From Phascolarctobacterium sp. (GTDB lineage Bacteria > Bacillota > Negativicutes > Acidaminococcales > Acidaminococcaceae): DNA of 64,000 nt. Below, piece by piece: positions 1 to 64,000 of this stretch. Below the pieces are notes generated by a model. The model was not told the DNA's origin. It worked only from the letters and a program-made list of their open reading frames with translations, and ran no database searches. The first letter of the stretch is position 1, and every line of letters begins with the position of its first letter. The DNA lies in NCBI RefSeq assembly GCF_030531065.1, contig NZ_JAUNOQ010000007.1:62001-126000 (forward strand), written 5' to 3'. Position numbers and translations under genes: made by a program.

Positions 1-314
1 ACGCCCAGCTTTTGCAGCACTCCGGGACGGTAGCTTTCCACCACCACGTCGGCAGTCTTTACCAGCTCCAAAAAGGCTTGCTTGCCGGTCTCGCTCTTCA
101 AATCCAGCGTTACGCTTTTTTTATTGCGGTTCAGCTGCAAATGCCAGTACCCGAAATCCTTTAAAAACGGCGGAAAGCTGCGGGAATAATCGCCCTTGCC
201 GGGCTCTTCAATCTTAATGACCTCCGCGCCGAAATCGGCCAGCAGCATGGTGCAGTACGGCCCCGGCAGCAGCCGCGACATATCCAGTACCCGAATACCC
301 TCTAACGCCAGCAT
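1..314 (-). CDS. CaiB/BaiF-family CoA-transferase, N-terminal part (cut by window edge)
   Basis: The first about 104 residues of a class III CoA-transferase. The opening reads [20 protein letters not shown], followed by [13 protein letters not shown] and a segment resembling [12 protein letters not shown], all typical of the CaiB/BaiF family, which moves CoA between carboxylic acids (carnitine, bile acid, formyl- or succinyl-CoA types). An ATG at 320 lies too close to the GGAGG at 323-327, so the ATG at 314, eight bases away, is the better start. The catalytic aspartate region lies outside the window, so the substrate cannot be judged. Confidence 0.85.
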
Positions 315-332
315 AAGCATACCCTCCTTCGC

Positions 333-1556
333 TTAAACGACCTGGAAAATATAAAATTTAAGATAATTTGTTTCCGGCACGGACCACAGAATAGGATGAT
401 CCGGAGCCTGCTGCCGCGCTTCAATCTGCCGCAGGGACACATTGGCGTCCTTGGCAGCTTCCCTGAGCATTTCCACAAAATATTCTTCCTTCATAAAATG
501 CGAGCAGGAGCAGGTTGCCAAATAACCGCCGCGGGGTAGCAGCTTCATAGCCTTCAAATTGATTTCTTTATAGCCGCGGATTGCATTTTTCACCGTGCTG
601 CCGGATTTAGTAAAGGCCGGCGGGTCGAGAATAATAAAATCGTACTCCCGCGAATGCTTATTAACCAGCTCGCTAAGCAGATCAAAAACATTGGCCTGCA
701 AGCCTCGCATCACATGGCCGTAGCCGTTAATCGCGGCGTTATGGTCGGCCATCTGCACGGCCTCCGCGCTGATATCCACCGCCGTAACGGAAGCAGCGCC
801 GCCCTGCGCCGCGTTCAAAGCGAAAGACCCGGTGTGCGTAAAGCAATCCAAAACGTGTTTGCCCCTGGCAATTTTAGCGATGGCCTGACGGTTGTACTTC
901 TGGTCCAAAAAGAAGCCCGTCTTTTGCCCGTTCTCCACGTCCACCGTATAGCGAATACCGTTTTCTATAATCTCGGTTGCAGGCAAGCCCGGCTGCGGCA
1001 GCAACGGCGTGGCAAACCACTGCTTGTTTTCTTCCATGCCTTCCAGCAGGCGAATCTTCACATCGTTGCGCTCAAAAATACCGCGGATCTCCTGCCCCAT
1101 TTCCCGCAAAATTTTCAGCAGCAGCTCAAACAGCATTTGCTTGCGCAGCTCGATGCCCAGGGACAAAGTCTGCGTCACCAGCAAATCGTTAAAGCGGTCC
1201 ACGGTCAAGCCGGGAAACATATCCGCTTCGCCAAAAATCAAGCGGCAGCATTTAAAATCCTGCTCGCCCATCACCGTGCGGCGGTAATCCAAAGCGTAGC
1301 GCAAACGCCGCTCCCAAAAAGCCTCGTCAAATTTATCATTCGTATTTGTGGAAATGATACGCACTCTGATTTTCGACGTATCGTTCACAAAGCCCGTTCC
1401 CAAATACTTCCCCTTAGGCGTAACTACGTCTACCAAATCACCATTGGCATAGCCGCCCTCCACATGGGTTACTTCCTCGCCGAACACCCAGGGATGGCCG
1501 CCGCGGGCTGCGCGCTCTCCCTTGGGCGTAAGATAAAATTTCGCATATTTGCGCAT
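333..1556 (-). CDS. rlmI: RlmI-type 23S rRNA (cytosine-C5) methyltransferase
   Basis: A 407-residue class I SAM-dependent RNA methyltransferase of the RlmI/YccW family (COG1092). An N-terminal PUA-like RNA-binding domain spans about residues 1-75. The SAM-binding motif VLDCFTHTGSF is at 235-245, DPPAF at 311-315 and the cysteine motif CSCSH at 349-353, as expected for an m5C enzyme. E. coli RlmI modifies 23S C1962. Length matches the family. Start ATG at 1556 follows GAGAGGT. It is separated from the CoA-transferase by about 20 bases and may be cotranscribed with it. The exact target base in this organism is inferred. Confidence 0.85.
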   Translation of the reverse strand: MRKYAKFYLTPKGERAARGGHPWVFGEEVTHVEGGYANGDLVDVVTPKGKYLGTGFVNDTSKIRVRIISTNTNDKFDEAFWERRLRYALDYRRTVMGEQDFKCCRLIFGEADMFPGLTVDRFNDLLVTQTLSLGIELRKQMLFELLLKILREMGQEIRGIFERNDVKIRLLEGMEENKQWFATPLLPQPGLPATEIIENGIRYTVDVENGQKTGFFLDQKYNRQAIAKIARGKHVLDCFTHTGSFALNAAQGGAASVTAVDISAEAVQMADHNAAINGYGHVMRGLQANVFDLLSELVNKHSREYDFIILDPPAFTKSGSTVKNAIRGYKEINLKAMKLLPRGGYLATCSCSHFMKEEYFVEMLREAAKDANVSLRQIEARQQAPDHPILWSVPETNYLKFYIFQVV

Positions 1557-1590
1557 GATCTACCTCTCACTTTTTCAAAATGGAGCCATA

Positions 1591-2991
1591 TTATTTTTTC
1601 ATCTTCGCAATGCCAAAGCCGGTAAAGCCAAAAATGATCGCGAACACAAAACTGCTGTAGCACAAAACCGTCCAAGGCAGATAACTCAAGGTAGGTACGC
1701 CCAGAGTAGTGGCCATGTAAGTACCGGCTACGGACCAGGGTACTAAAGGCACAGCGCAGGTACCGGCATCCTCCAGAGTACGGGAAAGATTTTTAGGCTC
1801 CAAATTAAACTTTTTATACAAATCGCGGAACATTTCGCCGGGAATTAAAATGGCCAAATAGGAGCTGCCGGTTACAATGCTCATGAACAAAGTGGAGCCT
1901 ACCGTCGCCGTCACCAGCTGCCCTACGGATTTAATCGATTCGATAATGCGCTCCAGCACTACCTCGATGCAGCCCGCTTTGCTGAAAATACCGGCAAAAG
2001 CGAAAGCGCAGAATACCAGCAGCACGGTGCTCATCATGCCCATCAGGCCGCCGCGGTTCAGCAAAGAAATAATCGGCTTCACTACCTGAACATTGGCAGC
2101 GCCGGGAATCATCGTTACTTTGAAGCCGTTGACAAAAGCCTGCAGCGCAGTTTTCAGCCCAAAGCCCTGGAAGCACATACCCATTACGATGGCTAATACG
2201 GAAGCCAAAAGCAGCATGGGAATCGTAGGCTTTTTGGTATAAGCGCCCCAGAAAATCAACACCGGTGGCAGCAGCAGCAGCGGATTAAAGGTATACAGCT
2301 GCTCTAAATTATTTAAAATTGCCGTTACCGTTTCAGGATTGGTCATCTGCGCCGTATCCATGCTCAAGCCGATACCGGTATAAACGATAATGCACAAAAT
2401 AGTAGCGCTGCCCGTAGTATAAAGCATATGCTTAATATGGTCATAAAGCTCGCTGCCGGCGGCAATCGGCGCCAGCATCGTCGTGTCGGACAAAGGCGAC
2501 AGCTTATCGCCAAATACAGCGCCGGAAATAACTGCGCCCGCGGCAATTTCCAGCGGCACGCCCAAAGCGATGGCAATGCCCATAATAGCCACACCGGCAG
2601 TACCGGCAGAACCAAAAGAAGTGCCGGTAAAGGTTGAAATAACAGCCGTTACAAAGAAGGCGGTCACAAATAAAAACTGCGGGTCAATAATTTTAATGCC
2701 ATAATAAATCATCATAGGAATCGTGCCGGATACCATCCAGCTGGCGATCATAGCGCCCACGCAAACCATAACCAGCAGGGACGGCAGGCTGCTTTGAATT
2801 TTTTCCGCAATGCCGTTAATCATGTCAGGCCATTTATAGCCGCAGCGCCAAGCGATAATTGAAGCAATAAAAGCGGCTACAATCAGCAAAAACTGAATGG
2901 GCAGCCCGTATTTGCCATACCCAATGCCCAATAATAATACCATGCCCACTAAAGGTATCAAGGCTTCCGTAAAAGTAGGTTTTCTAATCAT
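1591..2991 (-). CDS. NhaC-family antiporter (Na+/H+ or malate/lactate type)
   Basis: A 466-residue polytopic membrane protein of the NhaC family, with many hydrophobic helices and the family segments TSFGSAGTAGVAIMGIA and GDKLSPLSDTTMLAP. The family includes Na+/H+ antiporters and the Bacillus malate-Na+/lactate-H+ antiporter MleN. The malic enzyme-fumarase operon lies 2 kb upstream on the same strand, so a carboxylate exchanger is a fair alternative. Two ATGs are adjacent (2994 and 2991). The second is better spaced from the GGAGG at 2998-3002. Substrate cannot be read from sequence. Confidence 0.85.
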   Translation of the reverse strand: MIRKPTFTEALIPLVGMVLLLGIGYGKYGLPIQFLLIVAAFIASIIAWRCGYKWPDMINGIAEKIQSSLPSLLVMVCVGAMIASWMVSGTIPMMIYYGIKIIDPQFLFVTAFFVTAVISTFTGTSFGSAGTAGVAIMGIAIALGVPLEIAAGAVISGAVFGDKLSPLSDTTMLAPIAAGSELYDHIKHMLYTTGSATILCIIVYTGIGLSMDTAQMTNPETVTAILNNLEQLYTFNPLLLLPPVLIFWGAYTKKPTIPMLLLASVLAIVMGMCFQGFGLKTALQAFVNGFKVTMIPGAANVQVVKPIISLLNRGGLMGMMSTVLLVFCAFAFAGIFSKAGCIEVVLERIIESIKSVGQLVTATVGSTLFMSIVTGSSYLAILIPGEMFRDLYKKFNLEPKNLSRTLEDAGTCAVPLVPWSVAGTYMATTLGVPTLSYLPWTVLCYSSFVFAIIFGFTGFGIAKMKK

Positions 2992-3018
2992 CATTTTCCT
3001 CCTTAAAATACTGCCTGC

Positions 3019-3573
3019 CTATTTTGGCTTGCGCGTAATAGTCATAGCGCAGCCATGGCCCTCGCCGTCAGCAATTGTCGTCGGGAAATCGATATCCACA
3101 TTATTAAACGGCTTACAGATAGCATAATCGCAGTGCCCCAGCATATCGCGGCAGAACATTTTAATTTCCGCTTTGCTCAGTCCCAGCTCCGTTAATGCTT
3201 CCACATGAGGACAGCAATTAAATATTTTTACCGCCTTATCGTTGTCCAGCTGCTTGATTTCCTGCTCAAAGACCAGCAAGCCGCCGCGGGATGTTTGCCC
3301 CAGCAGCGCTTCTTTAGGCCCCACATTATCGCCGCCGCCATACTTAGCGGCAATCTTTTCTCCCTGATATAAACCGAAATCATAACTGCCTTCACGAATA
3401 ACGCGGTTAGCGTCTACCTCCGGATACAATTCCTTCAGCTTGCGCCAAATAAAATAAACCTGCCTAGTTCTGTCCTTATAGGCGTCCTTCACAGCCTGAT
3501 GAAATTCCTCCACCGTCGCAGGCTGATCAATCTTAGCTTCAGCTATAAATTTTTTAATTTCTTCCTGACTCAT
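3019..3573 (-). CDS. L-2-amino-thiazoline-4-carboxylate hydrolase-like protein
   Basis: A 184-residue soluble protein resembling the ATC-hydrolase family (enzymes opening 2-amino-thiazoline-4-carboxylate towards L-cysteine). The C-terminal half has the family-like string FNCCPHVEALTELGLSKAE, then FCRDMLGHCDYAI, with conserved Cys/His. Start ATG at 3573 follows GGAGG; the upstream in-frame TTG is not needed. It sits 27 bases before the NhaC-family gene and is probably cotranscribed with it. The in vivo substrate is unknown; many family members are annotated only by fold. Confidence 0.7.
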   Translation of the reverse strand: MSQEEIKKFIAEAKIDQPATVEEFHQAVKDAYKDRTRQVYFIWRKLKELYPEVDANRVIREGSYDFGLYQGEKIAAKYGGGDNVGPKEALLGQTSRGGLLVFEQEIKQLDNDKAVKIFNCCPHVEALTELGLSKAEIKMFCRDMLGHCDYAICKPFNNVDIDFPTTIADGEGHGCAMTITRKPK

Positions 3574-3680
3574 ATTTTCCTCCAAAATTATTCTGCCGCG
3601 CAGGCAGATGCTATAACTTTATTATAACATACTAAACGCGCAACTAATATAAAGCTAAGCCAACAAATTCAAATATGCAA

Positions 3681-3708
3681 AAAAGTCCGGCCGCACAGCC
3701 GGACTTTT
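3681..3708 (-). terminator. Intrinsic terminator of the orphan metQ, bidirectional
   Basis: A perfect 11-bp stem, AAAAGTCCGGC paired with GCCGGACTTTT, with a 6-base loop. T-runs on both strands allow it to stop transcription in either direction. It lies 10 bases after the metQ stop. Confidence 0.85.
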
Positions 3709-3718
3709 AAGCTGGAAA

Positions 3719-4540
3719 TCAAAATGCCGGAACTACGGCACCCTTATATTTTTCTTCGATAAATTTCTTTACCTCAGGAGATTGCAGAGCCTTCATCAGC
3801 TTTTGAATTTCCGGACGGCTTTCGTCGCCCTTGCGTACTGCTACGATATTAGCATAGGGAGATTCCTTGGGCTCGGTGAACAGAGAATCCTTTACGGGGT
3901 TCAGCTTGGCTTCCATAGCAAAGTTGGAATTGATAACGGACAAATCGGTATCGTCCATGGAACGCGGCAGCAAAGCGGCTTCGATTTCAATGATTTGCAG
4001 CTTTTTATCGTTGCCGGTAATATCGCCTACGGTAGCCTTAACGCCTACGCCGTCCTTCAGCTTCAGCAGCTTGGCGCTTTCCAGCAAAGCCAGCGCGCGG
4101 CCTGCGTTAGACGGGTCGTTCGGGATAGCGATTTTCGCGCCGTTAGGGATATCTTTCAAATCCTTAATCTTTTTGGAATAAATGCCCATGGGCTCGATAT
4201 GCACCTTGCCTGCGGAAATCAGCGGCATATTGCGCTCTTTAGCGAAAGTATCCAAATACGGCTCGTGCTGGAAGAAATTAGCGTCCAGCTCCTTGTCGTT
4301 CAGCGCCATATTGGGCTTTACATAATCGCTGAATTCAATGATTTGCAGATCAACGCCTTCTTTAGCCAAAGCGGGCTTGATATCGTTAAGAATTTCTGCG
4401 TGCGGCACAGCCGTAGCGCCCACCTTCAGCACAACCTTTTTGTCGGCGGCGGGGTCGGCCTTTTTGTCGCTGCCGCCGCAGCCTGCCGCTACAACAGCCA
4501 GGCTTACCAACGCCAGCAGCGCGATCAATAATTTTTTCAT
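3719..4540 (-). CDS. metQ: MetQ/NlpA-family methionine-binding lipoprotein (orphan copy)
   Basis: A 273-residue substrate-binding lipoprotein of the MetQ/NlpA family. The signal peptide ends in a lipobox VAAGC with the lipidated cysteine at residue 21. The mature part has the family strings KVGATAVPHAEIL, MALNDKELDANFFQHEPYLD and IAIPNDPSNAGRALALL. Start ATG at 4540 follows AAGGAG; an upstream in-frame GTG is less likely. It has its own promoter and terminator and no permease or ATPase beside it, unlike the second metQ at 39.2 kb. It may share MetNI or bind a different ligand. Confidence 0.88.
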   Translation of the reverse strand: MKKLLIALLALVSLAVVAAGCGGSDKKADPAADKKVVLKVGATAVPHAEILNDIKPALAKEGVDLQIIEFSDYVKPNMALNDKELDANFFQHEPYLDTFAKERNMPLISAGKVHIEPMGIYSKKIKDLKDIPNGAKIAIPNDPSNAGRALALLESAKLLKLKDGVGVKATVGDITGNDKKLQIIEIEAALLPRSMDDTDLSVINSNFAMEAKLNPVKDSLFTEPKESPYANIVAVRKGDESRPEIQKLMKALQSPEVKKFIEEKYKGAVVPAF

Positions 4541-4577
4541 CTTTCTCACTCCTTAATGCAACTTCAAGAATATTATT

Positions 4578-4606
4578 AAGATAGCTTATCCTACCCTTTT
4601 TGTCAA
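4578..4606 (-). promoter_or_regulatory. Promoter of orphan metQ
   Basis: On the minus strand TTGACA (4601-4606) is followed after 17 bases by TATCTT (4578-4583). No SAM riboswitch lies between it and the gene. Confidence 0.7.
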
Positions 4607-4620
4607 TATTTAAGCGAAAA

Positions 4621-4653
4621 AAAGCCGAGGCGGATTTTACTCACCTCGACTTT
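4621..4653 (-). terminator. Terminator of the malic enzyme-fumarase operon
   Basis: AAAGCCGAGG (4621-4630) pairs with CCTCGACTTT (4644-4653) with one mismatch; on the minus strand it is followed by a T-run. It lies about 10 bases after the fumarase beta stop. Confidence 0.6.
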
Positions 4654-4663
4654 GTAAACCTTG

Positions 4664-5230
4664 TTACTCTTTGCTGTATTTAGCGATGCCTACTTTATAA
4701 AAATCATTGCCCTCGCTGTCGATGCAGACGATGGCCGGGAAGTCCTTCACCTCGTAACGGCGGATAGCCTCGGGGCCTAAATCCTCGTAAGCTATCATCT
4801 CCTCACCCTTGATGGATTGAGCAATAACGGCGGCAGCGCCGCCTACGGCTACGAAATAAACCGCGCCGTATTTTACGCAGGCGTCGATAACCTCCTGGCT
4901 GCGCAGGCCCTTGCCAATCATACCGCGCATACCCTGCTCGATCATGGTCGGCGTGTATTTATCCATGCGCCCGCTGGTGGTAGGCCCGGCGCTGCCCACT
5001 ACCTCGCCCGGCTTGGCGGGAGTGGGGCCAACGTAATAAATAATATTATTGGTCAGATCCAGCGGCAGCTGCTCGCCGCGGCCCAAAGCCTCGTATAAAC
5101 GCTTGTGAGCGGCGTCGCGGGCGGTATAAATATAACCGCTGATGCGCACAACGTCGCCAGCATGCAGATCCTTAATAGTTTCGGCGGTCAAAGGCGCCTG
5201 AATGTATTTGATTACAGCCTGTTCACTCAT
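4664..5230 (-). CDS. fumB: Fumarate hydratase class I (Fe-S), beta subunit
   Basis: A 188-residue C-terminal-type subunit of the oxygen-sensitive Fe-S fumarate/tartrate hydratase family, which interconverts fumarate and malate. Typical strings are GDVVRISGYIYTARDAAHKR, YYVGPTPAKPGEVVGSAGPTTS and the catalytic SGRMDKYTP region. Start ATG at 5230 follows AAGGAGGGG with good spacing; a longer in-frame extension is unlikely. It follows the alpha subunit by 13 bases and is translated from the same operon as malic enzyme. A tartrate dehydratase role cannot be excluded, but the malic enzyme neighbour favours fumarase. Confidence 0.9.
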   Translation of the reverse strand: MSEQAVIKYIQAPLTAETIKDLHAGDVVRISGYIYTARDAAHKRLYEALGRGEQLPLDLTNNIIYYVGPTPAKPGEVVGSAGPTTSGRMDKYTPTMIEQGMRGMIGKGLRSQEVIDACVKYGAVYFVAVGGAAAVIAQSIKGEEMIAYEDLGPEAIRRYEVKDFPAIVCIDSEGNDFYKVGIAKYSKE

Positions 5231-5243
5231 CGTCCACCCCTCC

Positions 5244-6089
5244 TTACAGCTCTGCTTCCGCACGGCGCGCCTGATGGCAGTTAAGGTTTACGGCGCAGGG
5301 CAGACCGCCGATATGCGTGTGGGTAAATTCCACATTGACAGCCAAAGCCGTGGTGCTGCCGCCCAAACCTGACGGGCCGACGCCGGTTTTGTTCACCAGC
5401 TCCAGCAGCTCGTCTTCCAGCTGTGCGTAGCGCTCGTCCGCATTATGCTCGCCTGCGGTACGGGTCAGAGCGTATTTAGCCAGCAGCGCCGCCTGCTCCA
5501 TATTGCCGCCGATGCCTACGCCTACGGTAACGGGAGGGCAAGGGTTAGGCCCCGCCGCGCGCACCGTATCCACAACGAACTTTTTGATGCCCTCCACGCC
5601 GTCGGCTGGCTTGAGCATTTTCAACGCGCCCATATTTTCGCTGCCGCAGCCTTTAGGGCAAACAATCATCTTCACCTTGTCGCCGGGAACAATTTTCGTA
5701 TGAATGATAGCGGGAGTATTATCGCCGCTGTTTTTGCGGTCAAATACCGGGTCGCCCACGGAGGATTTGCGCAGATAGCCGTCGGTATAGCCTTTGGCTA
5801 CGCCTGCGTGAATGGCGGTATACAAATCGCCGCCCACAAAATGCACCTCCTGACCAATTTCCAGGAAAACTACAGTCAGGCCGGTATCCTGGCACAGCGG
5901 CACAGCCTTTTGCTGCGCCAGCTCGAAATTTTCTACCAGCGTAGTTAAAATCTCCCTGCCCAAAGGCGATTCCTCTGTTTTGATGGCCGCCTTAATTTTA
6001 TTCTTTACGGCCTCCGGCAGATAATAGCAGGAATCCATGCACAATTTCGCAATCGCAGCCGTTACTTCGCTGACGTTAATCTCTCTCAT
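5244..6089 (-). CDS. fumA: Fumarate hydratase class I (Fe-S), alpha subunit
   Basis: A 281-residue N-terminal-type subunit of Fe-S fumarate hydratase. Cluster cysteines are recognisable in LCQDTGLTVVFLEIG, CPKGCGSENMGALKML and the later GIGGNMEQAALLAKYAL segment. Start ATG at 6089 has AGGAGG seven bases upstream, better than the in-frame start seven codons earlier. It lies between malic enzyme (10 bases upstream) and the beta subunit. Together they link fumarate, malate and pyruvate in anaerobic carbon flow. Confidence 0.9.
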   Translation of the reverse strand: MREINVSEVTAAIAKLCMDSCYYLPEAVKNKIKAAIKTEESPLGREILTTLVENFELAQQKAVPLCQDTGLTVVFLEIGQEVHFVGGDLYTAIHAGVAKGYTDGYLRKSSVGDPVFDRKNSGDNTPAIIHTKIVPGDKVKMIVCPKGCGSENMGALKMLKPADGVEGIKKFVVDTVRAAGPNPCPPVTVGVGIGGNMEQAALLAKYALTRTAGEHNADERYAQLEDELLELVNKTGVGPSGLGGSTTALAVNVEFTHTHIGGLPCAVNLNCHQARRAEAEL

Positions 6090-6099
6090 TTTGACCTCC

Positions 6100-7332
6100 T
6101 TAGCGTCCAACGCGCTTCATGGTATTGGCTTTTACAATCTCCGGGTCGACGATTTTACGCGCCAGCCCCAATTCAATAGCCGTTTTGGCTACGGCAGCGG
6201 CTACAGCGGGAGCGACGCGGGGATCGAAAGCGTCGGGAACAACATAATCCTCGCGCAGATCCTTTTCGTCGATCAGCTCGGAAATAGCGAAAACTGCCGC
6301 CACCTTCATTTCCTCGGTAATAGCGCGGGCGCGCACATCGATAGCGCCGCGGAACACTCCGGGGAAAACGGTGACATTATTTACCTGGTTAGGACGGTCG
6401 CTGCGGCCGGTACCGGCAACGGCAACGCCCGCCGCCTTAGCTTCGTCGTAGCTTGTTTCCGGCACGGGGTTAGCCAGCGCGAAAACCACGCTGTCCTTCG
6501 CCATGCTCTGCATAATTTCTTTAGTAAATACGTGGGGAGCGGAAACGCCGATTAAAACGTCGGCGCCCTTAGCCACGTCGGCCAGGCTTCCCTGGCGGCG
6601 TTCTTTATTGGTTACGGAAGCCAGATAGCTTTGAATACGGTCCAGCTTAGCGTCGATGCCTTCATACAAAGCGCCGAAACGGTCAACCATAATGACGTTC
6701 TGTGCGCCCATGCTTACCAGCAGGCGACCGATAGCGCTGCCTGCCGCGCCGCAGCCGTTGACTACGAAACGGGCGGTGCGAAAATCCTTCTTCACATAAC
6801 GCAGCGCGCCGATAACCGCGCTCAGGCAGGCGATGGCCGTACCATGCTGATCGTCGTGGAAAACGGGAATGTCGCAGATCTCCTTCAGACGGCATTCGAT
6901 ATCATAGCACTTGGGAGAAGAAATATCCTCCAGATTGATGCCTGCATAATTGGGCTCCAGCAGCTTGACAGTGCGGATAAACTCCTCCGGGTCTTTAGTG
7001 CCCAGGCAGATGGGCACGGCGTCCACGTCGCTGAAGGTTTTAAACAGCGCGGCCTTGCCCTCCATAACGGGTATAGCAGCCTCCGGACCGATGTCGCCCA
7101 GTCCCAGCACGCGAGTGCCGTCGCTGATAACCGCTACCATATTACCGCGACAGGTATATTCAAAGGACAAATCCTTATTTTCCTTGATATCCTTGCAGGG
7201 CTCTGCCACGCCGGGGGTGTAGGCGACGGACAGGTCGTGGCGGTTGGCAATCGGCACCTTGCTCACAACAGAAATTTTACCGTTATTCTCCAAATGCATT
7301 TTCAGCGCTTCTTCGCGTAAAGTCATTGTCAT
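6100..7332 (-). CDS. NAD(P)-dependent malic enzyme (short bacterial type)
   Basis: A 410-residue malic enzyme converting malate to pyruvate, CO2 and reduced nicotinamide. It has the N-terminal SVAYTPGVAEPC and the metal/active-site strings GLGDIGPEAAIPVMEGK and PVFHDDQHGTAIA, followed by a Rossmann domain with VVNGCGAAGSAIGRLL. Length fits the short form without the phosphotransacetylase domain. Start ATG at 7332 follows GGAGGAG; another ATG lies two codons inside. First gene of the operon with the two fumarase subunits, under a well-formed promoter at 7373-7401. Confidence 0.92.
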   Translation of the reverse strand: MTMTLREEALKMHLENNGKISVVSKVPIANRHDLSVAYTPGVAEPCKDIKENKDLSFEYTCRGNMVAVISDGTRVLGLGDIGPEAAIPVMEGKAALFKTFSDVDAVPICLGTKDPEEFIRTVKLLEPNYAGINLEDISSPKCYDIECRLKEICDIPVFHDDQHGTAIACLSAVIGALRYVKKDFRTARFVVNGCGAAGSAIGRLLVSMGAQNVIMVDRFGALYEGIDAKLDRIQSYLASVTNKERRQGSLADVAKGADVLIGVSAPHVFTKEIMQSMAKDSVVFALANPVPETSYDEAKAAGVAVAGTGRSDRPNQVNNVTVFPGVFRGAIDVRARAITEEMKVAAVFAISELIDEKDLREDYVVPDAFDPRVAPAVAAAVAKTAIELGLARKIVDPEIVKANTMKRVGR

Positions 7333-7372
7333 ATCATGCTCCTCCAATAAAAAATTATTTAGTATACACTAC

Positions 7373-7401
7373 ATTATATATGAAGCACTCTGATAATACA
7401 A
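7373..7401 (-). promoter_or_regulatory. Promoter of the malic enzyme-fumarase operon
   Basis: Minus-strand TTGTAT (7396-7401), 17-base spacer, TATAAT (7373-7378), about 40 bases before the start codon. Confidence 0.65.
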
Positions 7402-7512
7402 GAAAAATACTTGTGAAGTAGCCCGATATCCATAATTTTTCAAATAATTGTAACTAATGTGTCAATTAAGTAAAAAGGAGAAAATACTAAGTCCCATAAG
7501 CTTAATATTTCC

Positions 7513-8670
7513 TCACAGTAATTCCGCATTAATCTGCCATAAATTATCGCCCAAGCGCTGACTCGTACCGCCCAAGGTTACCATACAGCCGGGGCCTAAA
7601 ACCGCGCCGACTTTTTCCGCATAAGGCGCCAGCAAAGCGAAAAGCTTCGCCAGCTTCCGCACGCTTATGCCGTCTTTACTGATAAACACAGGATAGAGCT
7701 TGCCGTCACCAAACAGCAGCATACTTATTTCTTTATTATTGGAATCACGGTAAAACAAAATTTCCGGCGGTATTCCCTGCTGCAAATAGCCTTCGCGAAC
7801 GATATTCACCACATAATTTTCATACAGCGCTTTAAAATATAAACTGGCAATCAAGCTGCCTGTATCCTGCAGCTGCAGCAAATGCGCCGCAAGGCCCGTA
7901 TCCTTAAAATACAGCTTAGGCGCTTTCAGCAAGCGCTTGCCGGCCAATTCTTCCACAGGATGTAAAAAATATATCAACCCGGCGCCGGCCAAAAATTGCA
8001 GCCATTGCTTAGCCGTGGGTGCGCTGACGCCAACCACATTAGCCAAGGTCGTATAGTTCACCACACTGCCGACCATTCCGGCAGCGGCGCATAAAAAATT
8101 AAAGAAGCGCAGCTCGTCGCTGACCGTCGTTTGTTCCATAATATTCTGCTGCAAAACGCGACTGATAAACGCAGCCTTAGCCGCGCTGCCGCCAGCCAAA
8201 TCCCCGCGCACAATAGCGGCTAAAACCTCCGTATGCTTATCAGCAGCAGTCAAACGCGCTAACGCTTCCTCCGGCGGCACAAAGCTTCTGACAGCAGCGC
8301 CTGCCGACCAAGGCAATTCCACAAAAGCCAGCTTGCCGCCAGCCTGCGCAGCCGCCTCCTGCAAATAATAATTTTGACAGCAGCCGGCAATAAGTTCGGT
8401 ACAGGGCAGCGCCCCAGCCAATAAATGCGGCAGCAGCGACGGCATATAATGCAGATTAGCCACATACGCGGGCAGAGGCAAGCTGCGGACGAACGCCGCG
8501 GCATCCTGCTTAGCCTGCATACGCACGCCGGCTAGGGACAAGTCCACCAAATTATAACCTCTAGTTAAAGTATCCAGCAGCTCCTTCTGCTGACTATCGG
8601 CACAGGCATGCAGAATAACCAATTTATTATTCAGTTGTAATTTGCGAATCGCTTCTTGCAAATGCGTCAT
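7513..8670 (-). CDS. DUF4143-type pseudo-ATPase lacking Walker motifs
   Basis: A 385-residue protein collinear with the AAA_14/DUF4143 ATPases, of which this window has two intact members (8882-10201, 60669-61895). The C-terminal DUF4143 part is well kept: VVNYTTLANVVGVSAPTAKQWL, KAPKLYFKDTGLAAHLL, ENYVVNIVREG and FYRDSNNKEI. The N-terminal motor has lost its motifs. The P-loop position reads ILHACADSQQKELL instead of GARQVGKTT, the Walker B DEIQ position reads VANLHYM, and the sensor LTGS position reads IAGCCQ. The frame is open throughout, so it looks like a maintained protein rather than a pseudogene. Function unknown. Confidence 0.7.
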   Translation of the reverse strand: MTHLQEAIRKLQLNNKLVILHACADSQQKELLDTLTRGYNLVDLSLAGVRMQAKQDAAAFVRSLPLPAYVANLHYMPSLLPHLLAGALPCTELIAGCCQNYYLQEAAAQAGGKLAFVELPWSAGAAVRSFVPPEEALARLTAADKHTEVLAAIVRGDLAGGSAAKAAFISRVLQQNIMEQTTVSDELRFFNFLCAAAGMVGSVVNYTTLANVVGVSAPTAKQWLQFLAGAGLIYFLHPVEELAGKRLLKAPKLYFKDTGLAAHLLQLQDTGSLIASLYFKALYENYVVNIVREGYLQQGIPPEILFYRDSNNKEISMLLFGDGKLYPVFISKDGISVRKLAKLFALLAPYAEKVGAVLGPGCMVTLGGTSQRLGDNLWQINAELL

Positions 8671-8809
8671 AAATTTCTTCCTTTAAAATATGCTGCTGAT
8701 CAAGAGCATATCCCGTTATAAGATGATATCAGGCTGATAATCCGCAAAGTTTTTATCAATGTAATAAGGCACCTTTAAACTGCACAAAAATCCTAATTTT
8801 AAAAATTTC

Positions 8810-8823
8810 TGCACTGAAGTGCA
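8810..8823. promoter_or_regulatory. Palindrome upstream of the DUF4143 ATPase (possible operator)
   Basis: TGCACT-GA-AGTGCA is a perfect inverted repeat just upstream of a TATAAT at 8852-8857. A further half-site CTGCACAAA occurs at about 8780. It lies between two divergent DUF4143 genes, a natural site for shared control. Which protein binds is unknown. Confidence 0.5.
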
Positions 8824-8881
8824 CAAACTTTATTTTTTTAGAAGTTTATGCTATAATTTTCATAAAAAGGAGGGTTCCAAG

Positions 8882-10201
8882 ATGATTGACACACATACTC
8901 TCAAAAAAAGAGATTTATATTTAAATAAGCTTATAGCATTTAAGGCCACAGAGCCTGTAAAAGTAGTCACAGGTATTCGCAGATGCGGAAAATCCAGCTT
9001 ACTCAAATTAATGGTTTACCATCTGAAAACAAACGGTATCACAGCTGATCAAATTCTTGAGATGAATTTTGAATCTCACGCTTTCAAAAATATGAACAGT
9101 GATGATTTATATGAATATGTCAGACAGCACATATCGCCGAATAAAAGAGCTTATCTTTTCTTTGATGAGGTTCAGCGTGTTCCCAATTGGGAGGATGCCA
9201 TTAATTCTTTTCGTGTTGATTTTAACTGCGATATCTATGTAACAGGTTCAAATGCCTATATGCTCTCCTCAGAATATGCTACTTATTTATCAGGAAGATG
9301 CGTAGAGATAAAAATGCTGCCGCTGTCCTTTTCTGAGTTTTTATTATTTCATGGTTTCGAAGTTAGAGAGACTAAAAGCGCCTTAGGAGGCATACGAAAG
9401 CAAGCCTTTGATAAAAACGGCGAGCATTATGAAATCCGCGAAGTCTTTGATGCCTACATGCGATTCGGCGGTATGCCAGGTATTGCCGACGTAGGATTGG
9501 AGCAGGAAAAAGCATTAATGCTTTTGGAAGGCATCTACTCAACTGTAGTTATGAGGGATATCCTTGAACGAGAAAACCGCAGAGGACAAAAACGAATTTC
9601 AGACCCTATTCTCTTGAAAAAAATAATTATGTTTCTTGCCGATAATATCGGCAGCAATATATCTATATCTTCTATTGGCAACACACTTGTAAACGAAGGA
9701 TTGCTTGAAGACGGCAAGCGCAAAGGAATACCAAGCGCCCATACTGTCCAAGCCTATGTCAACGCATTACTGGAAGCATATTTCTTTTACGACATAAAAA
9801 GGTTTGATATCAAAGGCAAAGAATTTCTGCGAACTTTAGGAAAATACTATATCGTTGATATCGGTATCAGGAACTATCTTCTTGGTTTCAGAAACCGCGA
9901 CACTGGGCATGCCTTGGAAAATGTCGTATACTTTGAGCTGCTCCGCCGCGGCTACGACGTATCCATCGGCAAAGTTGATAATGCCGAAGTGGATTTTATT
10001 GGTACAAAAGCGGATGAAAAAGTATATATTCAAGTAACTGAAGCAATGACCAGTGAAGATGTGCGCAAAAGGGAACTAACTCCTCTACAAAAAATTAGCG
10101 ATAATTATGAAAAGATTGTTCTTTCCATTAATCCAAGTATGGATACATCCTATGATGGAATAAAATCTATTAATCTTATAGATTGGTTAATTGCAGAATA
10201 A
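8882..10201 (+). CDS. AAA_14/DUF4143 ATPase
   Basis: A 439-residue P-loop ATPase of the COG1373 type. Walker A is VVTGIRRCGKSSLLKL near residue 25, Walker B reads LFFDEVQRVPNWEDAIN, and the sensor motif is YVTGSNAYML. The C-terminal DUF4143 domain ends with a restriction-nuclease-like DVGLEQ...NAEVDFIGTK segment. Start ATG at 8882 is preceded by AAAGGAGG; the longer upstream reading contains the promoter. Family members are widespread in gut bacteria and poorly characterised. It is divergent from the pseudo-ATPase and followed by a toxin-antitoxin pair. Confidence 0.85.
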   Translation: MIDTHTLKKRDLYLNKLIAFKATEPVKVVTGIRRCGKSSLLKLMVYHLKTNGITADQILEMNFESHAFKNMNSDDLYEYVRQHISPNKRAYLFFDEVQRVPNWEDAINSFRVDFNCDIYVTGSNAYMLSSEYATYLSGRCVEIKMLPLSFSEFLLFHGFEVRETKSALGGIRKQAFDKNGEHYEIREVFDAYMRFGGMPGIADVGLEQEKALMLLEGIYSTVVMRDILERENRRGQKRISDPILLKKIIMFLADNIGSNISISSIGNTLVNEGLLEDGKRKGIPSAHTVQAYVNALLEAYFFYDIKRFDIKGKEFLRTLGKYYIVDIGIRNYLLGFRNRDTGHALENVVYFELLRRGYDVSIGKVDNAEVDFIGTKADEKVYIQVTEAMTSEDVRKRELTPLQKISDNYEKIVLSINPSMDTSYDGIKSINLIDWLIAE

Positions 10202-10229
10202 TGGTAAAGCTTTTAGGATAAAAGTATCC

Positions 10230-10268
10230 ATATTGCATCCGACAGGACGGCGCAGGCTGTCCTGTTTT
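10230..10268. repeat. Left 39-bp direct repeat with terminator, flanking a toxin-antitoxin cassette
   Basis: 34 of 39 bases match 10943-10981. The core is a hairpin, ACAGGAC...GTCCTGT, followed by TTTT, so it also works as a plus-strand terminator for the preceding ATPase. Confidence 0.75.
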
Positions 10269-10352
10269 CTTGCTGCAAATTACTCATGTAAATTTTACGT
10301 TGAATATTACAGCAAGCTAATGTATAATAAAATTATTCAAAGGAGTGATTTT

Positions 10353-10613
10353 ATGCCTAACATTAAACCTATTTCTGATTTAAGGAATTATAACGAAGTT
10401 CTGCGTGACGTTACCATTGGCTCCCCCGTGTTTTTAACGAAAAACGGTCGTGGTAGATACGCTATTGTCGATATTATAGATTACGAAAAAGCTAAAGCTA
10501 CTCTGCGCCTAGCAAACGACTTGGCCCAAGGGAAAAAATCGGGAGAGGAAAACGGCTGGCTTTCTGCTGACGAGGTAAAGTCCCGCCTTAGAGAACGCTT
10601 CCATGAAAAATAA
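10353..10613 (+). CDS. Phd/YefM-type antitoxin
   Basis: An 86-residue antitoxin. The N-terminal KPISDLRNYNEVL is the DNA-binding Phd/YefM signature, then PVFLTKNGRGRYAIVDI; the C-terminal tail is charged and should wrap the toxin. The start ATG at 10353 has AAGGAGTG upstream; the longer open frame before it holds a terminator and is not coding. It overlaps the toxin start by 11 bases, so translation is coupled. In such pairs the antitoxin represses its own promoter. Confidence 0.9.
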   Translation: MPNIKPISDLRNYNEVLRDVTIGSPVFLTKNGRGRYAIVDIIDYEKAKATLRLANDLAQGKKSGEENGWLSADEVKSRLRERFHEK

Positions 10614-10917
10614 AATAAATTATTCTCCCGAAGCCCTACAGGATCTAAACGATATCGGCGATTATATTTCCCTTAATTTATGCAATCAGCAGTCCGCCAT
10701 GAAAATATTAACTGCTATTCTCAAGGATATTGATTTATTAGCTGTTAATCCCAAATTAGGCGCTCCCTTATCATCTATAACTGAGCTAGTAAGCGACTAT
10801 CGTTTTCTAATAAGCAACAAACATATTGTATTTTATCGTGAAAGCAATAATAATATATTCATAGACCGTATACTATACAGCAAAAGAAATTATTTAAGTA
10901 TTTTATTGGAGCGTTAG
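10603..10917 (+). CDS. RelE/ParE-superfamily toxin
   Basis: A 104-residue toxin with the ParE/RelE opening YSPEALQDLNDIGDYI, the middle LAVNPKLGAPL and the C-terminal YRFLISNKHIVFYRE...IDRILYSKRNY typical of the family. It follows and overlaps the Phd-type antitoxin. Whether it cleaves mRNA on the ribosome (RelE-like) or poisons gyrase (ParE-like) cannot be settled here; a Phd-type partner occurs with both. Confidence 0.9.
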   Translation: MKNKINYSPEALQDLNDIGDYISLNLCNQQSAMKILTAILKDIDLLAVNPKLGAPLSSITELVSDYRFLISNKHIVFYRESNNNIFIDRILYSKRNYLSILLER

Positions 10918-10942
10918 TTATCAGATTTCTCGCCATAATTTA

Positions 10943-10981
10943 ATATTGTATTCAACAGGACGGCGCAGACCGTCCTGTTTT
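10943..10981. repeat. Right 39-bp direct repeat with terminator
   Basis: Near-copy of 10230-10268. The stem ACAGGACGG (10955-10963) pairs with CCGTCCTGT (10970-10978), followed by TTTT. It ends the toxin transcript. Confidence 0.8.
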
Positions 10982-11040
10982 GATGTTTCCCTTATGTATG
11001 TTGTTTTGATAATCAAATGATGCTTTCATATTATAAATTC

Positions 11041-11991
11041 TTACTTTGAACTAAACCAGCCTATAGTTCCCTCAAAACCACATGATCTTATTTCATCAGA
11101 ATAATCGTTATGAGCGTAATCATTCATATACCATACTGCATTTTCAGTATTAATTCTTTCACATATTTCTTGTATATAAGGCAAATCTACTTTAGAAAAA
11201 CTAAATCCATAAGAATATATTTCGGTTATATTATTTTCCTCAAGCAAATCAAAAAACTCAGAATGAGTGTCTAGTACTTGATTTGTATCTTTTTTAAGTA
11301 TTTCCATAGTATCTTTCAGTTCTTGTTCTGCACCAGTAAACTTTCCTTCAAATAATTCAGTTTTTAACTCAATTTCCTCGTCACTTAATCCATGTCCAAT
11401 AATCAATTCTTCCCCAACAGTTCCATGTAAATAACAAATGTTTTCACTTTTTATATTGTATACTTCTTCCAACGTCTTCGTATAATTAAAATTTAAGAAA
11501 AGAGTTTCTTCTGTCATTAATAACTTTAATCCATCTATAGCAACTGCTTTATTAACATCAACAGTACTTATCCAATCCGAAAAATAATCCGATAGATGCC
11601 TGCAAGTAACGTTAATTCTCTCCCCTATATTTTGACGATTATATGCAGTCCTCCACTCATCAATGTCTCCTTCTTTATCATACACTTCGTTAAAATCCGA
11701 TTCTGAAAAAGCATAATCAAATTGTAGTTTTCCAAGATTACTTTCAAAATAATTCCACTCTATATCATCGCAGCAATAATTGCTGAAATCTAAAAGTTGA
11801 TACAAATAACGTCCAGTTCGTTCTTTGTCAATTCTTATTTCTCCATGGTTATCTATTCCAATATCCGGAAGCATACAATGTTCGTATTCTCTAGCATATT
11901 CTTCAAACATGTATTTTTTAAAATCACAATACTTCGTCGGTAATCCATTGGCTATGTCAAATCCATTACCAATAATAAACAATCTTCCCAT
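11041..11991 (-). CDS. AbiH-family abortive-infection protein
   Basis: A 316-residue protein of the AbiH family (phage abortive infection, first known from Lactococcus plasmids). The N-terminus LFIIGNGFDIANGLPTKYCDF and the central FLNFNYTKTLEEVYNI, then ICYLHGTVGEELIIGHG, are the family marks. The glycine-rich start resembles a nucleotide-binding turn, but its ligand is unknown. Start ATG at 11991 follows GAGGTGAGG. It lies 97 bases downstream of the HD-domain gene on the same strand. AT-rich compared with the housekeeping genes, which fits horizontal transfer. Confidence 0.82.
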   Translation of the reverse strand: MGRLFIIGNGFDIANGLPTKYCDFKKYMFEEYAREYEHCMLPDIGIDNHGEIRIDKERTGRYLYQLLDFSNYCCDDIEWNYFESNLGKLQFDYAFSESDFNEVYDKEGDIDEWRTAYNRQNIGERINVTCRHLSDYFSDWISTVDVNKAVAIDGLKLLMTEETLFLNFNYTKTLEEVYNIKSENICYLHGTVGEELIIGHGLSDEEIELKTELFEGKFTGAEQELKDTMEILKKDTNQVLDTHSEFFDLLEENNITEIYSYGFSFSKVDLPYIQEICERINTENAVWYMNDYAHNDYSDEIRSCGFEGTIGWFSSK

Positions 11992-12088
11992 ATTACCTCA
12001 CCTCGTTTATTTTTATATCACAATCCTCAGGCGAAATATGATAAATATTTTAGCTAGAATTTTTATATTGATTCTTTCAAAAAATTAC

Positions 12089-13741
12089 TCAACATGGAGT
12101 TAATCTAAATTGCGGATACTGCTTGATATATTCAATTAACTTATTTTTATATTTATAATTATTTTCACTTAACTTGATTTTATCTTCTTTACTACAATAC
12201 AAATAAAAAAACGGAGGCACTTCTGCTTTCTTATATAGATCGCTAAATATCGTATCAAATGAATATAATTTATTGTTGATATAAATCATGATTGAGTTGT
12301 GTTCTATATGCGTTAACTTGGTTTTATTCACCACAATATCAAAATTAAATTTATATTCACCTTCCGGGCTAAAATCATTTATATATTTTTTAAAGTCGTC
12401 TAAGTCATTATCGTTGCCATCTCTTTTTAAAAAAGCTTCCATCTGTTCTGTAGAAAAACTGCCTATTGGTGTAATATTATCAGAAGCGCTAAAATATGCT
12501 TGAAATTCTGCAAAACTTTTCCAAATAGCTTTCTTTCGTTTATTTCTACTAATAACGACTTCTACTTCAGGAATATTTCGATTATCCATAAAAAGATTCC
12601 ATATTGCATCATCACTAATTAAACATTTTTCTATGCTATCAGTAGAAAAATATTTCGTTATAAACTCTTGAGGCGTTTCCTTTTTTTCAGCTTTTTCAGC
12701 TATCATCTTTACAGCAGTCTCTATCAAATATCCTTCATACGCAACTTTATGATGTGCATATATCCAAGTATGTAAAGCATTTCTAGAATTTACGACATTT
12801 TGTATAACCCCCACGGCTGTCTTTTGAAACGCTAAACAAATCTTTTGTCGTTTATCTGTATCACTATAAATAGCAAATACCAATGAACCAAGCAATCTTT
12901 TGGTATCAACCATGGTATTAGCAAATCCGGAAACAGCAGAATCTCTAGTAATGTAATCTAACTTATCAACATCAATTGACGAATTTAATAATTTGATGAT
13001 ACAGTTTTTAAACCTATTGATATCGGTGTCATTACTGTAAAGTGCCCCTAAAATACATCTTGCTAAAAATAAATATAAAGTTTTAATACCATTTTCACTA
13101 GTTTTTCCAGTATCTTCATTCCGTTCTTCAGCAATTTTAGCTAATATATCCTTATAACATTTAAATATCAAAATACAACTAGCTATTTCATGTGGTGCAG
13201 CCCCCGAAGCATTGCAATCAGCTTTAAATTCTTCAAAGTTTTCTTCTTCGACAGAAGAATTTATCTTGCCTGCCACCTCATAAAATTCTTCTAATATATC
13301 TCGAGAATATAATTTGCCATTCTCGTCACGTTTAGCAATTTCCTTAAAATAACCTTCTAAAGTATGAGAAAAAGGAGAATGTCCCACATCGTGCAAAAGA
13401 GCAGCCATTTCAAAAGAAAAATATATAGTTTCTATTTCTCGTGCTTCTGGCAAATTATATTTTTCTTCATTATCAACATTATTATCACTAATTGTAACAA
13501 AGCCATTTTTCTTTAAAGCATTTATTGCCACTCTTGCTAAATGGTATACACCAATCGAATGTATAAATCTATCATGCCTTGCAGAAGGATACAAACACCT
13601 CATGCTGGTTTGTTCTATCCTGCGTAATCTTTGAAAATATTTGCTATCAATGATTTTTTCACATATATTATTGTCAATTTTAATATAATCATACAAAGGA
13701 TCTTTGAAAACCTTTTTGAAAATTTTAGCCACTCTAATCAC
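12089..13741 (-). CDS. HD-domain phosphohydrolase (dNTPase-like)
   Basis: A 550-residue HD-superfamily protein of the COG1078/dGTPase-like type. The metal-binding set is visible: RHDRFIHSIGVYHLA, ALLHDVGHSPFSHTLEGYF and LDYITRDS. The opening KIFKKVFKDPLYDYIKID also fits the family. Such enzymes hydrolyse dNTPs or nucleotide second messengers; several dNTPases act in phage defence by depleting nucleotides. The start is probably GTG at 13741, 8 bases after the stop of the small upstream gene, with a weak ribosome site that suggests coupling. The C-terminal third is unrecognised. Confidence 0.8.
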   Translation of the reverse strand: MIRVAKIFKKVFKDPLYDYIKIDNNICEKIIDSKYFQRLRRIEQTSMRCLYPSARHDRFIHSIGVYHLARVAINALKKNGFVTISDNNVDNEEKYNLPEAREIETIYFSFEMAALLHDVGHSPFSHTLEGYFKEIAKRDENGKLYSRDILEEFYEVAGKINSSVEEENFEEFKADCNASGAAPHEIASCILIFKCYKDILAKIAEERNEDTGKTSENGIKTLYLFLARCILGALYSNDTDINRFKNCIIKLLNSSIDVDKLDYITRDSAVSGFANTMVDTKRLLGSLVFAIYSDTDKRQKICLAFQKTAVGVIQNVVNSRNALHTWIYAHHKVAYEGYLIETAVKMIAEKAEKKETPQEFITKYFSTDSIEKCLISDDAIWNLFMDNRNIPEVEVVISRNKRKKAIWKSFAEFQAYFSASDNITPIGSFSTEQMEAFLKRDGNDNDLDDFKKYINDFSPEGEYKFNFDIVVNKTKLTHIEHNSIMIYINNKLYSFDTIFSDLYKKAEVPPFFYLYCSKEDKIKLSENNYKYKNKLIEYIKQYPQFRLTPC

Positions 13742-13749
13742 TACACTTT

Positions 13750-14049
13750 CTAAAGCATATTAACAATAGTATAAATTTTATTTTTATCATCGTCAGATAA
13801 TCTGTCAAAGAAACGTTTTTTTAACATTTGAGTATTACTATAATAATACTCTGTTTTGACTATTTTATTATCTTGAAAATCAAAGCAATCGTTAAAATCA
13901 TTTAATTCACGATAGATTTGTGTAATATTTTTATCTAGCGAAACACTCAATATATTATTGAAATTTTTGGCTATTATTCTAATTTCATTTTCACCTATAC
14001 CAGTACGCTGAAATAATAAAAGACTACCAATTAAATTTGAAAGTACCAT
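13750..14049 (-). CDS. Small protein of unknown function, partner of the HD protein
   Basis: A 99-residue protein with no recognised domain and no signal peptide. It is predicted largely helical, with a charged C-terminus ending KKRFFDRLSDDDKNKIYTIV. The ATG at 14049 has AGGAGGACAAA, a strong ribosome site, whereas the HD gene 8 bases later has a weak one. The pair therefore looks like one translational unit. It could be an inhibitor or sensor for the HD enzyme, but nothing in the sequence proves this. Confidence 0.7.
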   Translation of the reverse strand: MVLSNLIGSLLLFQRTGIGENEIRIIAKNFNNILSVSLDKNITQIYRELNDFNDCFDFQDNKIVKTEYYYSNTQMLKKRFFDRLSDDDKNKIYTIVNML

Positions 14050-14094
14050 TTTGTCCTCCTAACAATAATGCATCAAAATTTATTTATATAATCT

Positions 14095-15219
14095 CTATTT
14101 TCTCCAAACCATCTTATTCACAATGCTGGTATAGCTTTGAATTATTTTAATAACTTTAGTGGAAACATTTTCATCTGCATAATCTGGTACGGTAATACCA
14201 TTATCATTATTCATATGCATAGCTACAGCTAATTCAACCGCTTGCACAACCTGCTCTTTCCCAATGCTACCAATAATAAATACTCCCTTATCAATAGCTT
14301 CAGGCCGTTCTGTGCTTGTTCTTATAGATACAGCCGGAAACTTAAAATAACTTGCTTCCTCAGGTAGTGTTCCAGAATCACTCACTACGCAAAACGCATG
14401 TTGCTGTAAACAGTTATAATCAAAAAAACCAAACGGTTGCAAAGTTCTCACTAATGGATGAAATTTAAAATTTCTCTTCTCAATAAACTTTTTACTACGC
14501 GGATGTGTGCTATATATAACAGGCATATGATATGTTTCTGCCATATAATTTACAGAATTCATTAACGAAAAAAAGTTCTCTTCAATATCAATATTTTCTT
14601 CTCTATGAGCAGAAAGCAAGATATACCTACCATCTTGCAATTCAAGTTCCTCCAAAACTTTACTAGCGTTTATACTTTCTATATTTTTTTGCAATACTTC
14701 TGCCATAGGCGAACCAACAACATATGTACGTTCTTTAGCAACCCCAGAAGCATTCAAATATCTTCGTGCATGCTCTGTATAACACAAATTTACATCGCTG
14801 GTAACATCTACAATTCTGCGATTAACTTCCTCTGGTAGGTTTTCATCAAAACACCTATTGCCCGCTTCCATATGAAACACCGGTATCTTTAACCTTTTGG
14901 CAGCAATGACTGATAAACAAGAATTGGTATCGCCTAATACTAATAAAGCCTCCGGTTTCACTTCTTCCATCAATTCATATGATTTGGCAATTGCATTACC
15001 GATTGTCTGCCCTAAATTATCACCGACAATACCTAGATAATAATCAGGCTCACGTAAACCAAGTTCATCAAAAAAAATCTTATTCAAAGTATAGTCATAA
15101 TTTTGTCCAGTATGAACCAAAATATGTTCAAAATACTTATCGCATTTTTTTATTACTTCTGAAAGCTTAATTATTTCTGGTCGAGTACCAACTATAGTCA
15201 TAACTCTTAATTTTCGCAT
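14095..15219 (-). CDS. Non-hydrolysing UDP-N-acetylhexosamine 2-epimerase (WecB/CapG/FnlC-like)
   Basis: A 374-residue UDP-GlcNAc 2-epimerase fold enzyme. Recognisable family motifs are IVGTRPEIIKLSEV, HTGQNYDYTL, LVLGDTNS, HMEAGNR, SAHREENID and SDSGTLPEEASYF. In this locus it follows a 4,6-dehydratase/5-epimerase and an RmlD-like reductase, so it most likely performs the final C2 epimerisation of a UDP-2-acetamido-2,6-dideoxy-L-sugar rather than making ManNAc. Last gene of the minus-strand polysaccharide locus. Confidence 0.88.
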   Translation of the reverse strand: MRKLRVMTIVGTRPEIIKLSEVIKKCDKYFEHILVHTGQNYDYTLNKIFFDELGLREPDYYLGIVGDNLGQTIGNAIAKSYELMEEVKPEALLVLGDTNSCLSVIAAKRLKIPVFHMEAGNRCFDENLPEEVNRRIVDVTSDVNLCYTEHARRYLNASGVAKERTYVVGSPMAEVLQKNIESINASKVLEELELQDGRYILLSAHREENIDIEENFFSLMNSVNYMAETYHMPVIYSTHPRSKKFIEKRNFKFHPLVRTLQPFGFFDYNCLQQHAFCVVSDSGTLPEEASYFKFPAVSIRTSTERPEAIDKGVFIIGSIGKEQVVQAVELAVAMHMNNDNGITVPDYADENVSTKVIKIIQSYTSIVNKMVWRK

Positions 15220-15228
15220 AATATCACC

Positions 15229-16086
15229 CTATTCAGCAAAATAATGTGGATAAAGTTTTTTATGAGTCTTTACCCATTCAACCATCTCTTTTATCATATC
15301 TTCATACACCGGTACAATAAAATCAAAATCATTTCGTGTATTGATAATAGATTTGTTAAGATTAACTCCATCCACGCAGCTAATTTCTAATTTATTATTT
15401 TTAAAATACTTATTAAAAAGGCACAATAAATCGTATTTGCAAATATTTTCATTATTAGTTAAATGATATACTCCAACCAACCCATCTTTTGCTGCCTTTT
15501 CCATCGCTTTTGCAAGCGTTAATGTAGTAACACCTGACCAGATAGATTTTTTATATCCGTTAATTGGACCTTTCTGTTTCATAAACCAATTAAACAAGCC
15601 TATACCATTTTCACTAATATCTGGTCCAACGATGGAATTTCTAAAGGTAAGATTCTTTAAATCGTTTATCTCCCCTAAAGCTTTACTTCTATCATAAAAG
15701 GTACTTCCATCAGGAAATGAATTCTCCGCATAATTGCCTTTCCGCCCTGAAAAAACACAATCCGTACTCATATGAATAATTCTTGTTTTTAAGGCGCTCG
15801 TAACCTTCACCAACCAATGTGGGAGAAAGCTGTTTAAAAATACTGCATTAGCTTTATCATTATCAGCAAACTGATTTAAAGAACCTATGCAATTAATAAT
15901 GTAATCGTAATTACCTTGTGCAATTACATTCTCCAGCATACCCAATTCAGTTACATCACAAACAATATTATTCCCATAAGAAAAGGGTTTCCTAGACAAG
16001 GTATCAACTTCATATCCTTGTTCTAGCAAATAAATACTTATGGTATGCCCAGACATACCGGTAGCGCCTAAAACTAAAAATTTCAT
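15229..16086 (-). CDS. RmlD-like SDR reductase for a UDP-4-keto-deoxyaminosugar
   Basis: A 285-residue short-chain dehydrogenase with Rossmann motif LGATGMSGHTI at the N-terminus, MSTDCVFSGRKGNY and the catalytic FYDRSKALGE (YxxxK). It resembles dTDP-4-dehydrorhamnose reductases. It lacks the C-terminal cupin domain present in the roughly 370-residue CapF/FnlB/WbjC enzymes that make UDP-L-FucNAc precursors. Its length is closer to WbvR-like reductases of the L-QuiNAc route. It sits between the dehydratase and 2-epimerase genes. Confidence 0.82.
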   Translation of the reverse strand: MKFLVLGATGMSGHTISIYLLEQGYEVDTLSRKPFSYGNNIVCDVTELGMLENVIAQGNYDYIINCIGSLNQFADNDKANAVFLNSFLPHWLVKVTSALKTRIIHMSTDCVFSGRKGNYAENSFPDGSTFYDRSKALGEINDLKNLTFRNSIVGPDISENGIGLFNWFMKQKGPINGYKKSIWSGVTTLTLAKAMEKAAKDGLVGVYHLTNNENICKYDLLCLFNKYFKNNKLEISCVDGVNLNKSIINTRNDFDFIVPVYEDMIKEMVEWVKTHKKLYPHYFAE

Positions 16087-16101
16087 TTGGAATACCTCGC
16101 T

Positions 16102-17115
16102 TTACTCCAAACCCAATTCTTCCCGAATAAATGGTAAAGATAAAAGTTTTTCTTTTACCCCATTAACATCTAATCTAGTAGTGTTATGCGATGTATACGC
16201 TTCAATTTTTTCAAAATCCGGCGTTCCTTTAACAAAATATTTATCATAATTCAAATCTCTTTTGTCTGCAGAAACTCTAAAATATTCACCATGATCTTCA
16301 CTTTTCAGCTTCTCTTCTTTAGTTAGAAGCGTTTCGTATAATTTTTCACCATGACGAGTACCAATAATTCTTACAGGTTTCTCGTAGTTAAATAATTCAG
16401 AGATGGCTTCTGCTAAATCCTTAATTGTGCTAGCAGGAGCTTTTTGAATAAATAAATCGCCAGGTTCTGCATGCTTGAAAGCGTACAGCACAAGGTCAAC
16501 GGCTTCATCTAAGCTCATTAAAAAGCGCGTCATATTAGGGTCGGTAACAGTTAATTGCTTGCCTGCCTTAATTTGATCGACAAACAGCGGAATTACAGAA
16601 CCTCTAGACGCCATTACATTGCCATATCTGGTACAGCAAATTACTGTTTTTTGTGGATCTACTGTTCTAGATTTAGCTATAATTACCTTTTCCATCATTG
16701 CTTTAGATATACCCATAGCATTGATTGGATAGGCCGCTTTATCAGTAGACAAACAAACCACTCTCTTTACCCCTGCTTCAATAGCAGCTGTTAATACATT
16801 TTCGGTTCCCAAAACATTAGTCTTAACTGCTTCTAACGGGAAAAACTCACAAGACGGAACTTGCTTCAATGCAGCTGCATGAAAAATATAATCAACGCCA
16901 TGCATCACATTTTTAACGCTCTGAATATCACGAACATCGCCAATATGAAATTTAATCTTATCATTTTGATACAGTTTACGCATATCATCCTGCTTTTTTT
17001 CATCACGAGAAAAAATGCGAATTTCGCCAATATCAGTATTTAAAAATCTCTTCAATACTGCATTGCCAAAAGAACCAGTACCGCCAGTAATTAATAAAGT
17101 CTTGCCTTTAAACAT
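16102..17115 (-). CDS. UDP-GlcNAc 4,6-dehydratase/5-epimerase (CapE/FnlA/WbjB-like)
   Basis: A 337-residue extended SDR. NAD-binding ITGGTGSFGNAVLKRF opens the protein; the active site reads STDKAAYPINAMGISKAMMEK, where the usual tyrosine of YxxxK is methionine, as in the FlaA1/CapE dehydratases. It makes a UDP-2-acetamido-4-keto-2,6-dideoxy-L-sugar from UDP-GlcNAc. The ATG at 17115 is nine bases after GGAGG; an in-frame TTG three codons earlier is too close. First enzyme of the three-step sugar module. Confidence 0.88.
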   Translation of the reverse strand: MFKGKTLLITGGTGSFGNAVLKRFLNTDIGEIRIFSRDEKKQDDMRKLYQNDKIKFHIGDVRDIQSVKNVMHGVDYIFHAAALKQVPSCEFFPLEAVKTNVLGTENVLTAAIEAGVKRVVCLSTDKAAYPINAMGISKAMMEKVIIAKSRTVDPQKTVICCTRYGNVMASRGSVIPLFVDQIKAGKQLTVTDPNMTRFLMSLDEAVDLVLYAFKHAEPGDLFIQKAPASTIKDLAEAISELFNYEKPVRIIGTRHGEKLYETLLTKEEKLKSEDHGEYFRVSADKRDLNYDKYFVKGTPDFEKIEAYTSHNTTRLDVNGVKEKLLSLPFIREELGLE

Positions 17116-17131
17116 ATCATACAACCTCCAA

Positions 17132-18137
17132 TTAAATAAACTTATTAATAAATGAAAACCTTTTTATAATCAACCCTAAAATTACACAAAACAAAAAAGT
17201 TAATACACTTAAAAATATAGAAGATAATATGGGATGATTAGCAGAATAAAAATTATGCGAATAAAGTTTACTGTATAAAATATCCAAAACCAATACATGG
17301 GATAAATAGCAAAAAAATGTTATTTTACTCATAGATACTAAGATAGAAGATACATACTTATTAGAGAGCAGTCTATGAGAAGATTTAATTAGTACAAAAA
17401 ATAAGCAACTGCCACAAAAAACGAAAAAATTATCCATAGTTATAAAACTTTCATTATACATCCCTGACACCTTACTTGCATCAATAGTCAACTTAGCAAT
17501 AATTAAAACACTACTAATAACCCCCCCCAGCTTGAACAAACGTTCTCTTGTTGATAAATTCAAAATTAGCCAAATAATATCCAGCAATCACATATATTAC
17601 GCAAGTAGGTATAATAGTGAAGCTAATAGGTAAATACGAAGAATGATATGTAAATATCGTTTTGCACAATATTATTGAAGTTGACAAAGTCCAAAACCAT
17701 TTCCAATCCTGAAAACTCATACCATAAAGCATTTTACATAAAAAAGGTATCAATAAATATACTCCTAGCAATGCGTACAAGAACCACATATGATACATTA
17801 CCTTATCATGTAAAATATCGCTTAAAATACTTAAAAATGTTTTATTAACTCCACAGCGTATTAAATAAAATTCATAAAAAAAAGACCAAAAAAGCAGAGG
17901 ATATAATATTCTTTTGACTCTTTTATACAAACTGTCAATTTTAAAATCAGCTTTCAATACGCTAGCTCCACTGCACATAAAAAAAATTGGGACAGCTAAT
18001 CTTGTAAATGTATTTAAAAATACAAATTCATTAAAGAATTTACCATTATAATCATATATTGCATAAGCAGTGGAATGTAATAACACTACACCATATGCGC
18101 TTATAATTCTCAAAAAATCAATATACTTTTCTCTCAT
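17132..18137 (-). pseudogene. Acyltransferase-3 family O-acetylase, frame broken at a G8 tract (possible phase variation)
   Basis: Two overlapping frames together make a membrane acyltransferase of about 334 residues. The N-terminal frame (18137 to 17514) has REKYIDFLRIISAYGVVLLHS, the catalytic histidine segment of the family, and many helices. It ends in GGGY-stop right after a run of eight Gs on the minus strand (17521-17528 plus-strand Cs). Removing one G continues as GGVISSVLIIAKLTID into the second frame (to 17132), which completes the hydrophobic C-terminus. The enzyme would O-acetylate the surface glycan of this locus. It is a switchable gene in the OFF state, a recent mutation, or a sequencing error. 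Confidence 0.8.
17521..17528. repeat. Homopolymer G8 tract (C8 on plus strand)
   Basis: Eight identical bases inside the acyltransferase gene, exactly at the frame break. Tracts of this kind slip during replication and can switch a gene on and off. Confidence 0.8.
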
Positions 18138-19370
18138 TTATTTCCTCTTTATAATATTTTGATATAAGTCTAACATGGTATCAAAATAAGTGTTCTCATC
18201 ATACTTGCTTTCAGCTAACTCTCTGCATAACTTTCCCCGCTTTATCCTCTCGTTCTCATTATTTATCAACAATTCCACTTTATAAACAAAATCATTAATA
18301 TCATTTTTATGGAATGCCATTCCACACCGCGGGGCATCTACGACATCTGGTAATGCAGTTCCTTCCATAACAATAACAGGAACGCTAGATGCCATAGCTT
18401 CTATAGCCATTACACCAAATGCCTCAGCTGTTGAAGGCATCAAAAAAATATCGGCACTAGCATATAAATCAGAAATACCGTCTTCATTATTAAGCCAACC
18501 AAAATCTTTAACCTTATATCTAAGCCTAAACCTATTAAGTAATCCTGCTTCGCCAACTGTGAGCAAAGTAATATGATTCCTTACATCAAGTTTATCAAGC
18601 ATATCCTTTATCAAATCTAATCCCTTATATACACTTCTATCAGCTCTAAAAAATAACACTATTTCATCTTGAGTGATTCCTAGTTTTTTCCTTATTCTAT
18701 TTTTTCTATTATCATCTACTTTATACTTCTCTAAATTAATACCAAAAGGAATAATATGTATTCTTTTGAGGGATTTTGTAATAGGACTCTCATCGATTAA
18801 ATTCTTCATCCACTTAGACGCTACAACAATGTCAATATCCAAACTATTAAATATTCTCTTCTTAAGATCCCACATATAAGCAGCATTATCTCTTAACATA
18901 CTAAAATTTCTATCTAAATTTTCGCAGCATTCACATCCTGAAAGATATTTTCGACAATCCATCGGATAAATACAATGTCCAGTAAAAACCCATGGATCAT
19001 GAATTGTCCAAACAGATTTCTTCAACGATACTAGCTTAGGAAAATCTAATATTGACAATATATAATTGTGAATTAAATGATAGTGCACTATATCTGCATC
19101 AACAAACTCCTTCATTTTCATTATTTTATGTGCATATGGAAAAACTATACTTTTAATAGAATGTTCATTTTCAAATTCTCTATATATCACAGATGTATTG
19201 ACACTATCCGAAAATGTAATAACATTTTCATCATTACTAAGCTTTTCATATACTAATTGCTTTGTACTAATTCCTCTTGAGTTAAAATTCTTTTGTAAAT
19301 TATACCCATTAAACCTTGCACCAGGTAAATCTGTATTATTAATCTGTACAATGTTCATAATTAGTATCAC
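18138..19370 (-). CDS. Glycosyltransferase family 4
   Basis: A 410-residue GT-B glycosyltransferase of the GT4 type. The donor-binding domain contains VLFFRADRSVYKGLDLI and the retaining-enzyme motif TAEAFGVMAIEAMASSVPVIV with the two conserved glutamates. A cysteine cluster, HCIYPMDCRKYLSGCECCE, in the N-terminal half is a feature of some capsule GT4 enzymes. Start is either a GTG at 19370 or an ATG at 19358; both overlap the upstream gene. It should add one sugar of the surface repeat unit; donor and acceptor are unknown. Confidence 0.88.
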   Translation of the reverse strand: MILIMNIVQINNTDLPGARFNGYNLQKNFNSRGISTKQLVYEKLSNDENVITFSDSVNTSVIYREFENEHSIKSIVFPYAHKIMKMKEFVDADIVHYHLIHNYILSILDFPKLVSLKKSVWTIHDPWVFTGHCIYPMDCRKYLSGCECCENLDRNFSMLRDNAAYMWDLKKRIFNSLDIDIVVASKWMKNLIDESPITKSLKRIHIIPFGINLEKYKVDDNRKNRIRKKLGITQDEIVLFFRADRSVYKGLDLIKDMLDKLDVRNHITLLTVGEAGLLNRFRLRYKVKDFGWLNNEDGISDLYASADIFLMPSTAEAFGVMAIEAMASSVPVIVMEGTALPDVVDAPRCGMAFHKNDINDFVYKVELLINNENERIKRGKLCRELAESKYDENTYFDTMLDLYQNIIKRK

Positions 19371-20562
19371 GCATCCCTAATGACTTATAAAATGATTTTT
19401 TCATAGTTTCATTTGTTAAAAATTTAAGAAACAATTGATATCCATTCATACCTATGCTTTCACGATTTCCATCATTAATTATTAGTTTTACTTTCTCGGC
19501 TATATCATCAATATTTGTGGTATTGCACACGTATCCCGTAATACCATCTTTAATAAAGTTACTTATGGAAGAATATACAGGTGCATGTACCAAAACTGGT
19601 ACCCCAGATTTTAAGTAACTTGTTAATTTTGATGGAAATGATAATCTAGCTATAACCTCAAATTTCTTATCAAATCTGTAAGGACAATAACATAAGTCCA
19701 TACAACTCAACCTTTTTAACAGTTCTTCCTGAGGTATCCAACCACTACTTTTAATGTTAGGATGTTGCTTTAGAATAACAGTATCAATATAGTCGGTGAA
19801 TACATAAAGTATTATTCTTTTTCCTTGATAGGTCCACTTAATACTATCTAATGAATCAATAAAAGCAGAGAATTCATTTTTAGAATATATTTGTCCAGAA
19901 TACCCTATATGAAACTCACTATTATCACTTTTTTTTATGAAAGGAGAATAGGCTTTCAAACTCGGTATTACAGGTACACATACAGCACTATATTTCTCTT
20001 TATACTCTTTTGCCATATTATGAGAAGCAGCAAGACAACACTTTGCATTCAAAAGAAGCCTTTTAAAAGCTTTCATTACCTTATGATAAGAATAAGAATC
20101 AAAATGGTTCTCATCCAACCACCATTCAGGAGGATCCCATATTTCAACCACATATTCTAAATTTAACTTATTCGCTACTTTTGGTACTAAACAGATCATA
20201 GTCTGTCCCTGTATGACACTCCATATTAAATCAAAAGTATTGTTACTATTCCTTATTTCATTGGATATTTTATTGGCCAGAAATGGTAAGAAAATTTTTC
20301 TATTATAATTATTAAAAATCAGTGAATTTAAAGCACCAAATTTTCGTCTTCCATAACCTTCATTAGGTTTATCAAACGAAAGAAAAACAGAAAATTTTTC
20401 TCTAATACTATCAGGAATACACGGTGTCAAAGAAGGATCCACAATACTTACACAACTGACCTGATGCCCCTCTTCAAATAAGAATTCACATAATTGCTTT
20501 TGTACTAGGCCTGCAGTATAGTTGGTACAAGGGGGTATATCTGTTAGTAACAATATGTGCAT
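19339..20562 (-). CDS. Glycosyltransferase family 4-like protein
   Basis: A 407-residue GT-B protein. The N-terminus HILLLTDIPPCTNYTAGLVQKQL is a typical acceptor-domain start; the C-terminal half holds HIGYSGQIYSKNEFSAFIDSL and a donor-site SFPSKLTSYLKSGVPVLVHAP. It overlaps the next glycosyltransferase by about 30 bases, so the two are cotranscribed. The donor is unknown. The region is AT-rich, as capsule loci often are. Confidence 0.85.
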   Translation of the reverse strand: MHILLLTDIPPCTNYTAGLVQKQLCEFLFEEGHQVSCVSIVDPSLTPCIPDSIREKFSVFLSFDKPNEGYGRRKFGALNSLIFNNYNRKIFLPFLANKISNEIRNSNNTFDLIWSVIQGQTMICLVPKVANKLNLEYVVEIWDPPEWWLDENHFDSYSYHKVMKAFKRLLLNAKCCLAASHNMAKEYKEKYSAVCVPVIPSLKAYSPFIKKSDNSEFHIGYSGQIYSKNEFSAFIDSLDSIKWTYQGKRIILYVFTDYIDTVILKQHPNIKSSGWIPQEELLKRLSCMDLCYCPYRFDKKFEVIARLSFPSKLTSYLKSGVPVLVHAPVYSSISNFIKDGITGYVCNTTNIDDIAEKVKLIINDGNRESIGMNGYQLFLKFLTNETMKKSFYKSLGMRDTNYEHCTD

Positions 20563-20563
20563 T

Positions 20564-20836
20564 TTAAAAACTTCCTTTGTTCTTATATTTCTTATATAAT
20601 TTTAAATTTTTGACGTATTCTTTCAGACCAACTCGAATAACGATATACTTTATAATATTAAGTGCACATTTAATCACAGTTTTTAAGATTTTTTTTAGTG
20701 TTATTTCTGTTTTATAAAGAACACTATCATTTAACAAATGCTCTAGTCTTTTGTTTTCACTGTTTAATTCTGCTATTTTATGTTCATATGCATAACTTAT
20801 ATCATATAATAACTTAGTAAACTCAACTTCATTCAT
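20564..20836 (-). CDS. Small coiled-coil protein at the head of the polysaccharide locus
   Basis: About 90 residues. The N-terminal half (HKIAELNSENKRLEHLL) predicts a coiled coil; the C-terminal half is hydrophobic and then very lysine-rich, ending LYKKYKNK. No family recognised. ATG at 20836 follows GAAAGG. It ends one base before the glycosyltransferase start and begins about 50 bases from the IS30 end. It may be intact, or the remnant of a larger gene cut when the element arrived. Confidence 0.6.
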   Translation of the reverse strand: MNEVEFTKLLYDISYAYEHKIAELNSENKRLEHLLNDSVLYKTEITLKKILKTVIKCALNIIKYIVIRVGLKEYVKNLKLYKKYKNKGSF

Positions 20837-20886
20837 AAGAGTGCCTTTCATCAGGTGTTAATTTATTGTAAAAATTTTTATCGTAA

Positions 20887-22130
20887 ATTGCAATAACAAG
20901 TTGAACATTTTTGCTGAACAATCCATAACGTCAAAAGGTAGCTTATATGCGCTATATACCTGTTACGCGATACTTGCTTATGCTGCAAAACCATAAATTT
21001 TATCTAACTCAGCTTCAAAAACTTCATCCGATGTCTTGTAGCCTAGAATCCTTCTGGGCAGGCTGTTACACCAGATTTCTATCTGGCAGAGCTGTTCATT
21101 GCTATAGCTATCTATGCGCTTGCCTTTAGGAATAAATCTCCTCAGAAGCCCATTGTGTCTTTCAATAGAGCCTTTTTCGCATGAGGTATATGGGTGTGCA
21201 AAGTAAACTAGCGTCTTGCTTATCCCCTCTAGATCGCTAAGCTTAGCAAACTCAGAGCCGTTATCTGTAGTTATCGTCTTAAAGATTTCGTTCCAATGTT
21301 CACTGTATTGGGAACGGATTTCTTCCAGTGCTTGCATTACAGATTGAGCATCTTTCCCTGGTAGTCGTATTACCAAAAACTCTCTGCTCATTCGTTCTAG
21401 CATTGTCAGCAAAGCATCATCTTCATCAGACTTAGAACCAATTACTAGATCACATTCCCAATGCCCAAACTCTTTACGAGCTTCGATTTCTTTGTCCCGT
21501 TCCTCAATGCTGCGCCCAAGGACACGCTTGGCTTCGCGCTCCCTGGCTTTCTTAGGGCTACGCTTCAATTTTTCCGGGAGATCAATATTCTTTATGCCTA
21601 ATAATCCAAGCCCAATGTAATTATACAAAGTTTTGACGCATACGATCTGTTCTCTAGAGAAAGAGCCATCTTGTAAGGCACGGCCTACGCAGGAATCTAA
21701 AGACCATTTATCCTCAAAAAAATGCTGTTCAACATACTGGATAAAAGCATCTTTTTCAAGGCGATCATAATTACGGCGAGAAGCTTGGCGGTTTTGTTCG
21801 TAAGCAGCTTGCCCGGCATTGGCTTTGTAACGATGAGACTTCCCCTTGGGCGAAGAGACAGTTCCGCGCTTGATTTCATTGCGAATGGTATTTGGAGCAC
21901 AACCTATTTCTTTAGCAATCCGGTTAGGGGTCCAGCCGTCTTTGAGGCGGATTTCGATAAGAATGCGTTCATCTTTTGAAAGATGTTGTCCCTTTTTATG
22001 TTCATTTGTGGTAGAATATACTTGATCCATAGAGTTCATCTCCTTTGAATTATGTTTGGTCACATATATTCTACCAGAGAAATGCTCTATGGATTTTCTT
22101 TTTTCTACATGTTCAACTTCATTTTACAAT
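20887..22130 (-). mobile_element. IS30-family insertion sequence
   Basis: About 1244 bp bounded by imperfect terminal inverted repeats: 20887-20908 and 22109-22130 match at 18 of 22 positions when one is reversed, both ending in GTTGAACAT. It holds a single transposase gene. No clear 2-3 bp target duplication was found at these edges, so the exact ends are uncertain or the flanks come from a deletion. The left flank is the polysaccharide locus, the right flank a phage gene remnant. Confidence 0.8.
20978..22030 (-). CDS. IS30-family transposase
   Basis: A 350-residue transposase. The N-terminal helix-turn-helix reads LSKDERILIEIRLKDGWTPN and IAKEIGCAPNTIRNEIKRG. The DDE catalytic core shows HWECDLVIGSK, then TTDNGSEFAKL and the glutamate in FAHPYTSCEKGSIERHNGLLRRF. 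Start ATG at 22030 is preceded by AAAGGAG; the longer open frame upstream is not needed. Apparently intact, so the element may still be mobile. Confidence 0.92.
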   Translation of the reverse strand: MDQVYSTTNEHKKGQHLSKDERILIEIRLKDGWTPNRIAKEIGCAPNTIRNEIKRGTVSSPKGKSHRYKANAGQAAYEQNRQASRRNYDRLEKDAFIQYVEQHFFEDKWSLDSCVGRALQDGSFSREQIVCVKTLYNYIGLGLLGIKNIDLPEKLKRSPKKAREREAKRVLGRSIEERDKEIEARKEFGHWECDLVIGSKSDEDDALLTMLERMSREFLVIRLPGKDAQSVMQALEEIRSQYSEHWNEIFKTITTDNGSEFAKLSDLEGISKTLVYFAHPYTSCEKGSIERHNGLLRRFIPKGKRIDSYSNEQLCQIEIWCNSLPRRILGYKTSDEVFEAELDKIYGFAA

Positions 22131-22243
22131 CAACCAACAAAATGTTGACTACCCCGGAAACTCCCGGTGTTGCGAACATAAAAAAGGCTACGATGGAAAT
22201 ACCGTGCTTCGATAGGGAAGTCGATGGGGTTGTCGTACAGTGA
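22131..22243 (+). pseudogene. 3' remnant of a phage gene cut by IS30
   Basis: An open frame runs out of the IS30 end and finishes with NIKKATMEIPCFDREVDGVVVQ-stop. Its stop overlaps the GTG start of the terminase gene, as in tightly packed phage genes. The N-terminal part is missing. In T7-like phages a small terminase subunit or lysis gene lies in this region, but no homology can be claimed from 37 residues. Confidence 0.5.
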
Positions 22244-23997
22244 TTTACTGGGACGACGAACAGGTTAAACGTGCAAAGGGAGACTTCCGGGTCTTCCTTT
22301 TTATCGTTTGGAAAGAGATAGGTCTTCCTAATCCTACGCCTATTCAGATTGATATGGCGCACACCTTGCAATACCCACCGAATGACCGCTTTATCTTGGA
22401 GGGCTTCCGTGGTGTTGCTAAGAGCTTCATTACGTGCGCCTTTGCTGTATGGACGTTGTGGAATGACCCACAGAAGAAGGTACTGATTGTATCTGCTTCT
22501 AAAGACAGGGCAGACGCTAACGCAATATTTATCAAAAGGATTATTTTTGCGCTAGAATTTCTGACGTTCCTTAGACCACGTAAAGACCAGCGCGATACAC
22601 AGAACATCTTTGACGTAGCACCTGCTGTGCCCGACATCTCTCCCAGTGTTAAGTCTGTGGGTATCACTGGACAAATCACTGGTTCCCGTGCTGATGTCTT
22701 AATCGCCGATGATGTGGAGATTCCTAACAACAGCGGTACGCAGGTACAGCGCGACAAACTGTCCGAAGCTGTTAAAGAATTTGATAGTATCATCAAACCT
22801 AAAGGCCGTATCATTTACCTTGGTACGCCGCAGAATGAGATGTCTTTGTACAACGAACTGCAAAACCGTGGTTATGATTGTATCATCTATCCGGTAGTAT
22901 ATCCCGAAGACAACACTATTCGTGAATTTTATGGAGAACGTCTTGCTAAAATTATTGCGGATAAATACGACAGTAACCCTATGGCATATGCAGGGTATCC
23001 GACAGACCCCCAACGCTTCAATGAGGAAGAAATTGATGCGCGGCGGTTGTCTTATGGTAAAGCTGGTTTTGCCCTGCAATTCCTGCTGAATACCAACCTG
23101 TCCGACGCAGAGAAGTATCCGCTCAAAGTTGCTGACCTTATTGTCACCGCGCTGGATATGCGTGAAAGCTCATTGATATGGGCGTGGGCAAGCGGTAATC
23201 AACAGCGGCACACAGACCTACCTTGCGTCGCTCTGAAAGGCGACTATTTCTATGCACCTTTGAGCAGGTCTAATGAAACGGCGAAGTATCAGACGGTTAT
23301 CATGTTCGTAGACCCGTCCGGTCGTGGGCGAGACGAGACGGCTTACGCTATTGTTGCTTTCCTGAATGGTTATCTATTCCTGCTTGATGTCGATGGCTTC
23401 CAAGATGGTTATTCTGATGACGTTCTGCGCAATATCGCTACCCGTGCGAAAGCTTTTAACGTCAACACCATTCTCGTAGAGCCTAACTTTGGTAATGGTA
23501 TGTTCGCAAAGCTGTTAATACCTTTTGTGAACAAGATTTATCCGGGGTGCGCCGTAGAGGATAGCAAGACGGCTTCTGTGCAGAAAGAAGCGCGTATCAT
23601 AGATACCCTTGAACCTGTGATGATGCGGCACAAGCTGATAGTCAACCAGCAGGTCATTGAGAATGACTATAAGGTGTATGAGCGCGACCCACAATACAGC
23701 CTTATTTATCAGATGACAAGGCTTTCACGAGACCGTGGTGCGCTTGCCCATGATGACCGCCTTGATGCCGTCGAGGGCGCAGTTGCATATTTCTTGGAGA
23801 TGGTCAGTATGTCCGAGCAGCAGGGCTTAGACGAACTCAACGAGGAACAGCTTGAGAAGTGGCTTGACCCTGACTATGGTATATTCTATAAAGATGAAAA
23901 TAGCATACAGGATAATAAGCTATTGCAGAAGAAAAAGCAAAATGACTTCTCAAAGTACAATGTTCTCGGAAAATATTATGCGGTTAGACATGGCTAA
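22240..23997 (+). CDS. T7-like phage terminase large subunit (gp19/DNA maturase B type)
   Basis: A 585-residue packaging motor and nuclease. The ATPase half has LEGFRGVAKSFITCAF (Walker A variant), KVLIVSASKDRADANAIFIK, SVGITGQITGSRADVLIADDVEIP (Walker B) and IYLGTPQNEMSLY, all very like T7 gp19. The nuclease half has VDPSGRGRDETAYAIV, VEPNFGNGM and HDDRLDAV, giving the acidic metal site. It appears full length, with a GTG start overlapping the previous stop. No capsid, portal or polymerase genes are nearby, so it belongs to a deleted prophage. Confidence 0.92.
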   Translation: MIYWDDEQVKRAKGDFRVFLFIVWKEIGLPNPTPIQIDMAHTLQYPPNDRFILEGFRGVAKSFITCAFAVWTLWNDPQKKVLIVSASKDRADANAIFIKRIIFALEFLTFLRPRKDQRDTQNIFDVAPAVPDISPSVKSVGITGQITGSRADVLIADDVEIPNNSGTQVQRDKLSEAVKEFDSIIKPKGRIIYLGTPQNEMSLYNELQNRGYDCIIYPVVYPEDNTIREFYGERLAKIIADKYDSNPMAYAGYPTDPQRFNEEEIDARRLSYGKAGFALQFLLNTNLSDAEKYPLKVADLIVTALDMRESSLIWAWASGNQQRHTDLPCVALKGDYFYAPLSRSNETAKYQTVIMFVDPSGRGRDETAYAIVAFLNGYLFLLDVDGFQDGYSDDVLRNIATRAKAFNVNTILVEPNFGNGMFAKLLIPFVNKIYPGCAVEDSKTASVQKEARIIDTLEPVMMRHKLIVNQQVIENDYKVYERDPQYSLIYQMTRLSRDRGALAHDDRLDAVEGAVAYFLEMVSMSEQQGLDELNEEQLEKWLDPDYGIFYKDENSIQDNKLLQKKKQNDFSKYNVLGKYYAVRHG

Positions 23998-24314
23998 CCT
24001 TTGGCCGTGATAGCCTAACTGACACATATATGTACAAAACTCTAACTGACACACTTATCGAAGAAAGGTGGCTAAAGGTTATATATAGTATCACTGTGTG
24101 GCGATTTAGATAAAAAATTAAATGATTCCACAGTGATGACATATGCCGACATATGCTTCCCTGTTTCTCTAAATTTATTTAATTATAATTTAATAAGAGA
24201 AGAATAACTGTAAGGTCAGTCCGAAGGTCTTATCTCTTATGGTTATTCTTCTATAATTATAAATAGAAGAACGTACAGAAAATGTATGGCTGAAGAAAAG
24301 GATATAAAAGATAT
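23998..24314. other. Phage-derived non-coding stretch with repeats and competing hairpins
   Basis: No gene seen. CTAACTGACACA occurs twice (24015-24026, 24042-24053). TCACTGTG and CACAGTGA form an inverted repeat around 24100-24145. At 24193-24251 two stems compete: ATAAGAGA with TCTCTTAT, and GAAGAATAAC with GTTATTCTTC, whose arms overlap. In T7-like phages the region after the large terminase is close to the genome end. Confidence 0.55.
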
Positions 24315-24842
24315 ATGAGTATTGATAAAAAGACCCTCGTACTGGTATCATGCTGTTCACTCGTAGGGCTTCTGATTGGCGGATTTATAGGATATTCGTA
24401 TGCCCCGCTCAGTCGCACTGGAGACACATATGTCCACAATCAGAAAACAAGTAGTCCTCTCCAAGCCAACACAGAGACCGTCTTATCAGTGACACCTAAG
24501 ACCTCTGAAAGTGACCCTGATGTTGTTGTTGAGAATAGCTATGTTGCTGTTGTTAATGGCGAAAAGATAGCAGCTCCCGTAGAGACCTCTAAGGACGACA
24601 CCACGGCTACCATCAAGACCACCGTAGACCTCACCCCATTGGTCAAACAGATGACACCAAAATGGGAGGTCGGGATAGGGGTGTCTTATAACAGAGATAC
24701 CGATATTAGTGATAAGAAAATACTGCCCTGTGTGTCTGTACAGCGGAACTACAAACACGACAAGGCAGTCGAAGTGATAATCAATGCGGACACCCACGGA
24801 AATGTAAAAGGTGGGAGTGTCTTGCACAAGTGGTTATTCTAA
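24315..24842 (+). CDS. Phage-remnant membrane-anchored protein, unknown function
   Basis: A 175-residue protein with one N-terminal membrane helix (about residues 8-27, LVLVSCCSLVGLLIGGFIGYSY), a threonine/serine-rich stalk and a C-terminal domain starting near WEVGIGVSYNRD. The layout resembles small phage envelope or lysis proteins such as i-spanins, but no family is recognised. The start is ATG at 24315; no strong ribosome site is apparent (upstream reads GATATAAAAGATAT). Codon use matches the neighbouring terminase rather than the host housekeeping genes. Confidence 0.6.
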   Translation: MSIDKKTLVLVSCCSLVGLLIGGFIGYSYAPLSRTGDTYVHNQKTSSPLQANTETVLSVTPKTSESDPDVVVENSYVAVVNGEKIAAPVETSKDDTTATIKTTVDLTPLVKQMTPKWEVGIGVSYNRDTDISDKKILPCVSVQRNYKHDKAVEVIINADTHGNVKGGSVLHKWLF

Positions 24843-24861
24843 TGAAAGGCAGGTGTGAAAG

Positions 24862-25086
24862 ATGGATACGTCTTTAGATAAGACACCAGCTTTCTACACA
24901 CCGAAGGAAGTGGCTGCTATTCTTAGGTTTAAGAAAGCAGACCAAGTATACGCCCTGTGTCACAGCAGGGTAATACCTTCCTTTCAGCTGGGTAGGAACT
25001 GGTTGATACCAAAAGAGCAATTCCATGAGTGGCTGAATGAACAGCTTGTGGCTTCTTCATCTCCAAAATATTCGTTTACTTTTTAA
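24862..25086 (+). CDS. Excisionase-like helix-turn-helix protein
   Basis: A 74-residue MerR/excisionase-type (HTH_17) protein: YTPKEVAAILRFKKADQVYALCHSRVIPSFQLGRNWLIPKEQFHEWL. Such proteins direct excision of integrated elements or act as small repressors. It begins 19 bases after the membrane protein gene and ends the phage block; no integrase is present. The nearby edge beside nifJ may be one end of the former prophage. Confidence 0.8.
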   Translation: MDTSLDKTPAFYTPKEVAAILRFKKADQVYALCHSRVIPSFQLGRNWLIPKEQFHEWLNEQLVASSSPKYSFTF

Positions 25087-25188
25087 CTCTGTTAATATCC
25101 CTTCATTGTGACAAAGATTGTGACACGAGATGTTAGAGATGCCCAATTTATGCTACATTCAAGCCATACTTGTAAAAATTATGTATAC

Positions 25189-25210
25189 AAAGCCGTTTAC
25201 TGCGGCTTTT
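25189..25210 (+). terminator. Terminator between the phage remnant and nifJ
   Basis: AAAGCCG (25189-25195) pairs with CGGCTTT (25203-25209), followed by T-rich sequence. Confidence 0.7.
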
Positions 25211-25213
25211 GGT

Positions 25214-25242
25214 TTTACAAAACACGGCGAATAGTGTATACT
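25214..25242 (+). promoter_or_regulatory. Promoter of nifJ
   Basis: TTTACA (25214-25219), 17-base spacer, TATACT (25237-25242); leader of about 80 bases. No recognisable Rex site was seen. Confidence 0.65.
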
Positions 25243-25331
25243 AAATGTGTCGGTCACATAAGTACCGGCTCTGAATAAGGTCAAGCAGTTAATTTTTTAT
25301 TTTAGAAGTATTTTGGAAAGAAGGGGATTTA

Positions 25332-28300
25332 ATGGTCAAAATGAAAACTATGGATGGCAACACAGCCGCTGCGTATATTTCTTACGCTTTTACCGATGTT
25401 GCCGCAATTTATCCCATTACGCCGTCCTCTCCCATGGCGGAGGTAGTAGACGAATGGTCTGCTCAAGGCAAAAAGAATATTTTTGGTCAATCGGTTAAGC
25501 TGTTGGAAATGCAGTCCGAGGCCGGCGCCTCCGGCGCAGTGCACGGTTCTCTGCAGTCCGGCGCACTGACGACTACCTATACTGCCTCCCAAGGCTTGCT
25601 GCTGATGATTCCTAATATGTATAAAATGGCTGGCGAACTGTTGCCGGCAGTCTTCCATGTATCTGCCCGTGCGCTGGCTACCAGCTCTCTGTCCATCTTC
25701 GGCGACCATCAGGACGTTATGGCCGCCCGTCAGACGGGCTTTGCCCTGTTGGCTGAAGGCAGTGTGCAGGAGGTTATGGATTTGGCCGGCGTAGCGCACT
25801 TATCCGCTATTAAAGGCCGCGTGCCCTTCCTCAATTTCTTTGACGGCTTCCGCACCTCCCACGAGATTCAAAAAATCGAGGTGCTGGATTACGACGATCT
25901 GGCTAAGCTGCTGGATAAGGACGCCGTCGCAGCGTTCCGTAAACGCGGCCTGAACCCGGATAATCCTGTTATCCGCGGCACGGCGCAGAACCCGGATATT
26001 TATTTCCAAACTCGCGAGGCTGTCAACAGCTATTATGAAAAGCTGCCGGAAATCGTAGAAGAGTACATGGGCAAAATAAAAGAGCTGACCGGCCGCGAAT
26101 ATCATCTGTTTAATTATTACGGCGCTGCCGACGCTGAAAATATCATCATTACCATGGGCTCCAGCACGGAAACCGCGCGCACCGTTGTGGAAGCGCTCAA
26201 CGCGCAGGGCCAGAAGGTCGGCGTGCTGTGCGTGCATCTGTACCGTCCTTTCAGCGTAAAGCATTTTATGGACGCTATTCCGCAGACTGTAAAGCGCATT
26301 GCCGTTCTGGACCGCACTAAAGAGCCCGGCTCCTTTGGCGAACCGCTGTATTTGGACGTGCGCGCAGCCTTCTACACCAGCGACCGCCAGCCGTTGATTA
26401 TCGGCGGTCGTTACGGCTTAGGCTCCAAGGATCTGCTGCCCGGCGACATCATGGCCGTATTTGATAATCTGGCTGCTGCCGAGCCGAAAAACAACTTCAC
26501 CATTTCCATTACCGACGATTTGTCCCATACCTCCCTGCCCAGAGTCGAGGGCGTGGACGTAACCGCTGCCGGCACTAAAGCCTGCAAGTTCTGGGGCTTG
26601 GGCAGCGACGGTACTGTCGGCGCTAATAAGAGCGCTATTAAAATCATCGGCGACCATACGGATATGTACGCTCAGGGCTATTTCTCCTACGATAGCAAAA
26701 AGTCCGGCGGCGTAACCGTTTCCCATCTGCGTTTCGGGCATACGCCGATCATGGCTCCGTATCTGATCGACAGAGCCGATTTTGTAGCCGTGCATAATCA
26801 GTCTTACGTTAACGGCTATGACGTTACCTCCGGCCTGAAAAAGGGCGGCACCTTCCTGCTCAACTGCACCTGGACTGCCGCAGAGCTGGATGAACAGCTT
26901 CCCGGTCAGCTGAAACGCTATATTGCCGAGAACGACATTAAATTCTATATTATCGACGCTGTGAAGATTGCGCAGGAGATCGGTCTGGGCGGCCGCATCA
27001 ATATGATTATGCAATCCGCTTTCTTCAAGCTGGCCGATATCATTCCTTTGGACGACGCTGTGAAGTACCTGAAGGACGCCGTAGAGCATTCCTATGGCAA
27101 GAAGGGCCAGAATGTTGTCGATATGAATAACGCCGCTATTGATCAGGGTATTAACGCTATCGTCCCCGTGGAGGTTCCCGCTTCCTGGGCCGAGGCTGCC
27201 GATACTCCCGTCGCCGCCGCTACCGGCAACGACTTTGTGGATAAGCTGCTGGTTCCCATGAATCGCCTGGAGGGCGACAAGCTGCCCGTCAGCGCCTTTA
27301 AGGATTATGCCGACGGCACCTTCCCCAGTGGCACCTCCGCTTATGAAAAACGCGGCATCGCTATCGACGTGCCCGAATGGCAGATCGACAGCTGCATTCA
27401 ATGCAACCAGTGCGCCTTTGTTTGCCCCCACGCAGCCATTCGTCCCGTACTGATGACCGAGGAAGAGGCTGCCAAGGCTCCGGCAACTTTGCCGTCCAAG
27501 CCTGCTATGGGCGTTAAGGGCATGAACTTTGCCATTACTATTTCGCCTTTGGACTGCACCGGCTGCGGCAACTGCGCTCAGGTTTGCCCGGCTCCCAAGG
27601 CTAAGGCTTTGGTTATGAAGCCGCTGGAAAGCCAGCTGTCTAAGACCGAGGCTTGGGAATACAGCCAGCACACCGTTGCGCCCAAGGCTAATCCTTTAAA
27701 TAAAAAGACCATGAAGGGCATTCAGTTTGAAAAGCCCTTGCTGGAGTTCAGCGGCGCCTGCGCAGGCTGCGGCGAAACTCCTTACGCTAAGCTGGTAACT
27801 CAGCTGGTAGGCGACCGGATGATGATTGCCAACGCTACGGGCTGCACCTCTATTTGGGGCGCGTCCGCTCCTTCCATGCCGTATACTAAAAACTGCAACG
27901 GGCACGGTCCCAGCTGGGCTAACTCCCTCTTTGAGGATAACGCCGAATACGGCTTGGGTATGTTCCTGGGCGTTAAGCAATCCCGCGAGCGCGTAGCCGC
28001 AATGATTAAGACTATGCCCCTGGAGCAGGCTCCCGCAGACCTGCGCGAGGCCGCTACCGCCTGGCTGGAGCATATGAACGAGAGCGAAGGCACTCGCGAG
28101 CGCGCCGACGCTTTGACCGCAGCTTTGGCAAAATACAAGGACGGCTGCGATAAATGCGCCGCTTTGTACGCTGAAAAGCAATTCTTCGTAAAACGCAGCC
28201 ACTGGATTTTCGGCGGCGACGGCTGGGCCTACGATATCGGCTACGGCGGTTTGGACCACGTTTTGGCTTCCGGCGAGAACGTTAACGTCATGGTCTTCGA

Positions 28301-28844
28301 TACCGAGGTTTATTCCAATACCGGCGGCCAATCCTCCAAATCCACTCCGACTGCCGCTATCGCCAAATTCGCTGCCAGCGGCAAAAAGACTAAGAAAAAA
28401 GATTTGGGCATGATGGCTATGAGCTACGGCTACGTTTACGTAGCGCAGGTAGCGATGGGCGCGGATAAGAACCAAACGCTGAAGGCTATCGCCGAGGCCG
28501 AGGCTTATGAAGGCCCGTCCCTGATTATCGCTTACGCGCCCTGCATCAACCACGGCTTGAAGGTAGGCATGGGCTGCAGCCAGCTGGAGGAAAAACGCGC
28601 TGTGGACTGCGGCTATTGGGCAACCTATCGTTACAATCCGGAGCTGAAGAACGCAGGCAAGAATCCGTTCATTCTGGATTCCAAAGAGCCGACGCAAAAC
28701 TTCCGCGAGTTCCTCATGGGCGAGGTTCGCTTCAGCTCCTTGCAGAAGATGTTCCCAGACACCGCCGAGGCTTTGTTTGAAAAGACGGAAAAGGACGCTA
28801 AGGAACGCCTGGACGGCTATAAAAAGCTGGCGGGTAAGGAATAA
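25332..28844 (+). CDS. nifJ: Pyruvate:ferredoxin (flavodoxin) oxidoreductase
   Basis: A 1170-residue single-chain PFOR that oxidises pyruvate to acetyl-CoA and CO2 and reduces ferredoxin or flavodoxin. Order of parts: pyruvate-binding N-domain (AYPITPSS-like IYPITPSSPMAEVVDEW), gamma domain, two 4Fe-4S motifs CIQCNQCAFVCPHA and CTGCGNCAQVCP, then the TPP domain with CAGCGETPY, IFGGDGWAYDIGYGGLDHV and YSNTGGQSSKSTP. Full length for the family. Strong codon bias suggests high expression. It sits directly beside the phage remnant, followed by a tiny cysteine-rich membrane protein. Confidence 0.96.
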   Translation: MVKMKTMDGNTAAAYISYAFTDVAAIYPITPSSPMAEVVDEWSAQGKKNIFGQSVKLLEMQSEAGASGAVHGSLQSGALTTTYTASQGLLLMIPNMYKMAGELLPAVFHVSARALATSSLSIFGDHQDVMAARQTGFALLAEGSVQEVMDLAGVAHLSAIKGRVPFLNFFDGFRTSHEIQKIEVLDYDDLAKLLDKDAVAAFRKRGLNPDNPVIRGTAQNPDIYFQTREAVNSYYEKLPEIVEEYMGKIKELTGREYHLFNYYGAADAENIIITMGSSTETARTVVEALNAQGQKVGVLCVHLYRPFSVKHFMDAIPQTVKRIAVLDRTKEPGSFGEPLYLDVRAAFYTSDRQPLIIGGRYGLGSKDLLPGDIMAVFDNLAAAEPKNNFTISITDDLSHTSLPRVEGVDVTAAGTKACKFWGLGSDGTVGANKSAIKIIGDHTDMYAQGYFSYDSKKSGGVTVSHLRFGHTPIMAPYLIDRADFVAVHNQSYVNGYDVTSGLKKGGTFLLNCTWTAAELDEQLPGQLKRYIAENDIKFYIIDAVKIAQEIGLGGRINMIMQSAFFKLADIIPLDDAVKYLKDAVEHSYGKKGQNVVDMNNAAIDQGINAIVPVEVPASWAEAADTPVAAATGNDFVDKLLVPMNRLEGDKLPVSAFKDYADGTFPSGTSAYEKRGIAIDVPEWQIDSCIQCNQCAFVCPHAAIRPVLMTEEEAAKAPATLPSKPAMGVKGMNFAITISPLDCTGCGNCAQVCPAPKAKALVMKPLESQLSKTEAWEYSQHTVAPKANPLNKKTMKGIQFEKPLLEFSGACAGCGETPYAKLVTQLVGDRMMIANATGCTSIWGASAPSMPYTKNCNGHGPSWANSLFEDNAEYGLGMFLGVKQSRERVAAMIKTMPLEQAPADLREAATAWLEHMNESEGTRERADALTAALAKYKDGCDKCAALYAEKQFFVKRSHWIFGGDGWAYDIGYGGLDHVLASGENVNVMVFDTEVYSNTGGQSSKSTPTAAIAKFAASGKKTKKKDLGMMAMSYGYVYVAQVAMGADKNQTLKAIAEAEAYEGPSLIIAYAPCINHGLKVGMGCSQLEEKRAVDCGYWATYRYNPELKNAGKNPFILDSKEPTQNFREFLMGEVRFSSLQKMFPDTAEALFEKTEKDAKERLDGYKKLAGKE

Positions 28845-28862
28845 AATTAAGGAGGCACGGCT

Positions 28863-29012
28863 ATGGCATATTATATCGCAGGGGCTGCAGTAGTCCTGCT
28901 GCTGGTGCTGGCGGCGCGCCGTTACTTTGGCAGAAAGTACGGCGGTTCGCGGCGCTGCGGCGGCTGTCAGGGCTGTCCCTATGCCAAGGGCTGTGCCTCC
29001 AATAAAAAATAA
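28863..29012 (+). CDS. Small cysteine-rich membrane protein (FeoB-associated type)
   Basis: A 49-residue protein. It has one N-terminal helix (YYIAGAAVVLLLVLAARRYF) and a C-terminal CGGCQGCPYAKGCA, that is, four cysteines spaced for a metal or Fe-S site. This layout is that of FeoB-associated Cys-rich membrane proteins, but no feo gene is nearby. The ATG at 28863 has AAGGAGG seven to nine bases before it, and the gene lies 18 bases after nifJ, so it is cotranscribed. A role linked to PFOR iron-sulfur supply is possible but unproven. Confidence 0.75.
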   Translation: MAYYIAGAAVVLLLVLAARRYFGRKYGGSRRCGGCQGCPYAKGCASNKK

Positions 29013-29027
29013 AATATCATTATATCA

Positions 29028-29142
29028 TTGACAAAATCAGCCATAAGATATATTCTTATAATACAGTTTGTTTACTGGCGCCAGTCAAGAACTGTAGTGT
29101 GAACCAACGCCGCAGCAAAAGCTTTGTCTGCGGCTTATTTTT
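29028..29142 (+). promoter_or_regulatory. alr leader: promoter, palindrome and terminator-like hairpin
   Basis: TTGACA (29028-29033) with TATTCT at 17 bases (29051-29056). Then a perfect 12-bp palindrome ACTGGCGCCAGT (29074-29085), and a hairpin GCCGCAG (29109-29115)/CTGCGGC (29128-29134) followed by TTATTTTTT. The hairpin either ends the nifJ-side transcript or attenuates alr. Confidence 0.5.
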
Positions 29143-29170
29143 TGAGAATCTTCAGGCGGGAGGCGATTAC

Positions 29171-30289
29171 ATGCATATTCAGCGCGGCGCGTGGGCAGAA
29201 ATTAATCTTGACGCTATAGCTCATAATGTGCAGACAGCCAAGGCCAATCTCAAGCCGACCACCAGGCTTTGCGCCGTGGTTAAGGCGGACGCTTACGGTC
29301 ATGGCGCGGTGCGCGTGGCTCAGGAGGCGGCGCGCAACGGAGCAGATTTTTTTGCCGTCGCTTTATTGCAGGAGGCTATTAAGCTGCGCGACGCGGGGAT
29401 TGACCAGCCCATTCTGGTGCTGGGCTCGTTGCTGCCGGAGGTAGCCGATATTTGCGTGCGCTACGATATCAGTCATGCGGTTTTTGACGAGGAAAGGCTG
29501 TACGCTTTAAATGAGGCGGCTGTCAGACTGCATAGCAGGGCGAAAATTCACATTGCCGTGGATACCGGTATGCACCGCATTGGCGTGCATGTGCGCGACG
29601 CCGGACGCTTTGCGAAGCTGGCCGCTTCGCTGCCGGGAATTTATATCGAAGGCGTTTTTTCTCATTTCGCTACGGCCGACGCCGACGATAAGCAGTATGC
29701 CGCGTATCAGTTTGCCCGCTTTCAGGAGGCTTTGGCTTTAATCGAAGCCGAGGGCGTGCATGTTCCTATCCGCCACATTGCCAACAGCGCGGCGCTGACG
29801 GAGCTGCAGGAATATCAGCTGGATATGGTGCGGCAGGGCATTACCCTGTACGGTCTGCATCCTGCGCATATGATAGATTGCTATAAGAATTTTGAGCCGG
29901 TCATGACGGTTAAAACCCAGGTCAGCTTTGTAAAAACGCTGCCTGCCGGTAATACCATCGGTTATGGCCGCACCTATACTACGCCCCGCACGAGCGTTAT
30001 CGCCACGGTGCCCATCGGCTATGCCGACGGCGTGAGCCGCCGCTTGTCCAATAAGGGCTATATGATGATTAACGGTATGCGGGCGCCCATTGTGGGCAAG
30101 GTCTGCATGGATCAGGTCATGCTGGACGTTACGGATATACCCGGCGTGCAGCTGGGCAGCGAGGTAGTCGTTTTCGGCGGCCGCGAGCTGCCGATGGAGC
30201 TGGTCGCTGAATGGGCGGATACTATTTGCTATGAAATAGTTTGCAATGTAAGTCCGCGAGTGCCGCGGGAATATGTGCGCGGCAATTAA
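29171..30289 (+). CDS. alr: Alanine racemase
   Basis: A 372-residue PLP enzyme interconverting L- and D-alanine for peptidoglycan. The PLP lysine lies in AVVKADAYGHG near residue 40; the family strings HIAVDTGMHRIGV, YGRTY and GKVCMDQVMLDVT are present. Start ATG at 29171 has GGGAGG upstream; the 24 codons before it overlap the leader hairpin. Standard length. The gene is followed by a short terminator. Confidence 0.95.
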   Translation: MHIQRGAWAEINLDAIAHNVQTAKANLKPTTRLCAVVKADAYGHGAVRVAQEAARNGADFFAVALLQEAIKLRDAGIDQPILVLGSLLPEVADICVRYDISHAVFDEERLYALNEAAVRLHSRAKIHIAVDTGMHRIGVHVRDAGRFAKLAASLPGIYIEGVFSHFATADADDKQYAAYQFARFQEALALIEAEGVHVPIRHIANSAALTELQEYQLDMVRQGITLYGLHPAHMIDCYKNFEPVMTVKTQVSFVKTLPAGNTIGYGRTYTTPRTSVIATVPIGYADGVSRRLSNKGYMMINGMRAPIVGKVCMDQVMLDVTDIPGVQLGSEVVVFGGRELPMELVAEWADTICYEIVCNVSPRVPREYVRGN

Positions 30290-30317
30290 AAACGCTTCAC
30301 GCAGACGGCGTTTTTAT
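30289..30317 (+). terminator. alr terminator
   Basis: AAAACGC after the stop pairs with GCGTTTTT about 12 bases later, followed by ATTTC. Confidence 0.6.
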
Positions 30318-30406
30318 TTCTTACGCTTTCCCTTATTTTATGGCTGCCGGAGGATTTTTCCAAAGGCAGTCCTTTTTTCTTTTTTTAAAATGAATTTACG
30401 CAAGCC

Positions 30407-30496
30407 AAAACGCAGAGAAAAATGTACCGGCCCCCGCAAAGTCAGACTTAAAAATCTGACGCTGGGAGGCCGCTACAAAGCTCTCTGCGTTTTTTA
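30407..30496 (+). ncRNA. Nested structured element with terminal T-run (candidate RNA)
   Basis: Three stems are nested: CGCAGAG (30411-30417) with CTCTGCG (30483-30489), GGCC with GGCC, and GTCAGA (30441-30446) with TCTGAC (30455-30460). Purine-rich internal loops lie between them, and TTTTTT follows the outer stem on the plus strand. It ends at the tenI stop on the other strand, so it may be that operon's 3' structure, a bidirectional terminator or an independent RNA. Confidence 0.45.
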
Positions 30497-31063
30497 TATT
30501 TGCATATAAGCCGACATAATGCAGGCTCCTGCCGCGCCGCAGGCCTGCAAATCCTGCCATTGCGCGGCGTTAAGCCCTACGCCGCCGATAGCGTAAACCG
30601 GCACGGGGCTGCTGCGGCAGATTTGGCGCAGAAAGTCCAGCCCCCGCGGCGGCAGGCCGGGCTTGCAGCCGGTGGCGTAAACGTGCCCGGCCACCAGCCG
30701 GGTCGCGCCGCATTGCACGGCTTGCCGCGCTTCCTCCAAACTGTGGACGGAAACGCCGATATCGCTGAAACAGCTGCGGTCGTATGGCGGCAGCGCAAGT
30801 AAATTTTTCAGCGGCAGGTGCAGACGGGTCACGCCCAGCCGCTGCGCCAGCCGCCAATGCCCGTGGAGAAAAATTTGCGCCGGCGTATCCTGAAAAATGC
30901 GCAGGGCTTGTTGCGCCAATGTTTCATATTCGGCGGCGGATAAATTTTTGGCGCGCAGTATTACGGCGTCGGGCGGACTTTGGCAGCTTAGCAGGCGCGT
31001 TAACTGCTCCGGGAGCGGACGCGGGCAGCAGGCGGCGTCGCTAACTGCGACGAGCTTAAACAT
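30494..31063 (-). CDS. tenI: TenI-like thiazole tautomerase
   Basis: A 189-residue TIM-barrel protein of the ThiE/TenI family. The strings IGVSVHSLEEA, GHVYATGCKPGLPPRGL and PVYAIGGV are closer to TenI (thiazole tautomerase) than to ThiE, which has a different phosphate- and pyrimidine-binding TPTK segment. TenI aromatises the thiazole made by ThiG. Start ATG at 31063 overlaps the thiH stop. A thiamine-phosphate synthase role is the alternative. Confidence 0.75.
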   Translation of the reverse strand: MFKLVAVSDAACCPRPLPEQLTRLLSCQSPPDAVILRAKNLSAAEYETLAQQALRIFQDTPAQIFLHGHWRLAQRLGVTRLHLPLKNLLALPPYDRSCFSDIGVSVHSLEEARQAVQCGATRLVAGHVYATGCKPGLPPRGLDFLRQICRSSPVPVYAIGGVGLNAAQWQDLQACGAAGACIMSAYMQI

Positions 31064-32279
31064 AAACGTACTCCGACATCACGGGCTGCAGGCCCAGCTT
31101 TTCCATGGCCGCGAAAATTTCCTCCAGGCTGCGCCCGTCGTCGATGGCGAATTGTTCGTCGCCTAATTCCTGCGCGACGCTGTGGCCGCCGATGCCCGTA
31201 TTGACGCCGGCGGAAATTTTATTGGCGGCGATGAGCATTAAATTATCGCGGACGCGGGCGCATTCCCTGCTGGACACGGTGATGGAGGCGAAGGGCAGGA
31301 ACAGGCGGTAGGCGCAGACCACTTGCAGAAGCTGGCGCTCGTGGACGTCCAGCGGCTTAATCTGCTCGTTGTTGACGATGGGACGCAGGCGCGGACAGGA
31401 CAGCGCGATTTCGGCGTGAGGGTACTGCCTCTGCACCAGATAAGCGTGGAGCCCGGCGGCGTAGGCGTCGCGGCGGAAATCGTCCAGCCCCAGCAGGGCG
31501 GCGAAGCCCACGCCGCGCATACCGCCGTGCAGCGCGCGCTCCTGTGTGTAAAAGCGGTAGGGGAAAACGCGCTTGTGCCCCGCCAGATGCAGCTGCGCGT
31601 ATTTGTCGCTATTATACGTTTCCTGAAAAACCGTGACGTAATCGGCGCCGCATTGGTGCAGATAAGCGTACTCGTCGCTGTTGACGGGATAAATTTCCAA
31701 GCCGACGACTTTGAAATATTTGCGGGCCAGCTGGCAGGCGCGGCCTATATATTCTACGCCGGACATTTTGCGGCTTTCGCCGGTTAAAATTAAAATTTCC
31801 TGCATACCGGTGGCGGCGATGGCGGCCATTTCGCGCTTTATTTGTTCCTCGTCGAGCCGCGCGCGGCAAATAGCGTTATGGCTGTTAAAGCCGCAGTAAA
31901 CGCAGTAATTTTCGCAGTAATTGGCGATGTACAGCGGCGTAAAGAAATGCACGGAGTTGCCGAAGTAACGCCTGCGCTCGGCTTGAGCCTTCTGCGCTAT
32001 TTCCTCCAGCAGCGGCAGGGCGGCGGGGGACAGCAGCGCGGCGAAATCCTCCGGCGTGCGCCGGTCGTGCGCTAAGGCTCGCCGCACGTCGGCGGCGGTA
32101 TATTTTTGATAAGCGTACTCCCTGCGTTGGCGGCAGACCTGCTCCAGCATAGCGGATTCTAAAACCTCCATGCCCTCCTGATACGCCATGTGGTCGGGCA
32201 GATCGCGAGCGCTGAACCGGGCGGCAGCATCGCTGTAAATACTGTCGTTAAAAAATTTATCGTCCGTAATATTTTTCAT
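31056..32279 (-). CDS. thiH: 2-iminoacetate synthase (tyrosine lyase)
   Basis: A 407-residue radical SAM enzyme that splits tyrosine to dehydroglycine for the thiazole ring, the anaerobic alternative to ThiO. The 4Fe-4S motif is CENYCVYCGF (CxxxCxxC) near residue 95. The C-terminal part has INAGVNTGIGGHSVAQELGDEQF-like ThiH sequence. Start ATG at 32279 lies within GAGGTGCGCTATG and overlaps the thiG stop. Confidence 0.92.
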   Translation of the reverse strand: MKNITDDKFFNDSIYSDAAARFSARDLPDHMAYQEGMEVLESAMLEQVCRQRREYAYQKYTAADVRRALAHDRRTPEDFAALLSPAALPLLEEIAQKAQAERRRYFGNSVHFFTPLYIANYCENYCVYCGFNSHNAICRARLDEEQIKREMAAIAATGMQEILILTGESRKMSGVEYIGRACQLARKYFKVVGLEIYPVNSDEYAYLHQCGADYVTVFQETYNSDKYAQLHLAGHKRVFPYRFYTQERALHGGMRGVGFAALLGLDDFRRDAYAAGLHAYLVQRQYPHAEIALSCPRLRPIVNNEQIKPLDVHERQLLQVVCAYRLFLPFASITVSSRECARVRDNLMLIAANKISAGVNTGIGGHSVAQELGDEQFAIDDGRSLEEIFAAMEKLGLQPVMSEYVYV

Positions 32280-32287
32280 AGCGCACC

Positions 32288-33052
32288 TCAATCCCGCAAG
32301 AAGCCGGTCAAGGGCGAGGAGGCTTTGGCGCTGCCGCGCACCTCGCCCAAGCCTGCCAGATAGGCCTGCCGTCCGGCTGCGACGGCCTGCTTAAAGGCGG
32401 CGGCCATCAACGCGATATCGCCCGCGCTGGCGATAGCCGTGTTGGCCATGATGGCGGCGGCTCCCATTTCCATGGCTTCGCAGGCCTGGGAGGGGCGGCC
32501 GATGCCTGCGTCCACGATTAAAGGCAAATCTATTTCGGCCAGCAAAATTTTAAGAAAATCCTTCGTGCAAAGTCCCTGGTTGGAACCGATGGGCGCGCCC
32601 AGGGGCATGATGCAGGCGGCGCCCGCGTCGCGCAGCTGCCGAGCCGTCGTCAAATCGGGATACATATAGGGCATGACGATGAAGCCTTCCTTAGCCAAGG
32701 CTTCCGTGGCCTTTACTGTTTCGTAATTATCCGGTAGCAGATATTTGCTGTCGCTGACGACTTCGACCTTCACGAAATCCGTTTGGCACAGCTCTCGCGC
32801 CAAACGGGCAATGCGCACGGCTTCGTCGGCGTTGCGCGCGCCCGAAGTGTTGGGCAGCAGCGTAACGTGGGGCGGCACGTAATCTAAAATATTGGCCAGC
32901 TCGCCGCCGTTGGCTCGGCGCAGAGCCAGCGTCAGCAGTTCTGCGTCGGCCTGTTCCACGGCGGCTTTGATGAGCTCCAAAGAATATTTGCCGGAGCCTA
33001 AAATAAAACGGGAGGAAAAGGCGCGGCCTCCCAAAATCAGCTTGTCTTCCAT
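32288..33052 (-). CDS. thiG: Thiazole synthase
   Basis: A 254-residue ThiG. It condenses deoxyxylulose phosphate, dehydroglycine and ThiS thiocarboxylate into the thiazole. Motifs: [55 protein letters not shown] and [11 protein letters not shown]. Start ATG at 33052 has GGAGG in the thiF tail. Translationally linked to thiF and thiH. Confidence 0.95.
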
Positions 33053-33682
33053 TTATTCATCCTCCAAATCTAAAAGTAAACGGGCGACAGTAAGCGCCTG
33101 GTGCGCGGCGGCAAGTCCCACGCGAGCGCCGCACAGGGGCAAAGCGTCTATGGAGCTGCTGCCGTCGCCGCAAAGATACAAACGCCGGGTTATGCGCCGC
33201 GTCCGAATTTCGTTGCCGCTGCCAAAACCGGCGATGCCGGAAGCGGCTACGATTTTCGTATCTGGCAGAGAATCGATAACGCCGTTGACCAGCATGGCTT
33301 TGCTGGCCGCGTTATCCAACGCTTCGCAGACGATATCGGCCTTGGCTAACAGCCGGGGAATATTTTCCTCCGTTAGCTTAACGTTGCAGGACTGATAATC
33401 GCCCCAGGGGTTGATGCGCAGCAGACGCTCGCGCAAAGCTTCCGCCTTATAGCGGCCGATATCCTCCCAAAAATAATACTGGCGGTTTAAATTACCTGGC
33501 TCCACCTTGTCAAAGTCGATGAACAGCAAATGGCCCACGCCTAAGCGGGCCAGCCACGCCGCCGCATTGCTGCCTAAGCCGCCGCAGCCGGCCACGGCAA
33601 CCACGGCCTGCTGCAGCCTGCGCCGTTGGGATGCGGTTAAGCCCTTTTGCAGCGCGTCCTGTAGTTCTGTTGGCGTCAGCAT
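33053..33682 (-). CDS. thiF: ThiF-type sulfur-carrier adenylyltransferase
   Basis: A 209-residue E1-like enzyme that adenylates the ThiS C-terminus. Nucleotide-binding motif VAVAGCGGLGSNAAAWLARLGVG and IDFDKVEPGNLNRQYYF are clear, followed by CEALDNAASKAMLVN. Shorter than E. coli ThiF and without its C-terminal zinc cysteines, as in the shorter ThiF forms. The ATG at 33682 follows GGAGGAGG, directly after the thiS stop. Confidence 0.9.
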   Translation of the reverse strand: MLTPTELQDALQKGLTASQRRRLQQAVVAVAGCGGLGSNAAAWLARLGVGHLLFIDFDKVEPGNLNRQYYFWEDIGRYKAEALRERLLRINPWGDYQSCNVKLTEENIPRLLAKADIVCEALDNAASKAMLVNGVIDSLPDTKIVAASGIAGFGSGNEIRTRRITRRLYLCGDGSSSIDALPLCGARVGLAAAHQALTVARLLLDLEDE

Positions 33683-33683
33683 T

Positions 33684-33878
33684 TTAACCTCCTCCCACAA
33701 AGCTGACGATTTCCAAACGGTCGGCGTCGGTAATAATCGTACCGGCGTAGTCGCTGCGCTTGACGATAACGCCGCCGCGTTCCACCGCTACCAGCTGGGG
33801 CCTGTAGCCTTGTTCCTGCAATAATTCCAGCAGCGTTACGGGCTGGGGCAAAAAAATATTTTGTCCGTTAAGTACCAT
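33684..33878 (-). CDS. thiS: Sulfur carrier protein ThiS
   Basis: A 64-residue ubiquitin-fold carrier: MVLNGQNIFLPQPVTLLELL start and the essential C-terminal Gly-Gly (FVGGG). ATG at 33878 follows AAAGGAG. First gene of thiSFGH-tenI, downstream of an attenuator-like hairpin. Confidence 0.92.
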   Translation of the reverse strand: MVLNGQNIFLPQPVTLLELLQEQGYRPQLVAVERGGVIVKRSDYAGTIITDADRLEIVSFVGGG

Positions 33879-33904
33879 GGCACATCTCCTTTCGCAAAAC
33901 AAAA

Positions 33905-33953
33905 AAGCTCATGAAGCAGCTACACCCGCGGTGGTGTACCCCTTCATGAGCTT
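33905..33953 (-). promoter_or_regulatory. Attenuator-like hairpin in the thiS leader
   Basis: On the minus strand AAGCTCATGAAG pairs perfectly with CTTCATGAGCTT (12 bp), with an inner TACACC/GGTGTA stem, followed by T6. Just upstream, TGAGC-CAGAA-GCTCA can form a small stem that uses the same GCTCA, so two structures exclude each other. The promoter lies only about 35 bases before. No TPP riboswitch core was found. Confidence 0.65.
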
Positions 33954-33990
33954 CTGGCTCACTCTCAAAATAATATGCAATTATATTTTT

Positions 33991-34019
33991 ATTATAGGCG
34001 ATATTGTCGTGCGCGTCAA
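33991..34019 (-). promoter_or_regulatory. Promoter of the thi operon
   Basis: Minus-strand TTGACG (34014-34019), exact 17-base spacer, TATAAT (33991-33996). Confidence 0.75.
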
Positions 34020-34047
34020 GACGGCGGGACGTTGTGTTGCAAAGATA

Positions 34048-34113
34048 GTTTTTAAGCTTCCCCTCGCAAAACGCGAGGGGAAAAACATATTCGCTATAAA
34101 ATAAAGCTTCGGC
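34048..34113. repeat. Dispersed intergenic repeat, copy 1
   Basis: Contains CCCCTCGC/GCGAGGGG hairpin (34060-34080), then ATTCGCTATAAAATAAAGCTT. It closely resembles 36771-36835, roughly 80% by eye. Confidence 0.6.
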
Positions 34114-34147
34114 GTACTGCCCTTTCCGTGTGCCGAAGCTTTCTTTT
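34103..34147 (+). terminator. Strong hairpin terminator in the thiS-hydrolase gap
   Basis: AAAGCTTCGGC (34103-34113) pairs perfectly with GCCGAAGCTTT (34132-34142), followed by CTTTTT. No gene ends just before it, so it may end readthrough or belong to the repeat. Confidence 0.6.
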
Positions 34148-34217
34148 TGGGAAAACGGCGGTGGAAAACAAAAAAATATATGCCTTGAAAGCATATTATA
34201 GCGTAAAGAATAAGTAT

Positions 34218-34246
34218 TTGATATAGAGTGCGACTGCCATTATAAT
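34218..34246 (+). promoter_or_regulatory. Promoter of the secreted hydrolase gene
   Basis: TTGATA (34218-34223), 17-base spacer, TATAAT (34241-34246), about 60 bases before the start codon. Confidence 0.75.
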
Positions 34247-34306
34247 GAAGATAGTTCGAGAGATATATTTTGCAGATGAAAAATATTTTGAGGAGGTAGA
34301 TTGATT

Positions 34307-35368
34307 ATGAAGATGAGCAGAATGAAAAAACTGGCGGGCTTGCTGGCGTTAGGGTTGACGTTAGCTGTGTGCGGCGCTGCGGGAGCAGCTTATGAGCCGC
34401 AAAAGCCTGCGGACGCCGCTAATTTTTATCAAAGCGCCGAGCTGGAAAAACGCAGCGTCAGCTTTAAGAGCCTGTACGATTTGAAAATCGCCGGGAATTT
34501 ATACCTGCCTAAGCAAATGCAGGCCGACAAAAAATACAGCGCGATTATCGTAGGGCACCCCATGGGCGCAGTCAAAGAACAAAGCGCCGATTTGTACGCG
34601 CAGAAGCTGGCGGAGCGCGGCTTTGTCACTCTGTCCATCGACCTGCCGTATTGGGGCGGCAGCGAGGGGACGCCGCGCAATTCTGTGAATACGGCGGCTT
34701 ATGCCGACGCTTTCAGCTCCGCCGTGGATTATTTAGGCACGCGCAGTTTTATTGACCGGGAGAAGATTGGCGTTATCGGTATTTGCGGCAGCGGCAGCTT
34801 TGCTATCAGCGCCGCTAAGATTGACCCGCGCATTAAAGCTTTGGCTACCGTTAGCATGTACGATATGGGCGCGGCTGTGCGCGACGGTCTGCGTCACAGC
34901 ACCACCCTGGAGCAGCGCAAGCAGCTTGCGGCAGCGGCGGCGGAGCAGCGCTATAAGGAATTTTTGGGCGGCGAGAAGGAATATACCAGCGGTACTGTTC
35001 ACGAAATTACCGATAAATCGTCGGCTATTGAAAAGGAATTTTTTGATTTTTACCGTACTGAGCGCGGAGAGGTAACGCCGCCGGGCGCAAATCCGCAAAC
35101 TACTACCCATCCGACGTTGACCAGCTTCGTAAGCTTTATGAATTTCTATCCCTTCAACGATATTGAAACTATTGCGCCGCGACCGCTGCTCTTTATCGCC
35201 GGGGACAAGGCGCATTCCTTGGAGTTCAGCGAGGACGCCTATCGCCGCGCGGCCGAACCGAAGGAATTGTATTTAGTGAAGGGCGCGGGCCACGTCGATT
35301 TATACGACCGCGTAAACCTCATTCCCTTCGCCAAGCTGGGTTCTTTCTTCCATAAATATCTGGACTAA
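34307..35368 (+). CDS. Exported alpha/beta hydrolase
   Basis: A 353-residue hydrolase with a signal peptide (KKLAGLLALGLTLAVCGAAGA, cleavage near residue 28). The core has SAIIVGHPMGAVKEQ, SIDLPYWGGSEG, a nucleophile-elbow region GVIGICGSGSFAIS (cysteine or serine nucleophile not settled), LLFIAGDKAHS and the catalytic histidine in VKGAGHVDLYD. It resembles dienelactone-hydrolase-like and xylan-esterase-like proteins. ATG at 34307 is 10 bases after AGGAGG; a TTG at 34301 is too close. Substrate unknown; location envelope or periplasm. Confidence 0.82.
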   Translation: MKMSRMKKLAGLLALGLTLAVCGAAGAAYEPQKPADAANFYQSAELEKRSVSFKSLYDLKIAGNLYLPKQMQADKKYSAIIVGHPMGAVKEQSADLYAQKLAERGFVTLSIDLPYWGGSEGTPRNSVNTAAYADAFSSAVDYLGTRSFIDREKIGVIGICGSGSFAISAAKIDPRIKALATVSMYDMGAAVRDGLRHSTTLEQRKQLAAAAAEQRYKEFLGGEKEYTSGTVHEITDKSSAIEKEFFDFYRTERGEVTPPGANPQTTTHPTLTSFVSFMNFYPFNDIETIAPRPLLFIAGDKAHSLEFSEDAYRRAAEPKELYLVKGAGHVDLYDRVNLIPFAKLGSFFHKYLD

Positions 35369-35401
35369 AGGCGAGGGATAAGCAAACGCTAAAAAATCAC
35401 T

Positions 35402-35433
35402 GCCGCCGACGTGCGCTGTCGGCGGTATTTTTA
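35402..35433 (+). terminator. Terminator of the hydrolase gene
   Basis: GCCGCCGAC (35402-35410) pairs with GTCGGCGGT (35418-35426), followed by ATTTTTATT. Confidence 0.85.
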
Positions 35434-35503
35434 TTGGAAGAAAGCGGGGCGATTTTAAACTATGCTGCCAATGTGCTATAATAAAAGCACTGGAGGTGCA
35501 GCC

Positions 35504-36397
35504 ATGGAATTACGGGTATTGCGCTATTTTTTAACAGTTGTGCGGGAGGGGGGCATCGTAGCTGCCGCGGAAACGCTGCATCTGACGCAGCCCACCCTGT
35601 CGCGCCAGCTGAAAGAATTAGAAGAGGAAGTAGGCGCGCAGCTTTTTATTCGCGGCAATAAAACGCAGAAGATAGTCTTGACGGATAAGGGACAGCTTTT
35701 GCGCAACCGGGCGGAGGATTTGCTGGCCTTGGCTGATAAAGCCTGGCAGGAGCTGCAAGAGGACGAAAGCGAAATCAGCGGGACGGTGCAGATAGGCTGC
35801 GGCGAAAGCGACGGTATGCGTTTGCTGGCGCAGGCAGCGCAACGGCTGCGCTTAAAATATCCCGATATTAAAGTAGATTTGTACAGCGGTAACGCGGAAA
35901 ATGTTAAAGAACGCCTGGACAAGGGACTGCTGGATTTTGGCTTGTTCATTCAGCCGACCAATTTGCAGAAGTACGAAACGCTGCGGCTTCCTGTTACCGA
36001 CCGCTGGGGGGTGCTGGTGCGCCGCGATTCCATTTTGGCGAAGCGGGAAAATTTGACGGCGCAGGATTTGCAGGGCCTGCCGCTTTTAGTCAGCAGTCAG
36101 GAAACTGTGCTGCACAATTTGCAGCAATGGTTTCAGCTGCAGCCAGATAAACTGCGCATAGTAGGAACATATAATTTATTATTTAACGCGGCGCTGCTCG
36201 TGGAGGAAGGCTTCGGCTGCGCCGTATGCCTGGATAAATTACTGGTGGGCGTCAGCGACAAGCTGCGTTTTGTACCGCTGTCGCCGCAAGTAGAAATGGA
36301 CATCGATTTGGCTTGGCGGCGTTACCAGCCTTTAAGCAAAGCGGCGGCTGCGTTTTTAAAAGAAACGCGCGCGTTGTGCGAACTTGTGTCCGTATAA
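35504..36397 (+). CDS. LysR-family transcriptional regulator
   Basis: A 297-residue LysR regulator. The N-terminal winged helix reads ELRVLRYFLTVVREGGIVAAAETLHLTQPTLSRQLKELEEEVG; the effector-binding domain follows from about residue 90. ATG at 35504 has GGAGGTG upstream. The preceding hydrolase gene has its own terminator, so the target is not clear. Its end overlaps the -35 zone of the type I toxin promoter. Confidence 0.9.
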   Translation: MELRVLRYFLTVVREGGIVAAAETLHLTQPTLSRQLKELEEEVGAQLFIRGNKTQKIVLTDKGQLLRNRAEDLLALADKAWQELQEDESEISGTVQIGCGESDGMRLLAQAAQRLRLKYPDIKVDLYSGNAENVKERLDKGLLDFGLFIQPTNLQKYETLRLPVTDRWGVLVRRDSILAKRENLTAQDLQGLPLLVSSQETVLHNLQQWFQLQPDKLRIVGTYNLLFNAALLVEEGFGCAVCLDKLLVGVSDKLRFVPLSPQVEMDIDLAWRRYQPLSKAAAAFLKETRALCELVSV

Positions 36398-36399
36398 TA

Positions 36400-36428
36400 T
36401 TGCGCGCTTGGGTGGAGAATGTTATAAT
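36400..36428 (+). promoter_or_regulatory. Promoter of the small toxin mRNA
   Basis: TTGCGC (36400-36405), 17-base spacer, TATAAT (36423-36428). The RNA would start near 36436 with AGGTACTAC and have a leader of over 100 bases before the peptide. Confidence 0.65.
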
Positions 36429-36548
36429 ATTGTACAGGTACTACTGAACGGTAGGCGGTGTCCCTCTTATTAAGAGGGTGCAGCCCTCTAAACAAAGAAA
36501 TCCCATAGCCTTTGCTACGGGAAATCAATGCGGAAAGAGGGTGATACC

Positions 36549-36638
36549 ATGAATATACTTGAGATATTAGCGTTACTTAGTTTAGTAATCGCTTGCATTA
36601 GCTTGGGTTATATGATTGGAAGAAATGCAAAAAAATAA
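36549..36638 (+). CDS. Small hydrophobic peptide, probable type I (holin-like) toxin
   Basis: A 29-residue peptide, essentially one membrane helix (ILALLSLVIACISLGYMIG) with the charged tail GRNAKK. Start ATG at 36549 follows GAGGGTGAT. The architecture (long leader, single-helix peptide, shared terminator, opposing strong promoter) is that of the holin-like type I toxins of Firmicutes. Such peptides damage the membrane when their antisense RNA is missing. It is too short for ordinary gene finding. Confidence 0.72.
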   Translation: MNILEILALLSLVIACISLGYMIGRNAKK

Positions 36639-36668
36639 CCGCCACGTCGACCAAAACTAGCGGTTATT
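36634..36668. terminator. Shared bidirectional terminator of toxin and antisense RNA
   Basis: AATAACCGC (36634-36642) pairs with GCGGTTATT (36660-36668), with T-runs on both strands. Confidence 0.8.
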
Positions 36669-36719
36669 TTTTGTAACTAAAATTTTGGGGACAACCGTCT
36701 ATCGGTAGTACCTCTTTCA
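36634..36719 (-). ncRNA. Candidate antisense RNA (antitoxin) of the type I system
   Basis: A near-consensus minus-strand promoter, TTGACT (36749-36754), 17 bases, TATAAT (36726-36731), fires towards the toxin gene. The RNA would begin near 36719 and end at the shared hairpin, about 85 nt. Its 5' part (AGGTACTACCGATAGACGGT) closely resembles the 5' end of the toxin mRNA. Confidence 0.65.
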
Positions 36720-36770
36720 TTTATTATTATAGCTATAATCTTTAAAAAAGTCAAATTTTGCAGAAGCGCT

Positions 36771-36835
36771 CTTTTTAGCTTTCCTATCGCGCAACGCGAG
36801 GGGAAAAGAAAGTTCGCTATAAAAATAAAGCTGCG
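36771..36835. repeat. Dispersed intergenic repeat, copy 2
   Basis: Shares GCAACGCGAGGGGAAAA and TTCGCTATAAAAATAAAGCT with 34048-34113, in the same orientation. Confidence 0.6.
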
Positions 36836-36962
36836 CGCAAATTTTGACGATATTTTACAAGATGCCTGCGGGTAGTAAGGTATACAATAAAAAATATGCA
36901 GATATCGCCTGGCGAAGATTTTACAGACTGCATTTAGATTATTAAAGAAGGGAGGCGGGGCC

Positions 36963-37793
36963 GTGAAGCAAGGCAGCCGCACGATACGTTACGACGAACA
37001 GCTGCATTTGGAGGCTTACAGCTTTGAGGGCGTGGCCCAGAGCTTTCCTCAGCATTTCCACGCTTACTATGTGTGGGGCTATGCGGCGCAGGGCGAGCGG
37101 CTGCTGACCTGCTGCGGCAAGCAGCTGACGCTGGCGGCGGGGGAGACGGTTTTATTTAATCCGGGGGACGATCACGGCTGCGTGCAAAGCTCGGAGGCGG
37201 CACTGCATTATTTGGCGCTGAACGTGCCGCCGGAAACTATGGCGCGGCTGGCGCAGGAGCTTACCGGCTCGGAACAGCTGCCGCGTTTTGCGCCTGCGGT
37301 AGTCAGCGACAGGGAGGCCGCCTATTATCTGCGCTCGCTGCACGCTTTGATTATGAACGGAGCGCAGGCTTTTGCCAAAGAGGAGGCGCTGCTGCTGTTG
37401 GCGTCGCTGCTCCTGGAGCGTTACGGCGCGGCGTCCTGCCCTGCGGCCGCGGCCAGCGATACGGCGGTGGAAAAGGCCTGCGCGTATATGCAGGAGCAGT
37501 TTGCCCAACGTCTGACGCTGGAAAATATCTGCCGGGCGGCCGGGCTCAGCAAATCCTCGCTGCTGCGCAGCTTTACGCGGGCCAAGGGCGTTACGCCCTA
37601 CCGTTATTTGCAGACCGTGCGCGTAAGCCGGGCGCAGAAGCTTTTGGAGAGCGGAGAAACGCCTGCGACGGCCGCGCTGCTGACGGGCTTTGCCGACCAA
37701 AGCCATTTTACCAATACCTTTACCAATTTTATCGGGCTGACGCCGGGCAGCTACCGGGAAATGTTTCTGAAAGCGGGGCGGGAATATGAATAA
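36963..37793 (+). CDS. AraC-family transcriptional regulator
   Basis: A 276-residue regulator. The N-terminal half is a cupin sensor (FPQHFHAYYVWGYAAQGER, then ETVLFNPGDDHGC); the C-terminal half has two helix-turn-helix units, LTLENICRAAGLSKSSLLRSFTRAKGVTPYRYL and ATAALLTGFADQSHFTNTFTNFIGLTPGSYR. GTG start at 36963 follows GGGAGG. It overlaps the DMT transporter gene by 8 bases and probably controls this small operon. Confidence 0.9.
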   Translation: MKQGSRTIRYDEQLHLEAYSFEGVAQSFPQHFHAYYVWGYAAQGERLLTCCGKQLTLAAGETVLFNPGDDHGCVQSSEAALHYLALNVPPETMARLAQELTGSEQLPRFAPAVVSDREAAYYLRSLHALIMNGAQAFAKEEALLLLASLLLERYGAASCPAAAASDTAVEKACAYMQEQFAQRLTLENICRAAGLSKSSLLRSFTRAKGVTPYRYLQTVRVSRAQKLLESGETPATAALLTGFADQSHFTNTFTNFIGLTPGSYREMFLKAGREYE

Positions 37794-38661
37794 TTGCGGG
37801 AGCGGGCATTTGGCCGCGCTGTTCACTATTTTGATTTGGGGTACAACCTTTATCGCTACCAAAATTTTGTTGACGACGCTGACGCCGGTGGAAATTTTAT
37901 TTTTGCGTTTCGTTTTAGGCTTTGCGGCGTTGTGGCTGGCGCGACCGAAGTTTTTGCGGACGCAAAACTCTAAGCAGGAGCTGACGTTGGCGGTGGCAGG
38001 GCTCTGCGGCATTTGCCTGTACTATCTTTTGGAAAATATCGCCTTGACCTATACGCTGGCTTCCAACGTGGGCGTGATTATTTCGGCGGCTCCCTTTTTA
38101 ACGGCGCTGCTGGAGTGCGCGGCGGCCAAAAACCGCCGCGGTCTGACGCGGTGGTTTTTCGTCGGCTTTATTACGGCTATGGTTGGCGTTTGCCTGCTGA
38201 GCTTTCACGGGACGCGGCTGGCGTTCAATCCCTTGGGCGACGGTCTGGCCTTGGCGGCGGCGCTGGTGTGGGCCTGCTATTCCCTGCTGATGCAAAAAAT
38301 CGCCGCCTATGGCTATCCCACCATTTTGGCGACGCGGCGAATTTTTGCTTACGGCCTGCTGTTTATGCTGCCCTGCGCGGCCTTGTCAGATACTGCCTGG
38401 AATTGGGCGGCGCTGCGGCAGCCTTTGTACCTGGGCAATCTGCTTTTTTTGGGGCTGGGGGCTTCGGCGCTGTGCTTTGTAACCTGGAATTATGCGGTAA
38501 AAATTTTAGGGCCGCTGCGGACCAGTGTGTATATTTATTTGGTGCCGGTTATTACGGTGACGGCTGCGGCGGTAATTTTGCGCGAGCCTTTTACCTTGAC
38601 TACAGCGGCGGGGACGGCGCTGGCTATGACGGGCTTGTTTATATCGGGCTGGAAAAGCTGA
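37786..38661 (+). CDS. EamA/DMT-family transporter
   Basis: A 291-residue transporter with ten predicted helices in two EamA repeats (TILIWGTTFIATKILLTTLTPVE; VWACYSLLMQKIAAYG). The family mostly exports amino acids or metabolites. Its start lies in the end of the AraC gene, so the two are coupled. The substrate is unknown; the regulator's cupin domain probably senses it. Confidence 0.9.
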   Translation: MNNCGSGHLAALFTILIWGTTFIATKILLTTLTPVEILFLRFVLGFAALWLARPKFLRTQNSKQELTLAVAGLCGICLYYLLENIALTYTLASNVGVIISAAPFLTALLECAAAKNRRGLTRWFFVGFITAMVGVCLLSFHGTRLAFNPLGDGLALAAALVWACYSLLMQKIAAYGYPTILATRRIFAYGLLFMLPCAALSDTAWNWAALRQPLYLGNLLFLGLGASALCFVTWNYAVKILGPLRTSVYIYLVPVITVTAAAVILREPFTLTTAAGTALAMTGLFISGWKS

Positions 38662-38680
38662 TAGGAGATGTAAAAAGTCG

Positions 38681-39103
38681 ATGGATAATAAAAATGAGAA
38701 ATGCGTTTTAGTTTTAGACGCGGAGCTGCCGTTGGGCTTATTAGCTAATACGGCGGCTATTTTAGGCGTAACCTTGGGCAGCAAATTGCCGGAGATTGTA
38801 GGGTCGGACGTTTACGACGGCGAGGGGCAGAAGCATTTGGGCATTGTGACCATACCCGTGCCCGTGCTGGCCGGAAATAAACTGCTGTTGGCGGAATTAC
38901 GCAGGAGGCTTAACGAAGAAGAATTTGCCGGAGTTATCGCAGTGGATTTTTCGGATTTGGCGCAGGGTTGCAAAACCTACGACGAGTTTATAAACAAAAT
39001 GCGCGCTGCCGACGGCAACGCGCTGAATTATTTTGGCTTGATGTTATGCGGCGGCAAAAAGCAAATCGCCAGGCTGACCGGCAATCTGCCGCTGTTGCGC
39101 TAA
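38681..39103 (+). CDS. DUF2000-family protein
   Basis: A 140-residue protein matching DUF2000: KCVLVLDAELPLGLLANTAAILGVTLGS at the N-terminus and YFGLMLCGGKKQIARLTGNLPLLR at the C-terminus. The fold is said to resemble peptidyl-tRNA hydrolase, but no activity is established. It follows the DMT transporter by 19 bases, in the same operon as the AraC regulator. Confidence 0.82.
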   Translation: MDNKNEKCVLVLDAELPLGLLANTAAILGVTLGSKLPEIVGSDVYDGEGQKHLGIVTIPVPVLAGNKLLLAELRRRLNEEEFAGVIAVDFSDLAQGCKTYDEFINKMRAADGNALNYFGLMLCGGKKQIARLTGNLPLLR

Positions 39104-39201
39104 GCGTTATTTTGCAAAGCGCGGTGATTTTCTTTTGCTGCTTCAGCCTGCTGCAGCAATTTTTGGAACGTCTGTTGTAAATTAAAAACGTAAGCGAAAT
39201 A

Positions 39202-39234
39202 AAAAATCCGCAGCCGGATAAGCTGCGGATTTTT
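39202..39234. terminator. Bidirectional terminator between the DUF2000 gene and metQ
   Basis: AAAAATCCGCAGC pairs perfectly with GCTGCGGATTTTT, 7-base loop. It serves the convergent metNIQ operon and the plus-strand operon. Confidence 0.9.
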
Positions 39235-39244
39235 GTCGCTTCAA

Positions 39245-40072
39245 TTAAAAGCCGGTGGTGATAGTTCCCTTGAAATGGTCCTCGATAAATTTTTTGTTTT
39301 CTGCGGATTGATAGATTTTTTTCAGCTGCGCGATGCGCGGGTCGCCTGCGTTGGCTTTAGTCGTAACGAAAATATTCAGGAACGGGTTGTCGGGGCGCTC
39401 GATGAGCAGCGAATCCTTCGTGGGATTCAGGTTCGCTACCAAAGCGTAGTTGGCGTTGATAACGGCGATATCCAGATCGGGCATAGCCTTGGGAATGGAA
39501 GCCGCGTCCAGCTCGCGGATTTGGTAATTCTTTTCGTTCTTCGTAATATCGGCCACGGTGGCGGTGACGGAATTTTTATCCTTCAGCTCGATGAAGCTCT
39601 TATCGGCCAGCATCAGCAGAGCGCGCGCGCCGTTGGACGGGTCGTTGGGGATGCCGATAATAGCGCCGGCCGGGATATCCTCAACCTTTTTGTATTTGCT
39701 GGAATAAATAGCCATGGGGAAGTTTACGGTTTTGAAAACTTCAACCAATTCAAATTTAGGTTCCTTCTTTAAGGTAGCGGCCAGATAGGGAGCGTGCTGC
39801 ATGCTGTTGGCAAATAGCTCGTTCTGGCTCAGAGCCACGTTGGGAGAAACGAAATCGGAAAATTCCACGACTTCGATTTTCAGACCGTCCTTTTCGGCCA
39901 GCTTTTTAACATTGTCCATAATTTCCGCGTGGGGTCCTGCGGTTACGCCGATTTTTACCGGCGCGCTGGGGTCAGCTTTTTTGGCTTCTTTGCTGTCGTC
40001 GCCGCAGCCTGCAGCAAGTAAAGTCAGGGCGCAAAGAGCGACGGTGATTAAAATTTTGCTTAATTTATTCAT
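39245..40072 (-). CDS. metQ: MetQ methionine-binding lipoprotein
   Basis: A 275-residue NlpA-family lipoprotein, lipobox LAAGC with cysteine 23. Typical strings: KIGVTAGPHAEIMDNV, VALSQNELFANSMQHAPYL and GIPNDPSNGARALLMLA. It is the last gene of metNIQ, 84 bases after metI. Where the orphan copy has DANFFQHEPYL this one has ANSMQHAPYL, so their ligands may differ. Confidence 0.93.
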   Translation of the reverse strand: MNKLSKILITVALCALTLLAAGCGDDSKEAKKADPSAPVKIGVTAGPHAEIMDNVKKLAEKDGLKIEVVEFSDFVSPNVALSQNELFANSMQHAPYLAATLKKEPKFELVEVFKTVNFPMAIYSSKYKKVEDIPAGAIIGIPNDPSNGARALLMLADKSFIELKDKNSVTATVADITKNEKNYQIRELDAASIPKAMPDLDIAVINANYALVANLNPTKDSLLIERPDNPFLNIFVTTKANAGDPRIAQLKKIYQSAENKKFIEDHFKGTITTGF

Positions 40073-40156
40073 TGTTATGCCTCCTCGTAATGTGTTGTTA
40101 AATTTATAGCTGGGCGGGAAGCGCGCTTTCCCGACCTGGCAATCGTTGGATTAAAA

Positions 40157-40816
40157 TTATAATTTGTTTTTGTTCAGCTTCTTGGAAGCGTAATCGCCCA
40201 GGGATTGCATAGCCTGTACCATAACGATCAGGACTACGACTGTGGCCAGCATAACGTCCATCTGGAAACGCTGGTAGCCGTAGCGGATAGCAAGGTCGCC
40301 CAAGCCGCCGCCGCCAAGCGTACCCGCCATGGCGGAATAGCCGATTAAGCTGATAATCGCCAGCGTTACGCCCAAAACGATGGAATGCAGCGATTCTGGC
40401 AACAGCACTTTGGTGATGATCTGCATGGGGCTGGCGCCCATAGCCTGCGCCGCTTCAATAATGCCGGGGTTGATTTCCAACAGCGAGGATTCGATGATAC
40501 GGGCAATAAACGGAGCCGCCGAAATCGTCAGCGGGACGATGGCCGCGGTGGTGCCGATGGAGGAGCTCACGATCATGCGGGTCAGGGGAATGATGGCTAC
40601 CATTAAAATAATGAAGGGCGTGGAGCGCGTAGCGTTGACCACTGCGCCTAAAATACTATTGACCGCCTGATTGGGCAGGATGTGCTCCTTGCGGGTGACG
40701 GTTAAAATTACGCCTAAGGGAATGCCGATCAGCGTGGATAAGATAGTGGAAGAAATTACCATGTAGCAGGTTTCCCAAAAGGATTTTAATAAAAGATTCA
40801 GCATATCAGGACTCAT
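40157..40816 (-). CDS. metI: MetI methionine ABC transporter permease
   Basis: A 219-residue permease with five predicted helices and the EAA-type coupling loop EAAQAMGASPMQIITKVLLPESL. ATG at 40816 follows GGAGGT and overlaps the metN stop by 11 bases. It imports D/L-methionine with MetN and MetQ. Confidence 0.95.
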   Translation of the reverse strand: MSPDMLNLLLKSFWETCYMVISSTILSTLIGIPLGVILTVTRKEHILPNQAVNSILGAVVNATRSTPFIILMVAIIPLTRMIVSSSIGTTAAIVPLTISAAPFIARIIESSLLEINPGIIEAAQAMGASPMQIITKVLLPESLHSIVLGVTLAIISLIGYSAMAGTLGGGGLGDLAIRYGYQRFQMDVMLATVVVLIVMVQAMQSLGDYASKKLNKNKL

Positions 40817-41843
40817 AGCCGATTACCTCCGTTTTCAGATTTTGCTGGTGCAGATATTCCAAAGCGTTTTTGATGCCGCCCTCGGTGCCGTTAATTTCAA
40901 TAATCAAAGTGCCGAAGGGAACGTCCTTGAGCTGATCGATGTTGCCGTACAAAATGCTGACATCTACGTCGAAGCGCTTAACCATACCGGAAACGATGGG
41001 CTCGCCTGCGGAATCGCCGATGAAGGAAAGGCGCACGATCAGCTTGCTGCCTTCCTTATAAGTAGCGCTGAGATTTTTATTCTTAACCATTTCGGGAATT
41101 TCGGCGTTGATAACGCTTTTGGTAAATTCCTTGGTGGTGGGATGCTGGGGATTGGTAAAGACGTCGACCATGGAGCCTTCCTCGATGATATCGCCGTTTT
41201 CAATTACGGCTACGCGGTCGCAGATAGTTTTTACAACCTCCATCTGGTGCGTGATGAGCACGATGGTCAGATTTAATTTTTTATTGATATCCTGCAGCAG
41301 CTCCAAAATGGATTTGGTGGTCTGCGGGTCCAGGGCGGAGGTGGCTTCGTCGCAGAGCAGCACCTTGGGGTTGCTGGCCAGAGCGCGGGCGATGCCGACG
41401 CGCTGCTTTTGGCCGCCGGAAAGCTGGCTGGGATAATAATCGGCGCGGGTTTCCAGCTGCACCAGCTCCAGCAGCGGGCGGATGCGTTTGTCGATTTCCG
41501 CTTTGCCGAGTCCCTGAATTTCCAGCGGGAAGGCGATATTATCGTAAACGGTGCGGCTGGTCAGCAAATTGAAATGCTGGAAGATCATGCCGATGCTTTG
41601 GCGAGCCTTGCGCAGCTGCGCGTCGTTCATGGCGGTCAGCTCCGCGCCGTCGACGAAAACCTTGCCTGCGGTGGGCTTTTCCAACATATTGATGCAGCGT
41701 ACCAGCGTGGATTTGCCTGCGCCGGACAAGCCGATGATGCCGAAAATTTCGCCGGCCTTGATGCTGAGATTGGTCTTGTGCAGGGCGTGGATATCGCCCG
41801 CTTTACTAAAGTAGGTTTTTTCTACGTTAACTAATTCTATCAT
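40806..41843 (-). CDS. metN: MetN methionine ABC transporter ATPase
   Basis: A 345-residue ATPase. Walker A GLSGAGKST, signature LSGGQKQRVGIARAL, Walker B VLLCDEATSALDP. The C-terminal about 90 residues form the NIL domain, which binds methionine and inhibits transport. ATG at 41843 follows AAAGGAT. The longer open frame upstream is translated riboswitch and is not protein. Confidence 0.95.
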   Translation of the reverse strand: MIELVNVEKTYFSKAGDIHALHKTNLSIKAGEIFGIIGLSGAGKSTLVRCINMLEKPTAGKVFVDGAELTAMNDAQLRKARQSIGMIFQHFNLLTSRTVYDNIAFPLEIQGLGKAEIDKRIRPLLELVQLETRADYYPSQLSGGQKQRVGIARALASNPKVLLCDEATSALDPQTTKSILELLQDINKKLNLTIVLITHQMEVVKTICDRVAVIENGDIIEEGSMVDVFTNPQHPTTKEFTKSVINAEIPEMVKNKNLSATYKEGSKLIVRLSFIGDSAGEPIVSGMVKRFDVDVSILYGNIDQLKDVPFGTLIIEINGTEGGIKNALEYLHQQNLKTEVIGYES

Positions 41844-41888
41844 CTTGCTGATCCTTTCTTGGGCAGAATTGGGGTATGATACAGAAAA

Positions 41889-41913
41889 ATCCTTCACCGG
41901 CACGGTGAAGGAT
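41889..41913 (-). terminator. Riboswitch expression-platform terminator of metNIQ
   Basis: ATCCTTCACCG pairs with CGGTGAAGGAT, followed on the minus strand by TTTTTC. It lies just downstream of the SAM-I aptamer. Confidence 0.85.
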
Positions 41914-41930
41914 ACAGCTTGCGTTTGTAT

Positions 41931-42031
41931 AGCTTCATCTGCCGGAAAACTCCGTTGGAATTGGCACCGTTCACCGGGGTGTGGTTGCCGTAGCTTCATC
42001 GGGCCAGTCCCTCAGCTACTCTTGATGAAAT
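41931..42031 (-). promoter_or_regulatory. SAM-I (S-box) riboswitch
   Basis: The minus strand shows the S-box core in order: TTCATCAAGAGTAGCTGAGG, GACTGGCCCGATGAAGC, ACGGCAACC, GGTGCCAATTCC and the closing GATGAAG that pairs with the 5' TTCATC. High SAM favours the terminator at 41889-41913 and shuts metNIQ off. Confidence 0.95.
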
Positions 42032-42052
42032 CTCTGTGAAGTTAGTGAGTTA

Positions 42053-42081
42053 ATAATACATCTATTTGCTAGGTTTGTCAA
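42053..42081 (-). promoter_or_regulatory. Promoter of metNIQ
   Basis: Minus-strand TTGACA (42076-42081), 17-base spacer, TATTAT (42053-42058), about 20 bases before the aptamer. Confidence 0.8.
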
Positions 42082-42107
42082 CAAAAATATCAAAAATAAA
42101 ATTTTTC

Positions 42108-42136
42108 TTGACTTTCACAAGATAAAGTATTAAAGT
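42108..42136 (+). promoter_or_regulatory. Promoter of the yerC-his operon
   Basis: TTGACT (42108-42113), 17-base spacer, TAAAGT (42131-42136). No T-box or leader peptide seen. Confidence 0.55.
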
Positions 42137-42192
42137 ATTTTTACGAGTTGTATATTAAAGTTCAAAGCGCGCAAGCGGACAGGAGGACGAAT

Positions 42193-42498
42193 ATGGCTGC
42201 TAATATTCACGATCATTTGACGGATCAATTATTCAAAGCGATTTTAAGTTTAAAAGATGAAGAGCAATGCTATAAATTTTTTGAGGATATCTGCACTATC
42301 AGCGAGCTGAAGGCGATGGCCCAGCGTTTGGAGGTAGCGCGCATGCTGAACGAGGGCTGCATTTACGAAGCTATTGTGGAAAAGACCGGCGCCAGTACGG
42401 CTACTATTTCGCGGGTCAAGCGCTGCCTGGTCTACGGCGCCGACGGTTATAATTCGGTGATGAAGGTTTTAGAAGGAGAGAAGAAGGATGACGAATAA
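42193..42498 (+). CDS. YerC/TrpR-like regulator
   Basis: A 101-residue member of the TrpR-related YerC/YecD family: SELKAMAQRLEVARMLNEG and a helix-turn-helix TGASTATISRVKRCLVYGADGY. ATG at 42193 follows AGGAGG. It overlaps hisZ by 11 bases and leads the histidine operon, so it is the obvious candidate to regulate it, though its ligand is unknown. Confidence 0.88.
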   Translation: MAANIHDHLTDQLFKAILSLKDEEQCYKFFEDICTISELKAMAQRLEVARMLNEGCIYEAIVEKTGASTATISRVKRCLVYGADGYNSVMKVLEGEKKDDE

Positions 42499-43657
42499 GG
42501 TCTATCAGGTGCCTTACGGTACGAAGGATATTTTGCCGGGCGAAATGAAAGCGCGGCGGCGCATTGAGGATGCCATCATCCGCGTTTTTGATAAGTGGGG
42601 CTACGACGAGGTGAAAACTCCGGATTTTGAATATGCGGACACTTTGGGCAAAGTGGGCACGAAAGGCGATTTTCGCTTTTTCGACCGCGATAATAATTTG
42701 CTGGCGCTGCGCAGCGATATGACAGCGCCCATCGCCCGCCTGACGGCCACGCGCCTGCAGGGCGGCGAGCCTATTAAGCGTTTGTGTTATTTGGCTAATT
42801 TGTATCGTTACGAAGAAATCCAGGCCGGGCGGCAGTGCGAATTCGAGCAGGCCGGCGTGGAGCTTTTGGGAGCCAGCGGCCCCGCTGCCGACGCGGAAAT
42901 TATCGTGCTGGCGGCGGAAGCCTTGCAGGCCGCCGGCGTGCAGCAGTTTGCCATCAGCCTGGGCCACGTGGATTTTATTAACGGCTTGGCGCAGGAGGCC
43001 GGCTTTGACGCGGGGCAAGTCAATCGATTAAAAACTTGCCTGCGCCGTCACGACGCCGTGGGGATGCAGCAGATGGCGGAGGCCATGGGTAATATCCGTC
43101 CGGAAATTAAGCGGCTGCTGGCCGATTTGCTTTTTTTGCAGGGCGGCGCGGAGCTGCTGGAGCGGGTGCGCGGCCTCGTTACCAATCCTCAATGTTTGAG
43201 CGCTTTGCAGGATTTGCAGCGCATTTACGAATTGGTGGAAGCCTACGGCGCGGCTCGCTATCTGAGCTTCGATTTAGGTCTGTACCGTTCGCTGGATTAT
43301 TATACGGGAATGTTGTTTGAAGCTTATCTGCCGGAAATGGGCTACCCCATCGCCGGCGGCGGCCGTTACGATAAAATGATGGAAGATTTTGGCCTGAGCT
43401 GTCCGGCGACGGGCTTCGCCCTGGGCGTGGACCGCGTGGCGCTGGCTTTGGAGCGCAGCGGTTTAGTCAGTGCCGTGCGCAGCTGGGACGTTCTGGTGGC
43501 CTGGAGCGAGGGCAAGCTGCCGGAGGCTATCGCCAAGGCCGTGGCCTTGCGGGGCGAAGGGCGAAGCGTGAAGCTGTGTACCGAAGCCATGGATTTGGCC
43601 GCCGCTGCCGCCGCCGTAAAAGAATACTGCTGCAGCAGTTTGGTTTATGTATCCTGA
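42488..43657 (+). CDS. hisZ: ATP phosphoribosyltransferase regulatory subunit
   Basis: A 389-residue HisRS-like protein with PYGTKDILPGEMKARRRIED, RSDMTAPIARLTATRL and YYTGMLFEAYLPEMGYPIAGGGRYD. It lacks the tRNA-binding domain of HisS. It forms the complex needed by the short HisG encoded next, and makes that enzyme sensitive to histidine. Confidence 0.93.
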   Translation: MTNKVYQVPYGTKDILPGEMKARRRIEDAIIRVFDKWGYDEVKTPDFEYADTLGKVGTKGDFRFFDRDNNLLALRSDMTAPIARLTATRLQGGEPIKRLCYLANLYRYEEIQAGRQCEFEQAGVELLGASGPAADAEIIVLAAEALQAAGVQQFAISLGHVDFINGLAQEAGFDAGQVNRLKTCLRRHDAVGMQQMAEAMGNIRPEIKRLLADLLFLQGGAELLERVRGLVTNPQCLSALQDLQRIYELVEAYGAARYLSFDLGLYRSLDYYTGMLFEAYLPEMGYPIAGGGRYDKMMEDFGLSCPATGFALGVDRVALALERSGLVSAVRSWDVLVAWSEGKLPEAIAKAVALRGEGRSVKLCTEAMDLAAAAAAVKEYCCSSLVYVS

Positions 43658-43675
43658 GGAAAGGTAGGAACTGCC

Positions 43676-44326
43676 ATGGACGAATATATTACTATAGCCT
43701 TGCCCAAGGGCAAGCTGTTTGATAAGGCTGTGCGCCTGCTGGCCAAGGTTGGCTACAGCGCGGAAAATGTTACGGAGGATTCCCGCAAGCTGGTCATCAG
43801 CAACGAAGAAACCAAGGTGCGCTTCATCATCGCCAAAACGGTGGACGTACCCACCTATGTGGAATACGGCGCCGCCGATATCGGCATTATCGGCAAGGAC
43901 GTACTGCTGGAGCAGGATAAGGACGTAGTGGAGCTGCTGGATTTGGGCTTCGGCCGCTGCCGCCTGATGATGGCCGTGCCGGAGGCCAAGCTGCGCCCGT
44001 CGCTGAAGGATTACGCGCATCTGCGGGTGGCGACGAAGTATCCCAACTGCGCCAAGGCTTATTTTAATAAATTGGGCATTCAAACGGAAATCGTCAAGCT
44101 GAACGGCTCCATCGAATTAGGGCCTATCGTGGGACTCAGCGAAATGATTGTGGATATTGTAGAAACAGGGCGCACCCTGAAAGAAAATAAATTGGCCGAG
44201 GTGGATTCCATTTTTATCGCTACGGCCCGGCTGATCGCCAACCGCGCCAGCTTTAAGCTGAAATTTGCCAGACTGCATAAGCTGGTGGAAGATTTGCGCA
44301 CTGTTTTAAATGAGGAGGACAAATAA
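43676..44326 (+). CDS. hisG: ATP phosphoribosyltransferase, short form
   Basis: A 216-residue HisG without the C-terminal regulatory domain. Motifs IALPKGKLFDKAVRLLAK, EYGAADIGIIGKDVLLE and the PRPP loop DIVETGRTLKENKL. First step of histidine synthesis; depends on HisZ. Confidence 0.95.
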   Translation: MDEYITIALPKGKLFDKAVRLLAKVGYSAENVTEDSRKLVISNEETKVRFIIAKTVDVPTYVEYGAADIGIIGKDVLLEQDKDVVELLDLGFGRCRLMMAVPEAKLRPSLKDYAHLRVATKYPNCAKAYFNKLGIQTEIVKLNGSIELGPIVGLSEMIVDIVETGRTLKENKLAEVDSIFIATARLIANRASFKLKFARLHKLVEDLRTVLNEEDK

Positions 44327-44328
44327 AA

Positions 44329-45678
44329 ATGCAGGTTACCGACGCCAGAAAAATGACTGCGGCAGAAATCGCCGCTTTGATGAAGAAAAAATCTTTCGAC
44401 GAGGTGGAGCTGTCCCCGCGGATTCAGGCGGGCACGGACGCTATGTTCGGTCGGCACATGACCGCCGCCCAGGTGGTGGAGCAGATTGTGGCCGATGTGC
44501 GCGCCGAAGGCGACGCTAAATTATTTTATTACACCCGGCTGATCGATAAGGCGGAGCTGACGCCGGAAAATATCCGCGTCACCGAAGCGGAATTTGCCGA
44601 AGCCGAAGCCATTGTGAAGCCGGAGGTGAAGGCCGCGCTGCAGCGGGCCGTCGCCAACGTCATGAAATTCCACGAGGAGCAAATGCCCAAAACCTGGCTG
44701 ACCAACCGTCCTTACGGCTCGTTGCTGGGGCAGAAGGTGACGCCGGTGGATTCCGTGGGCATTTACGTTCCCGGCGGCACCGCCGCTTACCCTTCGTCCG
44801 TGATGATGAACGCCTGCCCGGCGAAGGTGGCCGGCGTGCCACGTATCGTCATGGCCGTACCGCCCGGAAGGGATGGCAAGGTCAACGCTAACGTACTGGT
44901 TACGGCCAAGCTTATCGGCGTGACCGAAATTTATAAAATGGGCGGCGCTCAGGCGGTGGCTGCGCTGGCCTTCGGCACGGAAACCGTACCGAAGGTGGAA
45001 AAAATCACCGGCCCCGGCAATATTTTCGTCACGCTGGCGAAAAAAACCGTCATCGGCCATGTGGATATCGATATGTTGGCCGGACCCAGCGAAATTTTAA
45101 TCGTGGCCGACGACAGCGCCGACCCGGTTTATCTGGCCGCCGATTTATTAAGCCAGGCGGAGCACGACCCGCTGGCTTGCGCTATTTTAGTAACGGACAG
45201 CGAGCGGGTGGCCAATGCCGTAGCCGAGGAAATTGAAGTGCAGCTGGACAAGCTGCCCCGTAAGGAAATCGCCGGAACGTCGCTGGCCCAGGCCGGAAAA
45301 ATTATTTTGGCCAAGGATTTGGCCACGGTAATCGAAATGGCTAATTTATCCGCGCCGGAGCATTTGGAAATTATGACCAAGGCTCCCTTCGAGGTTATGC
45401 CTTACATCCGCAACGCCGGAGCTATCTTCATGGGCGCTTATTCGCCGGAGCCCTTGGGCGATTATTACGCGGGACCCAACCATGTGCTGCCCACCGGCGG
45501 CACGGCTAAATTCTATTCCGTGCTCAACGTGGAAACCTTTATGAAAAAAACCAGCATTATCGCTTATACGGCGGAGGCTCTTTTCGCCGCCGCCGACGAT
45601 ATCATTACTTTAGCGGAGGCCGAGGGCCTCGAGGCTCACGCCAACGCTATCCGCAAGCGCGTAGGCAAGGAGAAATAA
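44329..45678 (+). CDS. hisD: Histidinol dehydrogenase
   Basis: A 449-residue zinc enzyme performing the last two oxidations to histidine. Family marks: [54 protein letters not shown] and [11 protein letters not shown]. Starts 2 bases after hisG. Confidence 0.96.
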
Positions 45679-45679
45679 A

Positions 45680-46885
45680 ATGCAAGAGTTTTCTGTACGC
45701 AAAAGCATCGAGTCAATGGAGGAATACGCCGTAGAAAGCGTAGCCGCCGACATCATCGTCAACGCCAACGAAAGCAATTACCCGCTGCCGGAGGAGGTGG
45801 CCGCCGCCATAACGGCGCGCACGGCTCACTTTCCCTTTAACCGCTATCCGCCGATTAAGGGCGAAAATTTATGCCAGACTATTGCCGACGAGCTGGGAGT
45901 GGACGCCGATTGCGTCAAAGTCGGCAACGGCTCCAGCGAGCTGCTGGAAAAAGCCTGCTACGTTTTCGGCGGGCCCGGCAAAAAAATCGCCGTGCCCTGG
46001 CCCTCTTTTTCCATGTACGGTGAATACGCCGACCTCAGCGAAAGCGAAACGCTGCGCTATCCGCTGACCGAGGAAGGCTATGTGGACGCGGACGCGGTCA
46101 TCGCTTTGTGTAAGGAGCAGCAGCCGTCGCTGCTCATCGTCTGCAATCCCAACAACCCTACGGGCAATTACAACAGCCTGGCCGCGATGGAAAAAATTAT
46201 CGCCAACGTGGACTGCCCCGTAATTATGGACGAGGCCTATATGGAATTTGCCGACGGCAAGGAGCTGCCGCCCAACGATATGCGGCCGCTGAACAAGCTG
46301 TGGCTGGTGGCCGGTTCCACCATGAGCCTTGTGGGGCGCTACGGTAATCTTATGGTCTTTCGCACCTTTTCCAAGGCTTACGGTCTGGCGGGGCTGCGCT
46401 GCGGCTACGCCGTGGGCGCGGCGGGTTTGATGCGCCAGCTGGGCAAGGCGCTGCTGCCTTACCACGTCAACGCTTACAGCCTGATGGCGGCGAAAACCGT
46501 TTACGAAAATAAAGAGCTGTACAAATCGCGCATTAAGCTGATCCGCGAGGAGCGCGACAAAATGGCGGCTTATATGCAAAAGCTGGGGCTGCGGGTGTGG
46601 CCCACGGCGACGAATTTCGTGCTGTTGCGGGCCGAAGGTCGGCTGATGCAGCAGCTGGCGCAGCTGTATGCCGCTAGATACGGCGACGGACTAAGCGAGC
46701 AGGCTGCCAGCGGCAAAATGCTTTTTAAATATTTGCTGCAAAACAGTATTTTAGTGCGCGATTTTACCGGCCATCCAGTGCTGACGGGCTGCCTGCGCAT
46801 TACCGTGGGCCTGCCGGAGGAAAATAAACGGATTCTGGCCTGCCTGACGGAACTGTGCATCGACGCGGAGGGAGGTAAGCTATGA
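45680..46885 (+). CDS. hisC: Histidinol-phosphate aminotransferase
   Basis: A 401-residue PLP aminotransferase, class II fold. Family marks: ESNYPLPEEVAAAI, GNGSSELLEKACYVF, CNPNNPTGNY, DEAYMEFAD, and the PLP lysine in FRTFSKAYGLAGLRCGY. Overlaps hisB by 4 bases. Slightly longer than usual because of an insert near residues 330-345. Confidence 0.95.
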   Translation: MQEFSVRKSIESMEEYAVESVAADIIVNANESNYPLPEEVAAAITARTAHFPFNRYPPIKGENLCQTIADELGVDADCVKVGNGSSELLEKACYVFGGPGKKIAVPWPSFSMYGEYADLSESETLRYPLTEEGYVDADAVIALCKEQQPSLLIVCNPNNPTGNYNSLAAMEKIIANVDCPVIMDEAYMEFADGKELPPNDMRPLNKLWLVAGSTMSLVGRYGNLMVFRTFSKAYGLAGLRCGYAVGAAGLMRQLGKALLPYHVNAYSLMAAKTVYENKELYKSRIKLIREERDKMAAYMQKLGLRVWPTATNFVLLRAEGRLMQQLAQLYAARYGDGLSEQAASGKMLFKYLLQNSILVRDFTGHPVLTGCLRITVGLPEENKRILACLTELCIDAEGGKL

Positions 46886-47466
46886 GAAGCGGTACGGTAG
46901 AACGCAAAACTTTGGAAACCGGCGTCAGCGCGGAATGGTGCCTGGACGGCAGCGGCAGCTGCGACGTCAATACGGGCATCGGCTTTTTTGACCACATGCT
47001 GACCCTGCTGGCCAAGCACAGCTTCAGCGATTTAATGGTGCAGGCCGCGGGCGATCTGGACGTGGACAGCCACCATACGGTGGAGGACTGCGGCATCGTG
47101 CTGGGGCAGGCCTTAAAGGAAGCCGTGGGCGATAAGGCGGGCATCCACCGCTACGGCAACTGCTTTCTGCCCATGGATGAGGCGCTGGTGCAGGTGTGCC
47201 TTGATTTCAGCGGCCGCCCCTATTTAGTTTTTGACGCCGATATTCCCAAGGTGCAGCTGGGCATTTACGACGCGGAAATGACCGAGGAATTTTTCCGGGC
47301 CGTGGCCGTTAACGCCGGGCTGACGCTGCACATCCGCGTGCTTTACGGCAAAAATACCCACCATATAATTGAAGCTATTTTTAAGGGCTTCGCTAGAGCT
47401 TTAGCCGAGGCCGTGGCTCTGGACAGCCGCGTCCACGGCGTTATGAGCAGCAAGGGCAGCCTGTAG
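46882..47466 (+). CDS. hisB: Imidazoleglycerol-phosphate dehydratase
   Basis: A 194-residue single-domain IGPD. Metal-binding histidine motifs FFDHMLTLLAKHS and DVDSHHTVEDCGI near the N-terminus, and KNTHHIIEAIFKGFARAL near the C-terminus. No phosphatase domain, unlike E. coli HisB. Confidence 0.96.
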   Translation: MRSGTVERKTLETGVSAEWCLDGSGSCDVNTGIGFFDHMLTLLAKHSFSDLMVQAAGDLDVDSHHTVEDCGIVLGQALKEAVGDKAGIHRYGNCFLPMDEALVQVCLDFSGRPYLVFDADIPKVQLGIYDAEMTEEFFRAVAVNAGLTLHIRVLYGKNTHHIIEAIFKGFARALAEAVALDSRVHGVMSSKGSL

Positions 47467-47497
47467 GAGAAATAAACTGTTTAAGGAGAACAGCTTA

Positions 47498-48109
47498 ATG
47501 AGCAATAAAATTACGATTATCGATTACGGCATGGGCAATCTGTACAGCGTCAGCAACGCCGTTGCCGCGGTGGGCGGCGAGCCGGTGGTAACCCAGGACA
47601 GGGACGTTATCGCCGCTGCCGAAAAAATTATTCTGCCGGGTGTGGGCGCTTTTGGCGACTGCATGGCCAATCTGCAAAAATCCGGGCTGATTCCCGTTAT
47701 TATGGACGCTTTGCACGGCGGCAAGCCCTTTTTAGGCATTTGCCTGGGGATGCAGGTGCTGTTCGAGGGCAGCGACGAAGCTCCCGGAGTGGCAGGGTTA
47801 GGCTTTTTTAAAGGTCAGGTAAAATATTTGAGTACCGCTTATAAAATTCCGCACATGGGCTGGAACCGGCTGGCCTTGCGCAGCCCGTCGCCGTTAATGA
47901 CAGGTGCGGAGGGGCAGTACGTGTATTTCGTCCACAGCTTTCACTGCGTGCCGGAGGACGCGTCGCTGGTTACGGCGGTCTGCGATTACGGCATGGAGGT
48001 TACGGCTTCCGTTGGACGGGGCAATGTGCAGGCCTTTCAATTTCATCCGGAAAAATCCAGCCGGGCAGGCATGAGCCTGCTGCGGGCTTTTAAGGAGTGG
48101 AATTTATGA
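47498..48109 (+). CDS. hisH: Imidazole glycerol phosphate synthase glutaminase subunit
   Basis: A 203-residue class I glutamine amidotransferase. IDYGMGNLYSVSNA start, PGVGAFGDCM, the nucleophile motif GICLGMQVLFEGS, and the His/Glu pair in FQFHPEKSS. It supplies ammonia to HisF. Confidence 0.96.
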   Translation: MSNKITIIDYGMGNLYSVSNAVAAVGGEPVVTQDRDVIAAAEKIILPGVGAFGDCMANLQKSGLIPVIMDALHGGKPFLGICLGMQVLFEGSDEAPGVAGLGFFKGQVKYLSTAYKIPHMGWNRLALRSPSPLMTGAEGQYVYFVHSFHCVPEDASLVTAVCDYGMEVTASVGRGNVQAFQFHPEKSSRAGMSLLRAFKEWNL

Positions 48110-48834
48110 TTATTTATCCTGCTATCGATATTCGCGGCGGACGCTGCGTGCGTTTGACCGAAGGGCGCTTCGACGCCGAAACTGTTTTTGCCGACGACCC
48201 GGCGGAGATGGCTCTTAAATGGGCCGCTTGCGGCGCGCAGTGGCTGCATTTGGTGGATTTGGACGGCGCTTTGGCCGGCGAGGGCAAAAATTTGCCTGTC
48301 ATTGAGCGCATTCTGCAAAGCGTTAAGCTGCCGGTGCAGCTTGGCGGCGGCATCCGCAATATGCAGGCCATCGACAAGCTGCTGACACTGGGCGTGCAGC
48401 GTGTTATTTTAGGCAGCGCGGCGGTGAAAAACCCAGAGCTGGTGGCCGAAGCCTGCCGCCAATACCCCGGCCATATTGCCGTGGGCATCGACGCGAAAAA
48501 CGGCGACGTAGCCATCGAGGGCTGGGGCCGGGGCAGCGGCGTGCCCGCTGTGGAGCTGGCCAAGCAGATGGCGGCTTACGGCGTGGATAAGATTATTTTT
48601 ACGGATATCAGCCGCGACGGCATGTTGAGCGGCGTTAATGCGGAGGCGACGGCGGCTTTGGCCCGCGCCTGCGGCATAGAAATTATCGCCAGCGGCGGCG
48701 TGGCCTCGCTGGAGGATATCCGCCGGGTGAAGGCGGTGGAAGCAGACGGCGTAACGGGCTGTATTATCGGCAAGGCCATTTACACCGGCGCTGTGGATTT
48801 GCGGGAAGCTTTGGCTTTGGCGAAGGAGGAATAG
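48106..48834 (+). CDS. hisA: ProFAR isomerase
   Basis: A 242-residue TIM barrel: [26 protein letters not shown] and [13 protein letters not shown] phosphate-binding loops. ATG at 48106 overlaps the hisH stop (ATGA), with AAGGAGTGG upstream. Confidence 0.95.
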
Positions 48835-48835
48835 C

Positions 48836-49594
48836 ATGCTGACGAAAAGAATTATTCCTTGCCTGGACGTGAAGGAAGGGCGCGTGGTGAAGGGCACCAA
48901 TTTTGTGGGACTGCGCGACGCCGGCGACCCGGTGGAGCGGGCTGCGGCTTACGACGCGGAGGGAGCCGACGAGCTGGTGTTTTTGGATATTACGGCTACC
49001 TTTGAGGAGCGCAAGGCCATGCTGGACGTGATCCGCAAAACTGCGGGGCAGGTGTTCATGCCCCTGACCGTAGGCGGCGGCATCGGCAGCGTGCAGGATA
49101 TCCGCAACGCTTTGCTGGCCGGGGCCGATAAGACCTCGCTGAATTCGGCGGCGGTAAAAAATCCCCAGCTGATTGCCGAGGGCGCGCGCATTTTTGGCAA
49201 TCAGTGCATTGTGCTGGCTATCGACGCCCGCCGCTGCGGCGAAAATAAATGGGAGGTTTACGTGCAGGGCGGCCGCAAGCCTACGGGTATCGACGCGGTG
49301 GAGTGGGCCAAGCGGGGCGTAGCCCTGGGCGCAGGCGAAATTTTGCTGACCAGTATGGACGCCGACGGTACGAAAAACGGCTACGATATTCCGCTGACGA
49401 AGGCCGTGAGCAGCGCGGTCAACGTGCCCGTTATCGCCAGCGGCGGCGCGGGACGGCTGGAGGACTTTTACGACGTGCTGGCCGAGGGGGGCGCGGACGC
49501 CGTGCTGGCAGCTTCGGTCTTCCATTATAAAACCTTTACCATCCGTCAGGTTAAGGAATATTTGCGCAGCCGCGGCGTCGAGGTCCGGTTATAA
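48836..49594 (+). CDS. hisF: Imidazole glycerol phosphate synthase cyclase subunit
   Basis: A 252-residue TIM barrel with [31 protein letters not shown] and [15 protein letters not shown]. The catalytic aspartates lie in CLDVKEG and [15 protein letters not shown]. Partner of HisH. Confidence 0.96.
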
Positions 49595-49627
49595 AACGCG
49601 CTGCCGTTTAGCAAGGAGGATATGCTG

Positions 49628-49960
49628 ATGGAGATAGATATTTCACAGATTAAGTTTGACGCTAAGGGTTTGGTGCCGGCCGTGGTGCAGGATGTGAAAA
49701 CCAACGCCGTGGTGATGCTGGCGTATATGAACGCGGAGTCGCTGCGCAAAACTATGGCGACAGGGTATACCTGGTTTTGGAGCCGCAGCCGTCAGGAGCT
49801 GTGGAACAAGGGCGCGACCAGCGGCAATTTACAGAAGGTGGTGGAGCTGCTTTACGATTGCGACGGCGACGCCATTTTGGTGAAAGCGGAGCAAAGCGGC
49901 GTAGCCTGTCACACGGGGGCATATTCCTGCTTCCATAATGAATTGTGGAAAAGCAAATAA
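49628..49960 (+). CDS. hisI: Phosphoribosyl-AMP cyclohydrolase
   Basis: A 110-residue single-domain cyclohydrolase: [32 protein letters not shown] and the zinc cysteines in [13 protein letters not shown]. The ATG at 49628 is eight bases from GGAGG; an ATG at 49622 is too close. The HisE pyrophosphohydrolase domain, often fused or adjacent, is absent here. Last gene of the operon. Confidence 0.94.
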
Positions 49961-49977
49961 ATTTGTATTTATGTAAC

Positions 49978-50016
49978 AAAAATAGACGCTTGCCGTTGCC
50001 TGCGGCGTCTATTTTT
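49978..50016 (+). terminator. Terminator of the his operon
   Basis: AAAAATAGACGC pairs with GCGTCTATTTTT, 15-base loop, T-rich tail. Confidence 0.88.
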
Positions 50017-50119
50017 ATTTTTTGCGATACAAAACGCCAGTCTTATAGTATAATTAAAACGTCTATAATTTTTCGCGATTATAAAATGCAATCCATTTTG
50101 GCAAAGAGAGGCGTTATTT

Positions 50120-50692
50120 ATGAATGAAAAAAACAAGCCCGTGCCGCAGCTTATCGAGGTGGAGCCCATGCAGGAGGGCTACCGCTGGGTGGCGATTACC
50201 GCTATGCTGCTGGCCATCGGCATTATTCTGCATACGGTGAGCCCCAATGTGGGCGGCGTGACTCCTAACTGGACTATCGCTATGTATTCCATCGTTATCA
50301 ATCTGACGCGGCCCAAGCTGACCCAGGCTATCGGCATCGGCTTTATTGCGGGGCTGACGCTGGTGCCCTCGTCCAAATCTGCCTTTCCCCTGGGAAATGT
50401 GGCCAGCGAGCTGGCGGGCGCGACGGTTTGCTGCCTGCTGGTGCGGGCCATGTTCAGCGCCGGCTTGGGCGAATGGAAGCTGCGCCCGTTTGTTACGGGC
50501 TTTTTGGCGACAATGACAAGCGGCGGCCTTTTTACTTTTATTTTGAAGTTAGTGCTGGGGCTGCCGCTGCACGTGTGGATTTTCGTTATGCTGCCAGTTG
50601 TCGCCGTCGTCGGTCTGCTCAACGGGCTGATAACCTTTTTCCTGTACGCGCCGGTGCGTAAGCTGTTTTATGTGCAGGAGGGAGGCAAGTAA
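50120..50692 (+). CDS. ECF transporter substrate-binding (S) component
   Basis: A 190-residue membrane protein with about five or six helices (WVAITAMLLAIGIILHTVS; AIGIGFIAGLTLVPSS; VWIFVMLPVVAVVGLLNGLITFF). It is followed immediately by two ECF ATPases and EcfT, so it is the vitamin- or metal-binding subunit. No specificity motif and no known riboswitch in the 150-base leader, so the substrate is unknown. Confidence 0.8.
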   Translation: MNEKNKPVPQLIEVEPMQEGYRWVAITAMLLAIGIILHTVSPNVGGVTPNWTIAMYSIVINLTRPKLTQAIGIGFIAGLTLVPSSKSAFPLGNVASELAGATVCCLLVRAMFSAGLGEWKLRPFVTGFLATMTSGGLFTFILKLVLGLPLHVWIFVMLPVVAVVGLLNGLITFFLYAPVRKLFYVQEGGK

Positions 50693-51565
50693 ATGGAAAG
50701 CGTCATCAAGCTGCAAAATTTTTATTTCGCTTATAAATCCTCCGCCGTCCTGGCGCTTCGGGATATAAATTTGGAAATCAAAAAGGGAAGCTTTACCGTA
50801 ATTACCGGGCCCAGCGGCGCGGGCAAGACCACGCTGTGCAAGGCGATTACTGGCATCGTGCCCTATTACATGGGCGGGCGCTACAGCGGCGAGGTAGAGG
50901 TGCTGGGCGCAAGCACGAAGGGCAAGCGCGTATCCGATTTGGCTATGCGCGTGGGCTTTATTATGGAAGATTACGAAAGCCAGCTGGTATCGCTGACTGC
51001 GGGCGAGGAGGTGGCCTTTGCGCTGCTGAACCACGGCTTTGCGCCGGAGGAAATTGCCGAGCGCACCAGCCGCGCTTTGGAGGACGTGGGTTTGCCGGGA
51101 CGCGAAAGTTATCAGCTCGACGAGTTGAGCGGCGGGCAGCGGCAGCGTTTGCTGTTGGCGGCGACGCTGGCCGTGCATCCGGAAATTATCGTGCTGGACG
51201 AGCCTGTTTCGGCCATGGACCCGGACGGCGCGCAGTCGCTGTATAAATTGGTTTACGATATTCATAAGCGCTACGGCACGACTATCGTAGCGGTGGAGCA
51301 CCGCATGGATTATTTGCTGCCCTACGTTACCGATATGATTGCGCTCAAGGAGGGCGAGGTGGCGGCTGCCGACGCTTTTGAGGCCGCCGCACCCAAAATG
51401 TACGAGGATAAGGCGCTGCGCCCGCTGCTGCCGGCTTTGTGGCAGATTAAGCTGGGGCTGGAGGAAAAGCTGTCGTTGGATTTGGGCGATTGGCGCAGCG
51501 AGCGGGACGCGCTGGCAGATTTTAAAACCTATGGCATTGTTGCGAAAGAAGGGAGGGCTGACTGA
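50693..51565 (+). CDS. ecfA1: ECF transporter ATPase 1
   Basis: A 290-residue ATPase. Walker A TGPSGAGKTTL, Q-loop MEDYESQLVS, signature LSGGQRQRLLLA, Walker B IIVLDEPVSAMDP. GGAGGG before the ATG; the stop overlaps the next start by one base. Confidence 0.9.
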   Translation: MESVIKLQNFYFAYKSSAVLALRDINLEIKKGSFTVITGPSGAGKTTLCKAITGIVPYYMGGRYSGEVEVLGASTKGKRVSDLAMRVGFIMEDYESQLVSLTAGEEVAFALLNHGFAPEEIAERTSRALEDVGLPGRESYQLDELSGGQRQRLLLAATLAVHPEIIVLDEPVSAMDPDGAQSLYKLVYDIHKRYGTTIVAVEHRMDYLLPYVTDMIALKEGEVAAADAFEAAAPKMYEDKALRPLLPALWQIKLGLEEKLSLDLGDWRSERDALADFKTYGIVAKEGRAD

Positions 51566-52365
51566 TGCTGGAGGCTAAGGACGTGAATTTTGCTTACCTG
51601 CGTGGGCAGCCTGTAATTAACGATATGGACTGCCTGATTAACGACGGCGAATTTGTGGCGCTGCTGGGGCATAACGGCAGCGGCAAAACGACGCTGAGCC
51701 GTTTGTTTATGGCGCTGTGCCATCCGCGCAGCGGGCAGGTGCTGGTGGACGGGGAGGATATTGTGAAGTGCGAGCCCGCCGATTTGGCCGATAAAATCGG
51801 CTATGTATTCCAAAATCCCGATTTGCAGATTTTGGAGGACACGGTTTTCGACGAGGTGGCTTACGGACCCCGCGCCAAAAAGCTGACGGAAGAAACCATT
51901 AAGCGGCAGACACTGGAGGCACTGGACGCTATGGGCCTGACGGAGCTGCAAAAAGAATATCCACGCCTGCTTTCCTTCGGGCAAAAGCGCCGTTTGGGCG
52001 TGGCCGCGGCCTTGGCGCTGAACCCGCGTACTTTGATTTTAGACGAGATTACCAACGGTCAGGACGCGCTGGAAAAAGAAGGCATGATGCGCTATTTGCA
52101 GGCCATCAATGAAAAACGCGGCATTACTATCGTTTTGATTTCGCACGATATGGATATTGTACGGCGTTACGCTAAGCGCGCCATTGTGCTGCACAACGGC
52201 TGCAAGGTGTTCGACGGCACGCCGAAAAAACTTTTCGACGGCAGCCAGCCGGTAGAAGGCTGGGGCCTGCGCCGTCCGACGGTGGCGTCGCTGGCGGCGG
52301 CCCTGGGCGTGGACGCCGCTGCGCCCGAAGAATTTATCGACGCCGTTGGGAAGGAGGCGGAATGA
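51565..52365 (+). CDS. ecfA2: ECF transporter ATPase 2
   Basis: A 266-residue ATPase. Walker A GHNGSGKTTLS, Q-loop VFQNPDLQIL, Walker B TLILDEITNGQD. The signature reads LLSFGQKRRLG, with phenylalanine in place of the first glycine of LSGGQ, and the proline of the usual DEPT is replaced (DEIT). Asymmetric sites are common in ECF heterodimers. Confidence 0.9.
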   Translation: MLEAKDVNFAYLRGQPVINDMDCLINDGEFVALLGHNGSGKTTLSRLFMALCHPRSGQVLVDGEDIVKCEPADLADKIGYVFQNPDLQILEDTVFDEVAYGPRAKKLTEETIKRQTLEALDAMGLTELQKEYPRLLSFGQKRRLGVAAALALNPRTLILDEITNGQDALEKEGMMRYLQAINEKRGITIVLISHDMDIVRRYAKRAIVLHNGCKVFDGTPKKLFDGSQPVEGWGLRRPTVASLAAALGVDAAAPEEFIDAVGKEAE

Positions 52366-52366
52366 G

Positions 52367-53041
52367 ATGAAGCTGACTGCCTTTACAAAAATTATTGTGA
52401 CGCTGGCTATCACCGCCTGGGTTTTTATCCTGCCGGTGGAAGCAGTGGCGACGATTTTGGTTTTGGAGCTGGCGCTGCTGCTGTACATCAAGCACGACCG
52501 CATGACCATGGCGGCGCTGGGCGGTTTGGCGGTGTTCACGGGCATGATGGTGCTGCTGCAGCTGCTTTTCGGTTCGCCGTTGGACGTGTCGCTGACCGGC
52601 GGCCTGCGTATGCTGGTTATGACCATCGCTTTTTTATGTTTGTTGGCCAGCACGCGCATTCAGGATATCGCTAAATCTTTAGTCGATCGTTTCCATATGC
52701 CGTGCGAGTACGCCTTTATGCTGACGACGGCGCTGCGCTTTGTGCCCAACTTTTTGACGGACAGCGAAATTACGCTGGACGCCCAGAGCTGCCGCGGCTA
52801 TTCCAACCGTGGCAACGTCGTGAAGCGCTTTTTAGCGTATCTTGTCGTAATCCGACCGCTCGTTATGCGCGCGGTCGCCAAGTCGGAAACGCTGGCGCTG
52901 TCCATGGAACTCAAGGGCTTCGGCAGCAATACATATAAAAATATGCCGCGCGAGCCGCTCGGTTTCGGCGATTTTCTCGTGCTGCTGCTGGTAATCGTTT
53001 TGAGCGCCTATCCGTTCTGGAAGCAGATGCTGGCGGCGTAA
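52367..53041 (+). CDS. ecfT: ECF transporter T component
   Basis: A 224-residue membrane protein with about five helices. It has the coupling-helix region SCRGYSNRGN and KSETLALSMELKGFGS near the C-terminus, as in EcfT. ATG at 52367 is one base after the ecfA2 stop. It joins the S component to the ATPases. Confidence 0.88.
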   Translation: MKLTAFTKIIVTLAITAWVFILPVEAVATILVLELALLLYIKHDRMTMAALGGLAVFTGMMVLLQLLFGSPLDVSLTGGLRMLVMTIAFLCLLASTRIQDIAKSLVDRFHMPCEYAFMLTTALRFVPNFLTDSEITLDAQSCRGYSNRGNVVKRFLAYLVVIRPLVMRAVAKSETLALSMELKGFGSNTYKNMPREPLGFGDFLVLLLVIVLSAYPFWKQMLAA

Positions 53042-53142
53042 AAAAGGTAGCGCGCTTTGCATAATGTTTTGTTACACCAGAGCGGGATAACTCTTAAAGT
53101 AGCAAAATATTTTCTCGTGGAATAAATGCTGCTGAAAAAATA

Positions 53143-53206
53143 AAAAAACTGTCGTCTGGAACGCTTCGCAGTAAAGTGCGCGGCGCTCGCAGACGGCAGT
53201 TTTTTT
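53143..53206 (+). terminator. Terminator of the ECF operon
   Basis: CTGTCGTCTG pairs with CAGACGGCAG (one G-T pair), flanked by A7 and T7, with a 31-base loop. Confidence 0.75.
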
Positions 53207-53299
53207 GTTAGTCGAGAGTTTTCCTTCTTAGGAAATAAAGAAAAATTTGCTTATCGCTTGTTGGTAGACTTGTAGCTTACGGGTAATAAAAATCTATAC

Positions 53300-53704
53300 T
53301 TATACGCTTACTACGTTAGCTACGTCATAATCGTTTAAAAGATGGTCGTGCGTAATGAAAAGCATATTTTCGTCTAACGCCTGACAAATTAGCAAGCGGT
53401 CAAAAGGGTCTTTGTGCGGTGCGCTTTCTTGTTTACGCCGTAATTTTTTCAATAAAAATATCGGTTTGCAGTTTAATGGTAAGCATTTAAAACCGGAATC
53501 TTTACAATAACTAGCAAACTGCTCGCCGTCAATCGGTAATGCTTTTGGATGTGCCAAATGCTTTAACTGCACTTCCCAAACGGATATTATGCTAAAGTAA
53601 ATATCGTTATCGGCGCATAAAATTAGCTCCTTTGTCGTTTCCGTCAATTCTTGATCATTTGTGATGGCCCAAAGTAAAATATGCGTATCTAATAATAGTT
53701 TCAT
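53300..53704 (-). CDS. PIN-domain toxin (VapC type)
   Basis: A 134-residue PIN ribonuclease. Acidic residues are visible in LLLDTHILLWAI, SVWEVQLK, DPFDRLLI and THDHLLNDYD. It overlaps the antitoxin gene by 4 bases. Such toxins cut tRNA or rRNA when released from their antitoxin. Confidence 0.9.
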   Translation of the reverse strand: MKLLLDTHILLWAITNDQELTETTKELILCADNDIYFSIISVWEVQLKHLAHPKALPIDGEQFASYCKDSGFKCLPLNCKPIFLLKKLRRKQESAPHKDPFDRLLICQALDENMLFITHDHLLNDYDVANVVSV

Positions 53705-53943
53705 AATTCTTCCTCAAACATATTTTCCACTTCTTCGTCCCATTTCATAAAATCCTTTGGCACTTTAAATTTACCGGCGGCAATACCTAAACGTTGCTTT
53801 ACAGGCTGCGGAGGAATAAGAGTAATTTGAGCGACGGCGGTGCCGTTTCTGGCGATAATAATTACGTCTTCCTGGTTAGTCTCCAACATTCTAATTAGTT
53901 TAGATAAATCGTTCTTTGCTTCCATCATATTTACTTGCGTCAT
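53701..53943 (-). CDS. Phd/YefM-type antitoxin of the PIN toxin
   Basis: An 80-residue antitoxin: VNMMEAKNDLSKLIRMLE and VIIARNGTAVAQITLIPP, then an acidic tail EEVENMFEEEL. GAAGGG precedes the ATG at 53943. Divergent from the exported-protein cluster. Confidence 0.88.
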   Translation of the reverse strand: MTQVNMMEAKNDLSKLIRMLETNQEDVIIIARNGTAVAQITLIPPQPVKQRLGIAAGKFKVPKDFMKWDEEVENMFEEEL

Positions 53944-54246
53944 ATCTATCCCTTCTTTCTCACAATTGTTAGCCTAACCAGCCTAACCGGCTTAGTTTTA
54001 TTATATGTTATTGTTTTAAGGGATGTCAAGCGTATTATCCTCTTAAGATATATTGATGGAACGCTTTACTGGCGGCAGTCTTTTGTTAATCGTAATTTAT
54101 TTTCTGTGACTAAGGCTTTCAATGCTATTGCCCGCGCGTCAGCGCGGCAAAAAAAGTCGCTCGACGCGACTTTTGTTTTACAGGGGGGGACGAGAGTATA
54201 TAATATAAGTGCATTTAGCACTATCTATATTAAGGAGGAATTATCT
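53944..54246. other. Intergenic region with terminator and promoter of the exported-protein cluster
   Basis: AAAAGTCGC (54152-54160) pairs with GCGACTTTT (54166-54174). TTTACA (54177-54182), 16 bases, TATAAT (54199-54204) form the promoter, followed by GTGCATTTAGCAC at the likely start. No gene seen. Confidence 0.6.
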
Positions 54247-54999
54247 ATGATGAAAAAATTTGTTACTGCTGCCGTTGTCGCCGCTTTAGTCGGCGTTTCT
54301 TCTACTTGCCTGGCTGGGTTCGGCCTGCCGAAAATTGGCGGCGGTTCGAAAGCTCCCGCCGCTAGCGCGCAGGAAGAAAAGAGTGCGCCGGTGGATATCA
54401 GTAATATAACTAATAAACAAGTTGAAATTTTACGCTATACGTCAGGTGCTTTATATGCTCAAATAAGATCATTAGAGGTAGTGCGTGAAGCTTTGGGGTG
54501 CGCTGATCCTAAATTGGCGGAAGCAGCAAGCTCTTTAAAGGGTGGCTCTAATTCTAAACTGAAGAAGGCTAAGACAGTATTTGACAATTCGTCCAAAACA
54601 TTATCGGAAGACGCTAAAAAAGCTGCGGCTGCCAATAAAATACAGGTAGACAAACTAGCCGGAGCAATCAAAACAGGTAAAGTATATCAACAAGCGGCTT
54701 TGGTAAACTACGGCTTTGTCGCTGCTCACGCACCGGCAGCTTTACAGGAAGCCGGCTCTGCTGTGAAGAATGTTGGTAAGGATATTAACGCCGTAAATAA
54801 AATAAATGGCGCCATCGCTACTTTTAAACTTGGTTCTGAATATGCTGCCGCTTCTCAAAAAGTAAATTCTGACTATAATCAAGCTGTTGGCGCTATGAAA
54901 ACTGATTACGGCGTAACAGACGAAGCTATGGCCAATGCTCCTGCGCCGGATGTAACTAGCATCGCCGACGAATGCCTGGCTTTTGTAGATAAAAAATAA
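54247..54999 (+). CDS. Exported protein of unknown function (first gene of the five-gene cluster)
   Basis: A 250-residue protein with signal peptide KKFVTAAVVAALVGVSSTCLA and a mature start at about residue 24. A glycine/serine linker is followed by a long helical, alanine-rich domain (residues about 50-250: SLEVVREALGCADPKLAEAAS; KKAKTVFDNSSKTLSEDAKKAAAANK), likely a helical bundle. AAGGAGG lies eight bases before ATG 54247; the next codon is also ATG. No family recognised. Two bases separate it from the next gene. Confidence 0.8.
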   Translation: MMKKFVTAAVVAALVGVSSTCLAGFGLPKIGGGSKAPAASAQEEKSAPVDISNITNKQVEILRYTSGALYAQIRSLEVVREALGCADPKLAEAASSLKGGSNSKLKKAKTVFDNSSKTLSEDAKKAAAANKIQVDKLAGAIKTGKVYQQAALVNYGFVAAHAPAALQEAGSAVKNVGKDINAVNKINGAIATFKLGSEYAAASQKVNSDYNQAVGAMKTDYGVTDEAMANAPAPDVTSIADECLAFVDKK

Positions 55000-55001
55000 T
55001 T

Positions 55002-56120
55002 ATGAATACAATAAGGAAGCTAGTGTATGGGCTTCTGCTAGCGGGGGCTTGCGTTCTGGGGAGCGCAAGCTCTTTTGCTCAAGAAGCGCCGCAGATTTTA
55101 TGGGACAGGCAAGCGATTGACGGCGTAGAATACAGAGAGCAGACTATTTTAGCCGGGCAAGAAGAACTTGCTGCCATAGGAAAAATGCTGGACGCCAGGC
55201 TGGAATATTTGCGTTCGGTAGGAAAGCTGCCATTCAAAACATTAGTAATCGACGGCTTTCAAAATAACGATGTGCAGAGCAAAATGGCGCAGGAAGATTA
55301 CATTGCTTTAGTTCCGGTTGTAACCAGCGATTTGCATAAGAGCAAAGTAATTAACTATAAGAATTTGAATTACTATAGTTATACGGTACGTGCGGAGCTG
55401 AATGTTTTGCTGTGTACTTACGACGGCTCTAATTTAAAGATTCTCTATAATTTGCCGTTAGCTAATCAAGCTGTTTTAGGCGGTAGTTTAGAAGATGCTT
55501 TGAACGAACCGTTAGCTGATGATATTTTGAAAAAGCAGTTCGTATATAATATGGAACAACTGGTTGAGGAAGTAAGTTTTCCTGAACAGCTGACTAAGCA
55601 GCTTTCTGACCCATATTTACCGACATACCAAGTAAATAACGTAGAACTGCCAGATTCAGTTTTACAAAAATTTGGCGACGCATCGGAATTAAAAGCCGTG
55701 TTAGCTGGTACTTTTACCAATCAATATTCCGCTAAGTATCGCGATGGGATTGTACTGCCTAGTACGCTGAGCGGTACTGAATGGAAGAAAGCGGTCGTAC
55801 AGCATTTGACGCCTTCGCTTAACGCTGGGGAATACGATCCGACGCAGGAAGCTGGCGGCGACGTTCCAATAAAAATCAAAGTAAACGATTGGAAAGTTGA
55901 CGCAGGATTTGCTAGTCAATATAGCATTATGCTGGACGTAAAATCAATTACCGATTTAGAGGCGTACGTCGGCGCGAAAGAAACAAAACCGTTATGTAAA
56001 GCGCAATCTGTTTCCACTACGCGCCTTCCAAAAGATTTAGCGTTTAATGTGCAGATAAATTGGTTGGAGGTTTTCAACGACGCGGCTCTGGAGTTGGGCA
56101 ACAGTATCAAAGCAAAATAA
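55002..56120 (+). CDS. Exported protein of unknown function, possibly CsgG/FlgO-like
   Basis: A 372-residue exported protein; signal peptide KLVYGLLLAGACVLGSASSFA. The mature part starts with short helices and then strands (FKTLVIDGFQNNDVQSKMAQEDYIALVPVVTSDL), faintly like the nucleotide-fold domain of CsgG/FlgO-type envelope proteins. This resemblance is weak and unproven. No membrane barrel is evident. It begins 2 bases after the preceding stop. Confidence 0.75.
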   Translation: MNTIRKLVYGLLLAGACVLGSASSFAQEAPQILWDRQAIDGVEYREQTILAGQEELAAIGKMLDARLEYLRSVGKLPFKTLVIDGFQNNDVQSKMAQEDYIALVPVVTSDLHKSKVINYKNLNYYSYTVRAELNVLLCTYDGSNLKILYNLPLANQAVLGGSLEDALNEPLADDILKKQFVYNMEQLVEEVSFPEQLTKQLSDPYLPTYQVNNVELPDSVLQKFGDASELKAVLAGTFTNQYSAKYRDGIVLPSTLSGTEWKKAVVQHLTPSLNAGEYDPTQEAGGDVPIKIKVNDWKVDAGFASQYSIMLDVKSITDLEAYVGAKETKPLCKAQSVSTTRLPKDLAFNVQINWLEVFNDAALELGNSIKAK

Positions 56121-56136
56121 TTTGAGCGGGTAGTAT

Positions 56137-57300
56137 ATGAAGAAAAGTATATTTTTTACACTTTGCGCATTGCTCTTGAGCAATATATTTTGCGCGCCGC
56201 CTGCCAGCGCGCAGCTCGTAACGGGCATGGCGTACATTGAAAACGGCAATGTGGTCAAAGCCAAAGAAGCGGCGCGGCGCGAAGCAATGCGTTCTTTTGT
56301 CGAGCAGCAAGTGGGCGTGAGCGTGAACGCTGAAAGCGAAACGGAAAATTTTTTGTTGGTGCGCGATCATATCGTTGCTAAGTCCGAAGGTTTTGTTATC
56401 GTGAAGAAAGTCGTTAAAGAAAGCAACGACGGCGTGTATTTTACGGTAGTGTTGGATTTGGAAGCGGGAGCTAAGCCGATAGCTGCGGCGCAGATGGACG
56501 TTAAAACTATGTTAGGCGCGCTTGACCGCAACAGCTCGCGCGGCAGTATGGATATTGCTATTACGGACGAAAATGCCGACGCAACCTGGGATTGGAGCAG
56601 CTATATGGTAGCGGCGCTCAAGAGTCAGGGCTTCGGTAGAATTAAACGCAACGACGCTATCTTAAATTTTTTAGGCAGCGGGAATAATTTGCGCATGAAT
56701 AAGCTGCAGCTATATCCGGAACTGCGTCGTATTGGCAGAATGGAAGGCACGGGAGCGAAAGCGATTGTGCGCGGCTCGCTGCGCCTGGCGCGGCCTGCGC
56801 AAGCTGCCAATAACGCTTACGTGGCTACGGCGCAGGCGGCGATTGAAATTATCGGCTACGATTCTAACAATGTAGACGCTATGACGCGCTACGCTACGGC
56901 TGTGGGCATGACTGCGGACGAAGCCGAAGCGAACGCCAAAACTTTAGCGCTGGAAGAAACAGCGAAAGGTTTGGCAGAACAAGCCGCCGTTACCGTGCAA
57001 TATGAGGAGCAGGGCGGCAAACGCGAAATTGAAACCGTTTTTGTTTTCCAAAATCTTTATGATAAAGTAGGCGACAGCGAAACGATTTTGGCTGCGTTGG
57101 AAAGTGCTAACTGCGAAGTGGACAGGAGCGTTTTCGGCGCAGATAATAGCTTTAGCGTCGCAGTTTATACGCAGGAATATAATAAGCTGCAAGACGTTGT
57201 TCGCGCTGTTTTGCAGCAATTACGTTCCAATTATCCTAATGCTATCAACGAAGACAGCGGCGATATCGGCGCGACTAAAACTATTATCAGATTGAGGTGA
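56137..57300 (+). CDS. Exported protein with FlgT-N-like domain
   Basis: A 387-residue exported protein; signal peptide ending PPASA. Residues about 27-110 match the FlgT N-terminal/LPP20-like pattern: VTGMAYIENGNVVKAKEAARREAMRSFVEQQVGV, then ENFLLVRDHIVAKSEGFVIV. A second part has SYMVAALKSQGFGRIKRNDA and a third VQYEEQGGKREIETVFVFQN. FlgT builds the H-ring around Vibrio flagella; no flagellar gene lies in this window, so another envelope role is likely. Confidence 0.75.
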   Translation: MKKSIFFTLCALLLSNIFCAPPASAQLVTGMAYIENGNVVKAKEAARREAMRSFVEQQVGVSVNAESETENFLLVRDHIVAKSEGFVIVKKVVKESNDGVYFTVVLDLEAGAKPIAAAQMDVKTMLGALDRNSSRGSMDIAITDENADATWDWSSYMVAALKSQGFGRIKRNDAILNFLGSGNNLRMNKLQLYPELRRIGRMEGTGAKAIVRGSLRLARPAQAANNAYVATAQAAIEIIGYDSNNVDAMTRYATAVGMTADEAEANAKTLALEETAKGLAEQAAVTVQYEEQGGKREIETVFVFQNLYDKVGDSETILAALESANCEVDRSVFGADNSFSVAVYTQEYNKLQDVVRAVLQQLRSNYPNAINEDSGDIGATKTIIRLR

Positions 57301-57304
57301 GGCG

Positions 57305-58234
57305 ATGTTGGAGTTGAAAAAAATATTGTTGGCTCTGGTTTGGCTTTTGTTGCCTTTGCAAGCTTTAGCTGCTGATAACGCAAATGCGCCTCACGAACAA
57401 CAAACTTCGGGTTATTCCGTCGCTATGGTTAAGAGCTGCGGCGTAGCGCTGGCTATCGGCGACGGCGATAACATTAAGCAAAACGCTTTGCAAGACGCTA
57501 AACAAAAAGCGGTGAAGAAAGCGGCGGCCAGGTTTATCGCTCCCAGTGAAGGGAAAGAAAGCCTTTATCAGCAAATAGTAGCGGATTACGATTTGTATAT
57601 CGAAGGCGACGTGCAGATTTTGAAATTGCAAAAGGTAGAAGGGAAACTCTTGGCGTTTTGTAATGTGCCGGTAAATTTTCAAATGATAAATGAAAATATA
57701 AAGCAAAAAGTTACGACGCTACAAAAAGAAAACCGTCGCGACAAAGCAATCTTTTTAGTGCGCGTCGTCGATATGCCGGATATTTTGCGACGGCAGGATA
57801 TTAAGGCCGAAGTTTTGACGCGTTATGAAGAAGCTTTTAAACAGTATAATTTTAAAGCTTTGGGCAGCGACGCGGCAGGCAGCCAGATAATGACGATGTT
57901 GGACGCGGTAGACGGTATGCAACAGGATCTAGCCTACGCGGCGTATCGCGAGCAGATTGTGCGGGACACGCAGCAAATGCCGGAACTTAATTTGGTCGTC
58001 GTGGGCGAAATAAAAATAACACAGGCCAGCGAATATGCGGACGGCACGGCTTATGCGGAAGCAGTTCGTTTGTTGCAGGACGGTTATCGACAGATAGGAA
58101 GCTTTAGCGACACTTACAGCGCTACTAGGCATGATTTAGGACAAGCCGTAGAATTTGTCGCTCAAGCCGCCGCCGTCAGGTCGGCTAAATATTTGGCGGA
58201 TATGACGTATAATGATTGGCAAAAACTTAATTAG
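57305..58234 (+). CDS. Exported protein with a second FlgT/LPP20-like domain
   Basis: A 309-residue exported protein; signal peptide LLALVWLLLPLQALA. The next part (CGVALAIGDGDNIKQNALQDAKQKAVKKAAARFI) has the same helix-rich alpha/beta pattern as the preceding gene's FlgT-N region, with lower similarity. The C-terminal 150 residues are unrecognised. It starts 4 bases after the previous stop. Confidence 0.72.
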   Translation: MLELKKILLALVWLLLPLQALAADNANAPHEQQTSGYSVAMVKSCGVALAIGDGDNIKQNALQDAKQKAVKKAAARFIAPSEGKESLYQQIVADYDLYIEGDVQILKLQKVEGKLLAFCNVPVNFQMINENIKQKVTTLQKENRRDKAIFLVRVVDMPDILRRQDIKAEVLTRYEEAFKQYNFKALGSDAAGSQIMTMLDAVDGMQQDLAYAAYREQIVRDTQQMPELNLVVVGEIKITQASEYADGTAYAEAVRLLQDGYRQIGSFSDTYSATRHDLGQAVEFVAQAAAVRSAKYLADMTYNDWQKLN

Positions 58235-58247
58235 GGAGGGAAATTTT

Positions 58248-59138
58248 GTGAAAAAATTAGTAATGGCATCTGTTTTAAGCATGGCGTTCAGCGTAGGTAT
58301 GGCAATACTGCCGGAGGCGCATATTTCGGTGGTACCAAGCGTGAAGGTAGCGTTGGCGGAACAAAGTCAGGAGGTTATGACGGCGGACGGTTACGGCGCT
58401 ATGCCTGCGAATATGCCGCTGCCGCGCGCGAAGATGATGGCCAGACGCGCGGCTATTATGGACGCCCAACGCAATCTGATTGAAATAATTAAAGGCGCAC
58501 AAGTGGACGCCGAATCTTCAATGGATATGTATTTGCTGCAGAGCGACGTAGTAAAAACTAAAGTCAGCGGCATGATTAAGGGCGCAGCGGTAGTAAGTGA
58601 GGGTTTGGAAGACGGCGGCTATCATGTAGTAATGTCCGTTCCTATGTATGGCGTGGGGTCTGTAGCCGACGCGGCTATTACCGCTAAATTAGGCGATAAC
58701 CCGCCTGCGCCTACTCCTGCTCCGGCTCCGTCCGCTCAAGCCGTTAAAGAATACGAGCCTGCTCCGCAAGCTAATATTGGCGGCGGGTATACAGGCTTGG
58801 TAATCGACGCTAAGGGCAGCGAATTAGTACGCACTTTTTGTCCTGCGATTTACGACGTTAACGGTCGCGCCATTTACGGCGTGCAAAACGTGGATAAGGA
58901 TTACGCTATCTCCCACGGCGTTGTAGAATATGCCGAAGGCGCGGATAATTGGCAGGGTATCGGACTCGGTACGACGCGCGCGGGCAGCAATCCTTTGATT
59001 GTAAAAATCGTCGGCTTGCAGGAACGCGCAACTAACAAATGCGACGTAATTATTTCCGTGGAAGAAGCCGATAAAATTTTAATTGAAAACCAGCGCTCCG
59101 GTTTCTTAAATAGTTACGCAGTTGTTTTTGAAAAGTAA
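58248..59138 (+). CDS. LPP20-domain exported protein with C-terminal beta domain
   Basis: A 296-residue exported protein; the signal is followed by the LPP20/FlgP-type domain (LPRAKMMARRAAIMDAQRNLIEIIKGAQVDAESSM). A proline-rich linker (about residues 150-175) leads to a C-terminal domain starting YTGLVIDAKGSELVRTFCPAIYDVNGRAIYG, as in LPP20-like proteins of several diderms. GTG at 58248 follows GGGAGGG. No lipobox is obvious, so it may be periplasmic. Confidence 0.8.
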   Translation: MKKLVMASVLSMAFSVGMAILPEAHISVVPSVKVALAEQSQEVMTADGYGAMPANMPLPRAKMMARRAAIMDAQRNLIEIIKGAQVDAESSMDMYLLQSDVVKTKVSGMIKGAAVVSEGLEDGGYHVVMSVPMYGVGSVADAAITAKLGDNPPAPTPAPAPSAQAVKEYEPAPQANIGGGYTGLVIDAKGSELVRTFCPAIYDVNGRAIYGVQNVDKDYAISHGVVEYAEGADNWQGIGLGTTRAGSNPLIVKIVGLQERATNKCDVIISVEEADKILIENQRSGFLNSYAVVFEK

Positions 59139-59220
59139 AAGAGCGCAAGCCGCGCGCTTTGCCTGCGGCGTGACGTCGCTGTGAGGCGCAGAATGAAAGT
59201 AAAAACGTAAAATAAAAAAG

Positions 59221-59280
59221 ACTGCCGCAAGGAAAATTCCCGTGTCAAAACGACATTGGATAATCCTTGCGGCAGTTTTC
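59221..59280 (+). terminator. Terminator of the exported-protein cluster
   Basis: ACTGCCGCAAGGA (59221-59233) pairs perfectly with TCCTTGCGGCAGT (59264-59276), followed by TTTCC; 30-base loop. The rest of 59139-59448 holds only a possible TATAAT at 59357. Confidence 0.8.
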
Positions 59281-59448
59281 CTTTCTTGTATAGCAGCCAT
59301 ACAGTTCCTAAAATTTTTTGCGAGGGTGTATTGTAACAATACAGCGCTGCATATGATATAATAAGGCTTAAAGAAGCCTGCGCTGTGGCGCGTTAGTTGG
59401 TTACGGTATTTTTGCGCGGCGCTGGAGTAAAAAGTGCGGAGAAAGTAA

Positions 59449-60315
59449 ATGAAGCGATTAGCTATCGGTATGATTCTTTTACAAAGCGTAGTTTATGGCA
59501 TTTTAGATCCGTTTTCAAAATTGGCGTATCAGGTTATGCCGATTTACAGCTTTTTGGCGGCGCGGTATTTGCTGGCGACGCTGTTCATGTTCGCGTTTTG
59601 GGGTAAAAAAATTCGGGACGAACTTTGCCGCGTATCCTGGCGGCATTACATAATTCCCTGCCTATGTATGTCGGTAGCTTTTATTGTCAGCAATACGGGC
59701 TTAAAATATACGTCGGTGGCGAACGTCGCTTTTATTCGCTCGCTGACAGCTTTAGTGGCGCCGTTACTGTTATGCGTCTTTTTTCATAAAAAATTTGGCG
59801 CGCGCACATTATTGGTGCTCGTGGGTGTAGCAGTAGGACTATATTTTTTGTGTGTGGAAAACGGCTTGGGGCAAGTAGGGCGCGGCGAGGTTTATGCGTT
59901 TATTTCGACAGTGCTGGTAGCGGCGGCGCTGGTTTTCGGCGCGGACTCTTTGCATTACATCAGCGCGATTACGTTATCCTGCATACAATCCTTCGGCTCT
60001 ATTTGGGTGTGCCTGCTGGCGGGATTTGCGAACGACGCTCTGGCTTCGACCGATTGGAATTTGTTACGGCGTCCGGATATTGGCGGCACGCTGGTATACG
60101 CCGCCTTGGCTTGCACTGTGGGCGGCTATTTGCTGCAAAACGTAGCTCTGGAATATATTTCCGCTAAGCTTGTGGGTATATTGCAATGCACTTATCCGAT
60201 TGTCACTGCGGTAGTAGCTTACGTAGTGCTTGGGGAAATGCTGTCGCCTTTGGGTATGTTGGGAGCGGCGTTGATTTTGCTGTGCGTAATTATTGAAAGC
60301 TTGGGGCGCGAATAA
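59449..60315 (+). CDS. EamA/DMT-family transporter
   Basis: A 288-residue transporter with ten helices in two EamA repeats (GILDPFSKLAYQVMPIYSFLAARYLLA; LQCTYPIVTAVVAYVVLGE). A weak GGAG precedes ATG 59449. Substrate unknown. Distinct from the AraC-linked DMT gene at 37.8 kb. Confidence 0.88.
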   Translation: MKRLAIGMILLQSVVYGILDPFSKLAYQVMPIYSFLAARYLLATLFMFAFWGKKIRDELCRVSWRHYIIPCLCMSVAFIVSNTGLKYTSVANVAFIRSLTALVAPLLLCVFFHKKFGARTLLVLVGVAVGLYFLCVENGLGQVGRGEVYAFISTVLVAAALVFGADSLHYISAITLSCIQSFGSIWVCLLAGFANDALASTDWNLLRRPDIGGTLVYAALACTVGGYLLQNVALEYISAKLVGILQCTYPIVTAVVAYVVLGEMLSPLGMLGAALILLCVIIESLGRE

Positions 60316-60519
60316 ACGTCGCGCAGGAATGCGAAGGACGCTATCCGCAGGGCGCTAGATGATGGCAAACGCTACGGCTATACGTTGGACGAATACCGTT
60401 ACTCCTTCGTAGAAAAATTTTATCCTACGGAATTTGCGAAAACGTCCAAAGGAGCGATGCGCGTAAGCAGGAACTTTAACTTGAAGGATATTTTGGGCGT
60501 AGAAGCGTTGCCGCGGTAG
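60316..60519 (+). pseudogene. C-terminal fragment of an unknown gene
   Basis: In frame after the DMT stop, about 68 codons read as plausible protein: DDGKRYGYTLDEYRYSFVEK, then AKTSKGAMRVSRNFNLKDILGVEALPR-stop. There is no suitable start codon with a ribosome site and no upstream part. It looks like the tail of a lost gene; family not recognised. Confidence 0.4.
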
Positions 60520-60546
60520 AAGAAATCGCAAAGGCGCTGAGACATT

Positions 60547-60579
60547 AAAGGCCGCTCTTTGGGAAGCAGAGCGGCCTTT
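60547..60579 (+). terminator. Hairpin terminator
   Basis: AAAGGCCGCTCT pairs perfectly with AGAGCGGCCTTT, 9-base loop. T-run is short (TTTG). Confidence 0.7.
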
Positions 60580-60598
60580 GCGCGGAGTGTTACACTGA

Positions 60599-60652
60599 TT
60601 GACACAGCCTGATATTTAGGATAAAATAAAGTAGACTTTACTTTATCCTAAA
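60599..60652 (+). promoter_or_regulatory. Promoter with a 38-bp palindromic operator for the DUF4143 ATPase
   Basis: TTGACA (60599-60604), 17 bases, TAAAAT (60622-60627). The -10 box lies inside an inverted repeat (60615-60652) whose 18-base arms match at 17 positions around a central AG. A repressor bound here would block the promoter. Confidence 0.75.
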
Positions 60653-60668
60653 GGCGGAGGGCGATATA

Positions 60669-61895
60669 ATGAAATATTTGGAGCGCACATTGGAACGCAA
60701 ATTCTTACGCATGAGTTCTTTTTTTAAGGCTGTTCTTGTAACGGGCGCAAGGCAGGTTGGCAAGACAACAATGCTAAAGCATTTGGCCGCGGAGCAGGCG
60801 CGTACTTATGTTTCTATGGATAACATTATGGCGCGGACGCTTGCAAAATCTGATCCAGTATTGTTTTTTCAAACCTATAAGCCGCCAATTATTATTGATG
60901 AGATACAGAAAGCGCCGGAACTATTTGAACAGATAAAAATTATGTGTGATGAAAGCGCAGAACGCGGGAGATTTTGGCTGACCGGCTCACAACAATACAA
61001 TATGATGAGAAATATCCGTGAAACCTTGGCCGGAAGAGTTGGAATTTTGGAACTTTACAGCCTTTCAAAGAACGAGGTGGAAGGATTGCTTTTTCCTAAC
61101 GAGCTTGATTTTTCACTTCCTTGTTTTTTGCAAAGACAATCGCTTGTGAAAAAGAATGATATTGTGGATGTGTTTGAACATATCTGGCGCGGAGGTATGC
61201 CGGACGTGTTACTGGCAGATGCGGAACAAAGGCAGGAATACTTTAATTCCTATATTGAAACCTATCTCATGCGTGATGTATCTGAAGCAGGCGCAATTAC
61301 GGATACGGTTCGTTTTCGCAAATTTTTGAGTGCTTGCGCCGCGTTGGTTGCGGAACAAGTTAATTATAAGACATTGGCAGACGCAGCGGAAATATCACAG
61401 CCGACAGCTAAGGAATGGGGACGGTTGCTGCAAGGCTTAGGTATTATCTATTTGTTGCAGCCTTATGCCAACAATGAGCTGAAACGTCTTACTAAAACGC
61501 CGAAGCTATATTTTTGCGATACGGGATTATGCGCTTATTTGTCGATGTGGCTTACTCGAGACACTCTGATGAACGGAGCGGCCAGCGGGCACTATTTTGA
61601 AAATTACGTAGTAATTGAATTGCTCAAAAATTTTGCTTATGCGCCTTCTAAGGCTACTCTGACCTATTATCGGGATTCTAACGCCAAAGAGATAGATGTG
61701 TTTGTGGAACAAAATGGCGTAATACATCCTTTGGAAATAAAAAAATCCGCCAATCCGGATCGGCGAGAAGTTAAAAAGTATGAACTGCTTGATAAGGTAA
61801 ATGTGGAGCGCGGCAGTGGAGGTATTATCTGTATGTGCGAGGAAGTCATTCCGATTGACGCTAAAAACTGTTTCATCCCTTGCAACTTAATTTGA
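60669..61895 (+). CDS. AAA_14/DUF4143 ATPase
   Basis: A 408-residue COG1373-type ATPase. Walker A VTGARQVGKTTMLKHL near residue 30, Walker B IIDEIQKAPELFEQIK, sensor WLTGSQQYNMM, AGRVGILELYSLS, then DUF4143 with ISQPTAKEWGRLLQGLGIIYLLQP and TPKLYFCDTGLCAYL, and the nuclease-like YRDSNAKEIDVFVEQ. It preserves every motif the pseudo-ATPase at 7.5 kb has lost. Function of the family is open. Confidence 0.88.
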   Translation: MKYLERTLERKFLRMSSFFKAVLVTGARQVGKTTMLKHLAAEQARTYVSMDNIMARTLAKSDPVLFFQTYKPPIIIDEIQKAPELFEQIKIMCDESAERGRFWLTGSQQYNMMRNIRETLAGRVGILELYSLSKNEVEGLLFPNELDFSLPCFLQRQSLVKKNDIVDVFEHIWRGGMPDVLLADAEQRQEYFNSYIETYLMRDVSEAGAITDTVRFRKFLSACAALVAEQVNYKTLADAAEISQPTAKEWGRLLQGLGIIYLLQPYANNELKRLTKTPKLYFCDTGLCAYLSMWLTRDTLMNGAASGHYFENYVVIELLKNFAYAPSKATLTYYRDSNAKEIDVFVEQNGVIHPLEIKKSANPDRREVKKYELLDKVNVERGSGGIICMCEEVIPIDAKNCFIPCNLI

Positions 61896-61922
61896 AAAAG
61901 GACTTGTAATTCTCAAAACATC

Positions 61923-61973
61923 AACGCCGCCGGGCGGACGCAGATGAAAAGCGTTTTGCCGGGCGGCGTTTTT
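61923..61973. terminator. Terminator between the ATPase and trxA (convergent)
   Basis: AACGCCGCC (61923-61931) pairs with GGCGGCGTT (61962-61970), then TTTG. Confidence 0.75.
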
Positions 61974-61984
61974 GATTTGCAGTT

Positions 61985-62290
61985 TTATTCCGTCAACGCG
62001 GCCAGCGCTTGCTTGTCGTGCAGGCCGACGGCGGATTTAACCAGCTTGCCGTTTTTGAAAACCAGCAGCGAGGGAATGGACATGATGCCGAATTTTTCGG
62101 CGAGCTCGCCGTTGGCGTCCACGTTTACTTTAGCGACCTTCACTTCGGGATGCTCCGCCGCGAAGGCTTCTAAAATCGGGCCCTGCATGCGGCAGGGACC
62201 GCACCATTCCGCCCAAAAATCTACCAGGACGGTTTTGTCGCCGGCGAGTACTTCGTCCGCAAAATTAGCGGCTGTGATTTCTAATGCCAT
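61985..62290 (-). CDS. trxA: Thioredoxin
   Basis: A 101-residue thioredoxin with VDFWAEWCGPCRMQGPILE (active site WCGPC), VNVDANGELAEKFGIMSIPSLLVFKNG including the cis-proline. ATG at 62290 follows GAAAGGAG. It is downstream of trxB on the same strand, 230 bases apart. Confidence 0.95.
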   Translation of the reverse strand: MALEITAANFADEVLAGDKTVLVDFWAEWCGPCRMQGPILEAFAAEHPEVKVAKVNVDANGELAEKFGIMSIPSLLVFKNGKLVKSAVGLHDKQALAALTE

Positions 62291-62522
62291 GATGATTCGC
62301 TCCTTTCGAAAAATAAATATTAGTAATGCGAAGCGATTATATATTTTGTCGCTCAATCGCAATTTTCGACGCGCCTTGCGCGCAGAACCATAACAAAATT
62401 TCGGTAAAATTTGTTAGCGGCAAGCCATGACCGCGTACCCTCATTTTTATGGTTCTATTTGCTTATGTGCTAAAATTGCTATTCGCTTTAAGATATAATA
62501 ATCGCTTTTGGCATTTATGATT

Positions 62523-63401
62523 TTATTTTGCGACGCTTTGCGCGCGGATAAATTTCAGCGCGGCGAGCCCGGCGCGCGCTCCTTCGTGGACGGCTTTGGC
62601 GACTTGCATAAGGCCGCCGGTGCAGTCGCCTGCGGCGAACAAGCCGGGGATATTGGTCGCGCAGTTTTCGTCGATGCGGATAAAGCGACCGTCGAGCTGT
62701 GCGCCCAGCTTGCGGGCCAGGTCGGCGCTGTCCGCCGTGCCCAGCGCGATAAAAAGTCCGTCGACTTCCAGCTCGCTGCCGTCGGCGAAGCGCACGCTTT
62801 GCAACTTGCCTGCTCCCGTCAGCGCCGCTAAGGGCTGCGCGATGGCGGCGAAGCCCGCCTGCTTGACTAAGCTGTCGTCCTTACCGTTGGTAAGCACGGT
62901 TACGGATTTCGCCAAATGCTTTAAATATTCCGCTTCGTGCAGGGCGTACGCGCCGCCGCCTGCGACCGCCACGCGCTTGTTGCGGAAGAAAAAGCCGTCG
63001 CAGACGGCGCAGTAGCTGACGCCCCTGCCTTCCAGTTCCGTAAGGCCGGGCAGGTCGAGCGTAATATTTTTCGTGCCGGTGGCGAGAATGAGCGCGGGCG
63101 CGGTCAAGGCTTCGCTTGCGTTTTTCAGCGCCAGCGTAAAAGCGCCGGTATATTCTACGCCCACAACTTCGTCCTGGATAATTGTCGCGCTCAGATTACG
63201 CGCTTGTTCCAGCCCTTCGGCGTAAAGCTTCAGGCCGCTGGCGGCAGCGCCGTAATAATTTTCAATCTTATGGGCGCGGCCTAAGGCTCCCGGCCCGTTT
63301 TCGATAATAGCGGCGCGGATGTTGGCGCGGCACAAATAAAGCGCCGCCGATACTCCCGCGGGTCCGCCGCCGATGATAATAACCTGGAATGGTTCTGTCA
63401 A
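62523..63401 (-). CDS. trxB: Thioredoxin reductase-like flavoprotein
   Basis: A 292-residue FAD/NAD(P) protein. FAD motif IIGGGPAGVSAALYL, redox pair CAVC in GVSYCAVCDGFFFRNKRVAVAGGG, and FAD-binding GLFAAGDCTGG. Close to trxA, which supports the pairing. NADPH preference is not tested. The mscS stop lies 3 bases upstream. Confidence 0.9.
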   Translation of the reverse strand: MTEPFQVIIIGGGPAGVSAALYLCRANIRAAIIENGPGALGRAHKIENYYGAAASGLKLYAEGLEQARNLSATIIQDEVVGVEYTGAFTLALKNASEALTAPALILATGTKNITLDLPGLTELEGRGVSYCAVCDGFFFRNKRVAVAGGGAYALHEAEYLKHLAKSVTVLTNGKDDSLVKQAGFAAIAQPLAALTGAGKLQSVRFADGSELEVDGLFIALGTADSADLARKLGAQLDGRFIRIDENCATNIPGLFAAGDCTGGLMQVAKAVHEGARAGLAALKFIRAQSVAK

Positions 63402-63404
63402 TTT

Positions 63405-64000
63405 TCAGACCTCCTTGTTCGCAGTCTGCGGCTGCTTTTGCTGCTCCGGCTCCTCGACCGGCGGCGTTTCCAGATAAACGCTGCGGCTGGGGAAAGCGCA
63501 GCTGACGCCAGCTTCTTCCAGCAGCTTCATCATTTGCAAATTGATTTCCTGCAAGATATTCAGATATTCGCCGTGGTCGCCGGTGCGGGCGTAGCAGGTG
63601 ACGCGCACGTCCAGGCTGCTTTCGTTATAGGCGACGAAGTGTACGCGCACGTTGTCGCCGTAAATTTTAGGATTGTTTTGCAGATAATTTTTTATTTCGT
63701 CGACGACGTTTTCCATTTGCTCCGCCGTAGTGCCGTAGGTCAATCCTAAAGTAAAATCGACGCGGCGTTTTTCACGCAGGGTGAAATTTGTGATGGGCGT
63801 ATTGCTGAGCAGCGAGTTGGGAATGTAGACGAGCTCTTGCGGAAAAGTGCGGATACAGGTGCTGCGGAAAGAAACTTTTTCCACGACGCCTTCGATACCG
63901 TTGGCCATAATCCAATCGCCGTTTTTAAAAGGTTTGTCCAATATGATAATCAGGCTGCCGAACACGTTGGCCAGCGCGTCCTTGGCGGCGAAAGCCACGG
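63405..64000 (-). CDS. MscS-family mechanosensitive channel, C-terminal part (cut by window edge)
   Basis: About 198 residues of an MscS channel. The pore-helix end AFAAKDALANVFGSLIIILDKPFKNGDWI, the beta domain GIEGVVEKVSFRSTCIRTFPQELVYIPNSLL and the alpha/beta vestibule follow, ending in a glutamine-rich tail. The transmembrane N-terminus lies beyond the window. It releases solutes on osmotic downshock. It ends 3 bases before trxB and probably shares its transcript. Confidence 0.9.
   Translation of the reverse strand, partial: VAFAAKDALANVFGSLIIILDKPFKNGDWIMANGIEGVVEKVSFRSTCIRTFPQELVYIPNSLLSNTPITNFTLREKRRVDFTLGLTYGTTAEQMENVVDEIKNYLQNNPKIYGDNVRVHFVAYNESSLDVRVTCYARTGDHGEYLNILQEINLQMMKLLEEAGVSCAFPSRSVYLETPPVEEPEQQKQPQTANKEV

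Follow-up and report, generated by a model that had tools for sequence, protein, structure and literature searches.

A putative phase-variable acyltransferase gene at a poly-G tract in a surface-polysaccharide cluster of a gut Acidaminococcaceae bacterium

Introduction

Slippery repeats that switch surface glycans and adhesins at random are known above all from pathogens of the genera Neisseria, Haemophilus, Helicobacter and Campylobacter. The copy of Haemophilus influenzae oafA that was sequenced first was frameshifted. Among the acyltransferase-3 (AT3) O-acetyltransferases, this gene, which modifies LOS, and Salmonella oafB, which modifies the O-antigen, have been reported to be phase variable, and oafB switches by an epigenetic route and not by slippage (PMC9558356). 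In Neisseria lgtA, the parent carries eight Gs and an inactive variant nine (PMC3447861), and for Campylobacter jejuni NCTC11168 one report gives 29 loci with poly-G/C tracts of at least 7 (PMC4965091). Homopolymers are found ahead of genes as well: Neisseria opc shows lower expression with C11 and high expression with C12 in its promoter (PMC3447861), and Neisseria fetA has an intergenic C10-14 tract (PMC5953494).

Here, we analyzed a window (the whole stretch of 64,000 nucleotides under study) from a gut member of the Acidaminococcaceae (Negativicutes) near Phascolarctobacterium, in which an AT3 gene of a surface-polysaccharide cluster is probably phase variable, as judged from its sequence and from related genomes. 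Like oafA and oafB, it encodes an AT3 protein for a surface glycan, the acylation by the window protein being predicted. With lgtA and the C. jejuni poly-G loci, it shares the character of a surface-glycan gene whose frame is set by the length of a G tract. Poly-G promoters of the same genome resemble opc and fetA in carrying a homopolymer in the promoter region, the length of which, in Neisseria, sets the expression of an outer-membrane protein. In the open literature, the coverage of which leaves out most subscription journals, we found no report of poly-G phase variation in Negativicutes.

Results

A split AT3 gene at a G8 tract

The AT3 gene occupies 17132-18137 on the minus strand and consists of two frames, broken exactly at a G8 tract:

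17521..17528, minus strand: G8 homopolymer tract, CCCCCCCC (C8 on the plus strand), where slippage is proposed to occur
17514..18137, minus strand: N-terminal AT3 frame, 207 aa, with a stop just past the tract; PF01757 profile 2-204; motifs R10-X10-H21 and RVKR 73-76
17132..17587, minus strand: C-terminal AT3 frame, open across the tract, with the last hydrophobic helices; PF01757 profile 213-324

The N-terminal frame begins with an ATG at 18137 and covers 609 bases (203 codons) ahead of the tract, where it reads GGG GGG GGT TAT TAG and ends in G-G-G-Y after 207 aa. The C-terminal frame is open from 17587 to 17132 and runs through the tract, which lies within an overlap of the two frames of only about 71-74 bp. 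The frames join at a tract length of 1 modulo 3 (G7, G10), and the joined product has 334 aa. Compared with PF01757 (Acyl_transf_3), the N-terminal half matched profile positions 2-204 (E 3.7e-25, 89.1 bits) and the C-terminal half positions 213-324 (E 2.6e-7, 30.5 bits), and the joined protein matched as one domain over positions 2-324 of 326 (121.1 bits, cut-off 31). No further frameshift or stop was found when the joined frame was scanned over its 334 residues.

Of all homopolymers in the gene, the tract is the longest. The 132 codons left beyond it stay open and retain the match to PF01757. Both motifs defined for AT3 enzymes, R-X10-H and RXXR (PMC9833829), are present in the window protein, as R10/H21 in helix 1 and as RVKR at 73-76. 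A hydropathy scan placed hydrophobic segments across both halves, the scan being too coarse to count helices in a family with about 10 transmembrane segments. The gene shows two features of simple-sequence-repeat contingency loci: an in-frame homopolymer of at least 7 (here G8), and a frame arithmetic by which a change in tract length would give either the full-length or a shortened product, the gene being otherwise undamaged.

These results bear out a sequence-only reading of this DNA. It had claimed that the N-terminal frame ends three codons past the G8 tract, that one G fewer would yield an acyltransferase-3 of about 334 residues, and that the frame is on at G7 or G10 and off at G8; the frames and coordinates agreed when they were read again, and the frame arithmetic is correct. 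It had also held that a G8 fixed in all strains, with further decay downstream, would refute switching; in this genome the C-terminal half is without a further stop or frameshift.

Neighborhood of the gene

The AT3 gene is flanked by the following features:

18138..19370, minus strand: group 1 glycosyltransferase, upstream neighbor (PF00534)
19339..20562, minus strand: second group 1 glycosyltransferase, upstream (PF00534)
20868..22149, minus strand: IS30-type element at the upstream cluster edge, with the transposase at 20978-22063 and imperfect 41-bp inverted ends
16102..17124, minus strand: Polysacc_synt_2 nucleotide-sugar dehydratase, downstream, CapE/FnlA-like by domain and order (PF02719, PF08485)
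15229..16086, minus strand: RmlD-like reductase, downstream, CapF/FnlB-like by order (PF04321)
14095..15219, minus strand: UDP-GlcNAc 2-epimerase family protein, downstream, CapG/FnlC-like by order (PF02350)

In domains and order, the dehydratase, reductase and epimerase resemble what we take to be the CapE/CapF/CapG route to an N-acetylfucosamine sugar. The IS30-type element may have cut off the original head of the glycan cluster.

Other features of the window include a 585-aa gene with a T7-type terminase RNase H-like domain (22240-23997, plus strand), which adjoins the IS30-type element and is perhaps a prophage remnant. An AbiH-like abortive-infection gene and an HD-domain gene (11041-11991, 12089-13741) lie just downstream of the glycan cluster, and a SAM riboswitch (RF00162) lies at 41932-42031 on the minus strand.

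Long G tracts across the genome

The draft assembly comprises 2.37 Mb in 27 contigs. It holds 12 tracts of at least eight Gs (G≥8), all 12 at surface or contingency-type sites, compared with about 0.7 expected per genome from a roughly tenfold decay in run length per added base in tract-free sequence, which is a rough extrapolation from 229 kb. In a simple dinucleotide shuffle of the window, a G8 was not rare.

Half of the 12 tracts lie in genes and half in the spacers between -35 and -10 boxes. Four of the coding tracts are in AT3 genes, namely the window gene (G8, broken) and those at loci L027 (G8, broken), L025 (C10, open) and L030 (C9, open). In the genome, five AT3 genes score well and a sixth scores weakly, and four AT3 genes carry such a tract; for 4 of 12 tracts to lie within about 6 kb of AT3 sequence, P is about 2e-8. 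The other two coding tracts lie at the start of a GT2 gene with an open frame (L023) and in a YrbL-like gene (L031) that is broken at the tract, its halves matching PF10707 at 1-144 and 135-183. All six promoter tracts have a 17-bp spacing, and the genes behind them encode two trimeric (YadA-anchor) and two classical autotransporters, a TonB receptor and a GNAT-domain protein, so that five of the six promoters precede outer-membrane proteins. The GNAT-domain gene is followed by a radical-SAM-like gene, a reading made by eye. Coding genes with G7 in the same assembly are open, including tgt- and dnaX-like genes, as are three of the six coding G≥8 tracts. The window AT3 gene belongs to a set of poly-G sites that extends across the genome.

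Shorter tracts were also seen in other genes of this genome. An HsdS type I restriction specificity subunit (PF01420; L123, G000:C26, near 180324-180332) contains an in-frame G7 and possibly belongs to a phase-variable methylation system. Four more genes, for a sulfatase-fold membrane enzyme, a GT8, a Wzy_C-domain protein and a GT2 (L116, L110, L090, L089), have a G7 tract within or bordering them, and all four are open.

AT3 homologues in related genomes

Close homologues of the N-terminal half were sought in named genomes, and none was found; a search of 60 relatives returned distant matches only. The closest homologue of the window gene that we found has 31% identity and comes from a genome in another family of the class (G179). 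It too is broken at a G7 tract, which lies near codon 32 and thus at another position than in the window gene. The L027 gene of our genome has a homologue in G033 with 70% nucleotide identity and a tract at the same aligned site. The tract is G7 in G033, with the frame intact through W-G-G-L-S-L-E-L, and G8 in L027, with the frame broken. AT3 genes broken with the tract inside the frame overlap were found in G007 (G6), G024 (G8), G030 (C10) and G179 (G7), and open ones in G031 (G8) and G033 (G7).

A G/C run of at least 7 within about 4 kb was absent from the 30 best AT3 loci of the family; therefore, such tracts are no general trait of AT3 genes. Additionally, the AT3 genes of G007:C1, G082 and G062 are split without a tract, and ordinary decay of AT3 genes therefore also occurs. 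The sequence-only reading had proposed counting tract lengths in related genomes. Among sister AT3 genes, these lengths do differ (G033 open at G7 versus L027 broken at G8); for the window gene itself, the comparison reached no homologue closer than the one in G179.

Poly-G promoters

At least 36 promoters of this genome carry poly-G in the -35/-10 spacer. The genome has 44 exact G7 tracts, 30 of them in a 16-bp promoter spacer, and the plan that is repeated reads TTGNNN, mostly G7, about 9 bp and TATAAT. Among the first genes behind the G7 promoters, about a dozen have an autotransporter N-terminal sequence (assigned by the N terminus), two have a YadA-type start, and three are taken as OmpM-like, two of them read directly and the third predicted from a promoter of identical type close to the end of a contig. 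G7 promoters also head six polyprenyl-phosphate sugar transferases (PF02397 confirmed in five), which start clusters of glycosyltransferase-type (polysaccharide-type) genes. In the L023 and L027 clusters, GT or AT3 genes that follow on the same strand contain second tracts. The gene at L025 has the same orientation as the head at L198, which it follows at a distance of about 15 kb. About 9 kb separate the gene at L030 from the upstream head at L199, with one gene of opposite orientation in that interval; in both cases, the genes between were examined in part. A poly-G promoter of this type also lies within the window:

54177..54204, plus strand: poly-G promoter TTTACA - G7 + 9 bp (16-bp spacer) - TATAAT, ahead of 54247-54999

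The gene behind it (54247-54999) encodes 250 aa with a signal-peptide-like start, and the 354-aa open frame that holds this gene gave no family match in Pfam.

Among 59 family genomes, 23 contained the pattern CTTGNNNGGGGGN{7,17}TATAAT, at 112 sites in total, and the reversed control gave 0 matches; the pattern was also present in 90 of 380 class genomes, with a few reversed-control matches there. Named records with the motif include Phascolarctobacterium (among them the isolate P. faecium DSM 14760), Succiniclasticum and Anaerovibrio. G7 accounts for 78 and G8 for 25 of the 112 sites, and the spacer measures 16 bp at 85 and 17 bp at 15. Some promoters have near-identical flanks and unlike numbers of G, for instance G8 in G032 and G7 in G070 before one and the same OmpM-like gene, and G7/G9/G7 in G068/G033/G024; therefore, the G tract is the variable part of the poly-G promoters. 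In 12 of the 17 groups with identical flanks, the number of Gs is uniform. Because G7 with a 16-bp spacer is so common, the poly-G promoters may be a conserved regulatory element rather than a switch. The viral contigs searched lacked the pattern, which gives no hint that these promoters are a phage trait.

We also considered whether poly-G promoters serve tRNA genes and dismissed this, as ARAGORN found 1 tRNA in 29 loci, and this one was not downstream of the promoter. Three loci (L026, L028 and L029) share a GC-rich piece upstream of the promoter, with an inverted repeat of the GCAAAAGTGC...GCACTTTTGC type just before the -35 box.

Discussion

Overall, we propose that the window AT3 gene is a phase-variable (contingency) gene, to which we assign a probability of about 0.83. 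Slipped-strand mispairing during replication would alter the length of the G tract. One length in three, 1 modulo 3 (G7, G10), would give the complete 334-residue enzyme, and the other lengths would give a truncated membrane protein that lacks the last helices. In the sequenced G8 state, the stop at residue 207 falls past the catalytic motifs, and the enzyme is predicted to be off because translation ends before the last hydrophobic helices. A population would then be a mix of cells with and without the acyl group on their glycan. The family of the protein and the neighboring glycan genes point to a putative O-acetylation of a surface glycan. We infer reversibility within one strain, the acetyl donor and the glycan acceptor. 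More broadly, poly-G runs in dozens of other surface genes and promoters of this bacterium and its relatives suggest that it reshuffles its surface at random.

The comparative sequence evidence supports a contingency locus over decay or random error. A contingency function predicts convergent tracts at different positions with both states seen, which single decay events do not. We consider it unlikely that the gene is a pseudogene, inactivated by a single G insertion and now decaying, its function lost for good in the population. Such a history would suit the fast turnover of genes in glycan clusters, the IS30-type element at the cluster edge and those split AT3 genes of the family that lack a tract. 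However, the lesion is a lone one placed exactly at the longest homopolymer of the gene, with the following 132 codons open and domain-matching. Moreover, in several genomes, AT3 genes unrelated to it carry breaks at tracts of their own, other tract-bearing ones being intact. A sequencing or assembly error, by which the true tract would be G7 and the gene simply intact, appears more improbable still, although homopolymers are the commonest place for such errors and the assembly is a draft in 27 contigs. The open G7 coding genes, tgt- and dnaX-like ones included, and the three open G≥8 tracts among six show that a run in this assembly does not always come with a broken gene; moreover, even if the error were real, the presence of the tract and the way such tracts are distributed would continue to point to a contingency locus.

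We give the lowest probability to slippage during expression, in which RNA polymerase or the ribosome would slip at the G run and some full-length protein would be made in every cell from unchanged DNA. The overlap of the frames, with the tract inside it, is what a slippery site needs. However, such slippage would lead one to expect a fixed length in homologues; instead, G7 and G8 occur at a homologous site, and elsewhere in the family the tract has a different position or is missing. Phase variation itself also faces counter-points: G8 is at the short end of the tracts known for frequent switching, and the differences in tract length are known between paralogues and species only. It remains our preferred reading, and the earlier suggestion of a likely phase-variable gene has gained support from the genome-wide distribution of tracts, the enrichment in AT3 genes, the G7-open and G8-broken homologues and the closest homologue being broken at its own tract.

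Poly-G phase variation as such, phase-variable AT3 genes, and both intragenic and promoter tracts are already known. Beyond these, Negativicutes may possess a class-wide, two-level poly-G contingency system, with G6-G10 promoter spacers and second tracts inside cluster genes (acyltransferase, glycosyltransferase and others), a proposal whose chances we judge to be evenly balanced. In such a system, a shared poly-G promoter would head autotransporters, OmpM-type porins, TonB receptors and whole polysaccharide clusters, and slippage would set both the glycan cluster that is transcribed and the decoration of its product. If this is true, consensus assemblies would show as "broken" many surface genes that are merely off.

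Compared with Salmonella oafB, the window gene differs in that its candidate switch is an intragenic G tract and its host is a diderm member of the Bacillota. It differs from lgtA and the C. jejuni loci in its distant lineage (Negativicutes), in tracts that are mostly short and in length differences that lie between paralogues or species. The poly-G promoters differ from those of opc and fetA in that one plan recurs at 36 or more sites in this one genome, including the heads of polysaccharide-type clusters; promoter switching is less certain here than in opc and fetA because the 16-bp spacing dominates, and the repeated plan may count as novel if switching is shown. If switching at such a scale holds true in gut diderm Firmicutes, it would be a large, cheap and testable source of surface diversity in commensals, with a bearing on phage attack, host immunity and niche competition. 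Such poly-G diversity would be comparable to the many switchable capsules of Bacteroides.
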